A stretch of DNA of 64,000 bases from Amycolatopsis granulosa (GTDB taxonomy: Bacteria; Actinomycetota; Actinomycetes; Mycobacteriales; Pseudonocardiaceae): positions 2,108,001 to 2,172,000 of the forward strand of contig NZ_JAANOV010000001.1 in NCBI RefSeq assembly GCF_011758745.1, read 5' to 3'. The notes under the pieces were generated by a model. That model was not told the origin of the DNA, ran no database searches, and saw only the letters and a program-made list of their open reading frames with translations. This document shows, piece by piece, positions 1-64,000 of this stretch; position 1 is the stretch's first letter, and every line of letters begins with the position of its first letter. Both the position numbers and the translations under genes were made by a program.

Positions 1-902
1 AGGTCGTCGAACACCCGGTCCACGGCGGGGCGCAGCGTGCCGAGGCGCAGTCCGGCGTTGATGAAGTGCTCCGACCGCCGGCGCCGTGCGGGATCGCGCT
101 GGAGGTAGCTGACATTGCCGTAGCCGAAGACGGTGACCTGGCGGTTCCAGTTCATCGGCAGGGGCGGCCTTCCGGCCACCCAGCCGTACTCGATGAGCAG
201 GCCGCCGACGGCGGTGGCTTCCACCAGGTCCACCACGCCCGGGCCGCCCACGGAGTCGAACGTCAGCCGGGCACCCTCGCCACCGGTGAGCGCGCGCACC
301 TCCTCGACCAGGTCCTGCGAGTCCAGGGTGACGACGTGCGCGGCGCCGGCGGCGAGCAGCTGGTCGCGCTTGGCGCCGGTGCGGGTGACCGCGATCGGCA
401 CCGCTCCGAAGTGGTTGGCGATCTGGATCGCGGCCAGGCCGACCCCGCTGGAGGCGGCGGTGAGCAGCACTGGGTCGCCGGGGCGCAGGCCGCCCCGTTC
501 GACCAGCGCTCCGTACGCGGTCTGGTAGGTGAGCCAGACTGCGGCGCCGGTGACCTCGTCGACGGTGCGGCGGACCAGGCTGGACGCCGGTACGACGACG
601 CGGTCGCCGTACACGCTGTAGTCCCGCATGGAGAACGAGGCGATCGTGCTGATCTCGGTGCCCTCGGGGAAGCCCTCGACGGCGGTTTCCACGACGCCGG
701 CCGCCTCGTAGCCCAGACCCGAGCCGGGCAGCACCGGCTGCTCGAAATAGGTGCCGGCGCGGAACATCGCCTCGGCCCGGTTGAGGCCGATCGCGTCCAC
801 GCGGATGCGCACCTCCCCCGGTCCCGGTTCGGGGACCGGCCGGTCCTCGACGCGCAGCACCTCGGGTCCGCCCAGCTGGTCGAACACCACCGCTCTCGCC
901 AC
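1..902 (-). CDS. Zinc-independent quinone oxidoreductase (MDR family), C-terminus outside window
   Basis: A medium-chain dehydrogenase/reductase of the NADPH:quinone reductase type, expected to reduce quinones or enones with NADPH in the cytosol. I chose the GTG at 902 because GAGGAG lies just upstream; about 300 residues are visible before the gene runs off the left edge. The start (VVFDQLGGPEVL), the motif IRVDAIGLNRAE and the nucleotide-binding loop LLTAASSGVGLAAIQ near residue 145 are typical of the family. No structural-zinc cysteine cluster is seen. It is transcribed divergently from a TetR gene, with a perfect palindrome between them, so it is probably that regulator's target. The substrate cannot be told from sequence. 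Confidence 0.85.
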   Translation of the reverse strand, partial: MARAVVFDQLGGPEVLRVEDRPVPEPGPGEVRIRVDAIGLNRAEAMFRAGTYFEQPVLPGSGLGYEAAGVVETAVEGFPEGTEISTIASFSMRDYSVYGDRVVVPASSLVRRTVDEVTGAAVWLTYQTAYGALVERGGLRPGDPVLLTAASSGVGLAAIQIANHFGAVPIAVTRTGAKRDQLLAAGAAHVVTLDSQDLVEEVRALTGGEGARLTFDSVGGPGVVDLVEATAVGGLLIEYGWVAGRPPLPMNWNRQVTVFGYGNVSYLQRDPARRRRSEHFINAGLRLGTLRPAVDRVFDD

Positions 903-927
903 GACTACTCCTCATCACCGTTCATTT

Positions 928-944
928 ACTACACGGCGTGTAGT
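928..944. promoter_or_regulatory. TetR operator-like palindrome between divergent genes
   Basis: A perfect inverted repeat, ACTACAC-GGC-GTGTAGT, sits between the quinone oxidoreductase start (902) and the TetR start (987). A further copy of the half-site ACTACAC occurs at 946-952. Size, symmetry and position fit autoregulation by the adjacent TetR protein together with control of the oxidoreductase. Binding is inferred. Confidence 0.7.
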
Positions 945-986
945 GACTACACGGGGAATAGTAGACCAACGCCGTACAGTGTCAAG

Positions 987-1682
987 GTGGGTGAAGCGAG
1001 GACGAGCCGCCGGGAACGGCTGCGGACGGAGACGGCGCGCGAGATCAAGGCGATCGCGCTGGAGCTGATGGCCAAGGGCGGGCCGGACGCCATCTCCCTG
1101 CGCGCCATCGCGCGGGAGATGGGCATGACCGCCGGCGCGATCTACGGCTACTACCCCACCCGGGACGACCTGGTCACGACGCTGATCTCGGACGTCTACA
1201 CCTCGCTCCTGGACGCCGTGGAGCGGGCGCGGGACGCGGTGCCCGCCGACGATCCGGGCGGGCGGATCCTGGCCTGGGGCCGGGCGCTGCGGCGGTGGTC
1301 ACTGGACAACCCGGAGGGGTTCCGCCTCGTCTACGGCGACCCGGTGCCCGGCTACCGCCCGCCGGACGGTGGCGCAGCGGCCGACGCCGGGCTCCGCGCG
1401 TGCGCGGGACTGACCGGGCTGGTCGCCGCCGCGTGGCCGTCGATGGGAGCGCCGCCGGACGAGTTCACCTGGGCGGACTTCGGCCCCGAGCTGGTGCGGC
1501 ACATGCACGAGGAGTTCCCCGGCCTGCCGCCCGCCGTGCTGGCGCTGTCGCTGCGGACGTGGGGCCGGATGCACGGCCTGATCACGCTCGAGGTCTACGG
1601 GCACCTCGGTCCGCAGGTCACCGACGCGGAGAAGCTGTACGAGTCCGAGCTGCGGGACCTGGTCCGCTCGCTGGGGTGGTGA
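987..1682 (+). CDS. TetR/AcrR family regulator
   Basis: A 231-residue one-component repressor. The helix-turn-helix lies at about residues 30-60 (SLRAIAREMGMTAGAIYGYY), followed by an all-helical ligand domain of the TetR_C_13 style with many Trp residues. The GTG at 987 is chosen because it follows the palindromic intergenic region directly; the reading frame is open much further upstream, but that part is antisense to the oxidoreductase. The likely targets are itself and the divergent quinone oxidoreductase. The ligand is unknown; a quinone, enone or drug-like molecule would fit the neighbour. Confidence 0.85.
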   Translation: MGEARTSRRERLRTETAREIKAIALELMAKGGPDAISLRAIAREMGMTAGAIYGYYPTRDDLVTTLISDVYTSLLDAVERARDAVPADDPGGRILAWGRALRRWSLDNPEGFRLVYGDPVPGYRPPDGGAAADAGLRACAGLTGLVAAAWPSMGAPPDEFTWADFGPELVRHMHEEFPGLPPAVLALSLRTWGRMHGLITLEVYGHLGPQVTDAEKLYESELRDLVRSLGW

Positions 1683-1703
1683 CCGCGCCACGCCGGTGGT
1701 CGT

Positions 1704-2885
1704 TCACAGCCGCTGGGACACCCCGGCCAGCCACACCCGCACGGGCCGCGCCAGAGCCGTGATGTCCGTCAGCGGATCGCCGTCCACCAGCAGCAAGTCG
1801 GCGTCGAAACCGGGCCGGATGCGGCCCTTGTGGCCGCCCAGGCCGGCCACGTCCGCGGCCACCGAGGTCGCCGAGGCAAGGGCCGCCGCGGTGGCGACAC
1901 CCCCGTCCACCAGCCATTCCACCGAGCTCGCGACCATGCCGTGTGGTTTGGCCGGGGAGATGCCCGAATCGGCGCCGGACACGATCCGCACCCCGGCGCC
2001 GGCCAGCCGGGCCACCTGGCCGATCCGGTCGCGGATCGTCGAGCCCGTGCGAACCAGGAAGTCCCGCAGCGCCGGTGGCGGCGTCATCTCGCCGATCGCC
2101 CCGAGCGTGGGGCACACCGTGACGTCCTGTCCGGCGATCGTGGCGGCCAGCTCGTCGCTCATCCGGATGCCGTCCGGCGTGAAGCAGCTGCAGTGCTCGA
2201 TCCCGTCCACCCGGGCCGCCACCGCCTGCTCGACCGCCGGCGTGCCGTGCGCGTGCGCGGTCACCGGCAGACCGGCGGCGTGGGCCTCCTCGACGATCAG
2301 CCGCAGCTCGGCGAGCGTGAACTGGCAGGCCAGGATGTCGCTGCCGGGTGTCATGCCGCCGCCGCTGGCCATCACCTTCACGACGTCCACGCCGCGCTCG
2401 GCCCGCTCCGCCACGGCCGCGCGCAGCGCGTCCGGGCCGCCGGCCTCGCCGCCCATGTTCCAGCAATGGCCGCCGACGCTGGTGATCGGCGGACCGGCGG
2501 CGAGGATCGTCGGTACTCCGGGCCGGCCGCGCCAGCGGAGGGTCGCGTAGCGGCGGTCGCCCAGGTCCCGCACCGTGGTGACTCCGGCGGCGAGCTGGGT
2601 CCGCAGCGCACGCTCGATCACCTGGTCCAGCTCGTCCGCGGAGTACCCGGCGAGCCGGTCCAGCGCGCCGGGCCCCCCGTCCCCGCACAGGTGGGTGTGC
2701 ATGTCGAACAACCCGGGCAGCAGCGTGCCGGGCGAGCCGGTCACCGGCAGCCCGGCCGGCACCGGGCCGCCGACCGCGTCGATCCGGCCGTCCCGCACGA
2801 CGACCGGCAGGTCGTCGTGCACCCGCTCGCCGTCGAACACGCGGGCGGCGCGGATCGCGAAGCCGTCCATCGCCGATTGGTGCAC
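1704..2885 (-). CDS. Metal-dependent amidohydrolase (imidazolonepropionase-like)
   Basis: A 393-residue amidohydrolase-superfamily enzyme with a TIM barrel and a small beta-sandwich at both ends. The metal site is visible as DMHTHL (His63, His65), a KVMASGG strand carrying the probable bridging lysine, TAHAHG and GIEHCS histidines, and the closing aspartate in IVSGADSG. Members cleave cyclic amides, dipeptides or related C-N bonds; the substrate here is unknown. The C-terminus DADLLLVDGDPLTD is the family's usual end. It converges on the TetR gene. An internal ATG fifteen bases downstream is an alternative start. Confidence 0.85.
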   Translation of the reverse strand: MHQSAMDGFAIRAARVFDGERVHDDLPVVVRDGRIDAVGGPVPAGLPVTGSPGTLLPGLFDMHTHLCGDGGPGALDRLAGYSADELDQVIERALRTQLAAGVTTVRDLGDRRYATLRWRGRPGVPTILAAGPPITSVGGHCWNMGGEAGGPDALRAAVAERAERGVDVVKVMASGGGMTPGSDILACQFTLAELRLIVEEAHAAGLPVTAHAHGTPAVEQAVAARVDGIEHCSCFTPDGIRMSDELAATIAGQDVTVCPTLGAIGEMTPPPALRDFLVRTGSTIRDRIGQVARLAGAGVRIVSGADSGISPAKPHGMVASSVEWLVDGGVATAAALASATSVAADVAGLGGHKGRIRPGFDADLLLVDGDPLTDITALARPVRVWLAGVSQRL

Positions 2886-2897
2886 TTGCCCCCGCCG

Positions 2898-3131
2898 CTA
2901 GGCGCCGAGGGTGTCGATCTCGGTGGAGAGGATCGCGGCCTGCTCGTCGAGTTCGTGCTCGCCGGGCTGGTCCCCGGCCCGCTGCCGCAGCGCGTCACGC
3001 TCGATGACGGTCAGCGCGCCGCCCGGCGCCTCACCGGCCGGCAGCACCTCGAGCCGGCCCTCCTGCAGCACGAGCCGTGCTCCGTCGCCGGCCTCCAGCA
3101 GCGCCTGCAGATCCGCCGCGGTCACCTTCAT
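2898..3131 (-). CDS. Small acidic hypothetical protein
   Basis: A 77-residue hydrophilic protein beginning MKVTAADLQALLEAGDG. The middle (ARLVLQEGRLEVLPAG) could form a short beta-hairpin. I do not recognise a family. It ends 12 bases before the amidohydrolase start on the same strand, so the two are probably co-transcribed. The start has GGGAGACCCGATG-like spacing to a purine-rich site. It has no membrane segment and no cysteines. Confidence 0.55.
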   Translation of the reverse strand: MKVTAADLQALLEAGDGARLVLQEGRLEVLPAGEAPGGALTVIERDALRQRAGDQPGEHELDEQAAILSTEIDTLGA

Positions 3132-3176
3132 CGGGTCTCCCTTCGCCGCGCGCCGGTTACCCGCTCGGTGCGGCGG

Positions 3177-4958
3177 TCAAGCGTGCAGGGCGTGCACCCG
3201 GAGCGCGAGCTGGATCTCCAGCGCCCGGCCGGGCTGCTGCCAGTCGTCGCCGAGGAGGGACGCGACGCGGTCCAGCCGCTGCACCACCGTGTTGACGTGG
3301 ACGTGCAGCGCCTCCTTCGCGCGCGTGGAGTTGCCGCCCGCCGCGAAGTACGCCTGCAAGGTGCCGATCAGATCGGTGCCGCGCCGCTCGTCGTAGTCCA
3401 GCACCGGGCCGAGCGTGCGCCGCACGAACCCGGTCAGGTCCCCGCGATCGCCGAGCAGCACGCCGAGGAACCCCAGCCCGGCAGCCGAGGCACCGTCACC
3501 GGAACGGCCCAGCGCCAGCAGCGCCCGCAGGCACCGGACGGCTTCCGCGTGGGCACCGGCGATCGCCACCGGACCACGGGCCGGGCCGGCCGCGCCCACC
3601 GTCACCGGCGTGTCCACGGCGGCCGTCAGCGCTTCGGCCGTGCGTGCCGCCACCGCGTCCGGATCGTCGCCGCGCACCAGCAGCACCACCTCCTCGGCGT
3701 GGATACCGGCCAGCGTCGCGTGCCGCGCGGCGGCCACCGCGAGCCGGGCCCGGGACACCGACTCGGCGTGCGCGAGCAGCACCGCGTGCGCTTCGGTCAG
3801 GTCGACGCCCAGTCGTCCGGCCCGGGCGAGCAGGGCGCCCGGGTTGCGGTCCGGCGCGGTCAGCAGGTCGGTGAGCAGCTCGCCGCGGACCTCCTCCTCG
3901 GCCTTCGCCACCGACCGGCGGAGCAGGAGCAGCAACGCGGTGACGACGGCGGCCCGCTCGAACAGCCGCCGGTCGGCGTCGAGCAGCGCGTCCCGCCCGG
4001 CCAGCACCATGCTGCCGAGCAGTTCGGGGCCGGCCTGCACCGCGCACACCAGCGAGTCGTCCCCGGCCACCGAGCGCCCGGTGCTCCGCGACGCCGCGAC
4101 CACCTCCGGATCGGGCGCGGGCGGGGCGGTTCCCGCGTGCGCCAGTTCCTCGCCCGCCGCGTCGAACAACCCGATCGAGCCGTGCAGGACCCCGGCCAGC
4201 GCGGCGGCCACCTCGGGCACGTCCCCGCCGCGCAGCACCAGGTCCATCAGCCGGTCGTGCGCCTCCTCCGCGCGGTGCATCGCCGCCGAGTGCGAGCTGA
4301 TCTCGTCCAGCAGGCGGGCGTTGTCGAGCGCGATGACGGCGTGGTCGGCCAGCGACGACAGCAACGCGACCTCGTCCGGCGTGAAGTCGCGCGGTGTCCG
4401 GTCGGACGCGTACAGCACACCGATCACCGACCCGCCCAGCGACAGCGGAACGCCCAGGATCGCGGCCAGCCCCTCGTCACGCACCGCCTCGTCGATCGGG
4501 CTGGTGTGCCGGAACCGCTCGTCCCGGAAGTAGTCCGGGGTCGCGTAGGGCCGCGCGCTCTGCGCCACCAGGCCGCCGAGCCCCTCGCCCATGCCCAGGA
4601 TGACCTCCTTGAACAGCGGCGACACGCACCCGTCGGTGACGCGCATGTAGGTGCGCCCGGCGGTTTCGTCGTTGAGGCTGAGGTAGGAGACGTCGGCGCC
4701 GAGCAGCGTGCGGGCCCGCCGCACGATCGAGCGGAGCACGGCGTCCGGGTCGCGCAGGCGGGCCAGGTCGCTGGCCGTGTCGAACAACGCGGTCAGCTCG
4801 GCTTCGCGCCGGCGGTGCGCGGTCAGCGTGGCGTGGATGCGCAGCGCCAGCTCGGTGGCCTTGGGGTCGGCGGCGCCGGCGTGCGCCAGCTGCTCGCTGC
4901 TCGCCCCGCCGGCGAGCAGGTCGAGCAGCCGGCGCACGTCGTGGTCCACGCCGGTCAT
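3177..4958 (-). CDS. GAF-domain regulator with PucR/CdaR-type C-terminal HTH
   Basis: A 593-residue cytosolic regulator. After a helical start, a GAF sensor domain spans roughly residues 50-200 (LFDTASDLARLRDPDAVLRS through ALLSSLADHAVIALDNAR). A central region follows, and the C-terminus has the PucR-type helix-turn-helix (AKEALHVHVNTVVQRLDRV). This architecture is common in actinobacterial activators of small-molecule catabolism. Its start lies four bases after the stop of the transporter gene, giving the order dehydrogenase, transporter, regulator on one transcript. It probably senses a metabolite of that pathway; which one is not visible. Confidence 0.85.
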   Translation of the reverse strand: MTGVDHDVRRLLDLLAGGASSEQLAHAGAADPKATELALRIHATLTAHRRREAELTALFDTASDLARLRDPDAVLRSIVRRARTLLGADVSYLSLNDETAGRTYMRVTDGCVSPLFKEVILGMGEGLGGLVAQSARPYATPDYFRDERFRHTSPIDEAVRDEGLAAILGVPLSLGGSVIGVLYASDRTPRDFTPDEVALLSSLADHAVIALDNARLLDEISSHSAAMHRAEEAHDRLMDLVLRGGDVPEVAAALAGVLHGSIGLFDAAGEELAHAGTAPPAPDPEVVAASRSTGRSVAGDDSLVCAVQAGPELLGSMVLAGRDALLDADRRLFERAAVVTALLLLLRRSVAKAEEEVRGELLTDLLTAPDRNPGALLARAGRLGVDLTEAHAVLLAHAESVSRARLAVAAARHATLAGIHAEEVVLLVRGDDPDAVAARTAEALTAAVDTPVTVGAAGPARGPVAIAGAHAEAVRCLRALLALGRSGDGASAAGLGFLGVLLGDRGDLTGFVRRTLGPVLDYDERRGTDLIGTLQAYFAAGGNSTRAKEALHVHVNTVVQRLDRVASLLGDDWQQPGRALEIQLALRVHALHA

Positions 4959-4962
4959 CGTC

Positions 4963-6303
4963 TCACCGGACGACGGGTTCCGCGGTGCTCCCGGTGGTCG
5001 CGGGGGCCTCGTCGTGCAGCGAGGTCCGCGCGGTCTCCTGGGCGCTGGCCACCGCGATCAGGGTGAGCACGCACATCGCCACCACGTACAGCGAGACCGC
5101 CGCCGTGCCGCCGAACTCCTTGAACAGCGCGACCGCGAGGATCGGGGCCAGCGCGCCCGCGGCGATCGAGGACAGCTGGCCGCCGATGGACAGGCCGGTG
5201 TAGCGGACGCGGGTCGGGAACTGCTCGGCGAAGAACGCCGCCTGCGGCCCGTACATGGCGCCGTGCAGCACCAGGCCGACGGTCGCGGCGAGCACGATCA
5301 TCGCGGGCGAGCGGGTGTCCATCAGCGCGAAGAACGCGAACGCCCAGCCCGCCATCGCGACCGTGCCGAACAGGTACACCGGGCGGCGGCCGATCCGGTC
5401 GGACAGCGCACCCCACAGCGGGATCGTCACGAAGTGGATCGCCGAGCCGATGAGCACCGCGTTGAGCCCGGTGGACTTGCTCAGCCCGAGCGGACCGGTG
5501 ACGTAGACCAGGATGAACGCGGTGAGAACGTAGTAGGACACGTTCTCCGCCATCCGGGCGCCGATGGTGATGAGCACCCGCCGCCAGGCGGTGCGGAAGA
5601 CCTCCACCGCCGGGGCGCCGTGCTGTTCGCCGCGCTGCCGCGCCTTCTCCTGCGCGGCCAGGAAGACCGGCGATTCGGTGACGGTGAGCCGGATCCACAG
5701 GCCGATCATCACCAGCACGCCGGAGAGCAGGAACGGGACCCGCCAGCCCCAGGAGACGAACGCGGCGTCGGTCTGCACCGCGGCCAGCACGGCGAGCACC
5801 GCGGTGGCCAGCAGGTTGCCGCCCGGGGCGCCGCACTGCGGCCAGGAGGCCCAGAACCCGCGGCGGCGGTCGTCGCCGTGTTCGGACACGATCAGCACCG
5901 CGCCGCCCCACTCGCCGCCCAGCGCGAAGCCCTGGATCAGCCGCAACGCGGTGAGCAGCAGCGGAGCGGCCACGCCCACCGCGGCGTAGGTCGGCAGCAG
6001 GCCCATCGCGCAGGTGGACCCGCCCATCAGCAGCAGGCTGAACACCAGCAGCTTCTTGCGGCCCACCCGGTCACCGAAGTGGCCGAACACCAGCCCGCCC
6101 AGCGGCCGGGCCAGGAAGCCGATCGCGTAGGTCGCGAAGGACAGCAGGGTGCCGGTCAGCGGGTCGCTGCCGGGGAAGAACAGCTTGTTGAAGACCAGGG
6201 CCGCGGCCGATCCGTAGAGGAAGAAGTCGTACCACTCGATCGTCGTGCCGACGAGGCTCGCGCCGACGACTTTCGCGATCGCGCGCTTCTCGGTGCGGGG
6301 CAT
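4963..6303 (-). CDS. MHS-type major facilitator transporter
   Basis: A 446-residue, 12-helix permease of the metabolite:H+ symporter branch of MFS (ShiA/KgtP/ProP relatives). The hallmark start GTTIEWYDFFLYG and the loop GHFGDRVGRKKLLV between helices 2 and 3 are clear. The ATG at 6303 has an AAGGAG-type site upstream. It lies between a 3-hydroxybutyrate dehydrogenase and a GAF regulator on the same strand, so it probably imports the substrate of that enzyme or a related short hydroxy or keto acid. The substrate assignment is inference from context only. Confidence 0.85.
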   Translation of the reverse strand: MPRTEKRAIAKVVGASLVGTTIEWYDFFLYGSAAALVFNKLFFPGSDPLTGTLLSFATYAIGFLARPLGGLVFGHFGDRVGRKKLLVFSLLLMGGSTCAMGLLPTYAAVGVAAPLLLTALRLIQGFALGGEWGGAVLIVSEHGDDRRRGFWASWPQCGAPGGNLLATAVLAVLAAVQTDAAFVSWGWRVPFLLSGVLVMIGLWIRLTVTESPVFLAAQEKARQRGEQHGAPAVEVFRTAWRRVLITIGARMAENVSYYVLTAFILVYVTGPLGLSKSTGLNAVLIGSAIHFVTIPLWGALSDRIGRRPVYLFGTVAMAGWAFAFFALMDTRSPAMIVLAATVGLVLHGAMYGPQAAFFAEQFPTRVRYTGLSIGGQLSSIAAGALAPILAVALFKEFGGTAAVSLYVVAMCVLTLIAVASAQETARTSLHDEAPATTGSTAEPVVR

Positions 6304-6335
6304 GGGCAACACTCCTTTGTGCCGTGGCGGAAACG

Positions 6336-7085
6336 TCAGGCGGCGGTCCAGCCGCCGTCGAGAGGGAGGGACACCCCGGTGATGTGGCCGGCGGACGGAC
6401 CGCACAGCCAGCGCACCGCGTCGGCGACCTCGGCCGGGTCGACGAGCCGCTTGATCGCGGCACGCCGCAGCAGGACCTCGCCGACGATCTCGTCCTCGGG
6501 ACGGCCGTGCGCGGCGGCCTGGTCGGCGAGCTGGCCGCGGACCAGGGGCGTGTCGACGTATCCCGGGCTGACGCAGTTGCTGGTCACCCCGTGCGGCGCG
6601 CCTTCCAGAGCGGCCACTTTGGACAGTCCTTCGAGCGCGTGCTTCGCGGAGACGTACGCGGACTTGAAGGCGCTCGCCCGCAGGCCGTGCACGCTGGAGA
6701 CGTTCACGATGCGGCCCCAGCTCTGCGCGTACATGTGCGGCAGCACGTGGCGGATCAGCAGGAACGGCGCGGTGACCATGACCGCGTGCATGCGGGTGAA
6801 CACCTCGGGCGGGAACTCGGTCAACGGCGCGACGTGCTGGAAGCCGGCGTTGTTGACGAGGATGTCGACGTCGGCGGGCAGCCCCGCGGCGGCCGCCGGG
6901 TCGGCCAGGTCGGCGGTGTGCGCCCAGCCGCCGGTCTCGGCGGCGACCCGCTCGGCGGCGGCGGAGTCGATGTCCACCGCGTGCACCTTCGCCCCGGCCG
7001 CGGCCAGCGCGACCGCACACGCCCGCCCGATCCCGCTGCCGGCGCCGGTGACCAGCGCGACCCGCCCGTCCCAGTACTCGCTCAT
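6336..7085 (-). CDS. 3-Hydroxybutyrate dehydrogenase (SDR)
   Basis: A 249-residue short-chain dehydrogenase. It has the NAD site TGAGSGIG, the NNAG motif (followed by FQHVAPL, typical of 3-hydroxybutyrate dehydrogenases), the catalytic serine in NVSSVHGL and YVSAKH with Tyr and Lys. It would oxidise D-3-hydroxybutyrate to acetoacetate with NAD+. It is first in a three-gene unit with an MHS transporter and a GAF regulator, with 32 bases between its stop and the transporter start. The specificity call rests on motif similarity; another beta-hydroxy acid is possible. Confidence 0.8.
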   Translation of the reverse strand: MSEYWDGRVALVTGAGSGIGRACAVALAAAGAKVHAVDIDSAAAERVAAETGGWAHTADLADPAAAAGLPADVDILVNNAGFQHVAPLTEFPPEVFTRMHAVMVTAPFLLIRHVLPHMYAQSWGRIVNVSSVHGLRASAFKSAYVSAKHALEGLSKVAALEGAPHGVTSNCVSPGYVDTPLVRGQLADQAAAHGRPEDEIVGEVLLRRAAIKRLVDPAEVADAVRWLCGPSAGHITGVSLPLDGGWTAA

Positions 7086-7181
7086 GGCGACCGAAGGTAA
7101 GCGCGCGGCCGCGGTAAGCCTATGTGCGCACCCACCACAACTTCGTGGACAACCATGGGTCTGCCCACTAGCGTCGGCGGC

Positions 7182-7280
7182 ATGCACCTGCGCATCGCCG
7201 AGGAGGGCGACCACCCGGCCCACGACTACGAGGGGCCGGGCGAGGACCGGGTCTGCTTCGCGAAGGCGCTGCCGGAATAG
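7182..7280 (+). CDS. Possible 32-residue small protein
   Basis: A short frame starting ATG at 7182, acidic, with no recognised domain. A TAGCGT element lies seven bases before the ATG, the arrangement seen in leaderless actinobacterial genes. It ends about 55 bases before the thioredoxin gene. It may be real or chance; nothing beyond the promoter-like element supports it. Confidence 0.25.
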   Translation: MHLRIAEEGDHPAHDYEGPGEDRVCFAKALPE

Positions 7281-7334
7281 GCCGCGGACCGGGCTTGTTG
7301 CGTCCGGGGAGGGGTATCCAGAGGAGGTTCACGC

Positions 7335-7700
7335 ATGGCGACGGTCACCCTGACCAAGGACAACTTCGAAGAGGTCGTCAACTCCGACGGCATGGTGCTC
7401 GTCGACTTCTGGGCGGACTGGTGCGGGCCCTGCAAGATGTTCGCGCCCGTGTTCGAGGGAGCGGCCGGCCGGCACGACGACATCGTGTTCGGCAAGGTCG
7501 ACACGGAGGACCAGACCGAGCTGGCCCAGGCGTTCGGCATCCAGTCGATCCCGACGCTGATGGCCGTGCGGGACGGGGTCGTGCTCTACGCGCAGCCCGG
7601 TGCGCTGCCCGAGGCGAGCCTGGAGGAGCTGATCGGCAAGCTGCGCGAGGTCGACATGGACCAGGTGCGCGCGGAGATCGCGAAGCAGCAGGCCGAGTGA
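7335..7700 (+). CDS. trxA: Thioredoxin
   Basis: A 121-residue cytosolic thiol-disulfide oxidoreductase with the classic WCGPCK active site in VDFWADWCGPCKMF and the cis-proline loop SIPTLMAV. It reduces protein disulfides using electrons from thioredoxin reductase. The start has GAGGAGG upstream. The C-terminal tail is slightly longer than in E. coli thioredoxin (VDMDQVRAEIAKQQAE), which is common in actinobacteria. Monocistronic by spacing. Whether it is the main thioredoxin or a paralogue cannot be judged here. Confidence 0.93.
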   Translation: MATVTLTKDNFEEVVNSDGMVLVDFWADWCGPCKMFAPVFEGAAGRHDDIVFGKVDTEDQTELAQAFGIQSIPTLMAVRDGVVLYAQPGALPEASLEELIGKLREVDMDQVRAEIAKQQAE

Positions 7701-7762
7701 GCGTTTGCCGCTGATCGCCGGCGGGCCGATGATGGTGCCATGACCTCCTGGGGCGGGCGCCG

Positions 7763-8623
7763 ATGAAGTTCGAGACGGTCGCCGACGAGCTGTACGCCCT
7801 GCCCCGGGACGAGTTCACCGCGGCCCGCACGGAACGGGCCAAGGCGGCCAGGGCCCGGCAGCCGGACCTCGCGAAGCGCATCACCGGCCTGCGCAAGCCG
7901 ACGGTCGCCGCCTGGCTGGTCAACCAGGTGGTGCGGCAGCACCCGCGGGAGATCGAGCAGCTGGACGACCTGGGGTCGCGGTTGCGGGCCGCGCACCGGA
8001 AACTCGCGGGCGACGAGCTGCGCACGCTGTCCCGGCAGCGCAACGAGCTGATCCGCCGGTTGAGCGGCCTGGCGAGCGCCATCGCCGACACCGTGGGCGT
8101 GGCCTACCACGACACCGCCGAGCGGCAGGTCGAGGACACGTTCGAGGCGGCGGTGTCCAATCCGGACTCAGCGGCGGAAGTGCGGGCGGGACGGTTGTCC
8201 ACCGCGTTGACACCGTCCACTTCGGAGGACTGGCTCGCCGCCGCGCTCGCCGCGTCGCCGGCGCGCAAGGCCGCGCCGCAACCCCCTGCCCGGGCCCGGG
8301 CGAAGCAGCAGCGATCACGCGACCCCGAGGCCGAACGCCGGGAGGCGGCACTGGCCGAAGCACGCGCGAACGCCGCCGCCGCGGCCGCCGCACGCGACGA
8401 GGCTCAGCAGAACCTCGACGAAACCACCGCCCGCGCGGCGGAAGCGGCCGAAACGGTGGCCGGCCTGCGCACCCGTTTGGACGAAGCCGTCCGGGCCGAA
8501 CGCGCGGTGCGCAAGGAAGTGACGGCCGCGCGCAGGGCAGTCACGGCGGCGGAGAAGGCGGCCGGGGAAGCCGAACGACGGGTCACCGAAATGACGTCGT
8601 TCGGCCGACGCTCCCGGCGGTGA
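7763..8623 (+). CDS. Coiled-coil hypothetical protein
   Basis: A 286-residue protein found widely in actinobacteria but without a known role. The N-terminal half (PRDEFTAARTERAKAAR, LRKPTVAAWLVNQVVR) is a conserved-looking basic helical domain. The C-terminal 100 residues are Ala/Glu/Arg-rich heptads, a long coiled coil, ending in an Arg-rich tail. This composition suggests a nucleic-acid or nucleoid-associated structural role, but that is a guess. There is no signal peptide or membrane segment. Confidence 0.7.
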   Translation: MKFETVADELYALPRDEFTAARTERAKAARARQPDLAKRITGLRKPTVAAWLVNQVVRQHPREIEQLDDLGSRLRAAHRKLAGDELRTLSRQRNELIRRLSGLASAIADTVGVAYHDTAERQVEDTFEAAVSNPDSAAEVRAGRLSTALTPSTSEDWLAAALAASPARKAAPQPPARARAKQQRSRDPEAERREAALAEARANAAAAAAARDEAQQNLDETTARAAEAAETVAGLRTRLDEAVRAERAVRKEVTAARRAVTAAEKAAGEAERRVTEMTSFGRRSRR

Positions 8624-8672
8624 CCTTGTGCCACACTGGCGGGAACCCGCGACCGGAAGGTGGTGATCACCG

Positions 8673-9467
8673 ATGACCCCGAAGGCACCGCGCGAACGCA
8701 CCACCGCGACGGCCGCCGGCGTCTACGACTGGTACCTCAACGGGCGGCACCACCTGCCCTGCGACGCGGAAGCGGCGATCGCCGCGCAGCAGGCGTTCCC
8801 CCTCGCCGGGCAGACCGCCCGGTACAACCGCGACTTCCTGCAACGGGTCGTCCGGTGGATGACCGAGCACGGGATCCGCCAGTTCCTCGACATCGGCTCG
8901 GGTTACCCGACGGCCGGCAACGTGCACGAGATCGCGCAGCGGTACGCGCCGGGTTCGCGGGTGGTCTACGCCGACCTCGACCCGGACACCGTCGAGGTCA
9001 GCAACCGGCTGCTGGAGGGCACCCCGGACGCGACCTGCCTGCGGGGCGACGTGCGCGAACCGGAGGACATCCTGGGCCGGGCGGAGCTGCTGGACCTCAC
9101 GCGGCCGGTGGGGCTGCTCCTGGTGTCGGTGCTGCCGTTCGTGCCCGGGGACGTGGCCGCGCTGGTGCGCCGCTTCCTCGTCCGGCTGGCGCCGGGAAGC
9201 TACCTGGCGCTCACGCACGTCACGACGGCCGAGGACGAGCGGATCCGCCGGCGGCAGGCGGACGTGGAACAGACGTACAACGCGAACGTGCAACAGAACG
9301 TGCACCTGCGCGACCCGGAGGAGATCGCGGACCTGTTCGCCGGCACCGAGCTCGTGCCGCCCGGCCTCGTGCTCGCCACGCACTGGCACCCGCCGCGGGG
9401 TTACCGGCCCGGCCCGGACGACCAGGCGAGCGCCGTCCTGCTCGGTGGCGTGGGGCGGATTCCCTAG
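8673..9467 (+). CDS. SAM-dependent methyltransferase, DUF574 type
   Basis: A 264-residue member of the S-adenosyl methyltransferase family PF04672 (DUF574), expanded in actinobacteria. Diagnostic segments are VYDWYLNGRHHL near the start, the SAM loop FLDIGSGYPTAGNVHE, then YADLDPDTV and the C-terminal ARELV-like part (FAGTELVPPGLV). The methyl acceptor is not known for the family. It is followed on the opposite strand by the ABC ATPase gene. Confidence 0.85.
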   Translation: MTPKAPRERTTATAAGVYDWYLNGRHHLPCDAEAAIAAQQAFPLAGQTARYNRDFLQRVVRWMTEHGIRQFLDIGSGYPTAGNVHEIAQRYAPGSRVVYADLDPDTVEVSNRLLEGTPDATCLRGDVREPEDILGRAELLDLTRPVGLLLVSVLPFVPGDVAALVRRFLVRLAPGSYLALTHVTTAEDERIRRRQADVEQTYNANVQQNVHLRDPEEIADLFAGTELVPPGLVLATHWHPPRGYRPGPDDQASAVLLGGVGRIP

Positions 9468-9476
9468 CGCGACCGG

Positions 9477-10265
9477 TCAGACCACCGGCTCCGCGCGGGC
9501 GGCCCACCGGCCCTCGGTACGCGTGATGCGGACCGGGTGGTCGAAGCACTTGCTGATGTGGTCCGTCGTCACCACCTCACCGGCGGGACCGGAGGCCAGG
9601 CACTGGCCCTCGCGCAGCAACAGCGCGTGGGTGGTGCTCGCCGGCAGCTCCTCGAGGTGGTGCGTCACCAGGACCGTCGCCAGTTCCGGGTGTTCCCGGC
9701 GCAGCGCGTCCACACTGGACAACAGCTGCTCGCGTGCCGCGACGTCCAGGCCGGTGGCCGGCTCGTCGAGCAGCAGCAGGCGCGGCGCGGGCATCAGCGC
9801 GCGGGCGATCAGCGCCCGGCCCCGCTCGCCCTGGGACAGGGTGGGCCAGCGGGCGTCGCGCTGGGCCGTCAGGCCGAGCATGCGGATGAGGTCCTCGGCG
9901 CGGTCCCGCTCCGCCGCCGCCGGCTGCCGGCGCGGCACCAGCTCGGTCGTGTTCGTCAGCCCGGTCAGCACGACCTCGAACACGGTCAGCGGCGAGCGCA
10001 GCGGGTGACGCGGGTTGATGTGGCCGAGGAACGACCGCAGCTTGCGCATATCCACCCGGCCCAGCCGGTGCCCCAGCACGTCGACCGTCCCGCGGGTCGG
10101 GTGCGTGACCGCCCCGAGCAGGCCGAGCAGCGTGCTCTTGCCGGCCCCGTTCGCCCCGAGCAACGCCCAGTGCTCACCCTCGCGCACGGTGAGCGAGATC
10201 GACCGGAGCAGCTACCTGCCGTCCCGCACGAGATCGACATCGTTCACCTGCAGCACCGGCGTCAT
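9477..10265 (-). pseudogene. ABC transporter ATP-binding protein with in-frame amber codon
   Basis: A complete single-domain ABC ATPase is readable from ATG 10265 to the stop at 9477, except that codon 18 is TAG (10212-10214), between DLVRDGR and LLRSISL. After it come Walker A (GANGAGKST), the signature LSQGERGRA, Walker B (LLLLDEPATGLD) and the H-loop THHLEE. A restart at GTG 10187 would give a 236-residue protein lacking the first beta strands. The gene is therefore broken, read through, or starts late. It resembles iron/molybdate-type ATPases (ModF/PhrA-like); no permease gene is adjacent. Confidence 0.75.
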
Positions 10266-10326
10266 GGCGGTACCGTATCAAGTCCTCAGACGTCCGATGA
10301 GAGAGCACATCCGATAACGTCGGGGA

Positions 10327-11229
10327 ATGGATCGGGTCGAGACACGCGAACTCGCCTACTTCGTGGCCGTCGCGGAGGCGCTGCACTTCGGCCGCGCCGC
10401 GGAAGGACTGGGGCTGGCCCAGCCGGCGCTGTCGAAAGCCGTGCGTTCCCTGGAACGGCGGCTGGACGTCACCCTGTTCGACCGCACCAGCAGGCGGGTC
10501 GAGCTCACCCCGGCCGGAGAAGTGCTGCTCGGCGAGGCCCGGAAAGCACTCGCCGCGGTCGCCGCGGCGGCCCGGCGCGCCCAGCGGGCCGGACGCGGCG
10601 TGCCCTACCTCGCCCTCGCCGCCAAGCCCGGCGGCGACGCCGGCCTGCTGCCGCGCATCCTGCGCCGCTACGAAACCGATCCGGCCGCGGTGCCCGTCGA
10701 ACTGGTGCCCGCCCACGAGGACCGGGTGCCGATGCTGCACGACGGCCGGGCGGACGTGGCGCTGCTGCACACGCCCTTCGACGACGCGGCGGGACTCGCG
10801 ACGGAGGAACTGCGCGCCGAACCGCGGTCTGCCCTGCTGTCACCACAGCACCACCTCGCACAGCGGGCGATCCTGCAGCTGGCCGACCTGCACGGCGAAC
10901 CGGTGGGGCGCTGGGGCGGCTATCCGGACGACGGCGGCGTGGAGGTCACCGACCTGGCGAAGCTGCTGCGGGTGACGGCACGCGGCCGGGCCGTCGCGGT
11001 GCTGCCGAACTCGGTGCTGGACACGCTGGACCACGACCTGGTCACCGTCCCGGTCGTGGACGCCGCGCCGGCCCGGCTGCTGCTCGCCTGGCCGCAGGGA
11101 ACCCGCTCCCCCGCGGTCGCGGCGCTGGTGCGGGCGGCGCGAGAGGTCGCCGCCGGTTACGGCTCGACGAACACCTCGGACAGATCCTTGCGACCGGTGG
11201 GGATGGCGGACCGCCCGCGCGGCCGCTGA
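10327..11229 (+). CDS. LysR family regulator
   Basis: A 300-residue LysR-type regulator. The winged helix-turn-helix is at residues 1-60 (ELAYFVAVAEALHFGRAAEGLGLAQPALSKAVRSLE), followed by a periplasmic-binding-like effector domain. It is transcribed divergently from the ABC ATPase gene, 61 bases away. The last 73 bases overlap the 3' end of the convergent nitroreductase gene. The effector is unknown. Confidence 0.88.
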   Translation: MDRVETRELAYFVAVAEALHFGRAAEGLGLAQPALSKAVRSLERRLDVTLFDRTSRRVELTPAGEVLLGEARKALAAVAAAARRAQRAGRGVPYLALAAKPGGDAGLLPRILRRYETDPAAVPVELVPAHEDRVPMLHDGRADVALLHTPFDDAAGLATEELRAEPRSALLSPQHHLAQRAILQLADLHGEPVGRWGGYPDDGGVEVTDLAKLLRVTARGRAVAVLPNSVLDTLDHDLVTVPVVDAAPARLLLAWPQGTRSPAVAALVRAAREVAAGYGSTNTSDRSLRPVGMADRPRGR

Positions 11230-11672
11230 CCCGGCCAGCCCAGCGCGAGCGCGTGGTGCGCGCGCCACGGGTGCGCGTGGCCGACGAGCGCGGCCGCCTC
11301 GACAGCATTGGCCTCGGGGTACAACGACACCGGGCAGCTGCCGAGCCCGGCGAAGTGCGCGGCGACCACGAGCGTCTGGCACACCCGGCCCAGGTCGAAC
11401 TCGGTGTCGTGGCCGGCCTCGGCGTCGGAGAGCAGGACCAGCGCGACCGGCGCGACCGCCAGCGGCAGCGCGTACCGGCCGAGCCCGGCGAGCGCGCGGC
11501 GCAGGTCCGGGTCGGTCACCGGGACGAACCGCCACGGCTGCCGGTTGCGCGCCGACCCGGTCCAGCGCGCGGTGTCGGCGAGCGCGGCGACGAGGTCCCG
11601 CGGCACCGGCCGGTCGGCGAACACGCGCGTCGCCCGGATCGTGGTGAGCACATGCAGGGCATCGGGGAGCAC
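11157..11672 (-). CDS. Nitroreductase family protein
   Basis: A 171-residue FMN-dependent nitroreductase-fold protein. Visible family motifs are RATRVFADRPVP near the start, RWTGSARNRQPWRFV (FMN contact region) and the late glycine motif FAGLGSCPVSLYPE. Members reduce nitroaromatics, quinones or flavins with NAD(P)H. I chose GTG 11672 because upstream residues show no family similarity; a longer form would reach 11849 but would overlap the next gene's promoter. Its 3' end overlaps the LysR gene on the other strand. Confidence 0.75.
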   Translation of the reverse strand: MLPDALHVLTTIRATRVFADRPVPRDLVAALADTARWTGSARNRQPWRFVPVTDPDLRRALAGLGRYALPLAVAPVALVLLSDAEAGHDTEFDLGRVCQTLVVAAHFAGLGSCPVSLYPEANAVEAAALVGHAHPWRAHHALALGWPGQRPRGRSAIPTGRKDLSEVFVEP

Positions 11673-11757
11673 GCCCCGATCCTGACACGCCGGAGCGGAC
11701 CTCCGGCCCGCGGCCGCACCGTCCCGGCCGGGCGGGGCGGCGGCGATCGCTAGCGTG

Positions 11758-12549
11758 ATGGGGTGGCCATCGGAGATCCCGCCGCTGAGGGTGCCCACGT
11801 CGGGAAACGGGTTCATCCAGCGTGTCCGGGTGGCTCCGAACGCCGGCACCGGGCGCTATCCCTTCACGCTGCCCGCGGTGAAACACCTGGTTCGCTCGGG
11901 CGGCTTGCGGCTCAACCCCGGCGTGACGTTCCTGGTCGGCGAGAACGGCACGGGCAAGTCCACCCTCGTCGAGGCGCTCGCGGTCGCAGCCGGGTTCAAC
12001 CCGGAAGGCGGCAGCCAGAATTTCCGATTCGCCACCCGCGCCACCGAGTCCTCCCTCGGAGACCAGCTGATCCTGACGTGGGGCGTGAGGAAGCCGCGCA
12101 CCGGGTTCTTCCTGCGTGCCGAGTCGTACTACAACGTCGCCTCGGAGATCGAGCGCCTGGCCCGCGAGCCGGGACCGCCACTCCTATCAGCCTACGGCGG
12201 CGTGTCCCCGCACGAGCGGTCCCACGGGGAATCCTTCGTGGACCTCATGACCCATCGGTTCGGACCACGAGGTCTGTACATCCTGGACGAACCGGAAGCA
12301 GCGCTCTCGGTGCGCGGCTGCATGGCCGTCCTGGCGCGCCTCGCCGAACTCGCGAAGCAACACAGCCAGATCGTCGTGGCCACCCACTCCCCGGTGTTGC
12401 TCGCGCTGCCCGGCGCCACGATCTATGAGATCGCCGAGGCGGGCGACATCGTCCCCGTGCCCTACGAGCAAGCGCTGCCGGTGCGACTGACGCGTGACTT
12501 CCTCACCGCACCGGAACGCTACCTCCGGCACCTTCTCGCCGACGATTGA
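11758..12549 (+). CDS. Stand-alone AAA/ABC-type ATPase
   Basis: A 263-residue soluble ATPase of the SMC/RecF-like AAA_21/AAA_23 group. Walker A is VGENGTGKST, Walker B is GLYILDEPEAAL, and the closing switch is IVVATHSPVLLALPG. There is no coiled-coil insertion, so it is the compact form sometimes found alone in genomes. A TAGCGT element ends just before the ATG, suggesting a leaderless transcript. No nuclease or TOPRIM partner lies next to it, so an OLD/Gabija-like defence role is not supported. Function unknown. Confidence 0.75.
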   Translation: MGWPSEIPPLRVPTSGNGFIQRVRVAPNAGTGRYPFTLPAVKHLVRSGGLRLNPGVTFLVGENGTGKSTLVEALAVAAGFNPEGGSQNFRFATRATESSLGDQLILTWGVRKPRTGFFLRAESYYNVASEIERLAREPGPPLLSAYGGVSPHERSHGESFVDLMTHRFGPRGLYILDEPEAALSVRGCMAVLARLAELAKQHSQIVVATHSPVLLALPGATIYEIAEAGDIVPVPYEQALPVRLTRDFLTAPERYLRHLLADD

Positions 12550-12667
12550 AAGGCGACCTGGCTCAGGTAACCACTGCTACTCGCCACGCCCGAGGGCGTC
12601 CTCACCCTGCGCGCTGAGCGGCCGCCCCCACGGGCGAGGACCACGGCCCCGGGTAGATGCGGGGGCG

Positions 12668-13885
12668 TCAGGGGATGACCGCCTCGGCGGCACCGGCCGC
12701 CAGCCGCGCCGCGCGGTTGGTCTCGGCGAGGTCCTCGGCCGTCACCCGCGGTGGAACACCGTCGGCCAGCCACGCGGACAGCAGCAGCGCCACCTTGGAC
12801 CGCATCTCGGTCCGCAGCCGGTGGAACGAGTCGACCGGGTCGGCGCCCACCTGGCCCAGCAGCAGCCACCACGCCCACGCCGCGGCTCCGGCGTTCGCCA
12901 CGAAGTCCGGGATCACCGGCACTCCCCTGGCGACCAGCATCGCCTCCGCCTCGGGGGTCGTCGCCGCGTTCGCCGCCTCCACGACCACCTTCGCGGCCAC
13001 GTCGGCGACGTTGCCCGGCGTCAGCGCGTACGAGATCGCGGCCGGCACGAAGATGTCCGCCGCCACCCCGAGCACCGCCTCCCGCGGCAGCCGCCGGACC
13101 CCCGCGGGCAGCCGTGACCGGTCCACCTCGCCGTAGCCGTCCCGCAGCTCCAGCAGCGCCGGCACGTCCAGGCCCGCCGGGTCGTACAACGTCCCGGCCG
13201 CGTCGGCGACCGCGACCACCCGCAGGCCCGCCTCGTGCAAGTACCACGCCGCACCGCCGCCCATGGTGCCGATGCCCTGGATCGCCACCGTCGTCGCGGC
13301 CGGCTCCCAGCCCCACGCACTCGCCACGCCCAGGCACGCCTGCGCCACGCCGTACCCGCCGACCACGTCGCCCAGCAGCAACCCGCCCGGCACCGGAGCG
13401 TTCAGCCCGGCCTGCACCCGCCGCAGCGTCCGCGCAGGATCGGGCGACCGGCGGATCGCCGCGTGGTAGGACTGCTCCAGCCCGAGCCGCGCGAAGACGT
13501 CGTCGATCAGGTGCTGCGGCACCCCGAGATCCTCCGCGGTCACCCAGTGCGCGTCCAGCCACGGGCGCATCGCCTGGCAGAACCGCTCCAGCACCCCGAC
13601 GGCCCCCGGGTCCTTCGGATCGAGGTCGATGCCGCCCTTCGCCCCGCCCACCGGCAGGTCGAACGCCGCGGTCTTGGCCGCCATCCCGCGGGCCAGGTCC
13701 GCCACCTCGGACAACGTGCAGCCGGCGCGCATCCGGGTGCCGCCGGTGGCCAGACCGGACACCAGCGTGTGCACCACGAGGTAGCCGTGCGTGCCGGTGA
13801 CCGGGTCCGTCCAGGTCAGCCGCAGCATCGGCTCCTGCGTGCGTGGCCGGGTCCGCTCGCCGGTGGCCCCGCGCGGGTCGTGCAT
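12668..13885 (-). CDS. Glu/Leu/Phe/Val dehydrogenase family protein
   Basis: A 405-residue amino-acid dehydrogenase. The catalytic-lysine segment is LPVGGAKGGIDLDPKDP, and the NAD-binding Rossmann loop is AIQGIGTMGGGAAWYL. It would deaminate an L-amino acid to the 2-oxo acid with NAD(P)+. The reading frame stays open to 14044, but the ATG at 13885 follows a GGAGGGG site and removes a low-complexity Gly/Ser/Pro stretch. It is divergent from a LysR gene, which may regulate it. The side-chain preference cannot be fixed by eye. Confidence 0.82.
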   Translation of the reverse strand: MHDPRGATGERTRPRTQEPMLRLTWTDPVTGTHGYLVVHTLVSGLATGGTRMRAGCTLSEVADLARGMAAKTAAFDLPVGGAKGGIDLDPKDPGAVGVLERFCQAMRPWLDAHWVTAEDLGVPQHLIDDVFARLGLEQSYHAAIRRSPDPARTLRRVQAGLNAPVPGGLLLGDVVGGYGVAQACLGVASAWGWEPAATTVAIQGIGTMGGGAAWYLHEAGLRVVAVADAAGTLYDPAGLDVPALLELRDGYGEVDRSRLPAGVRRLPREAVLGVAADIFVPAAISYALTPGNVADVAAKVVVEAANAATTPEAEAMLVARGVPVIPDFVANAGAAAWAWWLLLGQVGADPVDSFHRLRTEMRSKVALLLSAWLADGVPPRVTAEDLAETNRAARLAAGAAEAVIP

Positions 13886-14100
13886 CGTGGTCAACTGTCC
13901 CCTCCAAGCCTGGGTCCGGGCACAGCACGGCCCGCCTCCGCCACGGGACGTGGCTTCGGTGACCGGTTGTGTGGATTCGGAAGATCCGCTCCCGCTGCCA
14001 CCAGGGTGCGGCAGGGCCGCCGGGAACGTCCAGTTAGGGATCATGCACGGTTCCGTTCACGTTCCCTGCACAGCGGAAGATCCTTATCTACCCTGACCTC

Positions 14101-15021
14101 ATGGAGCTTTCGCTGCACCGCTTGCGGATGCTCCGGGAGCTGTACCGCCGGGGCACCGTCACCGCGGCCGCGGCTGCCCTGCACTACACGGCCTCGGCCG
14201 TCTCGCAGCAGCTCGCGCAACTGGAACGGGACGTCGGGGGCAAGCTGTTCGAACGGCTCGGCAGGCGGGTGCAGCTCACCGAGCTGGGCGTGGTGCTGGC
14301 CGAGCACGCCGAGGAGATCCTGAAGTCGGTCGAACGGGCGACGGCGGCCGTGGCGGAGGCGCAGGACGGGGTCACCGCGCGGCTGACCGCGGGCGTGTGG
14401 GCTTCGGTGGCGTCCGGGCTGCTGCCGTTCGCGCTGTCCGCACTGGCGAAGGAGCATCCCGGGATCGAGGTGCGCACGAAGGAGCTGGCGCCGGAGGAGA
14501 CCGCGGGCGCGGTGCGGGACGGCGCGCTCGACTTCTCGTTCGTGATCGACTACTCCGACTACCCGATGCCGTGGGACCCCGCGCTGACCCGCGTGGTGAT
14601 CGCGGTGGAACGGCTGCACGCGGCGGTGCCGCGCGGCGCTGTCCCGGCCAGCACCGTGGGCCTGCCCGACCTGGCCGAGCACCCGTGGATCCTGGCCGGG
14701 CCGCGCTCGCACTTCGGCCGCGCGGTGCGGCTGGCGTGCCAGCGGCACGGGTTCGAGCCCAAGATCAACCACGAGGTCGGTGAGCAGGCGACGGCGCTCG
14801 CGATGGTGGCCGCCGGGCTGGGCGTCACCCTGGTGTCGGACCTGGGGCTGTCGCTGCGGCCGCCCGGCCTCGACGTCGTGGCGCTGACCGAACCACCGAT
14901 GCGCACGGTGTCCATCGCGCACCGCAGGGCCTCGACGCGACCGTCCCTGCAACTGGTGATCGACGCGGTGCGGGCCGCCGCCGCGGAGCGGGGCCTGGGC
15001 GCGGCGGCGCCACTGCCCTGA
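14101..15021 (+). CDS. LysR family regulator
   Basis: A 306-residue LysR-type regulator with the DNA-binding domain at residues 1-60 (LHRLRMLRELYRRGTVTAAAAALHYTASAVSQQLAQLE) and an effector domain ending in an Ala-rich tail. It is divergent from the amino-acid dehydrogenase with 215 bases between starts, the usual arrangement for a LysR regulator and its target. An amino acid or keto acid effector would fit, but this is inference. Confidence 0.88.
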   Translation: MELSLHRLRMLRELYRRGTVTAAAAALHYTASAVSQQLAQLERDVGGKLFERLGRRVQLTELGVVLAEHAEEILKSVERATAAVAEAQDGVTARLTAGVWASVASGLLPFALSALAKEHPGIEVRTKELAPEETAGAVRDGALDFSFVIDYSDYPMPWDPALTRVVIAVERLHAAVPRGAVPASTVGLPDLAEHPWILAGPRSHFGRAVRLACQRHGFEPKINHEVGEQATALAMVAAGLGVTLVSDLGLSLRPPGLDVVALTEPPMRTVSIAHRRASTRPSLQLVIDAVRAAAAERGLGAAAPLP

Positions 15022-15092
15022 CGCCGGGACCGCGGCTACCATCCGCGGCGCGGAGCCGGTCACATCGGCGGGAGAGGATCCGTCAGAGCGGT

Positions 15093-15965
15093 ATGACCGA
15101 GAACGAGTGGCTGGCCGGGCAGTTCGAAGCGCACCGGGGGCACCTGCGCGCGGTAGCGTACCGGATGCTGGGTTCGCTGGCCGAGGCCGAGGACGCGGTG
15201 CAGGAGACGTGGCTGAAGCTGAGCCGCGCCGGCACCGGTGAGGTCCGGAACCTGGGCGGCTGGCTGACGACCGTGGTGGGCCGGGTGTGCCTGGACATGC
15301 TGCGGTCGCGGACTTCGCGGCGGGAGGACTACCCCGGGCGCCTGCCCGACCCGGTCGTCGACCGTGAGGACGGCACGCACCCCGAGCAGCAGGCGCTGAT
15401 CGCGGACTCGGTCGGGCTGGCGCTGCTCGTGGTGCTGGACACGCTCGACCCGGCGGAGCGGCTGGCGTTCGTGCTGCACGACCTGTTCGGCCTGCCGTTC
15501 GACGAGATCGCGCCCATCGTCGACCGCACGCCGGCGGCGGCCCGTCAGCTGGCGAGCCGGGCGCGGCGGCGGGTGCGGGGCACGCCGACCGCGCCGAACG
15601 CGGACCTGGGCCGTCAGCGTGCCGTGGTGGACGCGTTCTTCGCCGCCACGCGGGACGGTGATTTCGCCGCACTGGTGCGCGTGCTGGATCCGGACGTGGT
15701 GCTGCGGGCGGAGTCCCGCGCGTTGCCGGCCGGCGCGGCGCGCCTGGTGCGCGGGGCGGAGGCGGTGGCCGGCCAGGCACTGACCTTCCGGCGGGCCGGC
15801 GCGGGCGGCCACGCGGTCCCGACGCTCGTCAACGGCGCCGCGGGAACCCTCATCCTGCGCGACGGCCGTCCGCAGACGCTGTTCGCGTTCACGGTGGTGG
15901 ACGACCTCATCGCGGCGATCGACATCATCGCCGACCCGGACCGCCTCGCCGAACTCCTCGGCTAG
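15093..15965 (+). CDS. ECF sigma factor, SigJ/ECF41-like
   Basis: A 290-residue ECF sigma factor with a fused C-terminal SnoaL-like domain. Region 2 is HRGHLRAVAYRMLGSLAEAEDAVQ; region 4 is LVVLDTLDPAERLAFVLHD with DEIAPIVDRTPAAARQLASRARRR. The linker has LPDP where ECF41 proteins have a WLPEP-like motif. The C-terminal domain is expected to act as a built-in regulator instead of a separate anti-sigma factor, and none is adjacent. The DGGGK motif usual in ECF41 is replaced by ESRAL in LRAESRALPAG. Confidence 0.85.
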   Translation: MTENEWLAGQFEAHRGHLRAVAYRMLGSLAEAEDAVQETWLKLSRAGTGEVRNLGGWLTTVVGRVCLDMLRSRTSRREDYPGRLPDPVVDREDGTHPEQQALIADSVGLALLVVLDTLDPAERLAFVLHDLFGLPFDEIAPIVDRTPAAARQLASRARRRVRGTPTAPNADLGRQRAVVDAFFAATRDGDFAALVRVLDPDVVLRAESRALPAGAARLVRGAEAVAGQALTFRRAGAGGHAVPTLVNGAAGTLILRDGRPQTLFAFTVVDDLIAAIDIIADPDRLAELLG

Positions 15966-15978
15966 CGGCCCCTGCGGC

Positions 15979-16620
15979 TCACGTGGTGGAGGTCCCCTGC
16001 TCGAGCGGCTCCAGCAACTCGGTCACCTCACTGACCGACCAGTGCCCCGCTGCGCCGCGCAGCCCGCACAGGTACCGGGCCACCCGTGGCACCGGCCACC
16101 CGTGGGCCTCCCGCAACCCCTCGCCCAGCATCCGCAGGTACACCGCGGACGGCGGGTTCCACGCCACCTCACCGGCCGACCAGGGAGCCGTGAACGTCAG
16201 GACCGGGAAACCCTCCCGGTCCCCCACGTACAGCAACGTCTCGTACCGGCCCGGCCCCAGCACTTCCCGCCCGGCCGACAGCACCGTCGTCAGGTCGAGG
16301 TCCCGGTCGGGCGCGCGGTACATCTCCTGCGCCGCCAGGTCGGCGAACTGCCCGCGGGTCAGCAGGTACGCCCGTGCGGCGGCCCGCCCCGGCAGCGACG
16401 CGTCGTAGAACGCTCGCCCGCCGCCCCAAGTCGCCGATTCCGTCGCGAAGTACACCCCGCCGGGCAGGAAGTGCGGCTCGGTCTTCAACGGCGGGCTGGA
16501 GTCACGGCAGCCGGGGCACGACCGCTGCCCGCCCGGCGGGGTACCGCCTTCCAGGTAGTACCGCAGCCGCCCGGCGTGCAGGTTGGACCCGTACCCGACA
16601 TACCAGACCGGCCCCGCCAC
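15979..16620 (-). CDS. Gamma-glutamylcyclotransferase-fold protein
   Basis: A 213-residue protein starting at GTG 16620 and reading VAGPVWYVGYGSNLHAGRL, the substrate-loop signature (YGSN) of the gamma-glutamylcyclotransferase/AIG2 fold. Some actinobacterial relatives carry an unsupported histone deacetylase label. The middle (TWGGGRAFYDASLPGRAAARAYLLTRGQF) fits the same family. The substrate is unknown; glutathione is absent from most actinobacteria, so a gamma-glutamyl amine or other amide is more likely. Convergent with the sigma factor gene. Confidence 0.7.
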   Translation of the reverse strand: MAGPVWYVGYGSNLHAGRLRYYLEGGTPPGGQRSCPGCRDSSPPLKTEPHFLPGGVYFATESATWGGGRAFYDASLPGRAAARAYLLTRGQFADLAAQEMYRAPDRDLDLTTVLSAGREVLGPGRYETLLYVGDREGFPVLTFTAPWSAGEVAWNPPSAVYLRMLGEGLREAHGWPVPRVARYLCGLRGAAGHWSVSEVTELLEPLEQGTSTT

Positions 16621-16717
16621 GATCCGATTCTGCCGGGCTTTTTCCCGCCCCGCAGGGTGTTGTCGCAGGCAGAGGGGTCTGCGACGATGGATGGTCCGCG
16701 GTGGAGGGAGACCGGAA

Positions 16718-17125
16718 ATGGCTTCGCGGCTCAACCCCTACATCACCTTCGACGGCGATGCCCGGCAGGCGATGGAGTTCTACCAGCAGGTGTTCGGCGG
16801 CGACCTGAACATCAACACGTTCGGCGACCTCGGCGGGATGGGGGGCGAGAACGCCGACAAGATCATGCACGCGATGCTGGAGACCGAGCGCGGCTTCACC
16901 CTGATGGCGTCGGACACCGCGCCCGGCATGGAACGCACGCCGGGCAACAACATCGCCATCAGCCTCAGCGGCGACGACGCGGGCGAGCTGCGCGGCTACT
17001 GGGAGAAGCTGTCCAGCGGCGGCACCGTCACCGTGCCGCTGGAGAAGCAGATGTGGGGTGACGAGTTCGGCGCCTGCCTGGACCGCTTCGGCATCTCGTG
17101 GATGGTCAACATCGGCCAGAGCTGA
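16718..17125 (+). CDS. VOC-fold (PhnB/DUF1428-like) protein
   Basis: A 135-residue glyoxalase-fold protein of the PhnB-like type: LNPYITFDGDARQAMEFYQQVFGG at the start and LEKQMWGDEFGACLDRFGISWMVN at the end are characteristic. The ATG at 16718 follows GGAGGGAG. These proteins form dimers with a metal or ligand cup; their substrate is rarely known. It starts 97 bases after the divergent GGCT-fold gene. Confidence 0.85.
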   Translation: MASRLNPYITFDGDARQAMEFYQQVFGGDLNINTFGDLGGMGGENADKIMHAMLETERGFTLMASDTAPGMERTPGNNIAISLSGDDAGELRGYWEKLSSGGTVTVPLEKQMWGDEFGACLDRFGISWMVNIGQS

Positions 17126-17163
17126 AGATCGAAAAAGAGCGTGCCGCCGGGTTACCGTGCGGT

Positions 17164-19512
17164 ATGACCTCTCTCGACCACCGGACGCCGGTCCTCGTCG
17201 GCGTCGGCCAGGCATCGGAGCGCATCGACGATCCCGGGTACCGCGGGCTGTCCGCGGTCGAGCTCGCGGCCGCGGCGGCCCGGTCGGCCCTCGCCGACAC
17301 CGGCGCCGACGTGTCGGCGATCGCGTCCGCCCTGGACACCGTCGCCGGGGTGCGTCAGTTCGAGATCTCCACGCCCGTCTCGCAGTCCCCGCTGGGCCGG
17401 TCGGACAACTTCCCCCGTTCGGTCGCCGGCCGCCTGGGCGCGACACCCGCGCGTGCCGTCCTGGACGTCACCGGCGGCCAGTCGCCGCAGCACCTGGTCA
17501 CCGAGCTCGCCGGGACGATCGCCGCCGGCGGCGCCGAGGTCGCGCTCGTCGTCGGCGCGGAAGCGATCTCCACGGCCCGTCACCTGCAACAAGCCGCGGA
17601 CAAGCCGGATTTCACCGAGCACGTCGGCGGCGACCTGGAGGACCGCGGGTTCGGGCTGGCCGGCCTGGCCAGCCGGCAGATGCTCGCGCACGGCCTGATC
17701 GAACCGGTGAGCCAGTACGCCCTGTTCGACAACGCCCGCCGCGCCCGGCTCGGTCTGTCGCGCGCGGACTACGCGATCGCGATGGGCGAGCTGTTCGCCC
17801 CGTTCACGGAGGTCGCCGCCGCGAACCCGCACGCCGCCGCCCCGTTGGTGCGCAGCGCGCCGGAACTGGTGACCCCGACCGAGCGCAACCGGCCCATCGC
17901 CGATCCGTACCCGCGGTTCCTCGTTGCCCGCGAACAGGTCAACCAGGGCGCCGCGGTGCTGATGATGTCGGTGGGCGCCGCGCGCCGGCTGGGTGTGCCC
18001 GAGGAGAAGTGGGTCTTCCTGCACGGTCACGCCGACCTGGAGGAACAACCGCTGCTGGAGCGCGAGGACCTCAGCGCCGCGCCCGCCGCGGTGTTCGCGG
18101 TGCGGCACGCGCTGGAGCTGGCCGGAATCGGCATCGGCGACCTGGCCACCCTCGACCTCTACAGCTGCTTCCCGATCGCGGTGTTCGCGGTGTGCGACGG
18201 GCTCGGGCTGGCGCCGGACGACCCGCGCGGCCTCACCGTCACCGGCGGCCTGCCCTTCTTCGGCGGCCCCGGCAACAACTACTCGACGCACGCGATCGCC
18301 GAGACCGTCGTGCGCCTGCGCGACCAGCCGGGCGCCTTCGGACTGGTCGGCGCGAACGGCGGCATGCTCAGCAAGTACTCCGCCGGCGTCTACTCGACCA
18401 CGCCCGCGCCGTGGCGGCCGGACCGCAGCGCCGAACTCCAGGCCGCGCTGGACGCCCGCCCGCGCGTGCCGACCGCGATCCACCCGGACGGCTGGGCCAC
18501 GGTGGAGACCTACACGGTCCAGCACGCGGCCCGCACCGCGGTGGTGATCGGACGGCTCGACGACGGCCGCCGGTTCATCGCCTCCAGTGACGACGCGGAC
18601 ATGCTCGGCCGGCTGCTCGAGGGCGAGCCGATCGGCAGCAGGGTCCACGTGCGCTCGTTCGGGTTCGGCAACCGCGTCGCGGCGACCCCCGAGCGGATGG
18701 ACGAGCTGTTCCCGCCCCGCGCGCCGGGGTTCCGGGACCACTACGAGCACGTGCTCGTGCGGCGGGACGGGCGCCTGCTGGAGGTCACGATCAACCGGCC
18801 GGACTCCCGCAACAGCCTGCACCCGCCCGCGAACGAGGAGCTGGCGGAGGTGTTCGACGCCTACTTCGCCGATCCGGACCTGTGGGTCGCGATCATCACC
18901 GGTGCCGGGGACAAGGCGTTCTCCGCGGGCAACGACCTGGTCTACGCCGCGAGCGGCCGGCCGATGTGGGTGCCCAAGTCGGGGCTGGCCGGGCTGACCG
19001 GCCGCGAGTCGCTGCCGAAACCGGTGATCGCGGCGGTCAACGGGTTCGCGCTGGGCGGCGGCTGCGAGATCGCCCTCGCCTGCCACCTCGTGGTCGCCGA
19101 CGAGACCGCGCGGTTCGGGCTGCCGGAGGTGCGGGTCGGGCTGGTCGCCGCCGCGGGCGGGCTGGTTCGGCTGCCGCGCACGGTGCCGCCGAAGGTGGCG
19201 GCCGACGTGATCCTCACCGGCCGGCGGTTGTCCGCGGCGGAGGCCGAGTCGTACGGCCTGGTGAGCCGGGTCGCCCCGGCGGGGCAGGCGCTCGCGGTCG
19301 CGCGGGAGGTGGCGGCGGCGATCCTGGCGGGCTCCCCGACGTCGGTGCGCACGTCGCTGCGGATGATGGCGGAGGCGGATGCGATCGCGGACACCACCGC
19401 GGCCGTCCGGCACCCGTCGCCAGCCCTCGACGAGCTGCTCGTCACCCAGGACGCGTTCGAAGGGCCCGCCGCGTTCGCGCAGAAGCGGAAACCGGTGTGG
19501 CGCAACCGGTGA
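17164..19512 (+). CDS. Thiolase-like protein fused to enoyl-CoA hydratase
   Basis: A 782-residue fusion. Residues 1 to about 500 are a type-1 thiolase-like protein (start TPVLVGVGQASERIDD), including the additional C-terminal domain of that group (HPDGWATVETYTVQH to FGFGNRV). Residues about 520-782 are a complete crotonase with the oxyanion loop AFSAGNDL, GGGCEIALACHLV and the second catalytic Glu in FGLPEVRVGL. The thiolase half lacks the nucleophilic cysteine (TGGQSPQHLV) and the second cysteine (GANGGMLSKYS), so it probably does not cleave 3-ketoacyl-CoA. The crotonase half should hydrate enoyl-CoAs. The two parts share one frame with no break. Confidence 0.85.
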   Translation: MTSLDHRTPVLVGVGQASERIDDPGYRGLSAVELAAAAARSALADTGADVSAIASALDTVAGVRQFEISTPVSQSPLGRSDNFPRSVAGRLGATPARAVLDVTGGQSPQHLVTELAGTIAAGGAEVALVVGAEAISTARHLQQAADKPDFTEHVGGDLEDRGFGLAGLASRQMLAHGLIEPVSQYALFDNARRARLGLSRADYAIAMGELFAPFTEVAAANPHAAAPLVRSAPELVTPTERNRPIADPYPRFLVAREQVNQGAAVLMMSVGAARRLGVPEEKWVFLHGHADLEEQPLLEREDLSAAPAAVFAVRHALELAGIGIGDLATLDLYSCFPIAVFAVCDGLGLAPDDPRGLTVTGGLPFFGGPGNNYSTHAIAETVVRLRDQPGAFGLVGANGGMLSKYSAGVYSTTPAPWRPDRSAELQAALDARPRVPTAIHPDGWATVETYTVQHAARTAVVIGRLDDGRRFIASSDDADMLGRLLEGEPIGSRVHVRSFGFGNRVAATPERMDELFPPRAPGFRDHYEHVLVRRDGRLLEVTINRPDSRNSLHPPANEELAEVFDAYFADPDLWVAIITGAGDKAFSAGNDLVYAASGRPMWVPKSGLAGLTGRESLPKPVIAAVNGFALGGGCEIALACHLVVADETARFGLPEVRVGLVAAAGGLVRLPRTVPPKVAADVILTGRRLSAAEAESYGLVSRVAPAGQALAVAREVAAAILAGSPTSVRTSLRMMAEADAIADTTAAVRHPSPALDELLVTQDAFEGPAAFAQKRKPVWRNR

Positions 19513-19637
19513 GCCCCTCGGTCAGGTGTCGTTCGACCCGGGGAACCCCCCTTCCGGAAACGGCACGCCGGGCACAGACTGAACGACGAAATTCCGCCTG
19601 GCGGAAACTGGTTCCGGACTCCCTCCCGGAGGGCCAC

Positions 19638-21932
19638 ATGCCTGAGCCCGCGCTGGTGCGGGTGGCCGGTCTGCCCGCGGCGCTGGCCGCCGCCCTGGGC
19701 ACCCCGGACCTGACCGAACGGATGCGTCACCTGATCCGGGCCGAGACGGCGTACCGCGTGTGCGCGGCGGAGGTGGCCGGCCGGATGGGCGACGAGCTGA
19801 TCCCGGTCCTGCCGCGGACCCTGCGGTGGCAGGCCCTCGGCGTGCGGCGGCGGCTGCACCGCGGCGAGGTGGTCCGGCCGGGCGAGCTGGACTTCCCGCC
19901 GCTGTCCCGGATCGCGGCGTGGGGTGCCACGCTGACCGCCGAGACCGCCGCGCTGCGCGAGGCCGTGGCGGACGCCGAACGGACGCGGCACGACCGGATG
20001 TGGGCGGCGATCAGCCGTGATCCCGAGGCCGTGCGGGTGCTCGACGCGGCCGCGCCGGAGGTTCTCGCCGATGTCCGCGCCCGCCTGGCCGCGGGTGAGC
20101 CGTGGACGAGCAGGCACCTGCGCAAGCGCGGTGACCACCTGCTGCGGCTGGTGTTCCGCGCCACCTTCGGCACCGGCCCGCGGGGCCGGCTCGCACCCGC
20201 CGCCCCCGTCGGCGGCGAGGCGGTCCACCGGCCCGGCACCGGCCACGACGACCGCCCGCCGGACACCGTCGGCGCGTGGCCCGACGGGTGGCTGAGCCTG
20301 ACCCCGCTGCGATGGGCCGAGGACGACCGGCTCTGCTGGGAGCCCACCCACCGCGGCCACCTGGGCACGCCGCGCCGGGGCGAGATCCAGCGCACCGCGG
20401 AGGTGGACGCGCTGTGCCGGGTGCTGGGCTCCCGGCCGATGCGCACCCGCGAGGTGGTCGACCTGCTCGCACCGGACGCGCGGCACAAGCCGGTGGTGCG
20501 CGAGTCGTTGCGGCACCTGGCTCAGGCGGGGCTCGTGCAGGTGTCGTCCGGGCCGCCCAGGCAGCGTCGACGGGTCACCGCCGAGCCCGGCACGGTCGCG
20601 GTGCCGGCGCGGCTGCCCGAGCTGGTGGAGCACGCGGGACGGCTGGCCGCGGTGCTGACCGGCCGCCGGATGCCGCCGGAGCTCGGCCTGATCGGCCCGG
20701 AACCACGGCCGGTCATGGAGATCGTCGCGCGGACCGTGGACGCCGCGGAACCGCTGCCCGGACCGCGGTGGCCGGAGCCGCGGCCCGGCACGCCGTACCA
20801 GCGGCTGTGCGAGTGGCTGGCGCGGCACGCCGACGACGGCGAGATCGACCTGGGTCCGGCGGTGCTCGATTACCTGGGCGCGCCGCCGGCGAAGCCGTCG
20901 CGGTGGCCGGTGGACTGCCTGCTGCGCCCGCTGCCGGAGGGCCGGGCCGTCCTGGAGTCCGTGACGCCGGCCGGGACGATGGACGCCTGGTTCGCGGCGG
21001 CGCTGGAGCCTCGGCACGGCGAGCTTCCCCCGGTGACCGCCTACCGCGCGTTCCTCGTCGAAACCGCGGCCCGGTGCGGCGCGGAGCTCGTCGAGATCCT
21101 CCCGCCACCGGCCGGTCGCGACGCCACCACGGTCCGCCGCCCGCGCTACACGCGGACCTGGACCGGCGCCGCCGACCCGGCATCCGCTGTGGACGATCCC
21201 GCGGGCATGCACCACTACCTGCCGCTGACGGAGATCACCCTGCGCCGCGATGCGCGCCGGGTGATCGCCGAGGACCGGTCCGGCCGCGAGCTGTGGCCCC
21301 TCTACCACGCCACCCGGCGCCCACCGCCGCCGTGGGACCTGGTGGTTTCGCTGCTCACCGCGGCGTCCCCGGCCCGGCGGCTCAGCACGCCGTGCGCGTT
21401 CGGCGATCCCCGGGCCGCGTTCCCGGGCCGGACCCGCACGCCGCGCCTGCTGCTCGACCGGGACCTGGTGATCGCCCCGGCGACCGTGTTCGCCGGGCGG
21501 GGCCTGTTGCCGGAGCCGGGCGGGGACCTGTTCGCCCGGGTTCGGGCGCTGGCGAACCTGCGGCTGGCAACGGGCGTGCCGCGCTGGGTGATCGCCCGGC
21601 GGGGGCGCGAGTCCCGGCCGGTGGACCTGGACAACATCGCGACGCTGCGGATCGTCGACCGGATGCTCGCCGATCCGGCCGTGCCGGGGCTGGTCCTGGA
21701 GGAGATGCTGCCCGCGCCGGACGACCTGACCGTGTCCGATGTGGACGGCGGCCGCCGGGCGGCGCGGGCCCTGGTGCGGCTGCCGTCCGGCACCACGGCG
21801 GCCGAACTGGCGGAGCGGGCCACGCAGGCGTGGCAGCAGATCACGCGCCGCACCAGTGGCGGCGCACCAGTGCTCGCGGCACCGCGGTCACCTTCGGCGT
21901 CGCCGGCGTCCGCCGGGCCTCGCGGGCGCTAG
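19638..21932 (+). CDS. Orphan LanB-like protein (glutamylation domain, no elimination domain)
   Basis: A 764-residue protein resembling the N-terminal tRNA-dependent domain of class I lanthipeptide dehydratases. Similar segments are the start LVRVAGLPAALAAAL, the helix ALGVRRRLHRGEVVRP, a core HLRKRGDHLLRLVF, the strand LLLDRDLVIAPATVF, then PVDLDNIATLRIVDRML and the late LVLEEMLPAPDDL. The protein ends shortly after in a Ser/Pro/Ala tail; there is no SpaB_C elimination domain in it or nearby. Such short forms act with a partner in thiopeptide pathways or append amino acids to peptides (PEARLs). The family's TSPFSTF or TRPTPFG-like motif is GTGPRGRLA here. A small frame with a good ribosome site follows at 22010. 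Confidence 0.7.
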   Translation: MPEPALVRVAGLPAALAAALGTPDLTERMRHLIRAETAYRVCAAEVAGRMGDELIPVLPRTLRWQALGVRRRLHRGEVVRPGELDFPPLSRIAAWGATLTAETAALREAVADAERTRHDRMWAAISRDPEAVRVLDAAAPEVLADVRARLAAGEPWTSRHLRKRGDHLLRLVFRATFGTGPRGRLAPAAPVGGEAVHRPGTGHDDRPPDTVGAWPDGWLSLTPLRWAEDDRLCWEPTHRGHLGTPRRGEIQRTAEVDALCRVLGSRPMRTREVVDLLAPDARHKPVVRESLRHLAQAGLVQVSSGPPRQRRRVTAEPGTVAVPARLPELVEHAGRLAAVLTGRRMPPELGLIGPEPRPVMEIVARTVDAAEPLPGPRWPEPRPGTPYQRLCEWLARHADDGEIDLGPAVLDYLGAPPAKPSRWPVDCLLRPLPEGRAVLESVTPAGTMDAWFAAALEPRHGELPPVTAYRAFLVETAARCGAELVEILPPPAGRDATTVRRPRYTRTWTGAADPASAVDDPAGMHHYLPLTEITLRRDARRVIAEDRSGRELWPLYHATRRPPPPWDLVVSLLTAASPARRLSTPCAFGDPRAAFPGRTRTPRLLLDRDLVIAPATVFAGRGLLPEPGGDLFARVRALANLRLATGVPRWVIARRGRESRPVDLDNIATLRIVDRMLADPAVPGLVLEEMLPAPDDLTVSDVDGGRRAARALVRLPSGTTAAELAERATQAWQQITRRTSGGAPVLAAPRSPSASPASAGPRGR

Positions 21933-22009
21933 CCGGCCCGGAGCCGCCGCAGGGTGAAACCGTGCCCGCCGGGATCCAGCTCGCGAGTCGCCTGCACTGA
22001 GAGGAACCC

Positions 22010-22411
22010 ATGACCGTCTCCGACTACGTTGAGTCGCTGCTCGAGCACGCGCGCGAGATCGCCGACCGGCTGGTTACTCTGATCGAGAGCACGGGCGCGA
22101 TGTGGCACGGCCACCCGGTGCGGAGTTCACGGCCTGGCTCCAGCGGCCGGGGAACTGGAAACGGAGCCGGGGTGGACGGGAGTTCGATCCGGCGCCCCGG
22201 CACCAGCCACTGTGGACGGTGGCCGGCACTGCTGCTCCCGGCACCGGCGGGCCACCCGGTTCTTCCGATGACGGGACGTGTTTGTCCCCGCCGGCCGGCG
22301 GGAAGGCATCGGATGAGCCCGAGCCGCGGGTGCGTCGTGCAAGGAGGAACCCCGTGCGTCCCAAGGTCTTCGTCCGCGAGTTCCCGACGATCCACCTCAC
22401 CATCGGCGTGA
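22010..22411 (+). CDS. Small protein downstream of LanB-like gene, possible peptide substrate
   Basis: A frame starting at ATG 22010 with AGAGGA six bases upstream. The first 30 residues form an acidic amphipathic helix (begins MTVSDYVESLLEHAR), like a RiPP leader, then a Ser/Gly/Pro/Arg-rich region with two early cysteine-containing stretches. The full frame is 133 residues but its last part overlaps the next gene in another frame, so the real coding end or a frameshift is uncertain. I do not recognise a family. Position 77 bases after the LanB-like gene on the same strand makes it the obvious candidate partner. Confidence 0.4.
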   Translation: MTVSDYVESLLEHAREIADRLVTLIESTGAMWHGHPVRSSRPGSSGRGTGNGAGVDGSSIRRPGTSHCGRWPALLLPAPAGHPVLPMTGRVCPRRPAGRHRMSPSRGCVVQGGTPCVPRSSSASSRRSTSPSA

Positions 22412-22614
22412 CCGGGAACATCATCTTCTTCGTGGGCAGCGTGTTGTTCCTCTGGCACGCGGCCGAGCGCATCGCGATCTGGCTGTTCATCGTCGGCTCG
22501 TTCGGGATGATGCTGGGTGCCATCGGCCACGCGGTCTACATCCACGAACGGCACCGCCTCAACGGCGCCCCCGGCCACCCGGTGCCCCGGGAAGGCGCGC
22601 GGACCCGCCCCTGA
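22354..22614 (+). CDS. YrhK-like small membrane protein
   Basis: An 86-residue protein with two hydrophobic segments: LTIGVTGNIIFFVGSVLFLW and a second around IAIWLFIVGSFGMMLGAIG, matching the YrhK-type domain (paired TM hairpin with GN and GS motifs). I chose GTG 22354 because AAGGAGG lies at ideal spacing. It overlaps the end of the preceding small frame. Function unknown; probably in the cytoplasmic membrane with a charged C-terminal tail. Confidence 0.7.
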   Translation: MRPKVFVREFPTIHLTIGVTGNIIFFVGSVLFLWHAAERIAIWLFIVGSFGMMLGAIGHAVYIHERHRLNGAPGHPVPREGARTRP

Positions 22615-22669
22615 CGCCCGGCCCGCCGGGGCCGGATCACCGCCTCGACGGCGAGCCCCGCCGCGATCG

Positions 22670-23116
22670 TCACCGAGCCGGAGCGGTGCGCCTGCCGGTG
22701 GCGAGGCCGAGGGCGATCATGCCGACGGCGAGGCCGAGGTGGAGCCAGTTGTCCGCGGTGTTGACGGGGACGAAGTTGCCCGCGGAGTCGTGGTCGACGA
22801 CCAGCCCGTAGATCCAGAGGACCAGGTAGATCGCGCCGCCGGCGATGAGGAACGTGCGTGCGCCGGAGGCGGTGCGGGCCAGCGCCAGGCCGGCGACGCC
22901 GAAGGCCAGGTGGACCAGGTTGTGCAGGATCGACACGGCGAACACGCCGAGCAGCATCGCGCCGGAGTGGTGCCCGGCGAAGCTGAGCATGTCGTAGTGG
23001 GTGGTCAGGCCGGGGATGAAACCGGCTATGCCGACGAGCAGGAACACGACGCCCACCACGGCGGCGACGACCTGCGCCGGGGTGCGCGACTGGGTGCTGG
23101 TGACGGAACGGGACAT
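22670..23116 (-). CDS. DUF4383 membrane protein
   Basis: A 148-residue four-helix membrane protein of the DUF4383 family common in actinobacteria. Helix 1 is VVAAVVGVVFLLVGIAGF; the family's HNLVHLAFGVAGL helix and the end NWLHLGLAVGMIALG are clear. The ATG at 23116 follows GGAG at good spacing. Function unknown; it often occurs near stress-response genes, and here it is divergent from a PRC-barrel/DUF2382 gene. Confidence 0.85.
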   Translation of the reverse strand: MSRSVTSTQSRTPAQVVAAVVGVVFLLVGIAGFIPGLTTHYDMLSFAGHHSGAMLLGVFAVSILHNLVHLAFGVAGLALARTASGARTFLIAGGAIYLVLWIYGLVVDHDSAGNFVPVNTADNWLHLGLAVGMIALGLATGRRTAPAR

Positions 23117-23283
23117 GCGTTCACTCCTTCGCGGAATTGGTGATGCCGGGAGCGATACCCGGCCGGGCCGGGTCTCAACGCTCAAACTGCATCGATTTTG
23201 CGTCGTTTCGCGGTTCACTCGTCCGGGTAGCTGGGATGAATGCGGCCCCGCCTCGGGGCCGCCGCCGAAGGGAATGACAACCA

Positions 23284-24093
23284 ATGACGCAAACCAACCA
23301 GCACTTCGCCCAGTGGAGCGGACGCACCCTGTACGACAGCAGCGGCGCCAAGGTCGGCCAGATCGGCCAGTTGTGGACCGACGACGCGGACGGACACCCG
23401 ACCTGGCTGACGACGCGGACCGGCCTGTTCGGCACCCGCGAGTCGTTCGTCCCGGTGCAGGGCGTGCAGGAACGCGACGACGGCGATCTGGAGACCCGCT
23501 ACCCCAAGGAGCTGATCAAGGACGCCCCACAGGTCGAGCCGGCTCCCACCGAGCACGGGCAGCACCTCGGCGTGACCGAGGAACAGCAGCTCTACCGCCA
23601 CTACCAGCTCGCCGGCGAGCGCGGTGCGCAGGCGGGGCACGGTGGTAAGGCCGGGCACGAGGGCGGCCGGCCCGAGGGCGCGGAAGGACACGACGTCTCG
23701 GGGCCCACGACCGACGAGGCGATGACGCGCTCGGAGGAGCGGTTGCGCGTGGGCACCGAACGGCGCGAGCGCGGGCGTGCCCGGCTGCGCAAGTACGTCG
23801 TCACCGAGACCGAGCAGGTCGAGGTGCCGGTCACCCGGGAGGAAGTGCGGGTCGAGCGGGAACCGATCACCGACGCCAACCGCGAGCAGGCGATGTCGGG
23901 GCCGGGGATCTCCGAAGAGGAACACGAGGTGACCCTGCACGAGGAACGGCCCGTGGTGGGCACCGAAGCCGTGCCCGTGGAACGGGTCCGGCTGGCCAAG
24001 GACCAGGTGCAGGACACCGAAACCGTCCGCGGTGAGGTCCGCAAGGAACACATCGACACCGACACCGGTACCGAGCGCGGCCGCCGCGAGTGA
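23284..24093 (+). CDS. PRC-barrel plus DUF2382 protein
   Basis: A 269-residue hydrophilic protein. Residues about 10-80 are a PRC-barrel (GRTLYDSSGAKVGQIGQLW). Residues about 150-260 are DUF2382, a repeated charged strand unit visible twice: ARLRKYVVTETEQVEVPVTRE and VTLHEERPVVGTEAV. Similar proteins are linked to envelope or desiccation stress in actinobacteria and deinococci. A Gly/His-rich linker joins the two. It is followed by a strong hairpin, so it is probably a single-gene transcript. Confidence 0.85.
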   Translation: MTQTNQHFAQWSGRTLYDSSGAKVGQIGQLWTDDADGHPTWLTTRTGLFGTRESFVPVQGVQERDDGDLETRYPKELIKDAPQVEPAPTEHGQHLGVTEEQQLYRHYQLAGERGAQAGHGGKAGHEGGRPEGAEGHDVSGPTTDEAMTRSEERLRVGTERRERGRARLRKYVVTETEQVEVPVTREEVRVEREPITDANREQAMSGPGISEEEHEVTLHEERPVVGTEAVPVERVRLAKDQVQDTETVRGEVRKEHIDTDTGTERGRRE

Positions 24094-24121
24094 GCCCCGG
24101 CTCACGCCACGGCGACCGCCT

Positions 24122-24155
24122 GGTGCCCCGGCCATCCGCGCCCGGCCGGGGCACC
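24122..24155 (+). terminator. GC-rich hairpin after DUF2382 gene
   Basis: A perfect 12-bp inverted repeat, GGTGCCCCGGCC and its complement, with a 10-base loop, 28 bases after the stop. There is no T-run, as usual in high-GC actinobacteria. It probably stops transcription from the left. Confidence 0.65.
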
Positions 24156-24286
24156 CCGTCGCCGGTGGCGTTGCCGGCTCGCTCGCCCACCCGGCCGGAT
24201 CGTGGGCGGGCGGGCACGTCAGGGGTGCCCGCCACCGCGCCCGCGGCCGGGCTCCGCGCCCGTTCCGGGTGATGAACTCCCCTGCC

Positions 24287-25303
24287 TCAGCTGCTCAGGC
24301 CCGGCCGATCGGTCAGGGTCAGCGAGGCACTCACGTCCCGCCCGTCGGGTCCGTGGAAGGTCAGCGTGATCACCTGGCCCGGCTCCCGCCGTCGCAGCTG
24401 GACCAGGAAGTCCTCGGGTGTGGCGACGACGGCGTCGTCGACGCGGGTGATCACATCGCCCGGACGCAGCCCGGCGGTGGCCGCGGGACCGCCCGGGACG
24501 ATCGCGGCCGCGATCACGCCGTCGGACCGGGGCAGCCGCAGCTGCGCGGCGATCTGCGGGGTCAGCTGGGCGGGTTCGAGCCCGGCGAAGGCGTGCCGGG
24601 CGCGGCCGGTGGTCCGCAGCTGCTCGGCGACGTCGACCGCGGTGGCGGCCGGAATGGCGAATCCGAGCGACACCGCCCCCGCCTGGGGCGGGATGTAGGC
24701 CTCGCTGATGCCGACGATCTCGCCGCCGGCGTTGAACACGCCGCCGCCACTGCTGCCGGGGCTGATCGGCGCGTCGGTCTGGATGAGGTCGACCAGCGCC
24801 TGGGTCTCGGCCGCGCTGCCCGGGATCTCCCGGTGCAGGCCCGAAACCACTCCGGCGGTGACGCTGTTTTCGAACCCGAGCGGGCTGCCAATGACGATGA
24901 GGAGTTCACCGGTCTGCGGCAACGCGGCCTGGAACCGGGCCGGGGGCAGCCCGGTGCGGGGAACCGCGACGAGGGCCAGATCGGTCACCGCGTCGGCGGC
25001 GCGGACGGTTCCCCCGAGCCGCTGACCGTCGGCGAAGGCGACCTGCACGGCGGACGCTCCGCGCACCACGTGCTCGTTGGTGAGAATGAGACCGTCGGCG
25101 GTGTAGACGACCCCGCTGCCGTTGCCGCCCGGCGTGAGGATCTTGACCACGCTCGGCTGGGCCTGGCTCGCCACCCCGACCACACCGGCCGTGACCTGGG
25201 GCGACGGTGGCTGTGGCGCCGATGTGGGTGATGTGCAGGAGGCGAGGAGGAGGAGCACCGCGGCCCCGGCCGCGGCGGGCACGCGAACCCGCCGCGGGGT
25301 CAT
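24287..25303 (-). CDS. HtrA/DegP-like serine protease lipoprotein
   Basis: A 338-residue trypsin-like protease with one PDZ domain. The N-terminus has a lipobox (LLLLASC), so it is probably lipid-anchored on the outer face of the membrane. The catalytic triad is visible as LTNEHVV (His), AVTDLALV (Asp) and SPGSSGGG (Ser). The PDZ domain runs from about residue 245 (PGGPAATAGLRPGDVITRVDD). ATG 25303 is chosen as it begins the signal peptide directly. Expected role: degradation or quality control of exported proteins. The site reads GSSGG rather than the usual GNSGG. Confidence 0.88.
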   Translation of the reverse strand: MTPRRVRVPAAAGAAVLLLLASCTSPTSAPQPPSPQVTAGVVGVASQAQPSVVKILTPGGNGSGVVYTADGLILTNEHVVRGASAVQVAFADGQRLGGTVRAADAVTDLALVAVPRTGLPPARFQAALPQTGELLIVIGSPLGFENSVTAGVVSGLHREIPGSAAETQALVDLIQTDAPISPGSSGGGVFNAGGEIVGISEAYIPPQAGAVSLGFAIPAATAVDVAEQLRTTGRARHAFAGLEPAQLTPQIAAQLRLPRSDGVIAAAIVPGGPAATAGLRPGDVITRVDDAVVATPEDFLVQLRRREPGQVITLTFHGPDGRDVSASLTLTDRPGLSS

Positions 25304-25440
25304 GTGCGGGAGCCGCCGCGCACGGCTGTGGTGCGCGGGCGATCGGGGCCGGCGGTCCACCGGGTCATCCCAGCCATGCTAGTGGCGGGCAATGCCTTCT
25401 GCTGCCCACGAACGGGCGTTCCCACCCCACGTCGAGAAGG

Positions 25441-26343
25441 TCACGCCGACGAGGCCTGCAGCAGGGTGGCGACCGGCATCACCAGGACGAACAGGTCGGC
25501 GACGGCAACGAGCACGAGCACCCGCCCGCTCATCGTCCGAAAGCTCGGTGGTGCGCCCTGCGGGTGAACCACCGGGGCTGCGGCGACGACGAAGACGACC
25601 AGGTGGACCGACAGGGCGAGCAGGGTCCGCAGGACTCCGAACCGCCACAGCCCGGCAGTGGCCGCGGCGAGTCCGGCCAGCATGAGGACGCAGGCCACGG
25701 CGGTGGCTTTGCGGGCACCGTGGCGCACGGAGGGGGTGGCCGCCCCGGCCTTCCGGTCGCCGCTGACGTCCGGCACCGACCACCACACCGTGCGCCCCGT
25801 GGACAGCGCGGTGAGTCCGAGGGCGAGCCACCACGCCCAGCCCGGCAGGCGCGGCACCACCGCGCCGGCCGAGACCAGGAACGGCAGCGCGCCGACCGCC
25901 GCGCCGAACACGAATGCGCCGGGAAACCCGCGATGCTTGGCGCGGACCGGGTTCAGGTTGTACGCGGAGTGAGCGAGAGCGGTCGCCGCGCCGGCCAGGG
26001 TGGGCAGCAGGTGACCGGTCAGCGCCGTCACCGCGACCGCCGCGGCGAGCCCCGCGCCGATCTCTCCCACGCTCCACCACGCGGCATGTCCGAACCGCCG
26101 CGCCGCTGCCGTCAAACCACCCTTGTCGGCATGCCGCGCATCGGTGTCCAGGTCGGCGACCGTGTTGAGCAGCAGGCCGCCGAGGAACAGCAGCCCGTTC
26201 GCGACCACCGCGAGCAGCACCGGCGGTGACACCAACTGCGCGGCGTCAGCAGCGGTGAAGGACGCCCCCCACCACCCGTAACAGACAACGAGGACCAGCA
26301 CCGAGAAGTCCAGGCGGTGGACCGCGGCGACATCGCGCCACAT
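25441..26343 (-). CDS. UbiA-family prenyltransferase
   Basis: A 300-residue integral membrane prenyltransferase with about eight helices. The two Asp-rich motifs are NTVADLDTDARHADKGG and DVSGDRKAG, which bind the prenyl diphosphate through magnesium. The first motif has Thr-Val where NDxxD is typical. The ATG at 26343 follows GGAGGGG. Acceptor unknown; menaquinone, decaprenylphosphoryl-arabinose and protohaem paths all use this fold. A deleted copy of its 5' end occurs inverted at 37836-38096. Confidence 0.85.
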   Translation of the reverse strand: MWRDVAAVHRLDFSVLVLVVCYGWWGASFTAADAAQLVSPPVLLAVVANGLLFLGGLLLNTVADLDTDARHADKGGLTAAARRFGHAAWWSVGEIGAGLAAAVAVTALTGHLLPTLAGAATALAHSAYNLNPVRAKHRGFPGAFVFGAAVGALPFLVSAGAVVPRLPGWAWWLALGLTALSTGRTVWWSVPDVSGDRKAGAATPSVRHGARKATAVACVLMLAGLAAATAGLWRFGVLRTLLALSVHLVVFVVAAAPVVHPQGAPPSFRTMSGRVLVLVAVADLFVLVMPVATLLQASSA

Positions 26344-26743
26344 CGATTCCCCTCCGCGCACCGGATCCCTCCGCCCGCGACGGCGCGTGTCCGCGCTGTG
26401 CCCGTCAGACCAACTGCTCCCCCGCGTCGCGGAGGGAGGTCCCGCAGCGTACCGGGCCATCGCTACCCGGCCCGAGGTGGTGCGGCTCGCTGACGGCTCG
26501 GCCCGGTCCGATCCGGAACGCCGGCGTCGGTCCACTGTGGGCGGCGCCCGCGTTGCGGGATCAGCGGAACCGCTTGCGGTGGCTCACGCAGCAGGTTCCG
26601 CTAACCACACCGGAATGCAGGGCACCCTTCGGCGCACGACCCAGCGGTGGGTCGGCGGCGGTCTCGCACGACATCAGCACCGGGTTATGGTGTGCTGGTC
26701 CCCTTCCACACAACGGGATTCTGGTACGGAAAGGTGGGCCCGG
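26344..26743. other. 400-base intergenic region between ubiA-like and iclR-like genes
   Basis: Divergent promoters for the prenyltransferase and the IclR regulator must lie here. I see one clear dyad (26563-26602) and no convincing gene. A short frame continuing upstream of the IclR start has no family similarity. Confidence 0.5.
26563..26602. promoter_or_regulatory. Inverted repeat upstream of IclR gene
   Basis: Perfect 9-bp arms AGCGGAACC and GGTTCCGCT, with an inner TGCG/CGCA pair, centred about 160 bases before the IclR start. It could be an IclR-type operator or an RNA hairpin. There is no flanking T-run to suggest a terminator. Confidence 0.45.
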
Positions 26744-27502
26744 ATGGACAAACCGTTCAAGGCGCCCCCGCCGTACGCTGTCGCCAGCGTCGACAACGCC
26801 CTGCGGATCGCGGCGATGTTGCAGCTCGAAGGACCGCTGACGGTCACCGAGGTCGCCGAACGGATCGGCGTCGCGGCCTCGACCGCGCACCGGCTGCTCG
26901 CGATGCTCGTGTACCGCGATTTCGCGGTACAGGACGCCAACCGGGCCTACCGGGTCGGCCCGGTGCTGGAGCTGGCCGCCCATTCGCAGTCCGCCGCGTC
27001 GCGGCTGCGCGCGGCCGCGCTGCCGCATCTGCGCCGGCTGGTCGACCTGCTCGACGAGTCCGCGAACCTGACCGTCCGCACCGGGGCCAAGGCGCGCTTC
27101 ATCGCGAGCGTGGAGTGTGCGCAGGCGTTGCGCGTGGGCTCTCGCGAAGGGATGGTTTTCCCGGTCCACGAGACCACGGGTGGCCTGCTGCTGCTCGCCG
27201 AACTGCCACCCGAACAGGTGGAGGAACTGTACGCGGTGAACGAGCCCGCCGACCGGCCGGACCTGGCCGCGCTGCGGGCGGACCTGGCACGTGTCCGCCG
27301 CAGCGGCTTCGCGCTCAACCAGGGCCGGTCCGAACGGGGAGTGGTCGCCGTCGGAGTCCCGGTGCACGGGGCGGACGGCGCGGTCGTCGCGGGACTGTCG
27401 GTGTCGATGCCGAGTGTGCGGTACCGCAAGGACCAGCTGCCGTTGCTGGTGGCGACGCTGCGTGCCACTGCGGACGCGCTGGAGGCGGACCTGCGCGGCT
27501 AG
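26744..27502 (+). CDS. IclR family regulator
   Basis: A 252-residue IclR-type regulator: N-terminal winged helix (LTVTEVAERIGVAASTAHRLLAML) and C-terminal effector domain ending in the family segment GVVAVGVPVHGADGAVVAGLSVS. ATG 26744 begins at the first conserved residue. Neighbouring genes encode aromatic-ring catabolism, a common target for this family. Its stop shares the CTAG with the stop of the convergent TetR gene. Confidence 0.88.
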   Translation: MDKPFKAPPPYAVASVDNALRIAAMLQLEGPLTVTEVAERIGVAASTAHRLLAMLVYRDFAVQDANRAYRVGPVLELAAHSQSAASRLRAAALPHLRRLVDLLDESANLTVRTGAKARFIASVECAQALRVGSREGMVFPVHETTGGLLLLAELPPEQVEELYAVNEPADRPDLAALRADLARVRRSGFALNQGRSERGVVAVGVPVHGADGAVVAGLSVSMPSVRYRKDQLPLLVATLRATADALEADLRG

Positions 27503-28149
27503 CGCGCGGCGATGACGCGCTCGGCGATGGCGACCATGGCTTCGGTGAGCAATGCCATCTGGTCGCGCATGGAACGTCCGGGCTCCGCCTGCCAGGCGAC
27601 GAAGGCGCCGTCGAACCCGGCGATGCCGAAGTAGTCCAGCGCCTCGCCCACCGCGTCGGCGACCTCCGGTCCCAGGCAGGCCCACGACTGGCGGATCATC
27701 CGCCGCATGTGCCGGCGGCCGTCGGTGCGGACGCGCTGGATGATGTCCTTCACCTCGATGTCCTCGACCGCTTCGGCGCTCATCAGCAGGATCAGGTGCA
27801 GCCGCAGGAAGTCGGGCTTCGCGACGAAGACCTCACCGGTGCGCTGGAGGAACCACCCGAGCAGTTCGGCCGGCGGCAGGTCGGCGGGCGGATCGGCCTG
27901 CGCCTCACGCAGGTGCCGGAAGAACTCGTACGCCCCGCGCTCCATGACGGCCGACAACAGGCCGCCCTTGGACCGGAAGTGGTGGTAGATCGCGCTCTTC
28001 GGCAGGCCGGTTTCGGTGCTCAGCACCGACATCGTCGTGGCGGAGTAACCGCGTTCGGCCATGATCCGCGACGCCGCGTCGAGGATCTCCTCCCGGGAAC
28101 GCCGTCCCCGCCGGTTCCCGGCCCGCGCTGTGTCCACAGCGAGCAGCAT
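27499..28149 (-). CDS. TetR family regulator
   Basis: A 216-residue TetR regulator. The helix-turn-helix is MSVLSTETGLPKSAIYHHFRSKGGLL around residues 40-65. An upstream ATG at 28161 is also possible. It is divergent from the flavin hydroxylase gene with about 110 bases between, so it is probably the local repressor of the meta-cleavage operon. The ligand is likely a pathway intermediate, by analogy with other such clusters. Confidence 0.85.
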   Translation of the reverse strand: MLLAVDTARAGNRRGRRSREEILDAASRIMAERGYSATTMSVLSTETGLPKSAIYHHFRSKGGLLSAVMERGAYEFFRHLREAQADPPADLPPAELLGWFLQRTGEVFVAKPDFLRLHLILLMSAEAVEDIEVKDIIQRVRTDGRRHMRRMIRQSWACLGPEVADAVGEALDYFGIAGFDGAFVAWQAEPGRSMRDQMALLTEAMVAIAERVIAAR

Positions 28150-28192
28150 AAGGCCACGCATTTTCTGCGCACCGGAATCTCCGGCTCGGCCC

Positions 28193-28221
28193 TTGACGGA
28201 TCCCGGGGTGAATGTGATGGT
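28193..28221 (+). promoter_or_regulatory. Candidate promoter for the meta-cleavage operon
   Basis: TTGACG at 28193-28198 with a weak -10 (GATGGT at 28216-28221, 17-base spacer), about 50 bases before the flavin hydroxylase start. The -10 match is poor, so activation or a shifted element is possible. Confidence 0.4.
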
Positions 28222-28269
28222 AACCACTAATGAACCGAACGACCGGTACAAAAGTGTGCGGAGCCTGCG

Positions 28270-29880
28270 ATGACTGAGCACTACGACGCCGACGTCGCTC
28301 TCGTCGGCTACGGCCCCACGGGCCTGACCGCGGCGCTGACCCTGGCCGGCAAGGGCGCGCGGGTCGTCGCGTTCGAGCGGGACCCGGACATCTATCCCCG
28401 GGCGCGGGCGGTGACGATCAACGACTGGACGATGCGGATCCTCCAGGACCTCGGCGTGGACGACCGCGTCGAGCGCGTGGTCGAGCCGCAGCGAGCACTG
28501 CGCTGGGTGACCTACGACGGCCACGAGGTGATGCGGGTCGAGCATCCACCGAGCACGCTCGGCACCCGCGGGAGCAAACCGCGGTTCTACAACATCTACC
28601 AGCCGGCTCTGGAGGCCGAGCTGCGCCGCTGCGCCGACGAGCGGGACAACCTCACCGTGCGCTTCGGGGCCGAGGTCGTCGCCGTCGAGCAGGACGCCGA
28701 CGGCGTGACCGTCACCGCGCGCGATCGCGTCACCGGGGAGGAGACCACCGTCCGCACCCGGTACGCGATCGCGGCCGACGGCGGCTCGTCCCCGGTGCGC
28801 AAGCTGTGCGGGATCCCGATGCACGGCGACACGGGCGACACGCTGTGGATCGTCATCGACTGCCGGGTCAAGCGCTGGTGGCCGGATCGCGATTTCCTCA
28901 CGTTCTGGACCGACCGCGAACGCCCGGTCGTCGACATCGCGTTGTCGGCGGGCAACCACCGCTGGGAAATCCCACTCAAACCCACCGAAACCGAGGCGGA
29001 CTTCCCGACGGACGCCGAGGTGTGGCCGCTGCTGCGCGCGCTGGGCGTGACCGCGGACGACGTCGAGATCCATCAGTACGCGTTCTACCGGCACCACGTG
29101 CGGATGGCCGGAACCTACCGCCAGGGCCGGATCTTCCTCGCCGGCGACGCGGCCCACCTGATGCCGCCGTGGGCGGGCGCCGGCATGCAGACCGGGATGC
29201 GTGACGCGTACGACCTCGGCTGGAAGATCGCCGGGGTCGTCCGCGGCCAGCTCGGCGAGGACTGGCTCGACACCTACGAACCGGAGCGCCGTCCCTCGGC
29301 CGAGTTCTACACCCGGATCGCGGTCGCGCTGGGCCGGGTGATCAAGCAGGAGGCGACCCCGGCGGAGATCGAAGCGATGAACGCTGTGCCGCCGAACCTG
29401 GTCACGCCCTGGGAACCGCCGTTGAACGCCCCGCCGACGCTCGCCGACGGATGGCTGCGCGGCGAGCCCGGGGACGCCTCCGTCGTCGGCCGGTACCTCC
29501 CGCAGCCGCTCGCCTGCGACGCCGTCGGCCGGATGGAGCGGCTGGATGCGTTGCTGCCCGGCGGTTTCGTCCTCCTCGGCAACGACGTCGACCCGGCAAC
29601 CCTGCTGACCCCCGGGGAAAAGGCGGGCTGGGACGCGCTCGGCGCGTCCTACATCGCGGTCCGGCCGCGGACCGCCTACACCCGCGCAGCCACCGACCTC
29701 GTCGACCTCGAGGACTCGTTGCTGCCGTGGCTCGACCGGTACGGCGTCCAGGCGATCGCCGTGCGTCCCGACAAGTTCGTCGCGGCGGCCGACAAGACCG
29801 GCCTCGCCGCGCCGGACCGCCCATCCGCCACCGCATCCGACCGAGCGGCCGCGCCGCACCGAAAGGAAGAAATCCGATGA
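28270..29880 (+). CDS. FAD-dependent aromatic hydroxylase (MhpA-like)
   Basis: A 536-residue class A flavoprotein monooxygenase. It has the FAD loop VALVGYGPTGLTAALTLA near residue 10, the DG motif (AIAADGGSSPVRK) and the GD motif FLAGDAAHLMPPW. It resembles 3-(3-hydroxyphenyl)propionate hydroxylases, which place a second hydroxyl on a phenol using NADH and O2. It heads an operon with an extradiol dioxygenase and a C-C hydrolase, which fits production of a catechol for meta-cleavage. The exact phenol is not known. Its stop overlaps the next ATG by four bases. Confidence 0.87.
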   Translation: MTEHYDADVALVGYGPTGLTAALTLAGKGARVVAFERDPDIYPRARAVTINDWTMRILQDLGVDDRVERVVEPQRALRWVTYDGHEVMRVEHPPSTLGTRGSKPRFYNIYQPALEAELRRCADERDNLTVRFGAEVVAVEQDADGVTVTARDRVTGEETTVRTRYAIAADGGSSPVRKLCGIPMHGDTGDTLWIVIDCRVKRWWPDRDFLTFWTDRERPVVDIALSAGNHRWEIPLKPTETEADFPTDAEVWPLLRALGVTADDVEIHQYAFYRHHVRMAGTYRQGRIFLAGDAAHLMPPWAGAGMQTGMRDAYDLGWKIAGVVRGQLGEDWLDTYEPERRPSAEFYTRIAVALGRVIKQEATPAEIEAMNAVPPNLVTPWEPPLNAPPTLADGWLRGEPGDASVVGRYLPQPLACDAVGRMERLDALLPGGFVLLGNDVDPATLLTPGEKAGWDALGASYIAVRPRTAYTRAATDLVDLEDSLLPWLDRYGVQAIAVRPDKFVAAADKTGLAAPDRPSATASDRAAAPHRKEEIR

Positions 29881-30806
29881 CCGGAGTGAAGGAACTCGCC
29901 TACGTCGTCTACGAGGTCCGCGACCTCGCCGAATGGGAACGCTTCGCGGTGTCCCTGCTCGGCATGCAGCTGGGCGGGAAGACCGCCGACGGCTTCACCT
30001 TGCGCACCGACGACAAGGCGCACCGCTGGATCCTCACCGAAGGGCCCGCCGACGACCTGGTCCGCAGCGGCTACGAGGTGGCGTCGGCCGCGGAGCTCGA
30101 CGCCCTGGTCGCGCGGCTGCGTGACGCCGGGGTCGAGACCGTGGAAGGCGACGCCGAGCTGGCCGCGGCGCGGAAGGTCGAGCGGATCGTGCTCGTGACC
30201 GACCCGCTGGGCAACGAACTCGAACTGGTCACCGGCCTGGCCGACGCCGCGACACCGTTCCACAGCGAGGTGCTGCTCGGCGGTTTCGTCACCGGAGCCG
30301 GCGGCGCGGGACACCAGGTGCTGCTGTCCAAAGGTGTCCCGCGCGAAACTTACCTGGCCTTCTACGAGGGGTTGCTCGGCTTCAAGCTCAGCGACATCAT
30401 CGTCGAGGAGCTCGCGCCCGGCATCGTCGCCGATCTGGCGTTCCTGCACTGCAATCCGCGCCACCACACGGTCGCGTTCGGGGACATGCCGCACCCGAAG
30501 CGGACACACCACTTCATGATCGAGGTCACCGACATCCGCGACGTCGGCCTGGCCTACGACCGGTGCCTCGACGCGAAGCAGCCGTTCGAGATGACCCTCG
30601 GGATGCACCCGAACGACCACATGTTCAGCTTCTACGTCCGCACGCCGTCCGGCTTCTCCGTCGAGTACGGCTGGGGCGGTCTGCTGATCGACGACGAGAC
30701 CTGGGAGGTGCGCACGCTCGACCAGCTGCACTGGTGGGGCCACCGCGCCCCGGAGGTGGTTTCGGAGCTGCTCGGCGCGGCCGTCGTCGCCGGAGGTGAG
30801 CGCTGA
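29877..30806 (+). CDS. Extradiol (meta-cleavage) dioxygenase, VOC type
   Basis: A 309-residue two-domain type I extradiol dioxygenase (BphC/HsaC relatives). The C-terminal domain has the iron ligands: His in GAGHQVLL, His in RTHHFMIEV and Glu in FSVEYGWGG. It opens a catechol next to one hydroxyl using Fe(II) and O2. The start overlaps the hydroxylase stop (ATGA), and the stop overlaps the hydrolase start (TGATG), so translation is coupled across three pathway steps. Product specificity, such as biphenyl, steroid or phenylpropionate catechol, is undetermined. Confidence 0.88.
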   Translation: MTGVKELAYVVYEVRDLAEWERFAVSLLGMQLGGKTADGFTLRTDDKAHRWILTEGPADDLVRSGYEVASAAELDALVARLRDAGVETVEGDAELAAARKVERIVLVTDPLGNELELVTGLADAATPFHSEVLLGGFVTGAGGAGHQVLLSKGVPRETYLAFYEGLLGFKLSDIIVEELAPGIVADLAFLHCNPRHHTVAFGDMPHPKRTHHFMIEVTDIRDVGLAYDRCLDAKQPFEMTLGMHPNDHMFSFYVRTPSGFSVEYGWGGLLIDDETWEVRTLDQLHWWGHRAPEVVSELLGAAVVAGGER

Positions 30807-31630
30807 TGGCTTCCCGGTACGTGCGGACGCGGGACTGGAAGATCCACTACCACGAAGCCGGCGAGGGGCACCCGCTCGTCCTGCTGCACGGCGGCGGCCC
30901 CGGCGCGACCGGCTGGAGCAACTACGCGCCGAACATCGGCGAGCTGTCGCGGCGGTTCCGGGTGATCGCCCCGGACATGCCGGGCTGGGGCGACTCCGAC
31001 GCAGCGGACTTCAGCACGCTCGATCACGTCGAAGCCGCGTGCCAGTTCCTGGACGCACTCGGCATCGAGCAGGCCGCGTTCGTCGGCAACTCGATGGGCG
31101 GGCACACCTCGTTGCGGCTTGCCGTCGAGCGTCCCGAGCGCGTCTCGCACCTCATCACGATGGGGCCGCCGATCCAGATGAAGCCGTTCCTGTTCGGCGC
31201 GGGCGGCGGGCCGACCGAGGGCCTGAAGATCATGTTGGAGACGTACTCCGACGCGTCGCCGGAGGGCATGCGCCGACTGGTCGAAATCATGGTCTACGAC
31301 AAGGCCCGGTTCGCGACGCCCGAGCTGTGCCAGGAGCGTTCGGACGCGGCACTCGCGCGGCCCGAGCACCTGCGCGCCGTCGCCGCCGCCGCGCCGAAGG
31401 CGCCGATCCCGATCTGGCTCGATCTCGCGGCGGTTTCCCGGATCACCGCGCCGTCGCTGCTGATCCACGGCCGCGACGACCGCGTGGTGTCGTTCGAATC
31501 GACGCTGTTCCTGGCGGCGAACATCCCGGACTCGCGGGCGGTCCTGATCAACCGGTGCGGGCACTGGGCCCAGCTGGAACACGCGGACGAGTTCAACCGC
31601 CTGGTGGCGGATTTCGTCCTGCACCACTGA
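30806..31630 (+). CDS. Meta-cleavage product C-C hydrolase (MhpC/BphD-like)
   Basis: A 274-residue alpha/beta hydrolase. It has the oxyanion loop LLHGGGPGATGWSNY, the nucleophile elbow GNSMGGHTS, an acid in HGRDDRVV and the catalytic His in RCGHWAQLEH. GGGPGA plus GNSMGG is the pattern of enzymes that split 2-hydroxy-6-oxo-dienoates formed by extradiol cleavage. It directly follows the dioxygenase with a one-base overlap. Confidence 0.9.
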   Translation: MASRYVRTRDWKIHYHEAGEGHPLVLLHGGGPGATGWSNYAPNIGELSRRFRVIAPDMPGWGDSDAADFSTLDHVEAACQFLDALGIEQAAFVGNSMGGHTSLRLAVERPERVSHLITMGPPIQMKPFLFGAGGGPTEGLKIMLETYSDASPEGMRRLVEIMVYDKARFATPELCQERSDAALARPEHLRAVAAAAPKAPIPIWLDLAAVSRITAPSLLIHGRDDRVVSFESTLFLAANIPDSRAVLINRCGHWAQLEHADEFNRLVADFVLHH

Positions 31631-31678
31631 AACCACCGCGCCCGGCTGGGCCGGCCGCTTTCGATCGTGGAGGATCAC

Positions 31679-32809
31679 ATGTGCATGTCGGGTCACGCCG
31701 GCGAGGACGCGGGTGAACGCGGCACACTCGGCCGGCGCGGGCTGCTGACGGCGCTGGGCGGCGCGGGCCTCGCCCTGGGGCTGGCGGCCGCGAGCGGCGG
31801 ACCGCTCGCGGCCGCCGCGCCGTCGGGTCCGGCCCCGCGAAAAGGGCACCTCGAGGTGGTGCTGCTCGGAACCCAGGCCGGACCCCCGCCGAAACCGGAC
31901 CGCGCCGGCATTTCCACCGCCTTGCTGGTGGACGGCAGCATCTACCTGATCGACTGCGGGCGCTCCTCGCTGACCCAGTTCATGCGGGCCGGTCTCGACC
32001 TCACCGCGATCCGGTCGATCTTCCTGACCCACCTGCACATCGACCACATCGCCGACTACTACAACTACGTCGCGCTGGGCGGCGCGCCGGTCAGTGGCGG
32101 ACTCGGCAGCACCGGTCCGGTCGGCGTGTACGGGCCCGGTTCCGCGGGCGGGCTGCCGCCCAAGTTCGGCGGCGGTACCGCGCCGGTGGTGTCGCCGCCG
32201 GATCCGGTCCCCGGCACCCGCGCGCTGACCCAGCAGTGGACGAACGCCGTCGCCTACTCCAGCAACCTGTTCATCCGTGACTCCGGTATCACCGATCCGA
32301 CCACCCTGCTCGACGTCCACGAGATCGCGCTGCCCGACGTGGGCGCGAGCTTCACCAACACCGCCCCGGCGATGCGGCCGTTCCCGGTGATGAGCGACGA
32401 CAAGGTGACAGTCACCGCCGTCCTGGTGCCACACGGGCCGGTGTTCCCCTCGTTCGCGTTCCGCTTCGACACCGCCTACGGATCGGTCACGTTCTCCGGC
32501 GACACCACCCGCAGCCCCAACCTCCTCGCCCTCGCCGGGAACACCGACCTGCTCGTGCACGAAGCGATCAACCTGGAAGGCGCCCAGCTCCCGCCCGCGC
32601 TGCGCAACCACATGCTGGAGTCGCACGTCGAGGTCCAGTCGGTGGGCTCGATCGCCGAGGCGGCGCACGCCAACCGGCTCGTCCTCAGCCACCTGGTCGA
32701 CTTCGCGCACGATTCGATCGACGTGCCCCGGTGGCGGCGCTGGGCGCAGAACGGCTACACCGGCCCGGTCGTGGTCGGCACCGACCTGCAGCGGATCGGC
32801 GTCGCGTGA
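31679..32809 (+). CDS. Exported metallo-beta-lactamase-fold hydrolase
   Basis: A 376-residue protein with a Tat-like signal (RRGLLTALGGAGLAL, then an Ala-rich cleavage zone near residue 45). The metal motif is THLHIDHIADY, followed by a long Gly/Pro insertion and FSGDTTRSPN. It resembles arylsulfatase/RNase Z-like MBL hydrolases with one extended metal site. ATG 31679 follows GGAGG. It is the fourth gene of the meta-cleavage operon; whether it acts on an ester or lactone precursor outside the membrane is a guess. Confidence 0.78.
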   Translation: MCMSGHAGEDAGERGTLGRRGLLTALGGAGLALGLAAASGGPLAAAAPSGPAPRKGHLEVVLLGTQAGPPPKPDRAGISTALLVDGSIYLIDCGRSSLTQFMRAGLDLTAIRSIFLTHLHIDHIADYYNYVALGGAPVSGGLGSTGPVGVYGPGSAGGLPPKFGGGTAPVVSPPDPVPGTRALTQQWTNAVAYSSNLFIRDSGITDPTTLLDVHEIALPDVGASFTNTAPAMRPFPVMSDDKVTVTAVLVPHGPVFPSFAFRFDTAYGSVTFSGDTTRSPNLLALAGNTDLLVHEAINLEGAQLPPALRNHMLESHVEVQSVGSIAEAAHANRLVLSHLVDFAHDSIDVPRWRRWAQNGYTGPVVVGTDLQRIGVA

Positions 32810-32878
32810 CCCGGCGCCGCCGGCGGGTTCCTGCCGGCAGGGCTCGGTGACACCGTCCACCTGGGACAGGGTCCCGGG

Positions 32879-32904
32879 CCGGGCTGCTGACGGGTCCAGC
32901 CCGG
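32879..32904. terminator. Hairpin between convergent genes
   Basis: CCGGGCTG and its complement CAGCCCGG with a 10-base loop, in the gap between the convergent MBL-fold and carboxymuconolactone decarboxylase-like genes. It could end transcription in both directions. Confidence 0.5.
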
Positions 32905-32908
32905 GGCC

Positions 32909-33325
32909 TCACCTCTCGTCGCGGTACACCGGCAGCAGGCCGCGTTCGCCGAACACCTTCTTCGCCACGAAGGTCGCGTTCACCGCCTTCGGGAAACCGC
33001 AGTACACCGATGAGTGCAGCAGCGCCTCCACGATCTCCACCGGCGTCAACCCCACGTTCAGCGAAGCGTTGATGTGCACGTCCAACTGCGCCTCACAGCC
33101 GCCCAGCGCGGTCAGCATGCCCAGCGTGACCAGCTGGCGGTCCCGCGGCGACAGGTTCTGTCGCGAATAGACTTCCCCGAATCCCCACGCCACCACCTGG
33201 TGACCCAGCTCCGGCGAGATCTCGGCGAGCGAGTCGATAACCCGCCGGCCTGCCTGGCCATCCACCTCGTTCAGCACCTTCATGCCGCGCTCGAATCGGT
33301 CCTGCCGGGTCTCTGCATTCGTCAT
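32909..33325 (-). CDS. Carboxymuconolactone decarboxylase/AhpD-family protein
   Basis: A 138-residue helical protein of the CMD family. The core is LSPRDRQLVTLGMLTALGGCEAQLDVHINASLNVG, with conserved Cys in GGCEAQ and His in DVHI. CMD proteins decarboxylate 4-carboxymuconolactone in the protocatechuate path or act as AhpD-type peroxidase partners; the second needs CxxC, absent here. Position beside an aromatic cluster favours a catabolic role. A perfect 18-bp palindrome lies just upstream. Confidence 0.82.
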   Translation of the reverse strand: MTNAETRQDRFERGMKVLNEVDGQAGRRVIDSLAEISPELGHQVVAWGFGEVYSRQNLSPRDRQLVTLGMLTALGGCEAQLDVHINASLNVGLTPVEIVEALLHSSVYCGFPKAVNATFVAKKVFGERGLLPVYRDER

Positions 33326-33341
33326 GCCGCGGACGCTAGGA

Positions 33342-33359
33342 GCTGGAGCGCGCTCCAGC
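33342..33359. promoter_or_regulatory. 18-bp perfect palindrome upstream of CMD gene
   Basis: GCTGGAGCGCGCTCCAGC, centred 25 bases before the start codon of the CMD-family gene. Size and position suit a TetR- or MarR-type dimer. The regulator is not identified. Confidence 0.6.
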
Positions 33360-33486
33360 GCAACACCGGGAGTCGTGTCCGTTCCCCCACAGGCCGACCT
33401 CGTCCGAGGCCGGTGCGGCGAAGGTTCACCCGTGGCCGTCTTCGGTGAGCTCGTGCCGCAGCACCGTGCAGCGGCATTGCCGCCCG

Positions 33487-34743
33487 CTACCGGTAAGCCC
33501 GCACCCGCATGCGGATCCGGGGTGAGGGGGCCATGGTGTGCGCGCGCAGTTGCTCGACGGGCCCGCGGTGTTCGACCAGCTGGAGGTCGAGACGGCGGAG
33601 GACCCGGGCGAGGATCTCCCGGACCTCGAGCTGGCCGAGTTGCGCGCCCGGGCAGTGGCGGGTTCCGCCGCCGAACGGGAAGAACTGGGTGATGGGCCTG
33701 CGGTACGCCGTGCCGTCGCGGTCGAGGAAGCGGTCCGGGTTGAAGCGGCGTGGGTTTTCGAACGTGGCCGGTGAGCGGTGTGCGATGTAGATCTGCGGCA
33801 TGACGACCGTGCCCGCGCGGAACCGGCGGTCACCCAGGTCGCAGTCCGTGGCGAGTTTACGGGTGCCGGCGGCCGGAACGGGCGGTGTCAAGCGCAGGGT
33901 CTCGGACACGACGGCGTCCAGCAGCGGACTGCCGTCGTGGCCGGGCTCGTCAGCGCGGGTACGGTCGAGTTCGGCTCGTACCCTGTCGCCGATCTCGGGA
34001 TGGCGGTGCAGCCAGTAAAGGGCCCACGCGGCGGTCGAGGCGGTGGTTTCGTGGCCCGCGAACAACAGGGTCACCACCTGGTCGCGCAACTCGTCATCGT
34101 CCATGCCCGCGACCGGGCTGTCGTGTGCGAGCAGGTGCGCGGACAGGGTGCGGGGGTCGCGCCGTGCGGCGCGGGCCTGTTCCACGAGCAAGCGGTCGAG
34201 CTCAGGTCCTGCGGTGGGGAGACCGCCCCGGAGGTGTCGGTAGGCGAGGGTGCGCGGGCGTGAGCCAATGGCGCGGGTCATCCAGCGGGCGAACGGCCGG
34301 AGGAAACTGGTGTCGTCCATGCCGAAGACGAACGCCCCCATCACGCGGAGCGCCAGCGCCCGGGTCCAGTCCGCGAGGGAGAACTTGGTGCCGGGGGTCA
34401 GGTCGTCGATGAAGGAGTCGACGATGCCGGCGATCATGCCCCGGTAAGTGTGCAACTGCCGGACCAGCGGGACACTGAGCGCCGCGCGGTAGTCGCGGTG
34501 CCGCTGCCCGTCCGCCCAGATCAGCGAGTGCTCGCCCAGGACGGGGCGGAACGTGCGACTGCCCGGGTGGGCCAGTGTCCGATCGGCATGCCAGATCCCG
34601 CCGATCACCTCCGGATTCCAGACCAGAACCCGAGGTTCCGACGTGTTGCCGAGCTCGAGCAGTCCGTCGCGGGTGCCGGCAGCGTGGCTGTTGAAGAACT
34701 GCAGGGGCCGCAGCAACAGGGCGAGTTCCGCTGGCGTCATCAC
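33487..34743 (-). CDS. Cytochrome P450
   Basis: A 418-residue soluble bacterial P450. The I-helix is LLFAGHETTASTAAW with the acid-threonine pair; the ExxR is SETLRL; the haem loop is FPFGGGTRHCPGAQ with the cysteine ligand near residue 374. It would hydroxylate or epoxidise an unknown substrate and needs a ferredoxin and reductase, none of which is adjacent. It is the last gene of a four-gene run, seven bases after the membrane protein gene. Confidence 0.92.
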   Translation of the reverse strand: MMTPAELALLLRPLQFFNSHAAGTRDGLLELGNTSEPRVLVWNPEVIGGIWHADRTLAHPGSRTFRPVLGEHSLIWADGQRHRDYRAALSVPLVRQLHTYRGMIAGIVDSFIDDLTPGTKFSLADWTRALALRVMGAFVFGMDDTSFLRPFARWMTRAIGSRPRTLAYRHLRGGLPTAGPELDRLLVEQARAARRDPRTLSAHLLAHDSPVAGMDDDELRDQVVTLLFAGHETTASTAAWALYWLHRHPEIGDRVRAELDRTRADEPGHDGSPLLDAVVSETLRLTPPVPAAGTRKLATDCDLGDRRFRAGTVVMPQIYIAHRSPATFENPRRFNPDRFLDRDGTAYRRPITQFFPFGGGTRHCPGAQLGQLEVREILARVLRRLDLQLVEHRGPVEQLRAHTMAPSPRIRMRVRAYR

Positions 34744-34750
34744 ATCTCCC

Positions 34751-36130
34751 TCACACCGCTACGGATTGGCTCGCGGACACGCGGTTGCGGCGTGCCCATT
34801 CGCGCAGTTCGGCGACCTCGGGACGCCGGAAGGCCCTGGCGAGCCGGATGAGCGGCCGGTCCTCGGCGATCTGGGCCTTCAGGGAAAGCGGCTCCGCCGC
34901 GATGTCCGGCATGTCGTCGTACATCTCGATACCCCCAGGGGTGATCTTCACCAAGATCGTTGCTTTGTGTGGTGTGACCTCGGTGGCGTGCGCAAGCAGC
35001 TGACGTACTCGTTTGGCGCGTTGCGCGGGCGAGTCCGCCCGGCAGACGTCGTCGAAGGCGTCGAGTGCCGACGCGAGCTCCGCCGCTTTGACCAGTGCCT
35101 CGGTCTTCGCGCGGGACCGCCCGCCGGCCGCGGCCCGTGCCCGTTCCGCGATGCCGGGGTGCACGTAGGGCGCCAAGCCGATCCGGACGTCCTGGATCTC
35201 CCCGGTGATCCAGGTGCGCTGGACAGCGCGATCGTCGTCGTCGCAGTGGAGGAGGAGCTCGGCGGGCAGTGCGTCGTGCAGGGGGGCCATCGCTCGGACG
35301 GACCACCATGCCCATCCGAGCAGGAGCCGCTCCATCACCGCGGGCGTCCACATCAGCCAGGTCGCCCCGAGGACCATGGGCGCGAAGGTGGCCGCCGAGA
35401 GGATCTCGCTGATCGTGTTGTCCAGCACGGTCCCGCCGTGCCGATCGCCCCACGCCCGCGCGATCTGCCACGCGGACAGGACGAGGGCGAACACGCCTCC
35501 GGTGATCTCCAGCCAGATGCTGGTCGCGACTCGCCGCGGCGGATTCTCCCGGCGGAGGTACCTGCTGCAGATGACGAGGAACTCGGCGGCGCCGACGGCG
35601 ATGTAGAGGGTGTAGATGGTCTGGATCCACACAACGCGCGGCTCTCCGCCGTAGTCCGGGAAGACGGGGACGCCGGGCGGGGTGTGCAGGCCGATCGCCA
35701 ACACGATCATGGCGATCGTGCCGCCCAGAAGCGTCAGCGCACGTCGGACCGTGGGCCGGCGCCCGCTGGTGGCTTTCTCGTCCAGTGTGCTGGACAGCAT
35801 CGACAGCACGGAGAAGGTAGCGATGGTGGGCAGGAGGCAGCCCAGGAGGTACGCGACCTTCGGCGGCAGCCCGGCTTGCACGATCGCATGGTTGGTGACC
35901 GGGTCGTAGAAGAGCGCGCCAAGGCCGCCGGTGATGAAGACCGCGCACAAGAAGCTGAACCCGGGATCGCCGGATCGCAATCCGCGTGCCAGCAGGGCGA
36001 CAACTGCCAGCACCGCTGCCACGGCGGCGCCCGTGCCGTACCAACTGCCGATCCGCACGCCCAGTACCAGCACCGCGGCGACCGCCAGCGCGGATACGAC
36101 GGCTACCCCGCTACGACACCAGCTCCGCAC
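34751..36130 (-). CDS. DUF6545/MAB_1171c-like membrane protein
   Basis: A 459-residue protein. The first 260 residues hold about seven hydrophobic helices, beginning right at the N-terminus and including LGGTIAMIVLAIGLH. The remaining 200 residues are a soluble domain with an acidic start (LLLHCDDDD) and helical regions. The layout matches the family called MAB_1171c putative transporters (DUF6545). No transport motif is evident; a membrane sensor or a carrier are both possible. It sits between an ImmA/IrrE-type gene and a P450 gene with gaps of 1 and 7 bases. Confidence 0.7.
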   Translation of the reverse strand: MRSWCRSGVAVVSALAVAAVLVLGVRIGSWYGTGAAVAAVLAVVALLARGLRSGDPGFSFLCAVFITGGLGALFYDPVTNHAIVQAGLPPKVAYLLGCLLPTIATFSVLSMLSSTLDEKATSGRRPTVRRALTLLGGTIAMIVLAIGLHTPPGVPVFPDYGGEPRVVWIQTIYTLYIAVGAAEFLVICSRYLRRENPPRRVATSIWLEITGGVFALVLSAWQIARAWGDRHGGTVLDNTISEILSAATFAPMVLGATWLMWTPAVMERLLLGWAWWSVRAMAPLHDALPAELLLHCDDDDRAVQRTWITGEIQDVRIGLAPYVHPGIAERARAAAGGRSRAKTEALVKAAELASALDAFDDVCRADSPAQRAKRVRQLLAHATEVTPHKATILVKITPGGIEMYDDMPDIAAEPLSLKAQIAEDRPLIRLARAFRRPEVAELREWARRNRVSASQSVAV

Positions 36131-36131
36131 G

Positions 36132-36851
36132 TCATCCTCGCCGACCGCGCCGGCTGGTGCTCCCGAACAGCGACTCCGCCGCGGTGCGGGGTTTCCACCG
36201 CCTCATCGCGTGAGCCACGTCGGTCGTGTAGTGCTCCAGCAGCCGCGCCGACGCTTCGACCTGCTGTTCGGTTGCCGTGTCGTAGACGTCCCGGCCCAGG
36301 ATGGCGAACGGTTCTCTGCCACGCACGATGCCGAGGAGTTCCTCGTCGTCGTCCACCAGGCCAGGCGCCACCCGATGCCAGAACTCGCGCCGCTCCGCGT
36401 CGGCCTCCTCCTCGATGCGCGCGGCCCGGTCATCCCGGTCCCCCTCATCCGGGTTCGGGGTTGCGACTGGGCCGGCGGCACCACCGGCGCCGAGTTCCCG
36501 GTAGTGGAAGTACTCGTGCCACCAGACCCGTCGGCCGACGGCACGACCTCCGCGTTCGGGGACCCGGTCGCAGACCACCACCAAGTCGCACTCGTCGTAC
36601 TGCACGGTGAGGCCGCAGGTCACGCTGCCGATCGGGCCTCGAGCGAAGTAGATGGTGCGGGCCCGGCGCTGCGACTCGAGCCAGAACAGGTCCTGGGGCC
36701 GCAGGGGGCCGTCAAAGCGCTGCTCATGCAGCTCGATGACAGACATGGCCGCCGCCTTGGCGGCCTCGAGCACCGCGGGTTTCACCCGGCGGAGGAAAGG
36801 GTCCGAGGACACCAACCGATCGCTGCCCGCGGGTTCGACGGTAGCGGACAC
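36132..36851 (-). CDS. ImmA/IrrE-type metallopeptidase
   Basis: A 239-residue soluble protein with the zinc motif HEYFH (residues 112-116) and, about 40 residues later, a glutamate-rich third-ligand helix (RIEEEADAERREFW). This HExxH plus EEEAD pattern is that of ImmA/IrrE peptidases, which cleave or antagonise a partner XRE-family repressor. The partner gene is directly upstream, three bases away. The prediction is proteolytic control of the XRE-like protein; the inducing signal is unknown. Confidence 0.75.
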   Translation of the reverse strand: MSATVEPAGSDRLVSSDPFLRRVKPAVLEAAKAAAMSVIELHEQRFDGPLRPQDLFWLESQRRARTIYFARGPIGSVTCGLTVQYDECDLVVVCDRVPERGGRAVGRRVWWHEYFHYRELGAGGAAGPVATPNPDEGDRDDRAARIEEEADAERREFWHRVAPGLVDDDEELLGIVRGREPFAILGRDVYDTATEQQVEASARLLEHYTTDVAHAMRRWKPRTAAESLFGSTSRRGRRG

Positions 36852-36854
36852 GTT

Positions 36855-37661
36855 TCAGTCACCCCCCTGGTAACGCGGCGCGAGGAACTGCGGTCCGGCC
36901 GGCGACGAGGGCGATGACGCACCTCGCGCCCGCTCCAGCTCCACGACCACTTGAATGAGACCCGCGAGGTCCAGGTGCTCGGCTTGCCTGGCTGCCACCG
37001 GCAGACCGTCGAGGCGCCAGCGCAGCTCCAGGAAGTGGCCAACCTCGGCCTCGTCGAACTCGGTCTCGCGACGGAACAACTTGAGCGTCGCGTGGAAGAA
37101 CTGCGCGATGGCGTCGAACGCCTCCGCGCTGATCAGGCGGAGCGGGTGCCGTCTTCCGCCAAGGAAGTTCTCCACGTCGGAGACGGTCCACTGTTCGCCG
37201 GTCTTGTGGCTGAGGTGGGCGGCCAGCTCCGGCACGGTGTAACCACCGCCGCCGGGCCGGGACCGGCCGGCGAACATCCGGACGACGAAGTTGAGGCGGC
37301 TGACCAGCTCGTCGAAGCCCGCGGGATCATTGATCTCCAGCGTGAGCTCGACGATCCGCGTGACCACCTCGTCTCCAGGCCATGGACGCAGCTGGTTGAG
37401 CAGGTGATCACCGATGCCGAAGTACAGGGCCATGGCGCCGATGCCCCTGCTCCCGGGGTTGTCGATCTCCCCTTTGAGCAGCTTGCTGACCTGGGCCTCG
37501 GTCCACTGGCCGGCGTGCTGCTGAACGAACTCCGCGCAGTTGCGCTGGTTGAACGCCTTCCCGTCGATCGGCCGCGTCCGTCCGCGGTACCGGGCGAAGA
37601 AGAACTTCGCCCGTTCCGCGGTCGAGAGAGTTGGGTGATCCTCTGACAATCGACACCCCAC
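36855..37661 (-). CDS. XRE-like regulator with two HTH-like segments
   Basis: A 268-residue protein. The N-terminal third (FNQRNCAEFVQQHAGQWTE then VSKLLKGEIDNPG) looks like a Cro/C1-type helix-turn-helix. A second similar segment follows around residue 145 (YTVPELAAHLSHKTGEQWT then VENFLGGRRHP). The GTG at 37661 or an internal TTG could start it. As the first gene of a run with an ImmA/IrrE-type protease, it is the likely repressor of the cassette. The 37735-37760 region upstream carries an imperfect dyad. Confidence 0.7.
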   Translation of the reverse strand: MGCRLSEDHPTLSTAERAKFFFARYRGRTRPIDGKAFNQRNCAEFVQQHAGQWTEAQVSKLLKGEIDNPGSRGIGAMALYFGIGDHLLNQLRPWPGDEVVTRIVELTLEINDPAGFDELVSRLNFVVRMFAGRSRPGGGGYTVPELAAHLSHKTGEQWTVSDVENFLGGRRHPLRLISAEAFDAIAQFFHATLKLFRRETEFDEAEVGHFLELRWRLDGLPVAARQAEHLDLAGLIQVVVELERARGASSPSSPAGPQFLAPRYQGGD

Positions 37662-37835
37662 TCCGCGGCCCTACCCCGCGACACGATCATCCCGAGGTTG
37701 CAGCCTGGTTGAGTTCGCTGACCGGAACCAGTGTTGAGCTTAACCCTAACACAATTCAAGAGGAAGTAGGCCAGTACGCGCGTCCCGTGCTCGTGAGGAC
37801 GAACCGGCCAGAGGGAGTCGAGCTGGGGCCACGAT
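37662..37835. promoter_or_regulatory. Promoter region of the XRE cassette
   Basis: A locally AT-richer region. At 37731-37752 there is an imperfect dyad with GTGTT and AACAC arms around GAGCTTAAC. The CTTAAC element recurs at 38103 and 38218, so it could be a regulator's half-site. No gene is seen. Confidence 0.35.
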
Positions 37836-38096
37836 ATGGACACGCGCCGTCGCGGACAGGGGATCCGGTGCGCCGAGGGGAACCGATGTGGCGCGATGTC
37901 GCCGCGGTCCGCGCCCTGGGCACGGATGCGCGGCATGCCGACCAGGGTGGTCTGACGGCAGCGACGCGGCGGTCCGGACATGCCGCGTGGTGGAGCGTGG
38001 GAGAGATCGGCGCGGGGCTCGCCGTGGCGGTCGCGGTGACGCACCGCCGTGGCCTGCGTTCCTCATACTGGCCGGACTCGCCGCAGCCCCGGTCCT
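37836..38096 (+). pseudogene. Deleted copy of the ubiA-like gene start
   Basis: This stretch matches the promoter and 5' half of the prenyltransferase gene at 25441-26343 in inverted orientation, with roughly nine in ten bases identical by eye. It begins in the upstream leader (GGACACGCGCCGTCGCGG), includes the ribosome site and start (MWRDVAAV), then skips to TDARHADQGGLTAA, continues to IGAGLAVAVAV and skips again to the segment GCCGTGGCCTGCGT of the original. Two internal deletions make it non-functional. It lies at the edge of the XRE/P450 block. Confidence 0.88.
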
Positions 38097-38120
38097 CGGA
38101 CCTTAACTGAACAACAAGTA

Positions 38121-38161
38121 GTGACGTCAACTCGAGGTTGACGTCACGATCGACGTCGATC
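38121..38161. repeat. Large dyad and adjoining 14-bp palindrome
   Basis: Perfect arms GTGACGTCAAC and GTTGACGTCAC with spacer TCGAG occupy 38121-38147. A perfect palindrome GATCGACGTCGATC follows at 38148-38161. Both contain GACGTC. They lie 28 bases before a strong promoter-like site, so they may be operators; an end of a lost mobile element is another possibility. Confidence 0.6.
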
Positions 38162-38188
38162 TCCGACCGGTGAATACTTGCGTTTCGG

Positions 38189-38216
38189 TTGACTTTGCCG
38201 GGAGTCACTGTATAGA
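38189..38216 (+). promoter_or_regulatory. Strong sigma-70-like promoter
   Basis: TTGACT and TATAGA separated by 16 bases, the best consensus match I saw in the window, reading rightward toward the 38333 frame. A CTTAAC element overlaps the expected transcription start. Confidence 0.65.
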
Positions 38217-38332
38217 ACTTAACTACAGCACAAGTTGGAGCCCACGATCTGCGCTCCGGCACGACAACACCGGAGGGGCCCCGCGGATAAGCAACCGCGG
38301 CCTTCGTCGCCCAATTCGCGCACATCAGCGCA

Positions 38333-38662
38333 GTGACGAAGCACGGCATACCGGGAAAACCGACATGTGACCCCCGAACGGGTAAAGCGATGGCGAGAAC
38401 GAGCATGGTGCGGAAGGTGTTTCCCAACGCGCCAGCGGTCGCGGCCGCGATGACCGGTGGCGCTGCGTCGGTGCCTCACTTATCGGATGGCCAGAGGTCG
38501 CCGGAACGATGGCCGGTACAGGCACCGGCGAGGGAGCCGTGCCCGGAGGTCGTGTCTGATTCCGGCCAGGCGAAGGTGATGCTGATCGAGCTGAACCGTG
38601 AGTTCAACATGATCGAGAAGGTCCTCCAAGCCAGGTGGCCGGAATCTTGCGCACGCGCTTGA
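38333..38662 (+). CDS. Unrecognised small protein after strong promoter
   Basis: A 109-residue frame from GTG 38333 (ATG 38390 gives 90 residues). The N-terminal half is Ala/Pro-rich, the C-terminal 35 residues form a plausible helix (KVMLIELNREFNMIEKVLQ). It contains a TTA leucine codon, rare in such genomes and often linked to bldA-dependent timing. No ribosome site is convincing. I do not recognise a family. The promoter 120 bases upstream is the main support. Confidence 0.35.
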   Translation: MTKHGIPGKPTCDPRTGKAMARTSMVRKVFPNAPAVAAAMTGGAASVPHLSDGQRSPERWPVQAPAREPCPEVVSDSGQAKVMLIELNREFNMIEKVLQARWPESCARA

Positions 38663-38762
38663 CCAATGCACCCCGGCCTTGATGGCAGCGCTCGCAGACC
38701 GGGCCGGCAGCGGCAGACACCTTGGTTGTAACTGGCATGACACCACGTGAAGGGCGACAGTC

Positions 38763-39443
38763 GTGGTCCTTGATCTCCCGGCGAACCCGCTCTCGATTGA
38801 GCTGACATTGAGCCACCGACGGTTCTGGTGGCAGATTGACGACGAAGACGAGCAACCGGAGCAGTGGGATGCCTCCGCCGACGTCTCCTACCTCGAGCTC
38901 TGCCCCGATGACCTCCAGCATGTCGGAGACATCTCATTCGTGATCGCGGACCTCGCCCGGAAACGGAATCTACTGGACGCCGTCGTGCTGGGCGAGTGGG
39001 CGTTGGATTTCATCGCCGAAGCTGTCGTCGACCCGGACCAGGGCAAGCTGCACGCCGAGCTGGACGACATCATCAGCAAAGGCGCCCCGCGCATGCTCAT
39101 CGTCCGCTCGATCGGTGTCGAGAAGCCCTGGCGCGGCCACGGGCTCGGCGCGGCGCTGACCGCGAGCGCGTTACGCATCATGGCTCCGAACGCCCGGCTG
39201 GCGGTGTGCCGGGTGTCCCCACTGGACTTTCGCGGTGCCGGCACGGATGCCGCCGAAACCGCCGCCTTTCGTGCCGGCGCGATGCTGGAGCGAATCGGGT
39301 TCCACCGCTGGCGCGGCGTGCACATCATCGACCTTCGCAACCCCAGCCTTGTGGAGGTGCGTATGGACATGCTCGACCAGTGGTGGCCCGAGCACTGCGC
39401 CGACGAAGGAGAGGATTCGCCGTGCAATCACACGGCGACCTGA
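38763..39443 (+). CDS. GNAT-like N-acetyltransferase
   Basis: A 226-residue protein. The segment LIVRSIGVEKPWRGHGLGAALTA carries the acetyl-CoA pyrophosphate loop (R-G-x-G-L/G) of GNAT enzymes, preceded by a long acidic N-terminal region (IDDEDEQPEQWDA). The start is GTG 38763 after AAGGG. A TTA leucine codon occurs in TASALRIM. The acceptor is unknown. It follows the 38333 frame on the same strand. Confidence 0.65.
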   Translation: MVLDLPANPLSIELTLSHRRFWWQIDDEDEQPEQWDASADVSYLELCPDDLQHVGDISFVIADLARKRNLLDAVVLGEWALDFIAEAVVDPDQGKLHAELDDIISKGAPRMLIVRSIGVEKPWRGHGLGAALTASALRIMAPNARLAVCRVSPLDFRGAGTDAAETAAFRAGAMLERIGFHRWRGVHIIDLRNPSLVEVRMDMLDQWWPEHCADEGEDSPCNHTAT

Positions 39444-39550
39444 GGGAGAGGAACGGCGGACCAGAGCCGGCGCAGGCGAACGACCCAATTTCCCGCACCG
39501 TGAATCTCGTTGGTGGCGAAGCCGGCCTCCGCGGACAGGGGTCGCACTGA
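39422..39550 (+). CDS. Possible 42-residue protein overlapping the GNAT stop
   Basis: A short frame from GTG 39422, which overlaps the last 22 bases of the GNAT gene. An AAGGAGAGGA stretch lies upstream. The C-terminus is GEAGLRGQGSH. It could be a translationally coupled small protein; no family is recognised. Confidence 0.25.
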   Translation: MQSHGDLRERNGGPEPAQANDPISRTVNLVGGEAGLRGQGSH

Positions 39551-39594
39551 CGTGGGATCGCGCCGCCCGACCTGGCCCTCCTCGACCGGTGACC

Positions 39595-39762
39595 ATGAAC
39601 GGGTCAGCCCGCCTCAAGCTTCCCGGAGAAGCGCCTGGGACCACTTCGGACGAGGGCGACTCATTCAAATGGCTGGTCCGGTACGCAAACGGCAAACTGC
39701 GTATGGAGTGGGCGCCCACGCCACTGACCACGGAAACCTATACCGGCGTCGAGACCATCTGA
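39595..39762 (+). CDS. Possible 55-residue protein
   Basis: A short frame from ATG 39595 with an ordinary amino-acid mix (KWLVRYANGKLRMEW). No good ribosome site and no family match. The stretch 39551-39779 otherwise holds nothing I can name apart from the region just upstream of the TetR start. Confidence 0.2.
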   Translation: MNGSARLKLPGEAPGTTSDEGDSFKWLVRYANGKLRMEWAPTPLTTETYTGVETI

Positions 39763-39779
39763 ACGAATTTCGTCGCGAC

Positions 39780-40478
39780 ATGTCTCCTCGATCTGCCTCA
39801 CGGACCTGGCCGAAGGGCATCACCAGAGAGGCGATCATCTCCGCCGCCATGGAGCTCACGAGCGACAAGGGCCTGGAAGCGTGGACAGTACGAGACCTCG
39901 CGAAAGCCCTCGGCGTCTACCCCGCAGTCATCCACCACCACATGGGCAACCGCGAAACGGTTGTCACCGCCGTCCTCGACCGCGTCCTCGCGAAGTACCA
40001 GCTCCCCGGCGAAAACCTGCCGTGGCAGGACTGGTGGCGGAGACTTCTCACCAACATGCGCGAAGTCTTCATCCAGTTCCCCGGATCAGCCCGGCGCATC
40101 GCAATCAACGGCCCTTCTCGGGGGCCCGATGACCTGATGGTGGACCGTGCGATGAGAACGCTTTGGGACGCAGGATTCGAACGGGACGAGGCGGCGGTCG
40201 TGTGCCGAATACTCGTCATCCAAGCCTGTCTGTTCATCTCGCTCGAAGACGACCGGCGCTGCACGGGCAAGACCAAGGACCACGTCTCGGACGCCGAAGG
40301 CGGGTGGTCGCCGACGCCGGTTCCCCCGGCCGGAGTGAATCCGGCCGAGACCGCGAAGGACCATGTCGAAGATCCAGAGAAGAATCCCGACCACTCCGGC
40401 GACCTGTTCGACTACGCCATTGGCCGCATGCTCGACGGCGTCGAGATGCGCCTCAAGGAGATCCGCCGGGGGTCCTGA
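39780..40478 (+). CDS. TetR family regulator
   Basis: A 232-residue TetR-type regulator with the helix-turn-helix LTSDKGLEAWTVRDLAKALG followed by VYPAVIHHHMGNRE around residues 15-65. The C-terminal half resembles TetR_C domains of tetracycline-type repressors and has an unusual acidic insert (SDAEGGWSPTPVPPAG). ATG 39780 is chosen as the first residue near the DNA-binding domain. No obvious target is divergent; it may act on genes in this accessory block. Confidence 0.78.
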   Translation: MSPRSASRTWPKGITREAIISAAMELTSDKGLEAWTVRDLAKALGVYPAVIHHHMGNRETVVTAVLDRVLAKYQLPGENLPWQDWWRRLLTNMREVFIQFPGSARRIAINGPSRGPDDLMVDRAMRTLWDAGFERDEAAVVCRILVIQACLFISLEDDRRCTGKTKDHVSDAEGGWSPTPVPPAGVNPAETAKDHVEDPEKNPDHSGDLFDYAIGRMLDGVEMRLKEIRRGS

Positions 40479-40668
40479 CCGCCGCCCACGTCGTGGTCTC
40501 GGTGGGCTGTGGCGAGTCCTGCCCGATCCTGCCCGGACGCCGCTTCGACGACTGGCCATCGACGACCCCGCCGGCCGGCCCGGCGAACGAGTCCGCGCGA
40601 TCCGCGACAAGATCGGCAGGCGGGCGCGCAAGCTGATCGCGGAACTCCTCCCCCGAGTGCCCGACTAG
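40479..40668 (+). pseudogene. Truncated and frameshifted arsenate reductase (arsC) tail
   Basis: The sequence reads VVVSVGCGESCPILPGRRFDDW and, after a one-base shift, continues with DDPAGRPGERVRAIRDKIGRR to a stop at 40668. Together these are the C-terminal third of a low-molecular-weight phosphatase-type arsenate reductase (mycothiol-linked in actinobacteria). The N-terminal catalytic loop is missing. It abuts the TetR gene and converges on the ArsR-ArsN gene, so it is a relic of a larger ars operon. Confidence 0.8.
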
Positions 40669-41504
40669 ATCGCGGGTGACCGGCGCTCGAGGAGTACGGT
40701 GTCGTGCCACACGCCGTCGCGCTGGGCGATGCGCTCGCGGATGCCGACCGTGCGGTAACCCGCCTGGTGATGCAGGGCGAGGCCGGCCCGGTTCTCGGTG
40801 AAGATGGCCGTTTGCAACATCCACAACCCGGCCGCGTCGGCGGCCGTCACCTGCTGGCGCAGCAACGCCTTGCCCACCCCCCGACCGCGGTGTCCGTCGC
40901 CGACGTAGACGGACGTTTCCGCGACCCCGGCGTAACAGTCCCGAGTGGACACCGGCGTGGCAGCCGTCCACCCGACCACTTGCCCGTCCAGTTCGGCCAC
41001 CCAGCGATGCCCGGGCAGCCATTTCGCGTCCAGCGCCGCCTTGCTGGGCACCGTGGTCTCGAACGTGGCGATCCCGGTCGCGATGCCCTCGCCGTAGACG
41101 CGCCGCACCGCCGGCCAATCCGCGGCTTCCAGCTCGCGAACCGTCACCTCGGCCGGCACGTCATCCGGGCAGCAGGGGCGCGGCGCGAGCAGGCCCATCA
41201 CCGCATCGGCAGCGTGCGGCAGCCCGACACAACACGCCTGGTTGACCGTGACGATCGTGGCCGTACCTTCCTTGCGCAGCAGCACGAACCCGACGTCGGC
41301 CAGCTTGCGCACGTGGTGCGAGCAGGTCGACTGGCTGACTCCCACGATCTCGGCGAGCGACCCGATCGTGATCCCGGGCGGGCTGGTCGCGACCGCGTGC
41401 AGCAGCCGTACCCGCACCGGCTCGGCCAGACACGCGAACCACTCCGCGTAGGTCGCCGCCTCGCTCGCGGGCAACACCTGGGCTTGGGCCAATGGGATCA
41501 CCAT
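40665..41504 (-). CDS. ArsR repressor fused to ArsN-type acetyltransferase
   Basis: A 279-residue fusion. Residues 1 to about 115 are an ArsR winged helix (RLLHAVATSPPGITIGSLAEIVGVSQSTCSHHVRKL). Residues about 120-279 are a GNAT domain of the phosphinothricin/arsinothricin acetyltransferase type (GIATGIATFETTVPSK, GRGVGKALLRQQV, ENRAGLALHHQAGYR). Paired cysteines (QACCVG and RPCCPDD) between the domains could bind As(III). It is divergent from arsM, and long repeats lie between them. Expected roles: repression relieved by arsenic, and N-acetylation of arsinothricin or a similar amine. Confidence 0.87.
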   Translation of the reverse strand: MVIPLAQAQVLPASEAATYAEWFACLAEPVRVRLLHAVATSPPGITIGSLAEIVGVSQSTCSHHVRKLADVGFVLLRKEGTATIVTVNQACCVGLPHAADAVMGLLAPRPCCPDDVPAEVTVRELEAADWPAVRRVYGEGIATGIATFETTVPSKAALDAKWLPGHRWVAELDGQVVGWTAATPVSTRDCYAGVAETSVYVGDGHRGRGVGKALLRQQVTAADAAGLWMLQTAIFTENRAGLALHHQAGYRTVGIRERIAQRDGVWHDTVLLERRSPAI

Positions 41505-41561
41505 GCCCCCACTATATCGACGCGCATCGATGGTTGCGTTCATCGACTCCGATCGATACAG

Positions 41562-41595
41562 TGCCCTTTCATCGAAAACCATCGATGAAAGGGCA
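41562..41595. promoter_or_regulatory. 14-bp inverted repeat covering the arsM ribosome binding site
   Basis: Perfect arms TGCCCTTTCATCGA and TCGATGAAAGGGCA with loop AAACCA. The right arm contains AAAGGG, the Shine-Dalgarno site of arsM, whose ATG starts four bases later. It may be an ArsR operator, an RNA hairpin hiding the ribosome site, or both. Further CATCGA half-sites occur at 41525 and 41541. Confidence 0.75.
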
Positions 41596-41598
41596 TCT

Positions 41599-42489
41599 AT
41601 GACCGACACCGACCTGCGCGAAACCGTCCGCGCTCGCTACGCCGCCGCCGCGACCGCGGTCACCAGTGGAGGCACCGGCTGTTGCGGCCCCGCCGCACCC
41701 GACGTCGACGACTCGTTCGGCGCTGCGTCGTACTCGACCGCCGACCGCGACCAGTTGCCCGCCGAGGCCATCGCTGCCTCCCTGGGCTGCGGCAATCCCA
41801 CCGCCGTCGCCGAACTCCGAACCGGCGAGCGCGTGCTGGACCTCGGCTCGGGCGGCGGTATCGACGTGCTGCTCTCGGCACGCAGGGTCGGTCCCACCGG
41901 CAAGGCGTACGGCCTGGACATGACCGACGAGATGCTCTCCCTTGCCCTGGCGAACACCGCCAAGGCCGGCGTCACCAACGTCGAGTTCCTCAAGGGCACC
42001 ATCGAGGCCATCCCGCTGCCTGCCGGCACGATCGACGTGGTGATCTCCAACTGCGTGATCAACCTGTCGGTCGACAAGCCCGCCGTGTTCGCCGAGACCT
42101 ACCGCGTCCTCGTGCCGGGCGGCCGGATCGGCGTGACCGACGTCGTCGCCGACGATCACCTCACGCCTGAGCAGCGCGCCGAACGCGGCGACCACGTCGG
42201 CTGCATCGCCGGGGCACTCACCTTCGCCGAATACCGCGCGGGACTGGAGGCCGCTGGGTTCACCGGCATCCGCGTCACCCCGACCCACGCGGTCGCCGAC
42301 GGGATGCACTCCGCGATCATCCACGCCACCAAACCCATCAGCCCCGAGCAGACCGGAACCGCCAGCAGTGACAAGGGCGGCGCCTGCTGCGGCGTCAGCG
42401 CCTGCTGCACCTCCGGTGAGAACACAGTCGACCCGACCACCTCCGTCGCGGAGGCCAAGACGGCGGCCGGCTGCGGCTGCCAGTCCTGA
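41599..42489 (+). CDS. arsM: Arsenite methyltransferase
   Basis: A 296-residue SAM-dependent methyltransferase with the ArsM cysteine set: TGCCGP near the start, ISNCVINLS and HVGCIAGAL in the core, and Cys-rich C-terminal tail (GACCGVSACC and CGCQS). The SAM loop is VLDLGSGGGIDVLLSARRVG. It methylates As(III) to volatile or less retained products. ATG 41599 is chosen for the AAAGGG site; an upstream in-frame ATG would place the dyad inside the coding region. Divergent from arsR-arsN. Confidence 0.93.
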   Translation: MTDTDLRETVRARYAAAATAVTSGGTGCCGPAAPDVDDSFGAASYSTADRDQLPAEAIAASLGCGNPTAVAELRTGERVLDLGSGGGIDVLLSARRVGPTGKAYGLDMTDEMLSLALANTAKAGVTNVEFLKGTIEAIPLPAGTIDVVISNCVINLSVDKPAVFAETYRVLVPGGRIGVTDVVADDHLTPEQRAERGDHVGCIAGALTFAEYRAGLEAAGFTGIRVTPTHAVADGMHSAIIHATKPISPEQTGTASSDKGGACCGVSACCTSGENTVDPTTSVAEAKTAAGCGCQS

Positions 42490-42502
42490 TCCGGCGGAAG
42501 GA

Positions 42503-43882
42503 TCACGACGCCGCGAGGATTTCCGCGGCTGCCCGCACTCCCGAGGAGATCGCTCCGTCGATGTAGCCGTTCCAGCCGTCGGCGGTTTCGGTCCCGGCCC
42601 AGTGGATCCGGCCCCACGGGCGCCGCCAGCCGGAGCTGCCGTGGGCCACCCACGCACCGGGCGTGGGGTTGGCCGCGTACCCGCCCTGGACCCAGGGATC
42701 CTCCGGCCAGATCTTCTCCAGGTACTCCACCGGTTCACCGGCGCGCGGTCCGAACAACCGCGTCAGCGTGGCCAGCACCGCCGCCCGCCTGGCCGGTCCG
42801 TCCAAGGTGGACCACGCGCGCAGGCGGTCGCCGTAGACGAATCCCACCAGCACTCCGGGCCCGGGGTCCGGCGGCGAGTTGTCGAACACCACTCCCACCG
42901 CGTCCTCCCCGTACAGCGACGCGATTCCGGACAGGCCCTCGTTCCGCCAGAACGGCTCCGCGTACACGACGTGCACTTTCGCCACATCGCCCATGACGCT
43001 GCGCTGCACCCAGCGCGCCCTGGCCGCCGGCAGTCCGGGCCGGAACCGGATCCCGGCGGTCGCGGGTGGTGGTGTCGCCACGACCACCCGTCCTGCGCGA
43101 ACGGATCCGCGCGCGGTGTGCACCAGCACCCCGTCACCGCCCTGGTCGACCGACTCGACCGGTGTTCCCAGGACGACCGCGTCCCCCAGCCGCCGGGCCG
43201 CGGCCAGCGCGGGCGCCTGCGCCCCCGCGACGAACCGCGCGTCCTGCGCCGCGTTCCGGGTCTGCATCAGCTGGTCGAACCCGCCCGCGCTGGCCGTGTA
43301 GAACAGCAGGTGCAACAGGGAGATCTCGCGTGGCTCCGCGGCCCACACGCCCTGCACCGCCAGCGCCAGCCTGCGCCGCGCGTCCGGGCACGCGACCTCC
43401 CGCGACAGGTACGACTCCACGGTCTCGGCGTCCCACGCCGCGGCGTCGGGACAGCTACCGGGGTCGCTGGTGTCCACCCGGCGGGCCAGTTCGTCCAGCC
43501 TCGCCGTCGCGGCAACGTACTCAGCGAGGCCGGGCGCACCGTCCGGTCCGTCCCCGGTGTAGCGGCGCAGCGCACCGTCGTGCCACAGCTCGAGGTGTGC
43601 GCCGGTGTCCCACGTCGGGAAGGTGGCACAGCCGAACCGTTCCGCCCAGCCGAGCAGGTGCCGTTGGGTCGGCCCGACCCATTGGCCGCCGTGGTCCACG
43701 ACCGCGCCGGAGGACGTGGACTGCGAGAGGATCCGGCCGCCGACGCGGTCGGCGGCTTCCAGGACCAGAGCGGGTACCCCGGCGTCGTGCAGGGTCAGTG
43801 CGGCGGACAAGCCCGCGTACCCGGCACCCACGACGACGACGGGGACCTGGGAGGGCAGAGCGGCAACGGTCATGTCTCCCAT
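42503..43882 (-). CDS. Flavin amine oxidase (monoamine oxidase-like)
   Basis: A 459-residue FAD enzyme of the MAO/putrescine oxidase group. The FAD loop is VVVVGAGYAGLSAALTLHDAG, followed by LEAADRVGGR and the family C-terminus IHWAGTETADGWNGYIDGAISSG. It oxidises an amine to an aldehyde with H2O2 and ammonia. The ATG at 43882 is one of two close choices. It is divergent from an operon with a permease, acyl-CoA enzymes and an aldehyde dehydrogenase, which would take its product further. Which amine is used is not visible. Confidence 0.88.
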   Translation of the reverse strand: MGDMTVAALPSQVPVVVVGAGYAGLSAALTLHDAGVPALVLEAADRVGGRILSQSTSSGAVVDHGGQWVGPTQRHLLGWAERFGCATFPTWDTGAHLELWHDGALRRYTGDGPDGAPGLAEYVAATARLDELARRVDTSDPGSCPDAAAWDAETVESYLSREVACPDARRRLALAVQGVWAAEPREISLLHLLFYTASAGGFDQLMQTRNAAQDARFVAGAQAPALAAARRLGDAVVLGTPVESVDQGGDGVLVHTARGSVRAGRVVVATPPPATAGIRFRPGLPAARARWVQRSVMGDVAKVHVVYAEPFWRNEGLSGIASLYGEDAVGVVFDNSPPDPGPGVLVGFVYGDRLRAWSTLDGPARRAAVLATLTRLFGPRAGEPVEYLEKIWPEDPWVQGGYAANPTPGAWVAHGSSGWRRPWGRIHWAGTETADGWNGYIDGAISSGVRAAAEILAAS

Positions 43883-44036
43883 CGTGAGGATTCCTGGTCC
43901 GCCAGTCAACTATCTTCGCGTCGTCTCGGGCCGAACCCAGTCCGATCTTTGCCGCACAATGACTCTTGACAGATGTGTGCACCAGATCACAGACTCCTAT
44001 AACTAATCCGCCAATCAATTATGAGGAGTCCCCGCT

Positions 44037-44207
44037 GTGCCCGAGTCCTCCTTCGAGGCCGAGCTGGAACACCGGCTCGCCCTGCTCGAAAATCCCGACA
44101 GCGACGAGACCTTCCTGCCCGACCTCCCGTGGCGCGACGTCGTGCTGGCGGCCGTCGTGCTCGCCGTGGTGAGCGTGCTGCTGATCTGGTGGGGGTACCC
44201 GGCATGA
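44037..44207 (+). CDS. 56-residue single-pass membrane protein coupled to NCS1 permease
   Basis: GTG start at 44037 after GAGGAG; the stop overlaps the permease ATG (ATGA at 44204-44207). The first 35 residues are charged (start MPESSFEAELEHRL, ending PDLPWRD), followed by one membrane helix of about 20 residues and a short tail WWGYPA. The translational coupling suggests a partner subunit for the transporter. Small proteins like this precede some solute:sodium symporters (DUF485-like idea), but I do not see that family's motif here. Confidence 0.7.
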   Translation: MPESSFEAELEHRLALLENPDSDETFLPDLPWRDVVLAAVVLAVVSVLLIWWGYPA

Positions 44208-45658
44208 GCACACCCGCCAGGACCGGCGGCACGGAGTCAGCCGGCACCGACGCCACCCTCAACGAACTGCCCCTGTTGCGGCGCGAGCGACTCTGGGGCT
44301 TCTGGGGCTATTCCTCGGTGAACGTGGGTCTGTCGATCGCCACGTGGGCGTTCCTGCAGGGCGGGGCGGTCGCCCTCTACGTCGGCGCCAAGGCCGGGAT
44401 CGCCAGTATCGTCGTCGGCTACGGGATCAGCGTGCTGCTCGTCGCGCTCGCGCCGTGCCTGCCCTGCGCGAAGTACGGTGTCGAGCAGTTCACGACGCTG
44501 CGCAGCGTGTTCGGCTCCGGCGGCGCGCGACTGCTGATGATCACGATGTCGACACTGCTCGCGGCGGCCTGGTCGGCGGTGCTCGCGATCATGTGCGGGC
44601 ACGCGCTGGGCAACGTCGCCGAGCAGGTCTTCTCGACCGACATCGACAACTCGGGCATCGTGATCAGCCTGATCGCGCTCGTGGCCGTGCTGCTGTCGTG
44701 GCTCGTGCTCGCCCGTGGCCCGGTGTCGGTGGAGTGGGTCAACCGGATCGTCGCCCCCGGGCTGGTGATCGTCACGGCGGGCATGCTCGTGCTGATCTTC
44801 ACGCAGACCTCGTGGTCGGAGCTGGCCGCGATCCCACCGCTGGCCTCCTCGGGCGACGCGCAGCTGGACTTCGTGCTCGCCGTCGAACTCAACATCGCGG
44901 GCGGGTTCGCGTGGTGGCCCAACGTCGGCAACCTCGCGCGCCTCACGCGCTCCTCCCGCGCGGCGTTCTGGCCCAACATGGTGGGGTTGTTCTTCACCTC
45001 GGTCCTCGCTGCCGTCGTCGGCGCCTTCGCCGCACTGGCGTTGGCCTCCGAGGACCCGACCATGTGGATGGTGCCGCTCGGTGGCGCCGCGCTCGGCGTG
45101 CTCGCCCTCGCGTTCGTCGGTTTCGCGAACATCACCAGCGTCGTGTCGCAGGGTTACTCCTCGCTGGTCGCGCTCAAGGGCGGCGGCGGCGGGCTGCTGC
45201 GCCGCGTGCCGTGGGCCCTGATGGCCGCCGGGATCCTCGCGCCGGCCGCGGTTCTCGTGTTCTTCCCCGCCGCGGTCTACGACAACTACTCGCGGTTCGT
45301 CTCCTGGGGAGCGATCCTGGTCGCTCCACTGTGTTCGGTCCAGGTCGTCGACTACTTCGTGCTGCGGCGCGGGCGGTTGCGCGTACGGGACCTGTACCTG
45401 CCCAACCAGGAGTCGTGCTACGGCTTCTGGCGCGGGTTCAACCCCGTCGCGTTCATCGCCGTGGGGGCGGGCGCGGTCACCTACGCGCTGCTGCTCAACC
45501 CGGTGACCTACGAGCCGGCCGGACCGTTCCGGTACCTGACGGCGTCGTTGCCCTCGGTCGTGGTCTCCGGGGTCCTGCACTACGCCCTGACCGTGCTGGT
45601 CGTGCGGCGCCGCGCCAAGGGCGGGTACCTTCCCGTGGAACAACTGACTGATGCGTGA
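44204..45658 (+). CDS. NCS1-family permease (cytosine/purine/hydantoin type)
   Basis: A 484-residue, 12-helix transporter. The start NELPLLRRERLWGFWGYSSVNVG and the helix with GGFAWWPNVGNLARLTRSS are the NCS1 substrate-region signatures; the end has DYFVLRRGRLRVRDLYLP, typical of the family. Known members import nucleobases, allantoin, hydantoins or vitamins; an amine or related nitrogen compound is possible given the neighbours. It is coupled to the small membrane peptide upstream and precedes a TetR gene by 52 bases. Confidence 0.87.
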   Translation: MSTPARTGGTESAGTDATLNELPLLRRERLWGFWGYSSVNVGLSIATWAFLQGGAVALYVGAKAGIASIVVGYGISVLLVALAPCLPCAKYGVEQFTTLRSVFGSGGARLLMITMSTLLAAAWSAVLAIMCGHALGNVAEQVFSTDIDNSGIVISLIALVAVLLSWLVLARGPVSVEWVNRIVAPGLVIVTAGMLVLIFTQTSWSELAAIPPLASSGDAQLDFVLAVELNIAGGFAWWPNVGNLARLTRSSRAAFWPNMVGLFFTSVLAAVVGAFAALALASEDPTMWMVPLGGAALGVLALAFVGFANITSVVSQGYSSLVALKGGGGGLLRRVPWALMAAGILAPAAVLVFFPAAVYDNYSRFVSWGAILVAPLCSVQVVDYFVLRRGRLRVRDLYLPNQESCYGFWRGFNPVAFIAVGAGAVTYALLLNPVTYEPAGPFRYLTASLPSVVVSGVLHYALTVLVVRRRAKGGYLPVEQLTDA

Positions 45659-45710
45659 ATCAACTCCACTACACTGGGTCGCGCTGCCACCGGGGGAAGA
45701 AGGAGTACGC

Positions 45711-46307
45711 ATGCCGCGGCCCAACGTCGAAGCGGAACGGCGTGAGCAGATCCTGCGAGCCGCGTGCCACGTCATCGCCGAGCAGGGGTTCCGCGCGCTG
45801 CGGCTCGCCGACGTGGCGAAGGCGGCGGGGTTGTCCTCGGGCATCCTGCACTACTACTTCACCAACAAGCAGGACCTGGTGCGCGCGGCGTTCGAGCAGA
45901 ACGTGGCCCGGTCGTTCGCCCGCCGCACCGCCATCCTGGAGTCCGACACCGACGCCGTCAGCAAGCTGCGTGCCCTGGTCGACGCCTACCTGCCCGCCGA
46001 CGACGAGACCGTCGAGTCCTGGCACGTCTGGGCCGAGCTGTGGGTCGAGGCCATCCACGACCCGGACCTGCAGGACCTCAACGAGCGCGCCTACGGCGAG
46101 TGGCGACGGCTCATCGCCGGCATCGTCCGGGACGGGCAGGCGGCGGGTCAGATCGGTGACGCCGACGCGGTCGAGCTCGCGAACCTGCTGGTCGCGGTGC
46201 TCGACGGGCTGGCGCTCCAGGTGCTGGCCGGGTCGCGGAACATGACCCTGGCGCGGATGCGCACCACCTGCCAGTCCTTCATCGACCGGGTCATCCTGCC
46301 CCGGTAA
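45711..46307 (+). CDS. TetR family regulator (BetI-like)
   Basis: A 198-residue regulator with the helix-turn-helix LRLADVAKAAGLSSGILHYYFTNKQDLVRAAF, the BetI-type sequence. The C-terminal part (ESWHVWAELWVEAIHDPDL) also matches BetI/KstR-like groups. ATG 45711 follows AAGGAG. It lies inside the catabolic cluster, which it probably represses; imperfect dyads near 43999-44022 and 46355-46372 are candidate sites. Confidence 0.87.
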   Translation: MPRPNVEAERREQILRAACHVIAEQGFRALRLADVAKAAGLSSGILHYYFTNKQDLVRAAFEQNVARSFARRTAILESDTDAVSKLRALVDAYLPADDETVESWHVWAELWVEAIHDPDLQDLNERAYGEWRRLIAGIVRDGQAAGQIGDADAVELANLLVAVLDGLALQVLAGSRNMTLARMRTTCQSFIDRVILPR

Positions 46308-46352
46308 CCCCGAGCCGCACGATCTGGACCGGGTGTCGACTGGTCCGCATCA

Positions 46353-46379
46353 TTGACTGACGAGCCAGTTATTTATTAC
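46353..46379 (+). promoter_or_regulatory. Candidate promoter of the acyl-CoA operon
   Basis: TTGACT at 46353-46358 and TATTAC at 46374-46379 with a short 15-base spacer. The interval contains ACTGACGAGCCAGT, a weak dyad that could be a TetR site overlapping the promoter. Confidence 0.45.
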
Positions 46380-46440
46380 GCTGGGAGCCCGGGCGCGGTC
46401 CGTGCTCGACATTCCCTCCCCGTTTCCGAGGAGCCATCCG

Positions 46441-47607
46441 TTGCGTCTACCCACCGAGCTCGTCGCCCTGACCGACGAGCAGAACCACATCCTGGACCTG
46501 TGCCGCCGCTTCGCCGAACAGGAGATCCGGCCCATCGCGCGGGAGGTCGACGAGGCCGACACCGAAGTCCCGTGGGACATCTGGTATTCAGCCGCGAAGG
46601 TCGGCCTCACGTCGTTCATGCTCCCGGAGGCCTACGGGGGTGGCGGTTTCACCGACGTGTTCACGCAGTGCCTCGTGCAGGAGGAGCTGTGCACGGGTGA
46701 CCTCGCCATCGGGAACCTGCTGACCGCCAACGGGTTCTTCGCCCACCCGATCCTGGAGCTGGGCACCGGCGAGCAGCGGGAGCGCTTCCTCACCCCGCTG
46801 GGGGCGCAGCGTCCGCCGATGACCTCCCTCGCGGTGACCGAGCCCGACACCGGCTCGGACGCGGCGAGCCTGACCACCCGCGCCGTCCGCAAGGGCGACC
46901 GGTACGTCCTTTCCGGACGGAAGGCGTGGATCTCCAACGCCGGTGCCTCCGAGCACTACATCGTGTTCGCCACCGTCGACCCGGCACTGCGTGCCCGTGG
47001 GGTGACGGCGTTCGTCCTGCACCGCGACACTCCCGGGTTCACCGTGTCCGAGCCGTGGAAGAAGATGGGCCAGCGGGCACTGATCAACGCCGAGCTCGTG
47101 CTCGACGAGGTGGAAGTGCCGGAACGCGATCGGATCGGTGCCGAGGGGGAGGGTTTCCGCGGCCTGATGCACACCTTCGACCGGTCGCGCACGATCCTCG
47201 CCGCGGCGGCGACCGGTGTCGCGCGCGCAGCCACCGAGTACGCCACCGAGTACGCGCGCCAGCGCCGTCAGTTCGGCAAGCCGATCATCGAACACCAGGC
47301 GGTCGCCTTCCGGCTCGCGGACATGGCGACCAGGGTCGAGTCCGCGCGGCTCATGACGTGGCGCGCGGCCAGGCGCATCGACGCCGGGCTGCCCGCCGGC
47401 CGGGAGTCGGCCATGGCGAAGCTCGTCGCGTCCGAGACAGCCATGTTCGCCACCTGGGCCGCGGTGCAGACGCTCGGCGGGTGGGGCTACTCGCGGGAGT
47501 TCCTGGTGGAGAAGTGGATGCGCGACGCCAAGCTCGAGGAGATCGAGGAAGGGACCTCCGACATCCAGCGGCTCATCATCTCCCGGAGCCTCGATGACCG
47601 CCGCTGA
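46441..47607 (+). CDS. Acyl-CoA dehydrogenase
   Basis: A 388-residue FAD enzyme. Visible parts: MTSLAVTEPDTGSDAASL (substrate/FAD region), SGRKAWISNAG, RQFGKPIIEHQAVAF and the C-terminal EEGTSDIQRLIISR carrying the usual catalytic glutamate neighbourhood. It oxidises acyl-CoA to 2-enoyl-CoA. TTG 46441 is chosen because GAGGAG is seven bases upstream; GTG 46402 is an alternative. Its end overlaps the acyl-CoA synthetase start by 14 bases. Chain preference is unknown. Confidence 0.88.
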   Translation: MRLPTELVALTDEQNHILDLCRRFAEQEIRPIAREVDEADTEVPWDIWYSAAKVGLTSFMLPEAYGGGGFTDVFTQCLVQEELCTGDLAIGNLLTANGFFAHPILELGTGEQRERFLTPLGAQRPPMTSLAVTEPDTGSDAASLTTRAVRKGDRYVLSGRKAWISNAGASEHYIVFATVDPALRARGVTAFVLHRDTPGFTVSEPWKKMGQRALINAELVLDEVEVPERDRIGAEGEGFRGLMHTFDRSRTILAAAATGVARAATEYATEYARQRRQFGKPIIEHQAVAFRLADMATRVESARLMTWRAARRIDAGLPAGRESAMAKLVASETAMFATWAAVQTLGGWGYSREFLVEKWMRDAKLEEIEEGTSDIQRLIISRSLDDRR

Positions 47608-49666
47608 CACCTTCACCGGCCGCGCGAAACCGGTGGGGGATGACCTGTCGCCCCTATGGGCCCCCCGTTCGGTCGCCGTCGTCGGTGCGAGCGACAACCC
47701 GGCGAAATGGGGTTACTGGCTCGCGTCCGGCGCGCTGAGCGGGCGGGGCCGCCGCGCGGTGCACCTGGTCAACCACCGGGGTGGCACCGTTTGCGGGGTT
47801 CCCGTCGCGCGCAGCCTGCGTGAGCTGGGCGGGCCGGTGGACCTGACGGCGGTGGTGGTGCCGGCCGCCGTTGTCGAGGAGACGGTGACCGGCGCGCTCG
47901 ACCTCGGGTCGCGGGCGCTGCTCGTCATCAGCGACGGCGTGCAGCGGCTGCCCGGCGGGTCCGCGCTGCTCCGCGACCTCGCGCGGCGCGCCCGAGAGGC
48001 GGGAGCCCGGCTGCTCGGTCCCAGTTCACTGGGCATTGTGGACAGTGCACAGGAGCTGCGGCTGGCCTGGGGCCACTTCACACCGGGACCCGTCGCGATC
48101 GTCACCCAGAGCGGCCAGGTCGGCTCCGAGCTGGCGCACCTGTTGCACCGGCACGGGTCGGGCGTGTCCAGGTTCGCCTCGGTCGGAGCGCAGGCCGACA
48201 TCACGTTCGAGGAACTGCTGGCCGGGCTCGCCACACACCCGGCCACCACGGCGGTGATCGGCTACCTGGAAGGAGTCCGGGACGCCGCCGGGTTCCTGTC
48301 CGCGGCGAGGGCGTTGCGTGCGGCGGGCAAACCGCTCGTGGTCCTGGCCGTCGGCGACAGCGCGGCAGGCAGCGCCGCGGCGCGGTCCCACACCGGGGCG
48401 CTCACCGGCAGCATGGACGTGCTCGACGCGGCCTGCCGCGCCGTGGGCGCCGTGCGGGCGCGGACCCCGGCGGAGGCGGCGGCGCTCGCGCACGCCCTCG
48501 CCGCGGGTGTGCGCCCGCGCAGCGACCGGATCGTCGTCGTCTCCGACTCGGGCGGGCAGGGAGCGCTTGCCGCGGACATCGCCACCGCGGCCGGTCTGCG
48601 GGTCACCCCGCTCGGGTCCGGTACGCGGGCGCGGCTGGCCGAAGCCCTGCCGGACGGCCCTGCGCCCGGCAACCCGGTCGACCTCGCCGGCGCGGGGGAA
48701 CAGGACCTGTCGTCCTACGCGGCGGCCGCGGAGGCGGTCGCGTCCGATGCGGGCGCGGTCGTACTGACCGGCTACTTCGGACGGTTCGGAGTGGACAGTC
48801 CAGGGTTGGGCGAGGCCGAGTGCGCCGTCGCGCACCGGCTGACCCGCCTCGCCCGGACGGTTCCGGTGGTCGTGCACAGCATGGCCGAGGACGGGCCGAC
48901 TGTCGACGTGCTGGTCCGCGGCGGGATCCCGGTGTTTCCCGACGTGGAGACGACCTTGCGCGCGGTCGCCGGGTGCCTGCGGTGGGAGCGCGCGGTAGCG
49001 CGGGACGTGCCTTCCCCGGCCCCGGTCGGGGAAGGCGACCGTTGTTCGTACCCGGCAGCGCGCGAAATGCTGCGCGACGCGGGGATACCGGTGCCGGAGG
49101 CCGGTACCGCGCGGTCGGCGGAGGAGGCCGTGACACTCGCGGAGAGCTGGCCGGGCGCCACGGTGCTCAAGGCGGACCTCGACCACAAGACCGAGGCGGG
49201 CGGTGTCGTGCTCGGGCTGCGCACCGCCGGGGAGGTGGCTGCCGCGCACCGGGACCTGACCGCCCGGCTCGGCCTGGACTCGGTGGTGGTCGAGCGGATG
49301 GACGAGCGCGCCGGGGTGGTCGAGGTGCTCGTGGGGATGCGTCACGACCCCGTGTTCGGGCGGGTCGTCGTCGTCTCCTCGGGTGGTGTCGAGGCCGAGT
49401 TGTGGCGCGACACCGTGCTGGAACTGGCCCCGGTCGACGAGGCCGGAGCGACGGCCATGCTCACCCGGCTGCGCAGCCATCCCCGGCTGCTCGGCTGGCG
49501 CGGCGCGCCCGGCGTGGACATCCCGGCGCTGGCGCGCGCGATCGCCGCCGTGTCCCGGATGCCGGTCGCGACGTGCGAGATCAACCCCCTGCGGGCCGGT
49601 GCCGACGGTGTGCTCGCCGTCGACGCGCTCGTGTTCCGCGGGCACAGCGAGGAGGAAACGGCATGA
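47594..49666 (+). CDS. NDP-forming acyl-CoA synthetase
   Basis: A 690-residue fused alpha-beta enzyme of the ADP-forming acetyl/acyl-CoA synthetase family. The CoA-binding domain opens with RSVAVVGASDNPAKWG; the ligase domain has the phosphohistidine loop AARSHTGALTGS; the ATP-grasp domain starts at about residue 470 (SYPAAREMLRDAGIPVPEAG) and ends VATCEINPLR. It makes acyl-CoA from an acid, CoA and ATP. In this operon it would activate the acid made by the aldehyde dehydrogenase. It overlaps both neighbours by a few bases. Confidence 0.88.
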   Translation: MTAADTFTGRAKPVGDDLSPLWAPRSVAVVGASDNPAKWGYWLASGALSGRGRRAVHLVNHRGGTVCGVPVARSLRELGGPVDLTAVVVPAAVVEETVTGALDLGSRALLVISDGVQRLPGGSALLRDLARRAREAGARLLGPSSLGIVDSAQELRLAWGHFTPGPVAIVTQSGQVGSELAHLLHRHGSGVSRFASVGAQADITFEELLAGLATHPATTAVIGYLEGVRDAAGFLSAARALRAAGKPLVVLAVGDSAAGSAAARSHTGALTGSMDVLDAACRAVGAVRARTPAEAAALAHALAAGVRPRSDRIVVVSDSGGQGALAADIATAAGLRVTPLGSGTRARLAEALPDGPAPGNPVDLAGAGEQDLSSYAAAAEAVASDAGAVVLTGYFGRFGVDSPGLGEAECAVAHRLTRLARTVPVVVHSMAEDGPTVDVLVRGGIPVFPDVETTLRAVAGCLRWERAVARDVPSPAPVGEGDRCSYPAAREMLRDAGIPVPEAGTARSAEEAVTLAESWPGATVLKADLDHKTEAGGVVLGLRTAGEVAAAHRDLTARLGLDSVVVERMDERAGVVEVLVGMRHDPVFGRVVVVSSGGVEAELWRDTVLELAPVDEAGATAMLTRLRSHPRLLGWRGAPGVDIPALARAIAAVSRMPVATCEINPLRAGADGVLAVDALVFRGHSEEETA

Positions 49667-50469
49667 GCGAGTTCGCGGGACGCGTCGCGGTGGTCACCGG
49701 TGGCGGGTCCGGCATCGGCCGCGCCATCGCCCGCCGGTATGCCGCGGGCGGTGGCCGCGTCGCGGTGCTCGGCAGGCGGATCGAACCGCTGACCGAGACG
49801 GTGGACCTGATCGGCGCCGCGGGCGGCACCGCCACCGCGCTGACCGTGGACGTGCGTGACTTCGACCAGGTCAGCGCCGCGATGAACGCGGTGCGCGACC
49901 GGTTCGGCCGCATCGACGCGCTCGTCAACAACGCGGCGGGCAACTTCGTGTGCCCCGGGGAGCGGCTCAGCCCCGGCGGCTGGCGCGCGGTGATCGACAT
50001 CGTGCTGAACGGCACGTTCCACTGCACGCGGGCGGCCGCCGACGTCATGCTCGAGCAGCAGTCCGGCAGCGTGCTGTCGGTGATCGCCAGCTACGCGTGG
50101 CACGGCCACCCGGGCACGGTGCACAGCGCCGCGGCCAAGGCCGGGGTCCTCGCGATGACCCGCACCCTGGCCGTCGAATGGGCCGGCCGCGGCGTGCGGT
50201 TGAACTGCCTGGCGCCGGGGCCCACGGAAACCGCGGGCGCGGGAGCGGCGCTGTGGGGCGATCGGGCCAGCCGCGACCGCGTCGTAGCCAGCGTGCCCCA
50301 GCGACGCATGGCCGCGACGGACGAGATCGCCGGGACGGCCGCGTTCCTGCTCGGTGACGGCGCCGCCTACGTCACCGGCGAGGTCCTGACCGTCGACGGT
50401 GGACAGTGGCTCGGCAAACAGGTCTACGGACCCGAGCTCGGTGCCGGGGAGGCCGCTGATGCCCGCTGA
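49663..50469 (+). CDS. SDR family protein, 2,4-dienoyl-CoA reductase-like
   Basis: A 268-residue short-chain dehydrogenase with VVTGGGSGIGRAIARR and NNAAGNF. The usual catalytic Tyr is replaced: the motif is VHSAAAKAG, with Lys kept. This and LAVEWAGRGVRLNCLAPGP match peroxisomal-type 2,4-dienoyl-CoA reductases, which also lack the Tyr. It may reduce an unsaturated acyl-CoA or act as a 3-hydroxyacyl-CoA dehydrogenase of unusual chemistry. Its ATG overlaps the synthetase stop (ATGA). Confidence 0.78.
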   Translation: MSEFAGRVAVVTGGGSGIGRAIARRYAAGGGRVAVLGRRIEPLTETVDLIGAAGGTATALTVDVRDFDQVSAAMNAVRDRFGRIDALVNNAAGNFVCPGERLSPGGWRAVIDIVLNGTFHCTRAAADVMLEQQSGSVLSVIASYAWHGHPGTVHSAAAKAGVLAMTRTLAVEWAGRGVRLNCLAPGPTETAGAGAALWGDRASRDRVVASVPQRRMAATDEIAGTAAFLLGDGAAYVTGEVLTVDGGQWLGKQVYGPELGAGEAADAR

Positions 50470-51871
50470 CGCGGCTGCCGTGTTCGTCGACGGCGAGTGG
50501 CACCGGTCGGCGGCGGCCATCCCGGTGTCGAACCCGGCGACCGGGGAGGTCATCGGGCACGCCGCCGACGGCACCGAACAGGACGTGGCGCGGGCGGTGG
50601 CCGCGGCGGCGCGCGCGTTCCCGGGATGGGCCGAACGCGGGTACGCCGAGCGCGCGGCTCTGCTCGGCGCACTCGCCGACCGGCTGCGGGACCGGCGGGA
50701 CGAGCTGGTCGACACGGTCGTTGCCGAGGTCGGCTGCCCGGTCACGGTGACGCGGGAGTCCCAGGTGGACGTGGCGATCGACGTGGTGCGGTACTACGCC
50801 GAGCTCGCCGCGCATCGGTCACCTGTCCGCGAGATGGGCACGTCGCTCGTGCACGAGGTGCCCGCCGGTGTGGTCGCCGCGATCACACCGTGGAACTACC
50901 CGCTGTACCAGCTGGCCGCGAAGGTCGCACCGGCGCTGGCCGCGGGGTGCACCGTGGTCGCCAAGCCGGCCGAGCTGACGCCGTTGAGCACGTGCCTGTT
51001 CACCGAAGCCGTCGCCGAAGCCGGCGTGCCGCCCGGGGTGGTCAACGTCGTGCCGGGTCGCGGCCAGGTCGTCGGCACGGCGCTGGCATCCCATCCCGAC
51101 GTCGACGTGGTGTCGTTCACCGGGTCGACCACGGTCGGGCGGGCCGTCATGGCGAGGGCGGCCGAGTCGGTGAAACGCGTGTGTCTCGAGCTGGGCGGCA
51201 AGTCTGCGAGTGTCGTGCTGCCTGGCGCCGACCTCACCACGGCGGTGCGTGCCACGGTCGCTTCGGCGACCCTGAACTCCGGTCAGACGTGCAGCGCGTG
51301 GACCCGGCTGCTCGTCCCGGCCGCGCGGCACGACGCCGCGGTCGACTGCGCCGCCGAGGCGATGGCGGCGGTGATCGTCGGTGATCCCCGCGACCCGGCC
51401 ACCGAGAACGGACCGCTTGTGTCCGCGGCACAGCGGCATCGCGTGGAGTCCTTCGTGCAACGTGCTCGCGTCCGCGGCGCGCGGGTGGCGGGGAGCGGGC
51501 GCGTTCTGCCCCCGCGCGGGCATTTCACGCCGCCGGTCGTCGTGGCCGGGGCGAGGGAGGACTGGGAGATCGCGCAGGAGGAGGTGTTCGGCCCGGTGCT
51601 CGTGGTGCTGCCGTACCGGGACGAGGGCGAGGCGCTGCGCATCGCGAACGGCACCCGCTACGGCTTGCACGGCGCGGTGTGGGGGGAGCCGGAGCGGGCC
51701 CTGGCGTTCGCCGCGCGAATGCGCACGGGTCAGGTCGACGTGAACGGACCTGCCTTCAGCCTCGACGCCCCGTTCGGCGGGTTCGGCCAGTCCGGGGTCG
51801 GCCGGGAGCTCGGCGAGGAGGGCCTGCGCGAGTACACCGAGACCGTGGCGGTGCAGGGAGTGCTCGGCTGA
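50459..51871 (+). CDS. Aldehyde dehydrogenase
   Basis: A 470-residue NAD(P)-dependent aldehyde dehydrogenase. It has ITPWNYPLYQLAAKVAPALAAG, the glutamate in CLELGGKSA, the nucleophile in NSGQTCSAWTRL and the end GGFGQSGVGRELGEEG. It would oxidise the aldehyde released by the amine oxidase to the acid used by the acyl-CoA synthetase. It overlaps the SDR stop by 11 bases and ends the operon. Confidence 0.9.
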   Translation: MPADAAAVFVDGEWHRSAAAIPVSNPATGEVIGHAADGTEQDVARAVAAAARAFPGWAERGYAERAALLGALADRLRDRRDELVDTVVAEVGCPVTVTRESQVDVAIDVVRYYAELAAHRSPVREMGTSLVHEVPAGVVAAITPWNYPLYQLAAKVAPALAAGCTVVAKPAELTPLSTCLFTEAVAEAGVPPGVVNVVPGRGQVVGTALASHPDVDVVSFTGSTTVGRAVMARAAESVKRVCLELGGKSASVVLPGADLTTAVRATVASATLNSGQTCSAWTRLLVPAARHDAAVDCAAEAMAAVIVGDPRDPATENGPLVSAAQRHRVESFVQRARVRGARVAGSGRVLPPRGHFTPPVVVAGAREDWEIAQEEVFGPVLVVLPYRDEGEALRIANGTRYGLHGAVWGEPERALAFAARMRTGQVDVNGPAFSLDAPFGGFGQSGVGRELGEEGLREYTETVAVQGVLG

Positions 51872-52175
51872 CCCGTGCGCGGCCCCCCGGGTACGGCGCC
51901 GGCATCGAGCAACTCGGCGCAGCTGCGGTCGGAGGTGGCCGTAGACCGCTGAGGCCTCCCGGACCAAGGTCCCAGACCCTGATGTGGACGGCGTGAACAT
52001 CTCGCCCGCCGGTGCGGGCGAGACCGCGGCGGGCAGTACCCGACTCGTTGCGCTCCCGTACCCGGCGGCTTGACCTGCGCGCCCTGACGATCTTCGTGTC
52101 ACCACCCCGCCAGCGCCCGGGCCTAGATTGATCGCTGTTTGTAGTAGGTCGCAACAAAAACCCCGGAGGGTGTGG
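51872..52175. other. Intergenic region before secreted hydrolase
   Basis: About 300 bases with no gene I can support. The last 60 bases are AT-richer and should contain the promoter of the secreted hydrolase; GGAGGG just before 52176 is its ribosome site. Confidence 0.5.
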
Positions 52176-54524
52176 ATGCGCAAGCATTGGAGACCGGCGA
52201 TCACCGGCGCGGTACTGGCCCTGGGACTGGCTTTGCTGCCGACGCCGTCCGCGTCGGCGGCTTCGCCCGATGGTTCCTGGTCGGTCACGCCGGTGGACGG
52301 CGGTTACCGGATCACGCTGACGCTCGGCAAGCGGCTCCCGGCGCGTGACGCGTCGCCGGAACTCGCGGTCGACGGCCGGTCGCTCGGTGAGGCACAGGAG
52401 TCACGGGACGGCCGGACGCTCACCCTGGTGACGCCCGATCCCGCCGCGGCGCACCCGTCGTCGGTACGGGTGGCGTGGCAGGGCGTGGTGCCCGGCACGA
52501 CCACCCGCAACGCCACCACCGCGACCGACGTGCCCGCCGGGACGCCGATCACGTCCGCACCCGAGGCCGCGGGACGCTACGGCGTCACCCGCGCCGACTA
52601 CGACTTCGGTGACACCGCGCTCCAGCTGTCCGGGTTGACCGGCGTACCGGTCGAGGAGCGGGCAGCGGCGTGGGTGCCGGTCGGCGCGTCCGGCAAGCGG
52701 CCGGTGGTGGTGTTCCTGCACGGCCGCGAGGACGCCTGCTACGACCCGGGTTCCGGCGCGCTCGACAACGCGAACTGGCCCTGCGTCAACGGCCTCAAGC
52801 CGATGCCCAGCTACCTCGGCTACGCCCGGTCGGCCGAAACGCTGGCCAGCCAGGGTTACGTGGTCGTGTCGATCAGCGCGAACGCGATCGGGGCCTTCGA
52901 CCAGAGCACGGCCTCGCCCGACCGCGGTGGCCTGGCCCGCGGCCAGCTGGTGATGGCACACCTCGACCTGCTCGCCAAGGCCGACGCCGGCACCGCTCCC
53001 GGAATGAGCCCCGTGTTCAAGGGCAAGCTGGATCTCGGCAACGTCGGCCTGATGGGCCACTCCCGCGGCGGCGACGGCGTGGTCCGCGCCGCACTGCTCA
53101 ACGCCGCCCGCCCCACCCCGTACGGGATCAGGGGCGTGCTCCCGATCGCGCCGATCAACCGGACCCGCCCCGCACTGCCCGACGTGCCGATGGCCGTGCT
53201 CCTGCCCTACTGCGACGGCGACGTCTCGAACCAGGAAGGCCAGCACTTCTTCGAGGACTCGCGGTACACGAGCGGCACGGACTCCGCACTGAAGTCGTCG
53301 CTGCTCATGATGGGCGCCAACCACAACTACTTCAACGACGTGTGGTCACAGGTGTACGGCGACGACTGGGACGTCTACGTCGACCGGGCCGACCCGGCCT
53401 GCGGCAGCACCGCGGCGGGCAGCACCCGGCTCACCCTGGACCAGCAGCGGGCGGCCGGCGTCGCGTACACCGCAGGCTTCTTCCGCATGACCCTCGGTAG
53501 GGAAACCGCTTTCCTGCCGATGTTCCAGTCCGGCTTCGGCAGCGCGGTCCAGGTCGGCGCGGCGACGGTCCTGCAGGCGACGCAGTCGCCCGCAGCGCAA
53601 CGGCTCGACGTCGCCCCGCTGCAGGCGGCAGCCGGGAACGTCACGTTCTCCGGCAAGGTGCTCGGCCAGTACTGCGCGAGCCTCGCCGGTGCCTCCCCGC
53701 AGAGCGGCCTGCCCTCGTGCAGCGACTCCACCGCCACCAGCCGCTTCCCGTCGTTCACCCCGGTGACGCACACCACGAACGTGCCCGCCACTCCGATGCT
53801 GCACCTGACCTGGGCCAACGGGGGCCAGATGACGGCCGCACTGCCGTCCGGCCGGTACGACGTCAGCGGCTACGGCGCACTGACCCTGCGGGCGGCGCCG
53901 GACGCGGGCAACACCGCCGCTGATCTGCGGCTCACCGTCGTGGACGGCTCCGGCAGGACGGAGTCCACCACCGTCTCGGCCCTGAGCGGCGCGCTCTCAC
54001 CGCTGCCGGCGGGGAACCAGGACCTGCTGCCGAAGACGTGGCTGCGCACCGTCCGCTGGCCGGTCGCCGCGATGACCAGGGTGGACACGACCGACATCCG
54101 GCAGGTCGCGATCACGACGGCGACCGCCACCGGCGGGGTGCTCCTGTCCGACCTCGCGTTCACCACGCCGTCCGTCGGCATCGGTGCGCCGACCAAGCTG
54201 CCGCAACTGTCCGTCAGCGACACGACGGCCAATGAGAACGCCGGCAACGCGACGGTCGCCGTGCGGCTGTCCAAGCCGAGCTGGCTGGCGGTGACCGTGC
54301 ACCTCCAGGCCAGGACCGGTGCCGGCACCCAGATCACCGCGGCGGCGCAGAAGGTCACGATTCCCGCCGGGCAGACCACCGCCACGGCGACCATCCCGAT
54401 CCAGGACAACTCGGCGGTGGACGCCAGTGCCGACACCCCGTACGAGGTCGTACTCGGCTACCCCACCAACGCCGTAACCGGCAAGAACACCGCCTACGTC
54501 ACCATCCACGACGACGAGGCATGA
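52176..54524 (+). CDS. Secreted alpha/beta hydrolase with Calx-beta-like C-terminus
   Basis: A 782-residue exported protein. A Sec signal (ITGAVLALGLALL, cleavage after SASA near residue 29) leads into an N-terminal beta domain. An alpha/beta hydrolase core follows with VVFLHGREDACYDPG and the nucleophile elbow GLMGHSRGGDGV, and a late MMGANHNYFNDVW histidine region. The last 110 residues (LSVSDTTANENAGNATVAVRLS to TIHDDEA) look like a Calx-beta domain. Probable role: extracellular esterase, lipase-like or cutinase-like enzyme with a binding or spacer module. A perfect hairpin follows the gene. Confidence 0.8.
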   Translation: MRKHWRPAITGAVLALGLALLPTPSASAASPDGSWSVTPVDGGYRITLTLGKRLPARDASPELAVDGRSLGEAQESRDGRTLTLVTPDPAAAHPSSVRVAWQGVVPGTTTRNATTATDVPAGTPITSAPEAAGRYGVTRADYDFGDTALQLSGLTGVPVEERAAAWVPVGASGKRPVVVFLHGREDACYDPGSGALDNANWPCVNGLKPMPSYLGYARSAETLASQGYVVVSISANAIGAFDQSTASPDRGGLARGQLVMAHLDLLAKADAGTAPGMSPVFKGKLDLGNVGLMGHSRGGDGVVRAALLNAARPTPYGIRGVLPIAPINRTRPALPDVPMAVLLPYCDGDVSNQEGQHFFEDSRYTSGTDSALKSSLLMMGANHNYFNDVWSQVYGDDWDVYVDRADPACGSTAAGSTRLTLDQQRAAGVAYTAGFFRMTLGRETAFLPMFQSGFGSAVQVGAATVLQATQSPAAQRLDVAPLQAAAGNVTFSGKVLGQYCASLAGASPQSGLPSCSDSTATSRFPSFTPVTHTTNVPATPMLHLTWANGGQMTAALPSGRYDVSGYGALTLRAAPDAGNTAADLRLTVVDGSGRTESTTVSALSGALSPLPAGNQDLLPKTWLRTVRWPVAAMTRVDTTDIRQVAITTATATGGVLLSDLAFTTPSVGIGAPTKLPQLSVSDTTANENAGNATVAVRLSKPSWLAVTVHLQARTGAGTQITAAAQKVTIPAGQTTATATIPIQDNSAVDASADTPYEVVLGYPTNAVTGKNTAYVTIHDDEA

Positions 54525-54532
54525 TCCCGGCG

Positions 54533-54566
54533 CCGGGGGTTTCACTCGCTCGAGCGAAACCCCCGG
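54533..54566 (+). terminator. Hairpin terminator of the secreted hydrolase gene
   Basis: Perfect 11-bp arms CCGGGGGTTTC and GAAACCCCCGG, starting nine bases after the stop, with an inner self-complementary GCTCGAGC. There is no T-run. Confidence 0.75.
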
Positions 54567-54839
54567 CACTGCCGGCCCGCTGGGTTCTGTTTCCTTCGAT
54601 GGCGGCGCCGCTTGCGTGGGCCGTCAACCGGCACCGCCGCGGGTTCGAACCGGCGCCGCCGCAAGAAACGCGACCGTTGCCGCCGGTGTCACGGCGTGGT
54701 GCCATGGCGGGGCTTCACGGCTCACGTTGATGTCTTCGCAGCTCATAGCTGCGCCACGACCTCAGTTATGGCACGGGTCGATGCCGCACGAATCCCCGTG
54801 GCACGCCGGAGAAACGAAAAAGCCGGGGCGCCTCACGCT
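54567..54839. other. Intergenic region with GC-rich dyad, no gene seen
   Basis: It holds a long-range inverted repeat (GGCGGCGCCG near 54600 and CGGCGCCGCC near 54657) enclosing GGGTTCGAACC, which looks like a T-loop but does not fold as a tRNA. An A-rich stretch near 54815 would give a T-run on the minus strand and may end the two-component operon. Confidence 0.4.
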
Positions 54840-55496
54840 TCACACGGTCGGCGACGCGCGCTCCAGGAATCGCAGCACGGCCAGGACTCGCCGGTGATCG
54901 CCCTCCGAGGTGGGCAGATCGAGCTTGGTGAAGATGCTGTTGATGTGCTTGGCCACGGCGCTCTCGCTGACCACGAGTTTCTCCGCGATCCCGGCGTTGG
55001 ACCGCCCCTCGGCCATCAGCCCGAGCACCTCCCGCTCCCGCCCGGTGAGCCGGTCCAGCGGGGTGTTCTGCCGCCGCACCAGCAGCTGCGCCACCACCTC
55101 GGGGTCCAGCGCGGTGCCGCCCGCGGCCACCCGGCGCAGCGACTCCAGGAAGACGTTCACGTCCGCGACCCGGTCCTTGAGCAGGTAGCCGACGCCGGTG
55201 GTGCTCGTGGAGAGCAGGTCGGCGGCGTAGCGCTCCTCGACGTACTGGGACAGCACCATGATCGCCACCTCGGGCCACTGCCGCCGCACCACCAGGGCGG
55301 CGCGGATCCCCTCGTCGGTGAAGGTCGGCGGCATCCGCACGTCCGCGATCACCAGTTCCGGGCGGTGCCGCTCCACCGCGGCCAGCAACCCGGCGGCGTC
55401 GTCCACCGCGGCGGCCACCTCGAAACCGGTGGTCTCCAGCAGCTTGGTCAGCCCGGCGCGCAGCAGCACCGAGTCCTCGGCGATCACAGTTCGCAC
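54840..55496 (-). CDS. NarL/LuxR-type response regulator
   Basis: A 218-residue response regulator: receiver domain with VIAEDSVLLRAGL (acidic pocket), phospho-acceptor Asp in LVIADVRMPP and Lys in YLLKDRV, then a LuxR-type helix-turn-helix (LTGREREVLGLMAEGRSNAGIAEKL). Its start overlaps the kinase stop by 13 bases, so the two are a coupled pair. Targets unknown; the divergent four-helix protein at 56954 is a candidate. Confidence 0.93.
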   Translation of the reverse strand: MRTVIAEDSVLLRAGLTKLLETTGFEVAAAVDDAAGLLAAVERHRPELVIADVRMPPTFTDEGIRAALVVRRQWPEVAIMVLSQYVEERYAADLLSTSTTGVGYLLKDRVADVNVFLESLRRVAAGGTALDPEVVAQLLVRRQNTPLDRLTGREREVLGLMAEGRSNAGIAEKLVVSESAVAKHINSIFTKLDLPTSEGDHRRVLAVLRFLERASPTV

Positions 55497-56767
55497 GGAA
55501 GCTCCACCATCACCGTGGTCGGCCCGCCGACCGGGCTGACTATCTCGAGCCTGCCATCCACCGAGGCCGCGCGCTGCGCCAGGCCGGTCAGCCCGGAGCC
55601 GCGGGCGGCGTCAGCGCCGCCGATCCCGTCGTCCGCGACGGACAGCCGCAGCAGGGCGCCGTCCAGCCACACGTCCACCCGGGCTGCGGACGCCTGGGCG
55701 TGCTTGGCCACGTTGGCCAGGGCCTCCGAGACCATGAAGTACGCCACCGCCTCGACCGTCGGCGGAACCCGCCGGGGCACGTCCACCGCCAACCGCACCG
55801 GCACCGGGGAGCGGGCCGCGATGCCGGAGAGCGCCGCGTCCAGGCCGCGGTCCTCAAGGACCACCGGGTGCAGGCCGCGGACGAGGTTGCGCAGCTCGCC
55901 CAGGGCCTCCTTGGCCTCCTCGTGTGCCTCGGCCAGCGCGGTCCGGGCGTCCTCGGGCAGGTCCTTCAGGGTCGCCCGGGCCAGGCCCAGGTTCATCGCC
56001 AGGGACACCAGCCGCTGCTGGGCGCCGTCGTGCAGGTCGCGCTCAATCCGGCGGCGCTCGGCGTCGGCGGCGTCCACCACCGCGGCCCGGCTCTCGGTCA
56101 GGTCGGTCAGCCGGCGGGCCAGCCGCTCCGCCCGGCTGGGGCCGAGCAGGTCGGTGGCGAACTTCAGATCCCAGCGCACCGAGGCCATGACCAGCCAGGG
56201 CGCGAGGTAGACCACTACCAGGCACGCGAGCGCCCTCCACAGCGCCAGGGACGTCGCCATGGACAACCACTTCCAGTCCGGCCCGAGGACGATCGCCATG
56301 CCCAGCCAGCCGAAGCAGATGAGCCCGGCGACCCACATGGTGCCCGCGATCACGCCGACCAGGTTGGCCGCCGGTCCCGCGATCAGGTGGTAGCAGGCCT
56401 GCCGCCAGGTGCGCGGGTGGCGCAGCCGCACGCGCATCCGCTGGAGGAACGGCGCGTCCGCGGACGCCGCGTCCCGGGTCGTGTGCGGGGCCCGGGGGAT
56501 CTGGGCGCCCCGGATCTCGTAGTACACGTACCGCCGCAGCGTCGTGAGCTGCGGGCCCAGCAGCACCGCCGCCAGCACCGGGAGGAAGGCGCAGGCGAGG
56601 ATCGACGGCAGGTGGGTGGGGGCGAAGACCGCCCACGGCAGCCCGATCAGACCCAGCGGGAGCAGGCTCAGCGCCGAGGAGAGGATCACGAACCACAGGT
56701 CGCGCCACGCTCGCCCGCGCCAGGGCGCCAGCAGGAAGCGGCCGATCGGCGCCAGGACGGTGTTCAT
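55484..56767 (-). CDS. NarL-family sensor histidine kinase
   Basis: A 427-residue membrane kinase. An N-terminal region with two pairs of helices is followed by HisKA_3 (ERDLHDGAQQRLVSLAM, phospho-His) near residue 240 and a HATPase domain with EALANVAKHAQAS and DDGIGG. The N-terminal sensor block resembles a PspC/DUF1707-free membrane sensor common in actinobacteria. It phosphorylates the downstream response regulator. The signal is probably membrane- or envelope-related. Confidence 0.92.
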   Translation of the reverse strand: MNTVLAPIGRFLLAPWRGRAWRDLWFVILSSALSLLPLGLIGLPWAVFAPTHLPSILACAFLPVLAAVLLGPQLTTLRRYVYYEIRGAQIPRAPHTTRDAASADAPFLQRMRVRLRHPRTWRQACYHLIAGPAANLVGVIAGTMWVAGLICFGWLGMAIVLGPDWKWLSMATSLALWRALACLVVVYLAPWLVMASVRWDLKFATDLLGPSRAERLARRLTDLTESRAAVVDAADAERRRIERDLHDGAQQRLVSLAMNLGLARATLKDLPEDARTALAEAHEEAKEALGELRNLVRGLHPVVLEDRGLDAALSGIAARSPVPVRLAVDVPRRVPPTVEAVAYFMVSEALANVAKHAQASAARVDVWLDGALLRLSVADDGIGGADAARGSGLTGLAQRAASVDGRLEIVSPVGGPTTVMVELPCEL

Positions 56768-56953
56768 GGCCCCGACGGTATTCGATCACGTGAGCGGCGC
56801 TCCATGGCGCTGGCGCCCGCTTCGGCCTGTACCTGGCACCACCCCCGGAACGGAACTCCACGCTACTGATCCGCCGGGCCGCGGCGGCCAGAGTGGTGAT
56901 CATGCCCGGCGCACCACCAGACGCCGACGCCGGGCGGGGAGGGGACAACCGCC

Positions 56954-57448
56954 ATGCTCGCCGCCACGGACCGCCTCGACCGCGACCCCGTCCTCAGCCG
57001 GATCGGGTCCGAGCCCCGGCCGGGGCGCGGGCGGCCGGGCGCCCGCGCCGACCGCCCCGGTGGACGCCGGCCGAGCGCGCTCGGTGCCGCCTTCGTGGTG
57101 GCCGGGCTCGCGATGATCCCGTGGGTGTTCTACCTCTCGGTCACCCTGCCGGCCAGCGCGCGGGACGCGCACTGGTCGCTCACCTGGGTCGGCCTGGACA
57201 GCTGCGAGGCGCTGGCGTTGTTCGCCACCGGCCGGTTCCTGCTGCGACGGGACAACCGGTGCGTGCTGACCGCGGTCGGCACCGCGGTGCTGCTGCTCGT
57301 GGACGCCTGGTTCGACGTCACCTCGGCGGCGCCCGCCGCGGACCTGGCCACTGCGATCGTCATGGCGGTCTTCGCCGAGATCCCGATCGCGCTGGTCTGC
57401 GCCGTGCTCGCCGCGCGCGTCCTGCGCACCCCGTTCCCGCGGGGCTGA
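56954..57448 (+). CDS. Four-helix membrane protein
   Basis: A 164-residue protein: a charged, Pro/Arg/Gly-rich N-terminus of about 45 residues and four hydrophobic helices (first LGAAFVVAGLAMIPWVFYLS). It resembles unannotated actinobacterial membrane proteins. It is divergent from the kinase gene and could be a target or accessory of that system. No catalytic motif is seen. Confidence 0.65.
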   Translation: MLAATDRLDRDPVLSRIGSEPRPGRGRPGARADRPGGRRPSALGAAFVVAGLAMIPWVFYLSVTLPASARDAHWSLTWVGLDSCEALALFATGRFLLRRDNRCVLTAVGTAVLLLVDAWFDVTSAAPAADLATAIVMAVFAEIPIALVCAVLAARVLRTPFPRG

Positions 57449-57509
57449 CCGGCCGCCGCGTATCCGTTCCGTCCGCGCCCTGTCGCGCGTCACCGAGAAG
57501 ACAAGACCG

Positions 57510-57722
57510 ATGCCGCTCCTCAGCCGTCCCTCGCGCAAGACCGTCCTCGCCGCCACCACCGGAGCCGCCGCCGTCACTGCGGGTGCGTGGTGGTCCAACG
57601 ACCGCGCACCGTATCCGTATTCACAGCGTCGGCTGTTGGATCTGGAGCTGCCCTTCCTGGGGCTGTCCGATCTGGACGTGGTGCTCCGTCCGAGGACGGG
57701 TGAACTGATGCTGGAACTCGGG
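57510..57722 (+). pseudogene. Truncated class I SAM methyltransferase start
   Basis: About 70 codons encode the start of a methyltransferase: a hydrophobic segment, then YPYSQRRLLDLELPFLGL and LRPRTGELMLELG, which should run on into the SAM loop GPGTG. The frame instead enters sequence that is antisense to a restriction-enzyme fragment, so the gene is cut off at about 57722. Confidence 0.7.
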
Positions 57723-57950
57723 TGGCGGGTAGTTTCGGAACTCCGCCAGCGTCTGATCACCGAGGTTGTCGCGGTCTATTGAACCCGCCGAACTTCAGCA
57801 GCCGGTAGGACCCGGTGACCGCCGTGTAGGTCTTGCCGGCACCGGTGGCCATCTGCACCAGTGAGCGGTCGAACCGCCGCTCGACCAGCGACTTCTCGAT
57901 CCCGCGGATCGCGGCGACCTGGGCGTTACACGTCGGGCGCTCGTCCAGCC
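57723..57950 (-). pseudogene. Fragment of type I restriction subunit HsdR
   Basis: Read on the minus strand this gives AQVAAIRGIEKSLVERRFDR, then the helicase motif I QMATGAGKTYTAVT, then SYRLLKFGGF and, after a small deletion and frame change, DRDNLGDQTLAEFRNY. This is the start of the helicase domain of HsdR. Both ends are missing and no hsdM or hsdS lies in the window. It joins the methyltransferase fragment directly. Confidence 0.78.
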
Positions 57951-58141
57951 GCAGTCAGCGAAGCCCAGTGTGCAGCGATGCCGGCTGTGTTCCGCACCTC
58001 CGCCGAGCACGAGCCGGCGTTCTTCCGCGCACCAACTGAAGCGAGCAGCTCGTGAACTACCGTGAGCGGCACAACGCGTCGTCCGGGAAATGGCCGATCA
58101 CAATGGGTTGCGCGACGGGGCCGGTCGGCGATGCTGGCCGG

Positions 58142-58552
58142 GTGAGCGAAGCGATCTCCTACGCCTGGCGGGACCCCATCACCGACGACGAGATGGTCGA
58201 TCTCGTCCGATCGCACGGCGGCAACGCCGTGGCCGGCTGGTGGAGCCGGATCCAGCAGCACAGCCTGGGCTGGGTGGGCGCCCGTGACGGCGAAGGGCTC
58301 CTGGTCGGCTTCGTGAACGTGGCCTGGGACGGTGGCGACCACGCGTTCCTGATCGACACGAAGACCCGCGGCTCGCACCAGCACCGCGGGATCGGAACGG
58401 CGGTCGTCCGGCTGGCGGCGGCGCGGGCACGTGCGGCGGGCTGTGAGTGGCTGCACGTCGACTTCGAGCCGGAGCTGCGACGCTTCTACTTCGACGCCTG
58501 CGGCTTCCGCACCACTGATGCCGGGCTGATCCACCTGGCCGCAGGGCGCTGA
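58142..58552 (+). CDS. GNAT N-acetyltransferase
   Basis: A 136-residue GNAT protein. The acetyl-CoA loop is HQHRGIGTAVVRLAAARARAAG, preceded by the beta strand HAFLIDTKTRG and followed by FYFDACGFR, the usual end of the fold. GTG 58142 is used; an upstream ATG at 58103 is possible. The acceptor is unknown. It lies among gene fragments, so it may be part of the old integrated element. Confidence 0.75.
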   Translation: MSEAISYAWRDPITDDEMVDLVRSHGGNAVAGWWSRIQQHSLGWVGARDGEGLLVGFVNVAWDGGDHAFLIDTKTRGSHQHRGIGTAVVRLAAARARAAGCEWLHVDFEPELRRFYFDACGFRTTDAGLIHLAAGR

Positions 58553-58699
58553 CCGGGCGGTACCCACCCGGTAGTAGCGAGTTGAATGCCGTTGCTTCCC
58601 TGGCCGGCGGCGCCCGCGGCGGTCGCGGGGGTCGAAGTCGCGGGTGGCCTCGGCGTAGGCGGGCGGGGGCGCACAGCCTTCCTCATCGGGCCTGGAGCG

Positions 58700-58856
58700 C
58701 GCACAACGAAGCCGTTCCTCGACACCCGCCTCATGACGTTGCTCGATCGTTCGGGTCACGTGTGAATACGTTTCCCGTACCTTGTCGGGCAGGACGTGGC
58801 CCATGCGCATCGCCTGGGCAATCTCGGGCACGGCGTCGTCAATCATCGTGGCGCGC
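58700..58856 (-). pseudogene. C-terminal fragment of a tyrosine recombinase (integrase)
   Basis: The minus strand reads TMIDDAVPEIAQAMRMGHVL then PDKVRETYSHVTRTIEQ. This is the end of a phage/ICE-type integrase: the conserved His in MGHVLPDK and the tyrosine in ETYSHVT. The rest of the gene is missing; the cut coincides with the T-run of the tRNA terminator. Beyond the fragment the frame continues without family similarity. Confidence 0.75.
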
Positions 58857-58901
58857 CAAAAAAGATCGCCTGACCTGCTGAGGTGAGCAGGTCAGGCGAT
58901 C
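58857..58901 (-). terminator. Rho-independent terminator of the tRNA gene
   Basis: Perfect 17-bp arms (AGATCGCCTGACCTGCT and complement) with a 6-base loop, followed on the minus strand by a run of six T residues. It lies 9 bases after the tRNA 3' end. Confidence 0.9.
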
Positions 58902-58910
58902 TGGAAAACT

Positions 58911-58983
58911 GTGGAGCTAAGGGGACTCGAACCCCTGACCCCCACACTGCCAGTGTGGTGCGCTACCAGCTGCGCCATAGCCC
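58911..58983 (-). tRNA. tRNA-Ala (anticodon GGC)
   Basis: A 73-base cloverleaf on the minus strand. Acceptor stem GGGGCTA pairs with TAGCTCC and includes the G3-U70 pair that marks alanine tRNAs. D stem GCGC, anticodon stem CCACA with loop CTGGCAG (anticodon GGC), T arm AGGGG-TTCGAGT-CCCCT. The CCA end is not encoded. A remnant integrase beside its 3' end suggests it served as an attachment site. Confidence 0.95.
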
Positions 58984-59088
58984 CGGAGCGAAGGTGAACT
59001 CCGCATCTCGTCTGCGACTACTGTACATGACCCCACTGTGGCCGTTGCGCGGGGGGTCGGTGTGACGGCCGGCCCCCCGCGGCGCGCG

Positions 59089-59865
59089 TCAGCCGGCCTG
59101 GTTGATCAGGTTCGTCAGCCAGTCGTTCTGGGTCCAGTTGACGACCGTGCCGTTGTGCATGACCGTCGGCGTGCCCTGGAAGGCCGGGTTCTTGGAGACC
59201 TCGGTGAGGGCGTCCTGGAGCTGCTGGTTGTACGTGCCGGCGTTCACGCACCCGGCGAACCCGGGCGCGGTGACGCCCAGGTCCTGGCCGAGTTTGATCA
59301 GCTGCGCGTTGTCGTAGCCGCGCTTGCCCTCGGCGGGCTGGGAAGCGAACAGGCTGTCGTGGTACGGGGTGAACTTGCCCTGGTCGGCGGCGCACAGGGC
59401 GGCGTTGGCGGACGCCAGCGAGTAGCCCGGCGGGTCCGACCGGTTGTTCAGCAGCGGGATCATGTGGTAGGTGACCTGCACGTTCCCCGCCTGGATCTGG
59501 TCCTCGATCTGCTTGCCGTACTGCTGCTGCAACTGCGCGCAGTAGGGGCACAGGAAGTCGGCCCAGATGTCGAGCTTCACCTTGGCCTCGGCCTTGCCCG
59601 AGACGACCGTGGCACCCTGACGTTCCGCCGGGGTGTCCAGCGCGGCCGACGCCGTCTGCGGCGCGATGGTCGTGCCCTCGGTCGCGTTCTTCGACTTGTT
59701 GGTCCAGATCACGCCGCCGATCACCACGGCGGCGAGCACCACCACGGCCACCACCGACACGATCGTCTTCCGGCTGGGGCCACCACCGCGGGCCTGGGTC
59801 ACCGCCCTGGCCGCCGGGGACTGCTGCTGGCGGCGCTTGCGCGCGGACCGTTCCGCTCCACCCAC
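59089..59865 (-). CDS. Membrane-anchored DsbA-like thiol oxidoreductase
   Basis: A 258-residue protein with a basic cytosolic N-terminus, one membrane helix at about residues 34-54, and an extracellular thioredoxin-fold domain with CPYC at residues 106-109 and the cis-Pro in QGTPTVMHNG. This is the thioredoxin_4/DsbA layout of actinobacterial Dsb proteins, which oxidise exported proteins. The following gene encodes a MauE-like protein that may recycle it; the gap is five bases. Confidence 0.88.
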   Translation of the reverse strand: MGGAERSARKRRQQQSPAARAVTQARGGGPSRKTIVSVVAVVVLAAVVIGGVIWTNKSKNATEGTTIAPQTASAALDTPAERQGATVVSGKAEAKVKLDIWADFLCPYCAQLQQQYGKQIEDQIQAGNVQVTYHMIPLLNNRSDPPGYSLASANAALCAADQGKFTPYHDSLFASQPAEGKRGYDNAQLIKLGQDLGVTAPGFAGCVNAGTYNQQLQDALTEVSKNPAFQGTPTVMHNGTVVNWTQNDWLTNLINQAG

Positions 59866-59870
59866 GTTCT

Positions 59871-60377
59871 TCAGATCCTCTCTTTCTCCGTCTCGGCCCG
59901 CGGCGCCCCGCCGCGCAGCCAGCGATCCAGTGCGATCCGGGTGGCCGGGCGCACGATCAGCCAGCAGGCCAGGACCAGGAAGCCCACGTCACGCGCGATC
60001 TCCTCGGGGTACCGGGTGTGGCCCGCCTCGACCTGACCGCCACCGCCGAAGCAGCCGCAGTCGATGGTCAGCCCCCGCGCCCAGGACTGCGCGACCCCGG
60101 CGATGAACACCAGGAGCAGCAGGGCCGAGACGACGCTCACCCAGCGGGTGAGCAGCCCGAGCAGCAAGAAGGCGCCCAGGGCCAGCTCCAGCAGCGGCAA
60201 CCCCGTCGCGACCGGGTGCAGCAACGCGTCGGGCAGCACCTCGTACGCCTTGACCGCCAGGTACGTCTGGCCGGAGTCGCTGATCTTGGCAACCCCGGAG
60301 ACGAGCCACACGGCGGCCAGACCGAGTCGCACGAGCGTGCCGACGATGTCGAGCACGGAAGGGGACGGGCGGGACAC
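59871..60377 (-). CDS. MauE/DoxX-like membrane protein
   Basis: A 168-residue, four-helix protein with the motif DCGCFGG (cysteines 107 and 109) after helix 3, as in MauE-type proteins. Such proteins are thought to handle disulfide exchange in the membrane, similar in role to VKOR or DsbB. It precedes the DsbA-like gene on one transcript, which supports an oxidative folding pair. It is not linked to methylamine genes here. Confidence 0.85.
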   Translation of the reverse strand: MSRPSPSVLDIVGTLVRLGLAAVWLVSGVAKISDSGQTYLAVKAYEVLPDALLHPVATGLPLLELALGAFLLLGLLTRWVSVVSALLLLVFIAGVAQSWARGLTIDCGCFGGGGQVEAGHTRYPEEIARDVGFLVLACWLIVRPATRIALDRWLRGGAPRAETEKERI

Positions 60378-60486
60378 GGGCCCAGGCTAGCGGCCCGCCC
60401 TGAGAAACCTGTGAGTTCCGGCCGTGCCCGGCCAATGCCATACGTCCGGGTGACCGGCGCCGCGGTCGTCTACCGTGACTCCCGCC

Positions 60487-62859
60487 ATGAACCTGCCCGA
60501 CCTCCCCGTGCGCGCCGTCCTCGACGACCTCGCCGGTGCCCTGGCCGCGCACGGCACCGCGGTGCTGGTCGCGCCACCCGGGACCGGCAAGACGACCCTC
60601 GTTCCGCTGGACCTGATGTCGCGCACCGCGGGCCGGGTCGTCGTGGCCGAGCCGCGGCGCCTCGCCGCGCGGGCCGCGGCCGCGCGCATGGCGGCGCTGC
60701 TCGGGGAACCGGTCGGCGAGACCGTCGGCTACTCCGTGCGGGGCGACCGGAAGGTGTCGCAGCGCACGCGCGTCGAAGTGGTCACCTCGGGCCTGCTGGT
60801 CCGCCGCGTGCAGAACGATCCGGAGCTGCCCGGGGTCGCGACCGTGCTGCTCGACGAGTGCCACGAACGGCACCTGGACGCCGATCTGGTGCTCGCGCTC
60901 CTGCTCGACGTGCGCGGCGGGCTCCGCGACGACCTGCGCTTGCTGGCCACCTCGGCCACGGTGGCGTCCGGCCGGCTCGCGGACCTGCTCGGCGGTGCTC
61001 CCGTAGTGACCGCGCAGGCCCGGACGTTCCCGGTCGACACGATCCACGTCCCGCCCGCCCGCGGCGAACGGACCGAGGCGTGCGTGGCGCGGGCGATCCA
61101 CCGGGCTCTGGCCGACGGGGGCGGGGACGTCCTCGCCTTCCTGCCGGGTGCCGGCGAGATCGCCCGGGTCGGCGCCATGCTCGACCTCCCGGAGGTGGAC
61201 GTCCTGCCGTTGCACGGCCGCCTCGCACCCGGCAAGCAGGACGCGGCGCTGCGCCCGGGGCAGCGCCGCCGGGTGGTGCTCGCGACCGCGGTGGCCGAGT
61301 CGAGCCTGACCGTCCCCGGCGTCCGGGCGGTCGTCGATTCGGGGCAGGCCCGGGTGCCGCGCGTGGACCACCGCCGCGGGTTGCCGGGCCTGGCGACCGT
61401 GCGGGTTTCGGCCGCCGTGGCCGAGCAGCGCGCCGGCCGGGCCGGCCGTGAGGCGCCGGGACGGGTGTACCGCTGCTGGTCCCACCACGAGCACGCGAGC
61501 CTGCCGGCCTATCCGGAGCCGGAGATCCGCACTGCCGAGCTGGCGCGGCTCGCGCTGGAGCTGGCGTGCTGGTCGACGCCGGACGGCGCGGGCCTGTCCT
61601 GGTGGGACCCGCCGCCGGAGGGACCGCTGGCCGCGGGCCAGGCGCTGCTCCGCACGCTGGGCGGGCTGGACGGCGACACCGTGACCGCCCGTGGGCGGCG
61701 CATGGCCGAACTCGGCCTGCACCCTCGCCTCTCGCGCGCGTTGCTCGACGGGGCCGCCGAGGTCGGTGCCCGGCACGCGGCCGAAGTGGTGGCACTGATG
61801 GATGCCGGTGGGACGGCGACGGATGTGGAGACCGAGCTGCGCCGCCTCCGCGACGACAGCGACGACCGCGGCGCGCGCTGGCACGCCGAGGTCCGCCGGT
61901 TGGCGCGTCTGGTGCCGGGCGGGCCGGACGCGCCCGATCCGGCGCTGGTGGTCGCGCTGGCTCATCCCGAGCGGCTGGCCCGGCGACGGGGACCGGACTC
62001 GCCGGTCTACTTGATGGCCGGTGGCACCGCCGCGGAGTTGCCGGCCGGCAGCGGTCTCGGCGACGCGGAGTGGCTGGCCGTGGCCGAAGCCACCCGGGAC
62101 CCCGGCCGCGCGCACGGCGTCATCCGGCTCGCCGCGCGGGCGGACGAGGAGCTGGCCGTGCGGGCGGCACCGAACCTGGTCTCCGAGCACGACGACGTGT
62201 CCTGGGACGGGGACGTGGTCGCCCGGCGGGTGCGGCGGTTGGGCGCGATCGTCCTGCGTGACCGTCCGTTGCGGGACCCGGACCCGGCGCGGGTTCGCGA
62301 GGCGCTGCTGACCGGGCTCCGGACCGGAGGGGTGCTCACCTGGACCGCGGAGGCGGACCGGTTGCGCGCGCGGCTGGTCTTCCTGCACGAAGTCCTGGGC
62401 ACCCCCTGGCCCGCGGTCGACGACGAGGCGCTGTGGTCGAGAGTGGACGAATGGCTGGACCCTGAGCTGTCCCGCTCCCGCCGCCGCGCCGACCTTGCTC
62501 GCGTGGACACGGCAGCCGCATTGCGTCGGCTGCTGCCGTGGCCGGAGGCGGGGCGGCTGGACGAGCTGGCACCGGACCGGATCGAGGTCCCCTCGGGCGG
62601 CCGGTTCCGGGTCGACTACTCAACCGGGCGCCCGGTGCTCGCGGTGAAGCTACAGCTCGCCTTCGGCTGGCGGGAGACCCCGAAGGTCGCCGACGGTCGT
62701 GTCCCGGTTCTGCTGCACCTCCTCTCCCCCGCCGGCCGGCCAGCGGCGGTCACCAGTGACCTGGAATCCTTCTGGGTGAACGGTTATCCCGCGGTGCGGG
62801 CCGAACTTCGCGGCCGGTATCCCAAGCACGCGTGGCCCGCGGATCCGCGGGTGCGGTGA
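60487..62859 (+). CDS. hrpB: ATP-dependent helicase HrpB
   Basis: A 790-residue DExH helicase. Walker A is APPGTGKTT (about residues 29-37), the DExH box is LLDECHERHLDADL, motif III is LATSATVASG and motif VI contains AEQRAGRAGREAPG. The C-terminal part ends with the HrpB-specific segment LKLQLAFGWRETPKVADGRV. Size matches the family. GTG 60475 is an alternative start. Its cellular role in actinobacteria is not well established; RNA processing is usual for relatives. Confidence 0.93.
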   Translation: MNLPDLPVRAVLDDLAGALAAHGTAVLVAPPGTGKTTLVPLDLMSRTAGRVVVAEPRRLAARAAAARMAALLGEPVGETVGYSVRGDRKVSQRTRVEVVTSGLLVRRVQNDPELPGVATVLLDECHERHLDADLVLALLLDVRGGLRDDLRLLATSATVASGRLADLLGGAPVVTAQARTFPVDTIHVPPARGERTEACVARAIHRALADGGGDVLAFLPGAGEIARVGAMLDLPEVDVLPLHGRLAPGKQDAALRPGQRRRVVLATAVAESSLTVPGVRAVVDSGQARVPRVDHRRGLPGLATVRVSAAVAEQRAGRAGREAPGRVYRCWSHHEHASLPAYPEPEIRTAELARLALELACWSTPDGAGLSWWDPPPEGPLAAGQALLRTLGGLDGDTVTARGRRMAELGLHPRLSRALLDGAAEVGARHAAEVVALMDAGGTATDVETELRRLRDDSDDRGARWHAEVRRLARLVPGGPDAPDPALVVALAHPERLARRRGPDSPVYLMAGGTAAELPAGSGLGDAEWLAVAEATRDPGRAHGVIRLAARADEELAVRAAPNLVSEHDDVSWDGDVVARRVRRLGAIVLRDRPLRDPDPARVREALLTGLRTGGVLTWTAEADRLRARLVFLHEVLGTPWPAVDDEALWSRVDEWLDPELSRSRRRADLARVDTAAALRRLLPWPEAGRLDELAPDRIEVPSGGRFRVDYSTGRPVLAVKLQLAFGWRETPKVADGRVPVLLHLLSPAGRPAAVTSDLESFWVNGYPAVRAELRGRYPKHAWPADPRVR

Positions 62860-63017
62860 GGTCGTCGGCTCTGCACGGCCTGGCGCGTGGCGGCGACCAC
62901 GCCGCCGATGTAGCAAAGTCTTGCGGTCGTGGTGTCCCCGTGGGCTGTGCCTCGGCCTCCGTCCACCAGGCGGGAATGAGGTTGCCGGCCGCCAAGACAA
63001 CCGGACATACTCCGGGT

Positions 63018-63374
63018 ATGAACGCCCGAGCCCACGCCGACGCTTGGCTGGACGCGTGGAAGGCGCGCGACCTCGATGCCATCATGGCTTGCTACGCCGA
63101 TGATGTGGACTTCGCCGCCCCCACGGTGATACGTCGGTGGGGCAGGCCCGATGGTCGGCTGCATGGCAAGTCCGAACTTCGCCGGCATTTCGAACTCGGG
63201 TTGGAACTGGCCCCGAGCCTGACCTTCACCGAGGAAGCACTGCTGACCAGCCCGGGCGGCTACGCACTGCTCTACCGGCGCGAGAACGGCAATCGCGCAC
63301 TCGACGTCGTCGAGCTCGACCAGGATGGCCACGCGGCCCGGGTGCGCGCCTTCTACGAGCATCTCCAGCAGTAA
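63018..63374 (+). CDS. SnoaL-like/NTF2-fold protein
   Basis: A 118-residue protein of the nuclear transport factor 2 fold: HADAWLDAWKARDLDAIMACYADDVDF at the start and ENGNRALDVVELDQDG in the later strands, typical of SnoaL-like DUF domains. No catalytic residue can be assigned. It may bind a small molecule or be an isomerase-like enzyme. Confidence 0.78.
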   Translation: MNARAHADAWLDAWKARDLDAIMACYADDVDFAAPTVIRRWGRPDGRLHGKSELRRHFELGLELAPSLTFTEEALLTSPGGYALLYRRENGNRALDVVELDQDGHAARVRAFYEHLQQ

Positions 63375-63409
63375 CTCCGCCGCTGATCCCTGCCTGGGCG
63401 GGCACGTCC

Positions 63410-64000
63410 TCAGGTGCTGTAGGAGCGCTGGGGACGAGCCGGCAGGTCGTGCTCGAGTTCTTCGTCCTCCTCCTCGTGCAGGCCGAGCACGACCGCCTGC
63501 CGGATCTGCTCGCGGTTCTCCCGGACGACGTGCGCGAAGAACGCTTCGGTGCGCGGGTCGGTCAGCACCTCGAGGATGACCCGCATCGTCGTGTCCACAA
63601 GGGACTGGAGGACCTCGTCGTGGAACGGCAGGCGGGACAGCCGCCCCGCCTGCGGGTCCGTCTTGATCTTTTCCGTGATGATCGCTCGCAACGTCTCGCG
63701 GTTTTCGCCCAGCGAACGAGCTAGGTTCTCCGGGTAGTTGCCCGTCTCGATGACCTTGACCACCTCGTCGAGCACCGCGACGGTGATCGGTTTCTTGATC
63801 GCCAGCACGATGGGCCGGGACATCCGCTCGACCAGCCGCTGGGTGAACAGTTCGCCGAACGCCCGGTCCGCGGTGCGCGCCAGCCGCACGATCACCATGA
63901 CGATCCGCAACAGCCGGAAGCTGCGCAGAGCGGGGTGTGCGATCGGGATCATGCCGAGGATCTCGTACCAGTTGCGCAGCGGAAACCGCTTGTCCCAGCC
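63410..64000 (-). CDS. Ion-channel-like protein, N-terminus outside window
   Basis: The visible C-terminal 196 residues begin WDKRFPLRNWYEILGMIPIAHP and continue with an S4-like helix FRLLRIVMVIVRLARTADRA, as in bacterial proteins annotated as ion transporters. The remaining 130 residues are a soluble, charged region with repeated helices (RPIVLAIKKPITVAVLDEVV) and an acidic end (HEEEDEELEHD). The start lies beyond the right edge. The pore segment, if any, is upstream. Confidence 0.6.
   Translation of the reverse strand, partial: GWDKRFPLRNWYEILGMIPIAHPALRSFRLLRIVMVIVRLARTADRAFGELFTQRLVERMSRPIVLAIKKPITVAVLDEVVKVIETGNYPENLARSLGENRETLRAIITEKIKTDPQAGRLSRLPFHDEVLQSLVDTTMRVILEVLTDPRTEAFFAHVVRENREQIRQAVVLGLHEEEDEELEHDLPARPQRSYST

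Follow-up and report, generated by a model that had tools for sequence, protein, structure and literature searches.

The window analyzed here, a stretch of DNA of 64 kb, covers 2.108–2.172 Mb of the single-contig 5.62-Mb genome of an Amycolatopsis species. It contains an ATG-started frame encoding 764 residues (19638–21932, + strand), which we confirmed to be open and which encodes an orphan LanB-type glutamylation protein. On its 5′ side lies a thiolase-like/enoyl-CoA hydratase fusion gene (17164–19512, +), a syntenic marker of the locus, and the intervening region with its ribosome site (19516–19637, +) apparently stems from a deleted elimination gene and now directly precedes LanB. On the 3′ side follow two relics, one of a sigma-factor-like gene (its 3′ end; 21946–21994, −) and one of a DUF1801 gene (its 5′ part with the ribosome site; 22008–22135, +), and a YrhK-like gene (22354–22614, +; PF14145) that has a GTG start behind AGGAGG and overlaps the 3′ part of a small open frame beginning at 22010. 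An earlier, sequence-only reading had proposed that the LanB-like protein and this small frame form a possible PEARL or new RiPP locus.

The LanB nature of the protein is not seen in the single window sequence and becomes apparent via its homologues and a fold model. Taken alone, the protein matched no Pfam or NCBIfam family above cut-off, no PHROGs family up to E 0.1 and nothing in a plasmid collection, and a genome-wide PF04738 search returned a match elsewhere in its genome and none at 19638–21932. Profile searches of PDB sequences gave chance matches only, both with the LanB family and with a single relative as query. A search for related loci found nothing with the single protein and ten loci with a LanB alignment. 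All five homologues scanned (L020, L023, L025, L026 and L027) pass the PF04738 cut-off of 28 bits, scoring 28.5–51.8 bits; L020 and L023 are orthologues, while L025 from Streptoalloteichus, L026 from Longimycelium and L027 are more distant. The HMM check proposed by the sequence-only reading hence succeeds for the homologues, while the window protein itself stays below the cut-off. Comparison with eight fused LanBs by hhalign yielded a probability of 98.1 for ten partner-bearing homologues and of 82.6 for the five Amycolatopsis orphan LanBs. An AlphaFold2 model of modest confidence (mean pLDDT 61.5) retrieved 11 Foldseek matches at E ≤0.001, all among TbtB (best, E 1.1e-18), GodF, MibB, NisB and MadB in this order; with TM-scores of 0.47 and below, the model is used for the fold class only. 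Homologues, fold and profile comparison together place the protein in the LanB_B class, and the 764-residue LanB-like frame is thus real as claimed.

Relatives of this LanB are present in 9 of the 19 Amycolatopsis genomes, its own counted, and in 29 of the 297 Pseudonocardiaceae genomes surveyed; the eight other Amycolatopsis proteins are 70–89% identical to that of the window. All nine Amycolatopsis genes lie downstream of the thiolase/enoyl-CoA hydratase gene, which is in pieces in G013. In four of these nine loci (L020–L023) the order elimination protein, LanB, 52-residue Cys-rich precursor and LanC is intact, the elimination gene being situated between the thiolase gene and LanB. In L022, the elimination protein matches PF14028 (53.8 bits) and TIGR03891 (80.4 bits), the precursor directly 3′ of LanB reads MESTLELSELDGLVERLDARISSSGDPETGKPPSLLLCSGYCGDEESSWFVC, and the LanC behind it matches PF05147 (55 bits). 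The same four-gene order recurs in L025, L026, L038 (Streptomyces sp. CB03234) and nine further loci. Five second-copy loci from the Kutzneria group show it too, with part of their genes fragmented; in L171 no precursor was matched, and the LanC gene of L158 is broken. Five Kutzneria-group genomes also carry an elimination–LanB pair, with neither precursor nor LanC within the stretch examined. The elimination proteins share an invariant Lys in the motif FFxMHKPPGLRxR (six of six rows), which may be Lys92 of SptBb. The precursor of L038 presumably resembles SapT, and the precursor cores of Amycolatopsis carry the word SLLLC, which we take to be SapB-like. Since the orthologues adjoin a separate elimination protein, LanC and a Ser/Cys precursor, the window LanB almost certainly originated as the glutamylation component of a split class I lanthipeptide dehydratase. 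This gene context also argues against a PEARL by ancestry, and the PEARL reading proposed earlier is not borne out. Five thiolase/enoyl-CoA hydratase loci without LanB (four LanB-less genomes and a second copy in G002) show no cluster trace in about 6 kb of flank each. The same five loci give no YrhK, DUF4383 or PRC matches either and possibly represent another site, which leaves them compatible both with a gain in one clade and with a complete loss elsewhere.

The small frame at 22010, which had been proposed as a leader-bearing partner peptide, comprises 133 residues. Its first 42 codons (22010–22135) are what is left of the start of a DUF1801 gene, to which the frame aligns at the protein level (59% over 46 aligned columns, E 1e-10) and the DNA level (74% over 131 columns, E 1e-17). 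L022 has this gene in unbroken form, matching PF08818 with 54.2 bits. The ribosome site is inherited from the DUF1801 gene, and the rest of the frame overruns the start of the YrhK gene in another reading frame. Frame, ribosome site and helix-like start hence exist, but they belong to the truncated beginning of a DUF1801 gene and not to a leader. Nor is the frame conserved beside orthologues, an outcome that the sequence-only reading had itself named as refuting it: in L020 and L022 its homologue is the full DUF1801 gene about 4 kb downstream, and in the closest orthologous locus, L017 of genome G012, nothing aligns to window positions 21941–22243. The DUF1801 homology and the absence from this locus rule out a peptide-tailoring pair of LanB and a 22010 precursor, an idea to which we assign practically no probability.

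In the window and in G012 the elimination gene, the precursor and LanC are all gone, and the comparison of loci bears out the earlier statement that no elimination domain or LanC lies beside LanB. The precursor that directly follows LanB in L020–L023 is missing from the window and was, by comparison with these loci, apparently deleted. The sigma-like relic aligns with L022 positions 12577–12625 (86% over 49 bases, E 4.7e-10; tblastn E 0.005) and marks a deletion joint; a sigma-like 3′ end at 21946–21994 next to a DUF1801 start at 22008–22125 implies at least two deletions. The intact sigma-factor-like gene stands after LanC in L020 and L022. Losses of other extent are found in further Amycolatopsis species. 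In G010 (A. deserti) the elimination gene is internally deleted with 122 codons left, the precursor has ACG in place of its ATG start and a shortened frame, and the locus has no LanC; G002 retains a 33-codon remnant and G004 (A. thermalba) only the start of the elimination gene, both without precursor or LanC at the locus, although the G004 contig (L018) ends 353 bases beyond LanB, with a DUF1801 remnant within those bases. The partners are thus present in four Amycolatopsis species, whereas in five, the window's among them, they are missing or survive as fragments, and the suggestion of a reduced RiPP system therefore stands. These LanB-only loci were found with LanB as the query. A reverse search of 390 genomes with the elimination protein found it in 64, and we examined three of these from outside the LanB list: G175, which has a LanB, G147, with elimination protein and LanC but no LanB, and G273, with the elimination protein only. 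Since G147 and G273 keep the elimination gene without LanB, LanB is not always the last gene lost.

The deletions left LanB with a usable start at each of these loci. In the window, 19516–19660 aligns with L022 7822–7975 (67%, E 4e-4) and 19516–19651 with L023 7614–7757 (70%, E 6e-9), in both cases including the start of the elimination gene; LanB appears to begin where the elimination gene began, behind a related purine-rich ribosome site. In G004, the opening codons of the elimination gene run in frame into LanB, and G002 and G010 retain a short in-frame remnant whose stop overlaps the LanB start, as that of the intact gene does in L022. These four deletion outcomes, each with a translatable LanB, would fit selection for LanB expression, a support that stays below proof because the outcomes are few and visible only among survivors.

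We then compared residues expected to matter for glutamylation. Window residues 174, 178 and 180 align by hhalign with Arg, Arg and Thr of the fused LanBs, which correspond to NisB Arg83, Arg87 and Thr89 (counted by eye in an alignment of a fused LanB with NisB); the mapping to Arg87 comes from profile and pairwise alignments, not from a structure. In the account of NisB mutants in PMC4341554, R83A/M and R87A were hampered and T89A was mildly affected in vivo, and a passage in a review (PMC7296275) places Arg87 and Thr89 among the NisB mutations abolishing dehydration. The window LanB keeps Arg174, while codons 178–180 (20169–20177, +) read Gly-Thr-Gly instead of the Lys/Arg-x-Thr of partner-bearing homologues, and G012 has the same pair of Gly residues. 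All 28 LanBs adjoining an elimination gene carry Lys/Arg at position 178 (27 Lys, one Arg), against two of the eight without; these eight have Gly (window, G012), Glu (G004, G010), Thr (G002), Ala (G035, in a gapped alignment) or Lys (L040, L168). Thr180 is found in 27 of 28 and three of eight, respectively. Fisher's test for Lys/Arg178 against presence of the elimination gene gives p 1.4e-5 with kinship ignored. On a tree leaving out L036, L041 and L176–L179, the partner-less label needs five changes, at least four of them forced by well-supported branches, so the association of position 178 with the partner is not one event; the tree program warned that the long branches of L027 and L171 come together and could be wrongly placed. 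Entries at the same places (L164 and L041, L166 and L036, L167 and L035, L172 and L040) were counted once. The 18 homologues that have both an elimination gene and a LanC share 128 conserved columns, of which the number changed is 18 in the window, 22 in G012, 13 in G002, 3 in G004 and 2 in G010 (K178E included); the fragmentary LanBs L176–L179 enter the Lys178 count and not this one. As far as can be judged from these residues and the missing partners, the window LanB has very probably lost its dehydratase function; that the partner-less L040 and L168 keep Lys178 counts against the explanation favoured below.

Since the window and G012 share the upstream joint, an altered LanB C-terminus and the Gly changes, their divergence should postdate the losses. 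Their LanB genes differ with a dN/dS of 0.44 (762–763 codons) and 43, 38 and 95 changes at codon positions 1, 2 and 3 (42, 38 and 95 in a second count), and in the codon alignment both frames are open to the end with gaps in whole codons only. In neutral simulations (six schemes of 300 runs each), the mean dN/dS was 0.72–1.06 and 0.44 was reached in one of 1,800 runs, the largest third-position share was 0.47 (n = 1,800) versus 0.54 observed, and the mean number of stops was 2.4–4.4, with 67 of 1,800 runs remaining without a stop. These values suggest that both LanBs have been under purifying selection since they parted. Constraint is stronger in the four intact Amycolatopsis LanBs (0.19–0.25), and nine of the 11 genes neighbouring the window and G012 LanBs show 0.05–0.27, the other two being YrhK (0.40) and DUF4383 (0.74). 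The stem before the window/G012 split changed faster (about 0.56 over 588 codons, taking only those identical in both). For the partner-less G004 and G010 we obtained 0.36 and 0.32 in a first comparison, where the L020 and L022 branches, both intact, gave 0.21, and with L023 as outgroup 0.33 and 0.35 versus 0.29–0.30 for the longer branch of L020; G002 gave 0.31 with this outgroup or 0.35 in the first comparison. Parts of these three branches predate the losses, and the outcome depends on the comparison. As a rate control, the elimination remnant of L019, a dead piece of 120 codons, gave an omega of about 0.47 versus 0.45 in an intact species, which does not separate dead from intact sequence.

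The main rival explanation is a plain relic, in which LanB decays without function and a G+C-rich sequence keeps its frame open for long. It agrees with the loss of partners, precursor and active-site residues, with the already broken DUF1801 and sigma-like genes downstream, with the stop-free neutral runs and with the dN/dS raised on the stem and later (0.44–0.46), as well as with the first of the two comparisons for G004 and G010. That the post-loss value lies above those of intact LanBs and most neighbours and that 18–22 of the 128 columns have changed, as in decay, also counts against retention. We nevertheless judge a relic unlikely, as the post-loss dN/dS is almost never reached and the third-position share never reached under neutrality, G004, G010 and G002 differ little from intact L020 when L023 is the outgroup, and the start contexts of LanB were kept. 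Less probable still is that the protein remains an aminoacyl-tRNA-dependent enzyme, be it a PEARL or a glutamyltransferase acting on another protein: the predicted LanB fold would allow it, and PEARLs typically consist of only a glutamylation-like domain according to PMC11962472, but the orthologues are split dehydratases, no scaffold peptide lies beside the window gene and the residues aligned with Arg87 and Thr89 are Gly.

A further alternative is that the window LanB acts in trans with a cluster elsewhere. Its genome holds one match each to PF04738, PF14028 and PF05147, all in a fused LanB/LanC cluster at 2.77 Mb, and similar fused LanBs occur in six of the eight other LanB-bearing Amycolatopsis genomes. 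However, the LanB of the 2.77-Mb cluster has its own glutamylation domain, and G012 (95% complete, one contig) keeps the orphan while searches with the elimination profile and PF05147 found neither partner there. Because of G012, partners in trans are rejected as a general answer, and for the window we regard the alternative as very improbable. A precursor profile search up to E 0.1 was negative in all six genomes with a partner-less locus, the window's own included, and positive in two of two controls; in G004, G010 and G002, 150 of the 152 first-look candidates were scored in each.

We favour, with moderate confidence, the explanation that the window protein is what remains of a split synthetase, its glutamyltransferase half, now an ex-enzyme probably kept for a role other than dehydration. 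The ancestral locus encoded a split class I synthetase in the order elimination protein, LanB, precursor and LanC. Deletions took away the other three genes before the window lineage separated from that of its sister G012 and joined LanB to the apparent start region of the elimination gene. LanB would survive under moderate purifying selection as a pseudoenzyme whose role is binding or structural. We lean towards retention for such a non-catalytic role over slow decay; tRNA or peptide binding would be a natural, putative candidate for a LanB fold. More tentative, and in our estimate somewhat more apt to fail than to hold, is the generalization that LanB has time and again survived its cluster, under selection and as a pseudoenzyme with altered catalysis, which would amount to a new non-biosynthetic use of the fold, for instance in tRNA or peptide binding. 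It draws on the at least four state changes on the tree, the loss at position 178 in six of eight partner-less LanBs, two LanBs with only two or three of 128 columns changed and the kept starts. In the open-licence literature we found no report of LanBs retained without partners once their cluster was lost. A real selection signal would mean that LanB is also used for something other than modifying peptides.

Split-LanB lanthipeptides are known from pinensin and SapT (PMC9011353; PMC7268733; PMC9486935). The intact relatives described here have the same four functions in separate genes as the SapT-type clusters (SptA, SptBa, SptBb and SptC, as presented in PMC9011353), whereas the window locus lacks three of the four parts. 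The survey in PMC9011353 describes SapT precursor homologues from Streptomyces only, in contrast to the intact kin found here in one Streptomyces and in several members of the Pseudonocardiaceae, on which the search was centred. The intact clusters of Amycolatopsis and related genera are candidates for new lanthipeptides. It is easy to mistake an orphan LanB for a PEARL or a new RiPP locus; orthologous neighbourhoods can settle its identity, as in this case, and the equivalent of NisB Arg87 offers a test residue correlated with whether the elimination partner is present. Like window LanB, the PEARLs (LanB_C; TglB, AmmB and BhaB, as characterized in PMC11962472 and PMC12945691) are short and without an elimination domain, but the window gene has no scaffold peptide beside it, and its ancestor was a dehydratase gene accompanied by those for an elimination protein, a LanC and a Cys precursor. 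LanB_B members are described in PMC11962472 as glutamylation proteins working with a separate elimination protein, and TbtB of thiomuracin biosynthesis (LanB_B; 6EC7, 6EC8), the best match of the predicted fold, is likewise a split glutamylation protein. Unlike TbtB and other LanB_B enzymes, the window LanB stands without a separate elimination protein, and unlike its partner-bearing kin it lacks the Lys/Arg-x-Thr residues.

Upstream of the orphan LanB, a single frame of 782 residues (17164-19512, + strand) carries a thiolase-like domain fused to an enoyl-CoA hydratase. This fusion is a single open frame at eight of the nine Amycolatopsis loci that carry LanB, the exception being the locus of G013 (L021), in which the gene is fragmented. 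On the other side of LanB, the DUF4383 frame at 22670-23284 (- strand) yields a dN/dS of 0.74 between the window and its sister genome G012, a value that would be inflated if, as may be the case, the N-terminal part of the frame lies upstream of the true start. When the whole window was scanned against Rfam, a tRNA gene (58912-58984, - strand) was the sole match above its threshold.

Partial clusters of the opposite kind to the LanB-only loci occur in two genomes: G147 encodes the elimination protein and LanC without LanB (L174, 8832-9761 and 7549-8703), and G273 the elimination protein alone (L175, 8518-9297). Kutzneria-group genomes harbor an elimination-LanB pair without a local precursor or LanC (L035, L036, L041, L163 and L165), and the same genomes possess an additional second cluster (L176-L180) in which the precursor is present, LanC is fragmented and LanB is often fragmented as well.

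At 2.769-2.773 Mb, the A. granulosa genome itself contains a distinct class I lanthipeptide cluster (L029, 8188-11037 and surroundings) that encodes LanC and a fused LanB, the latter having MibB as its top PDB match by sequence. Finally, G034 encodes two tandem LanB-like proteins (L028, 2948-5233 and 7871-10102) flanking one AMP-binding-like gene and one PLP-enzyme-like gene, an arrangement that, with these neighbors assigned by eye, resembles the PEARL-with-NRPS arrangement of Stackebrandtia (PMC11212132).
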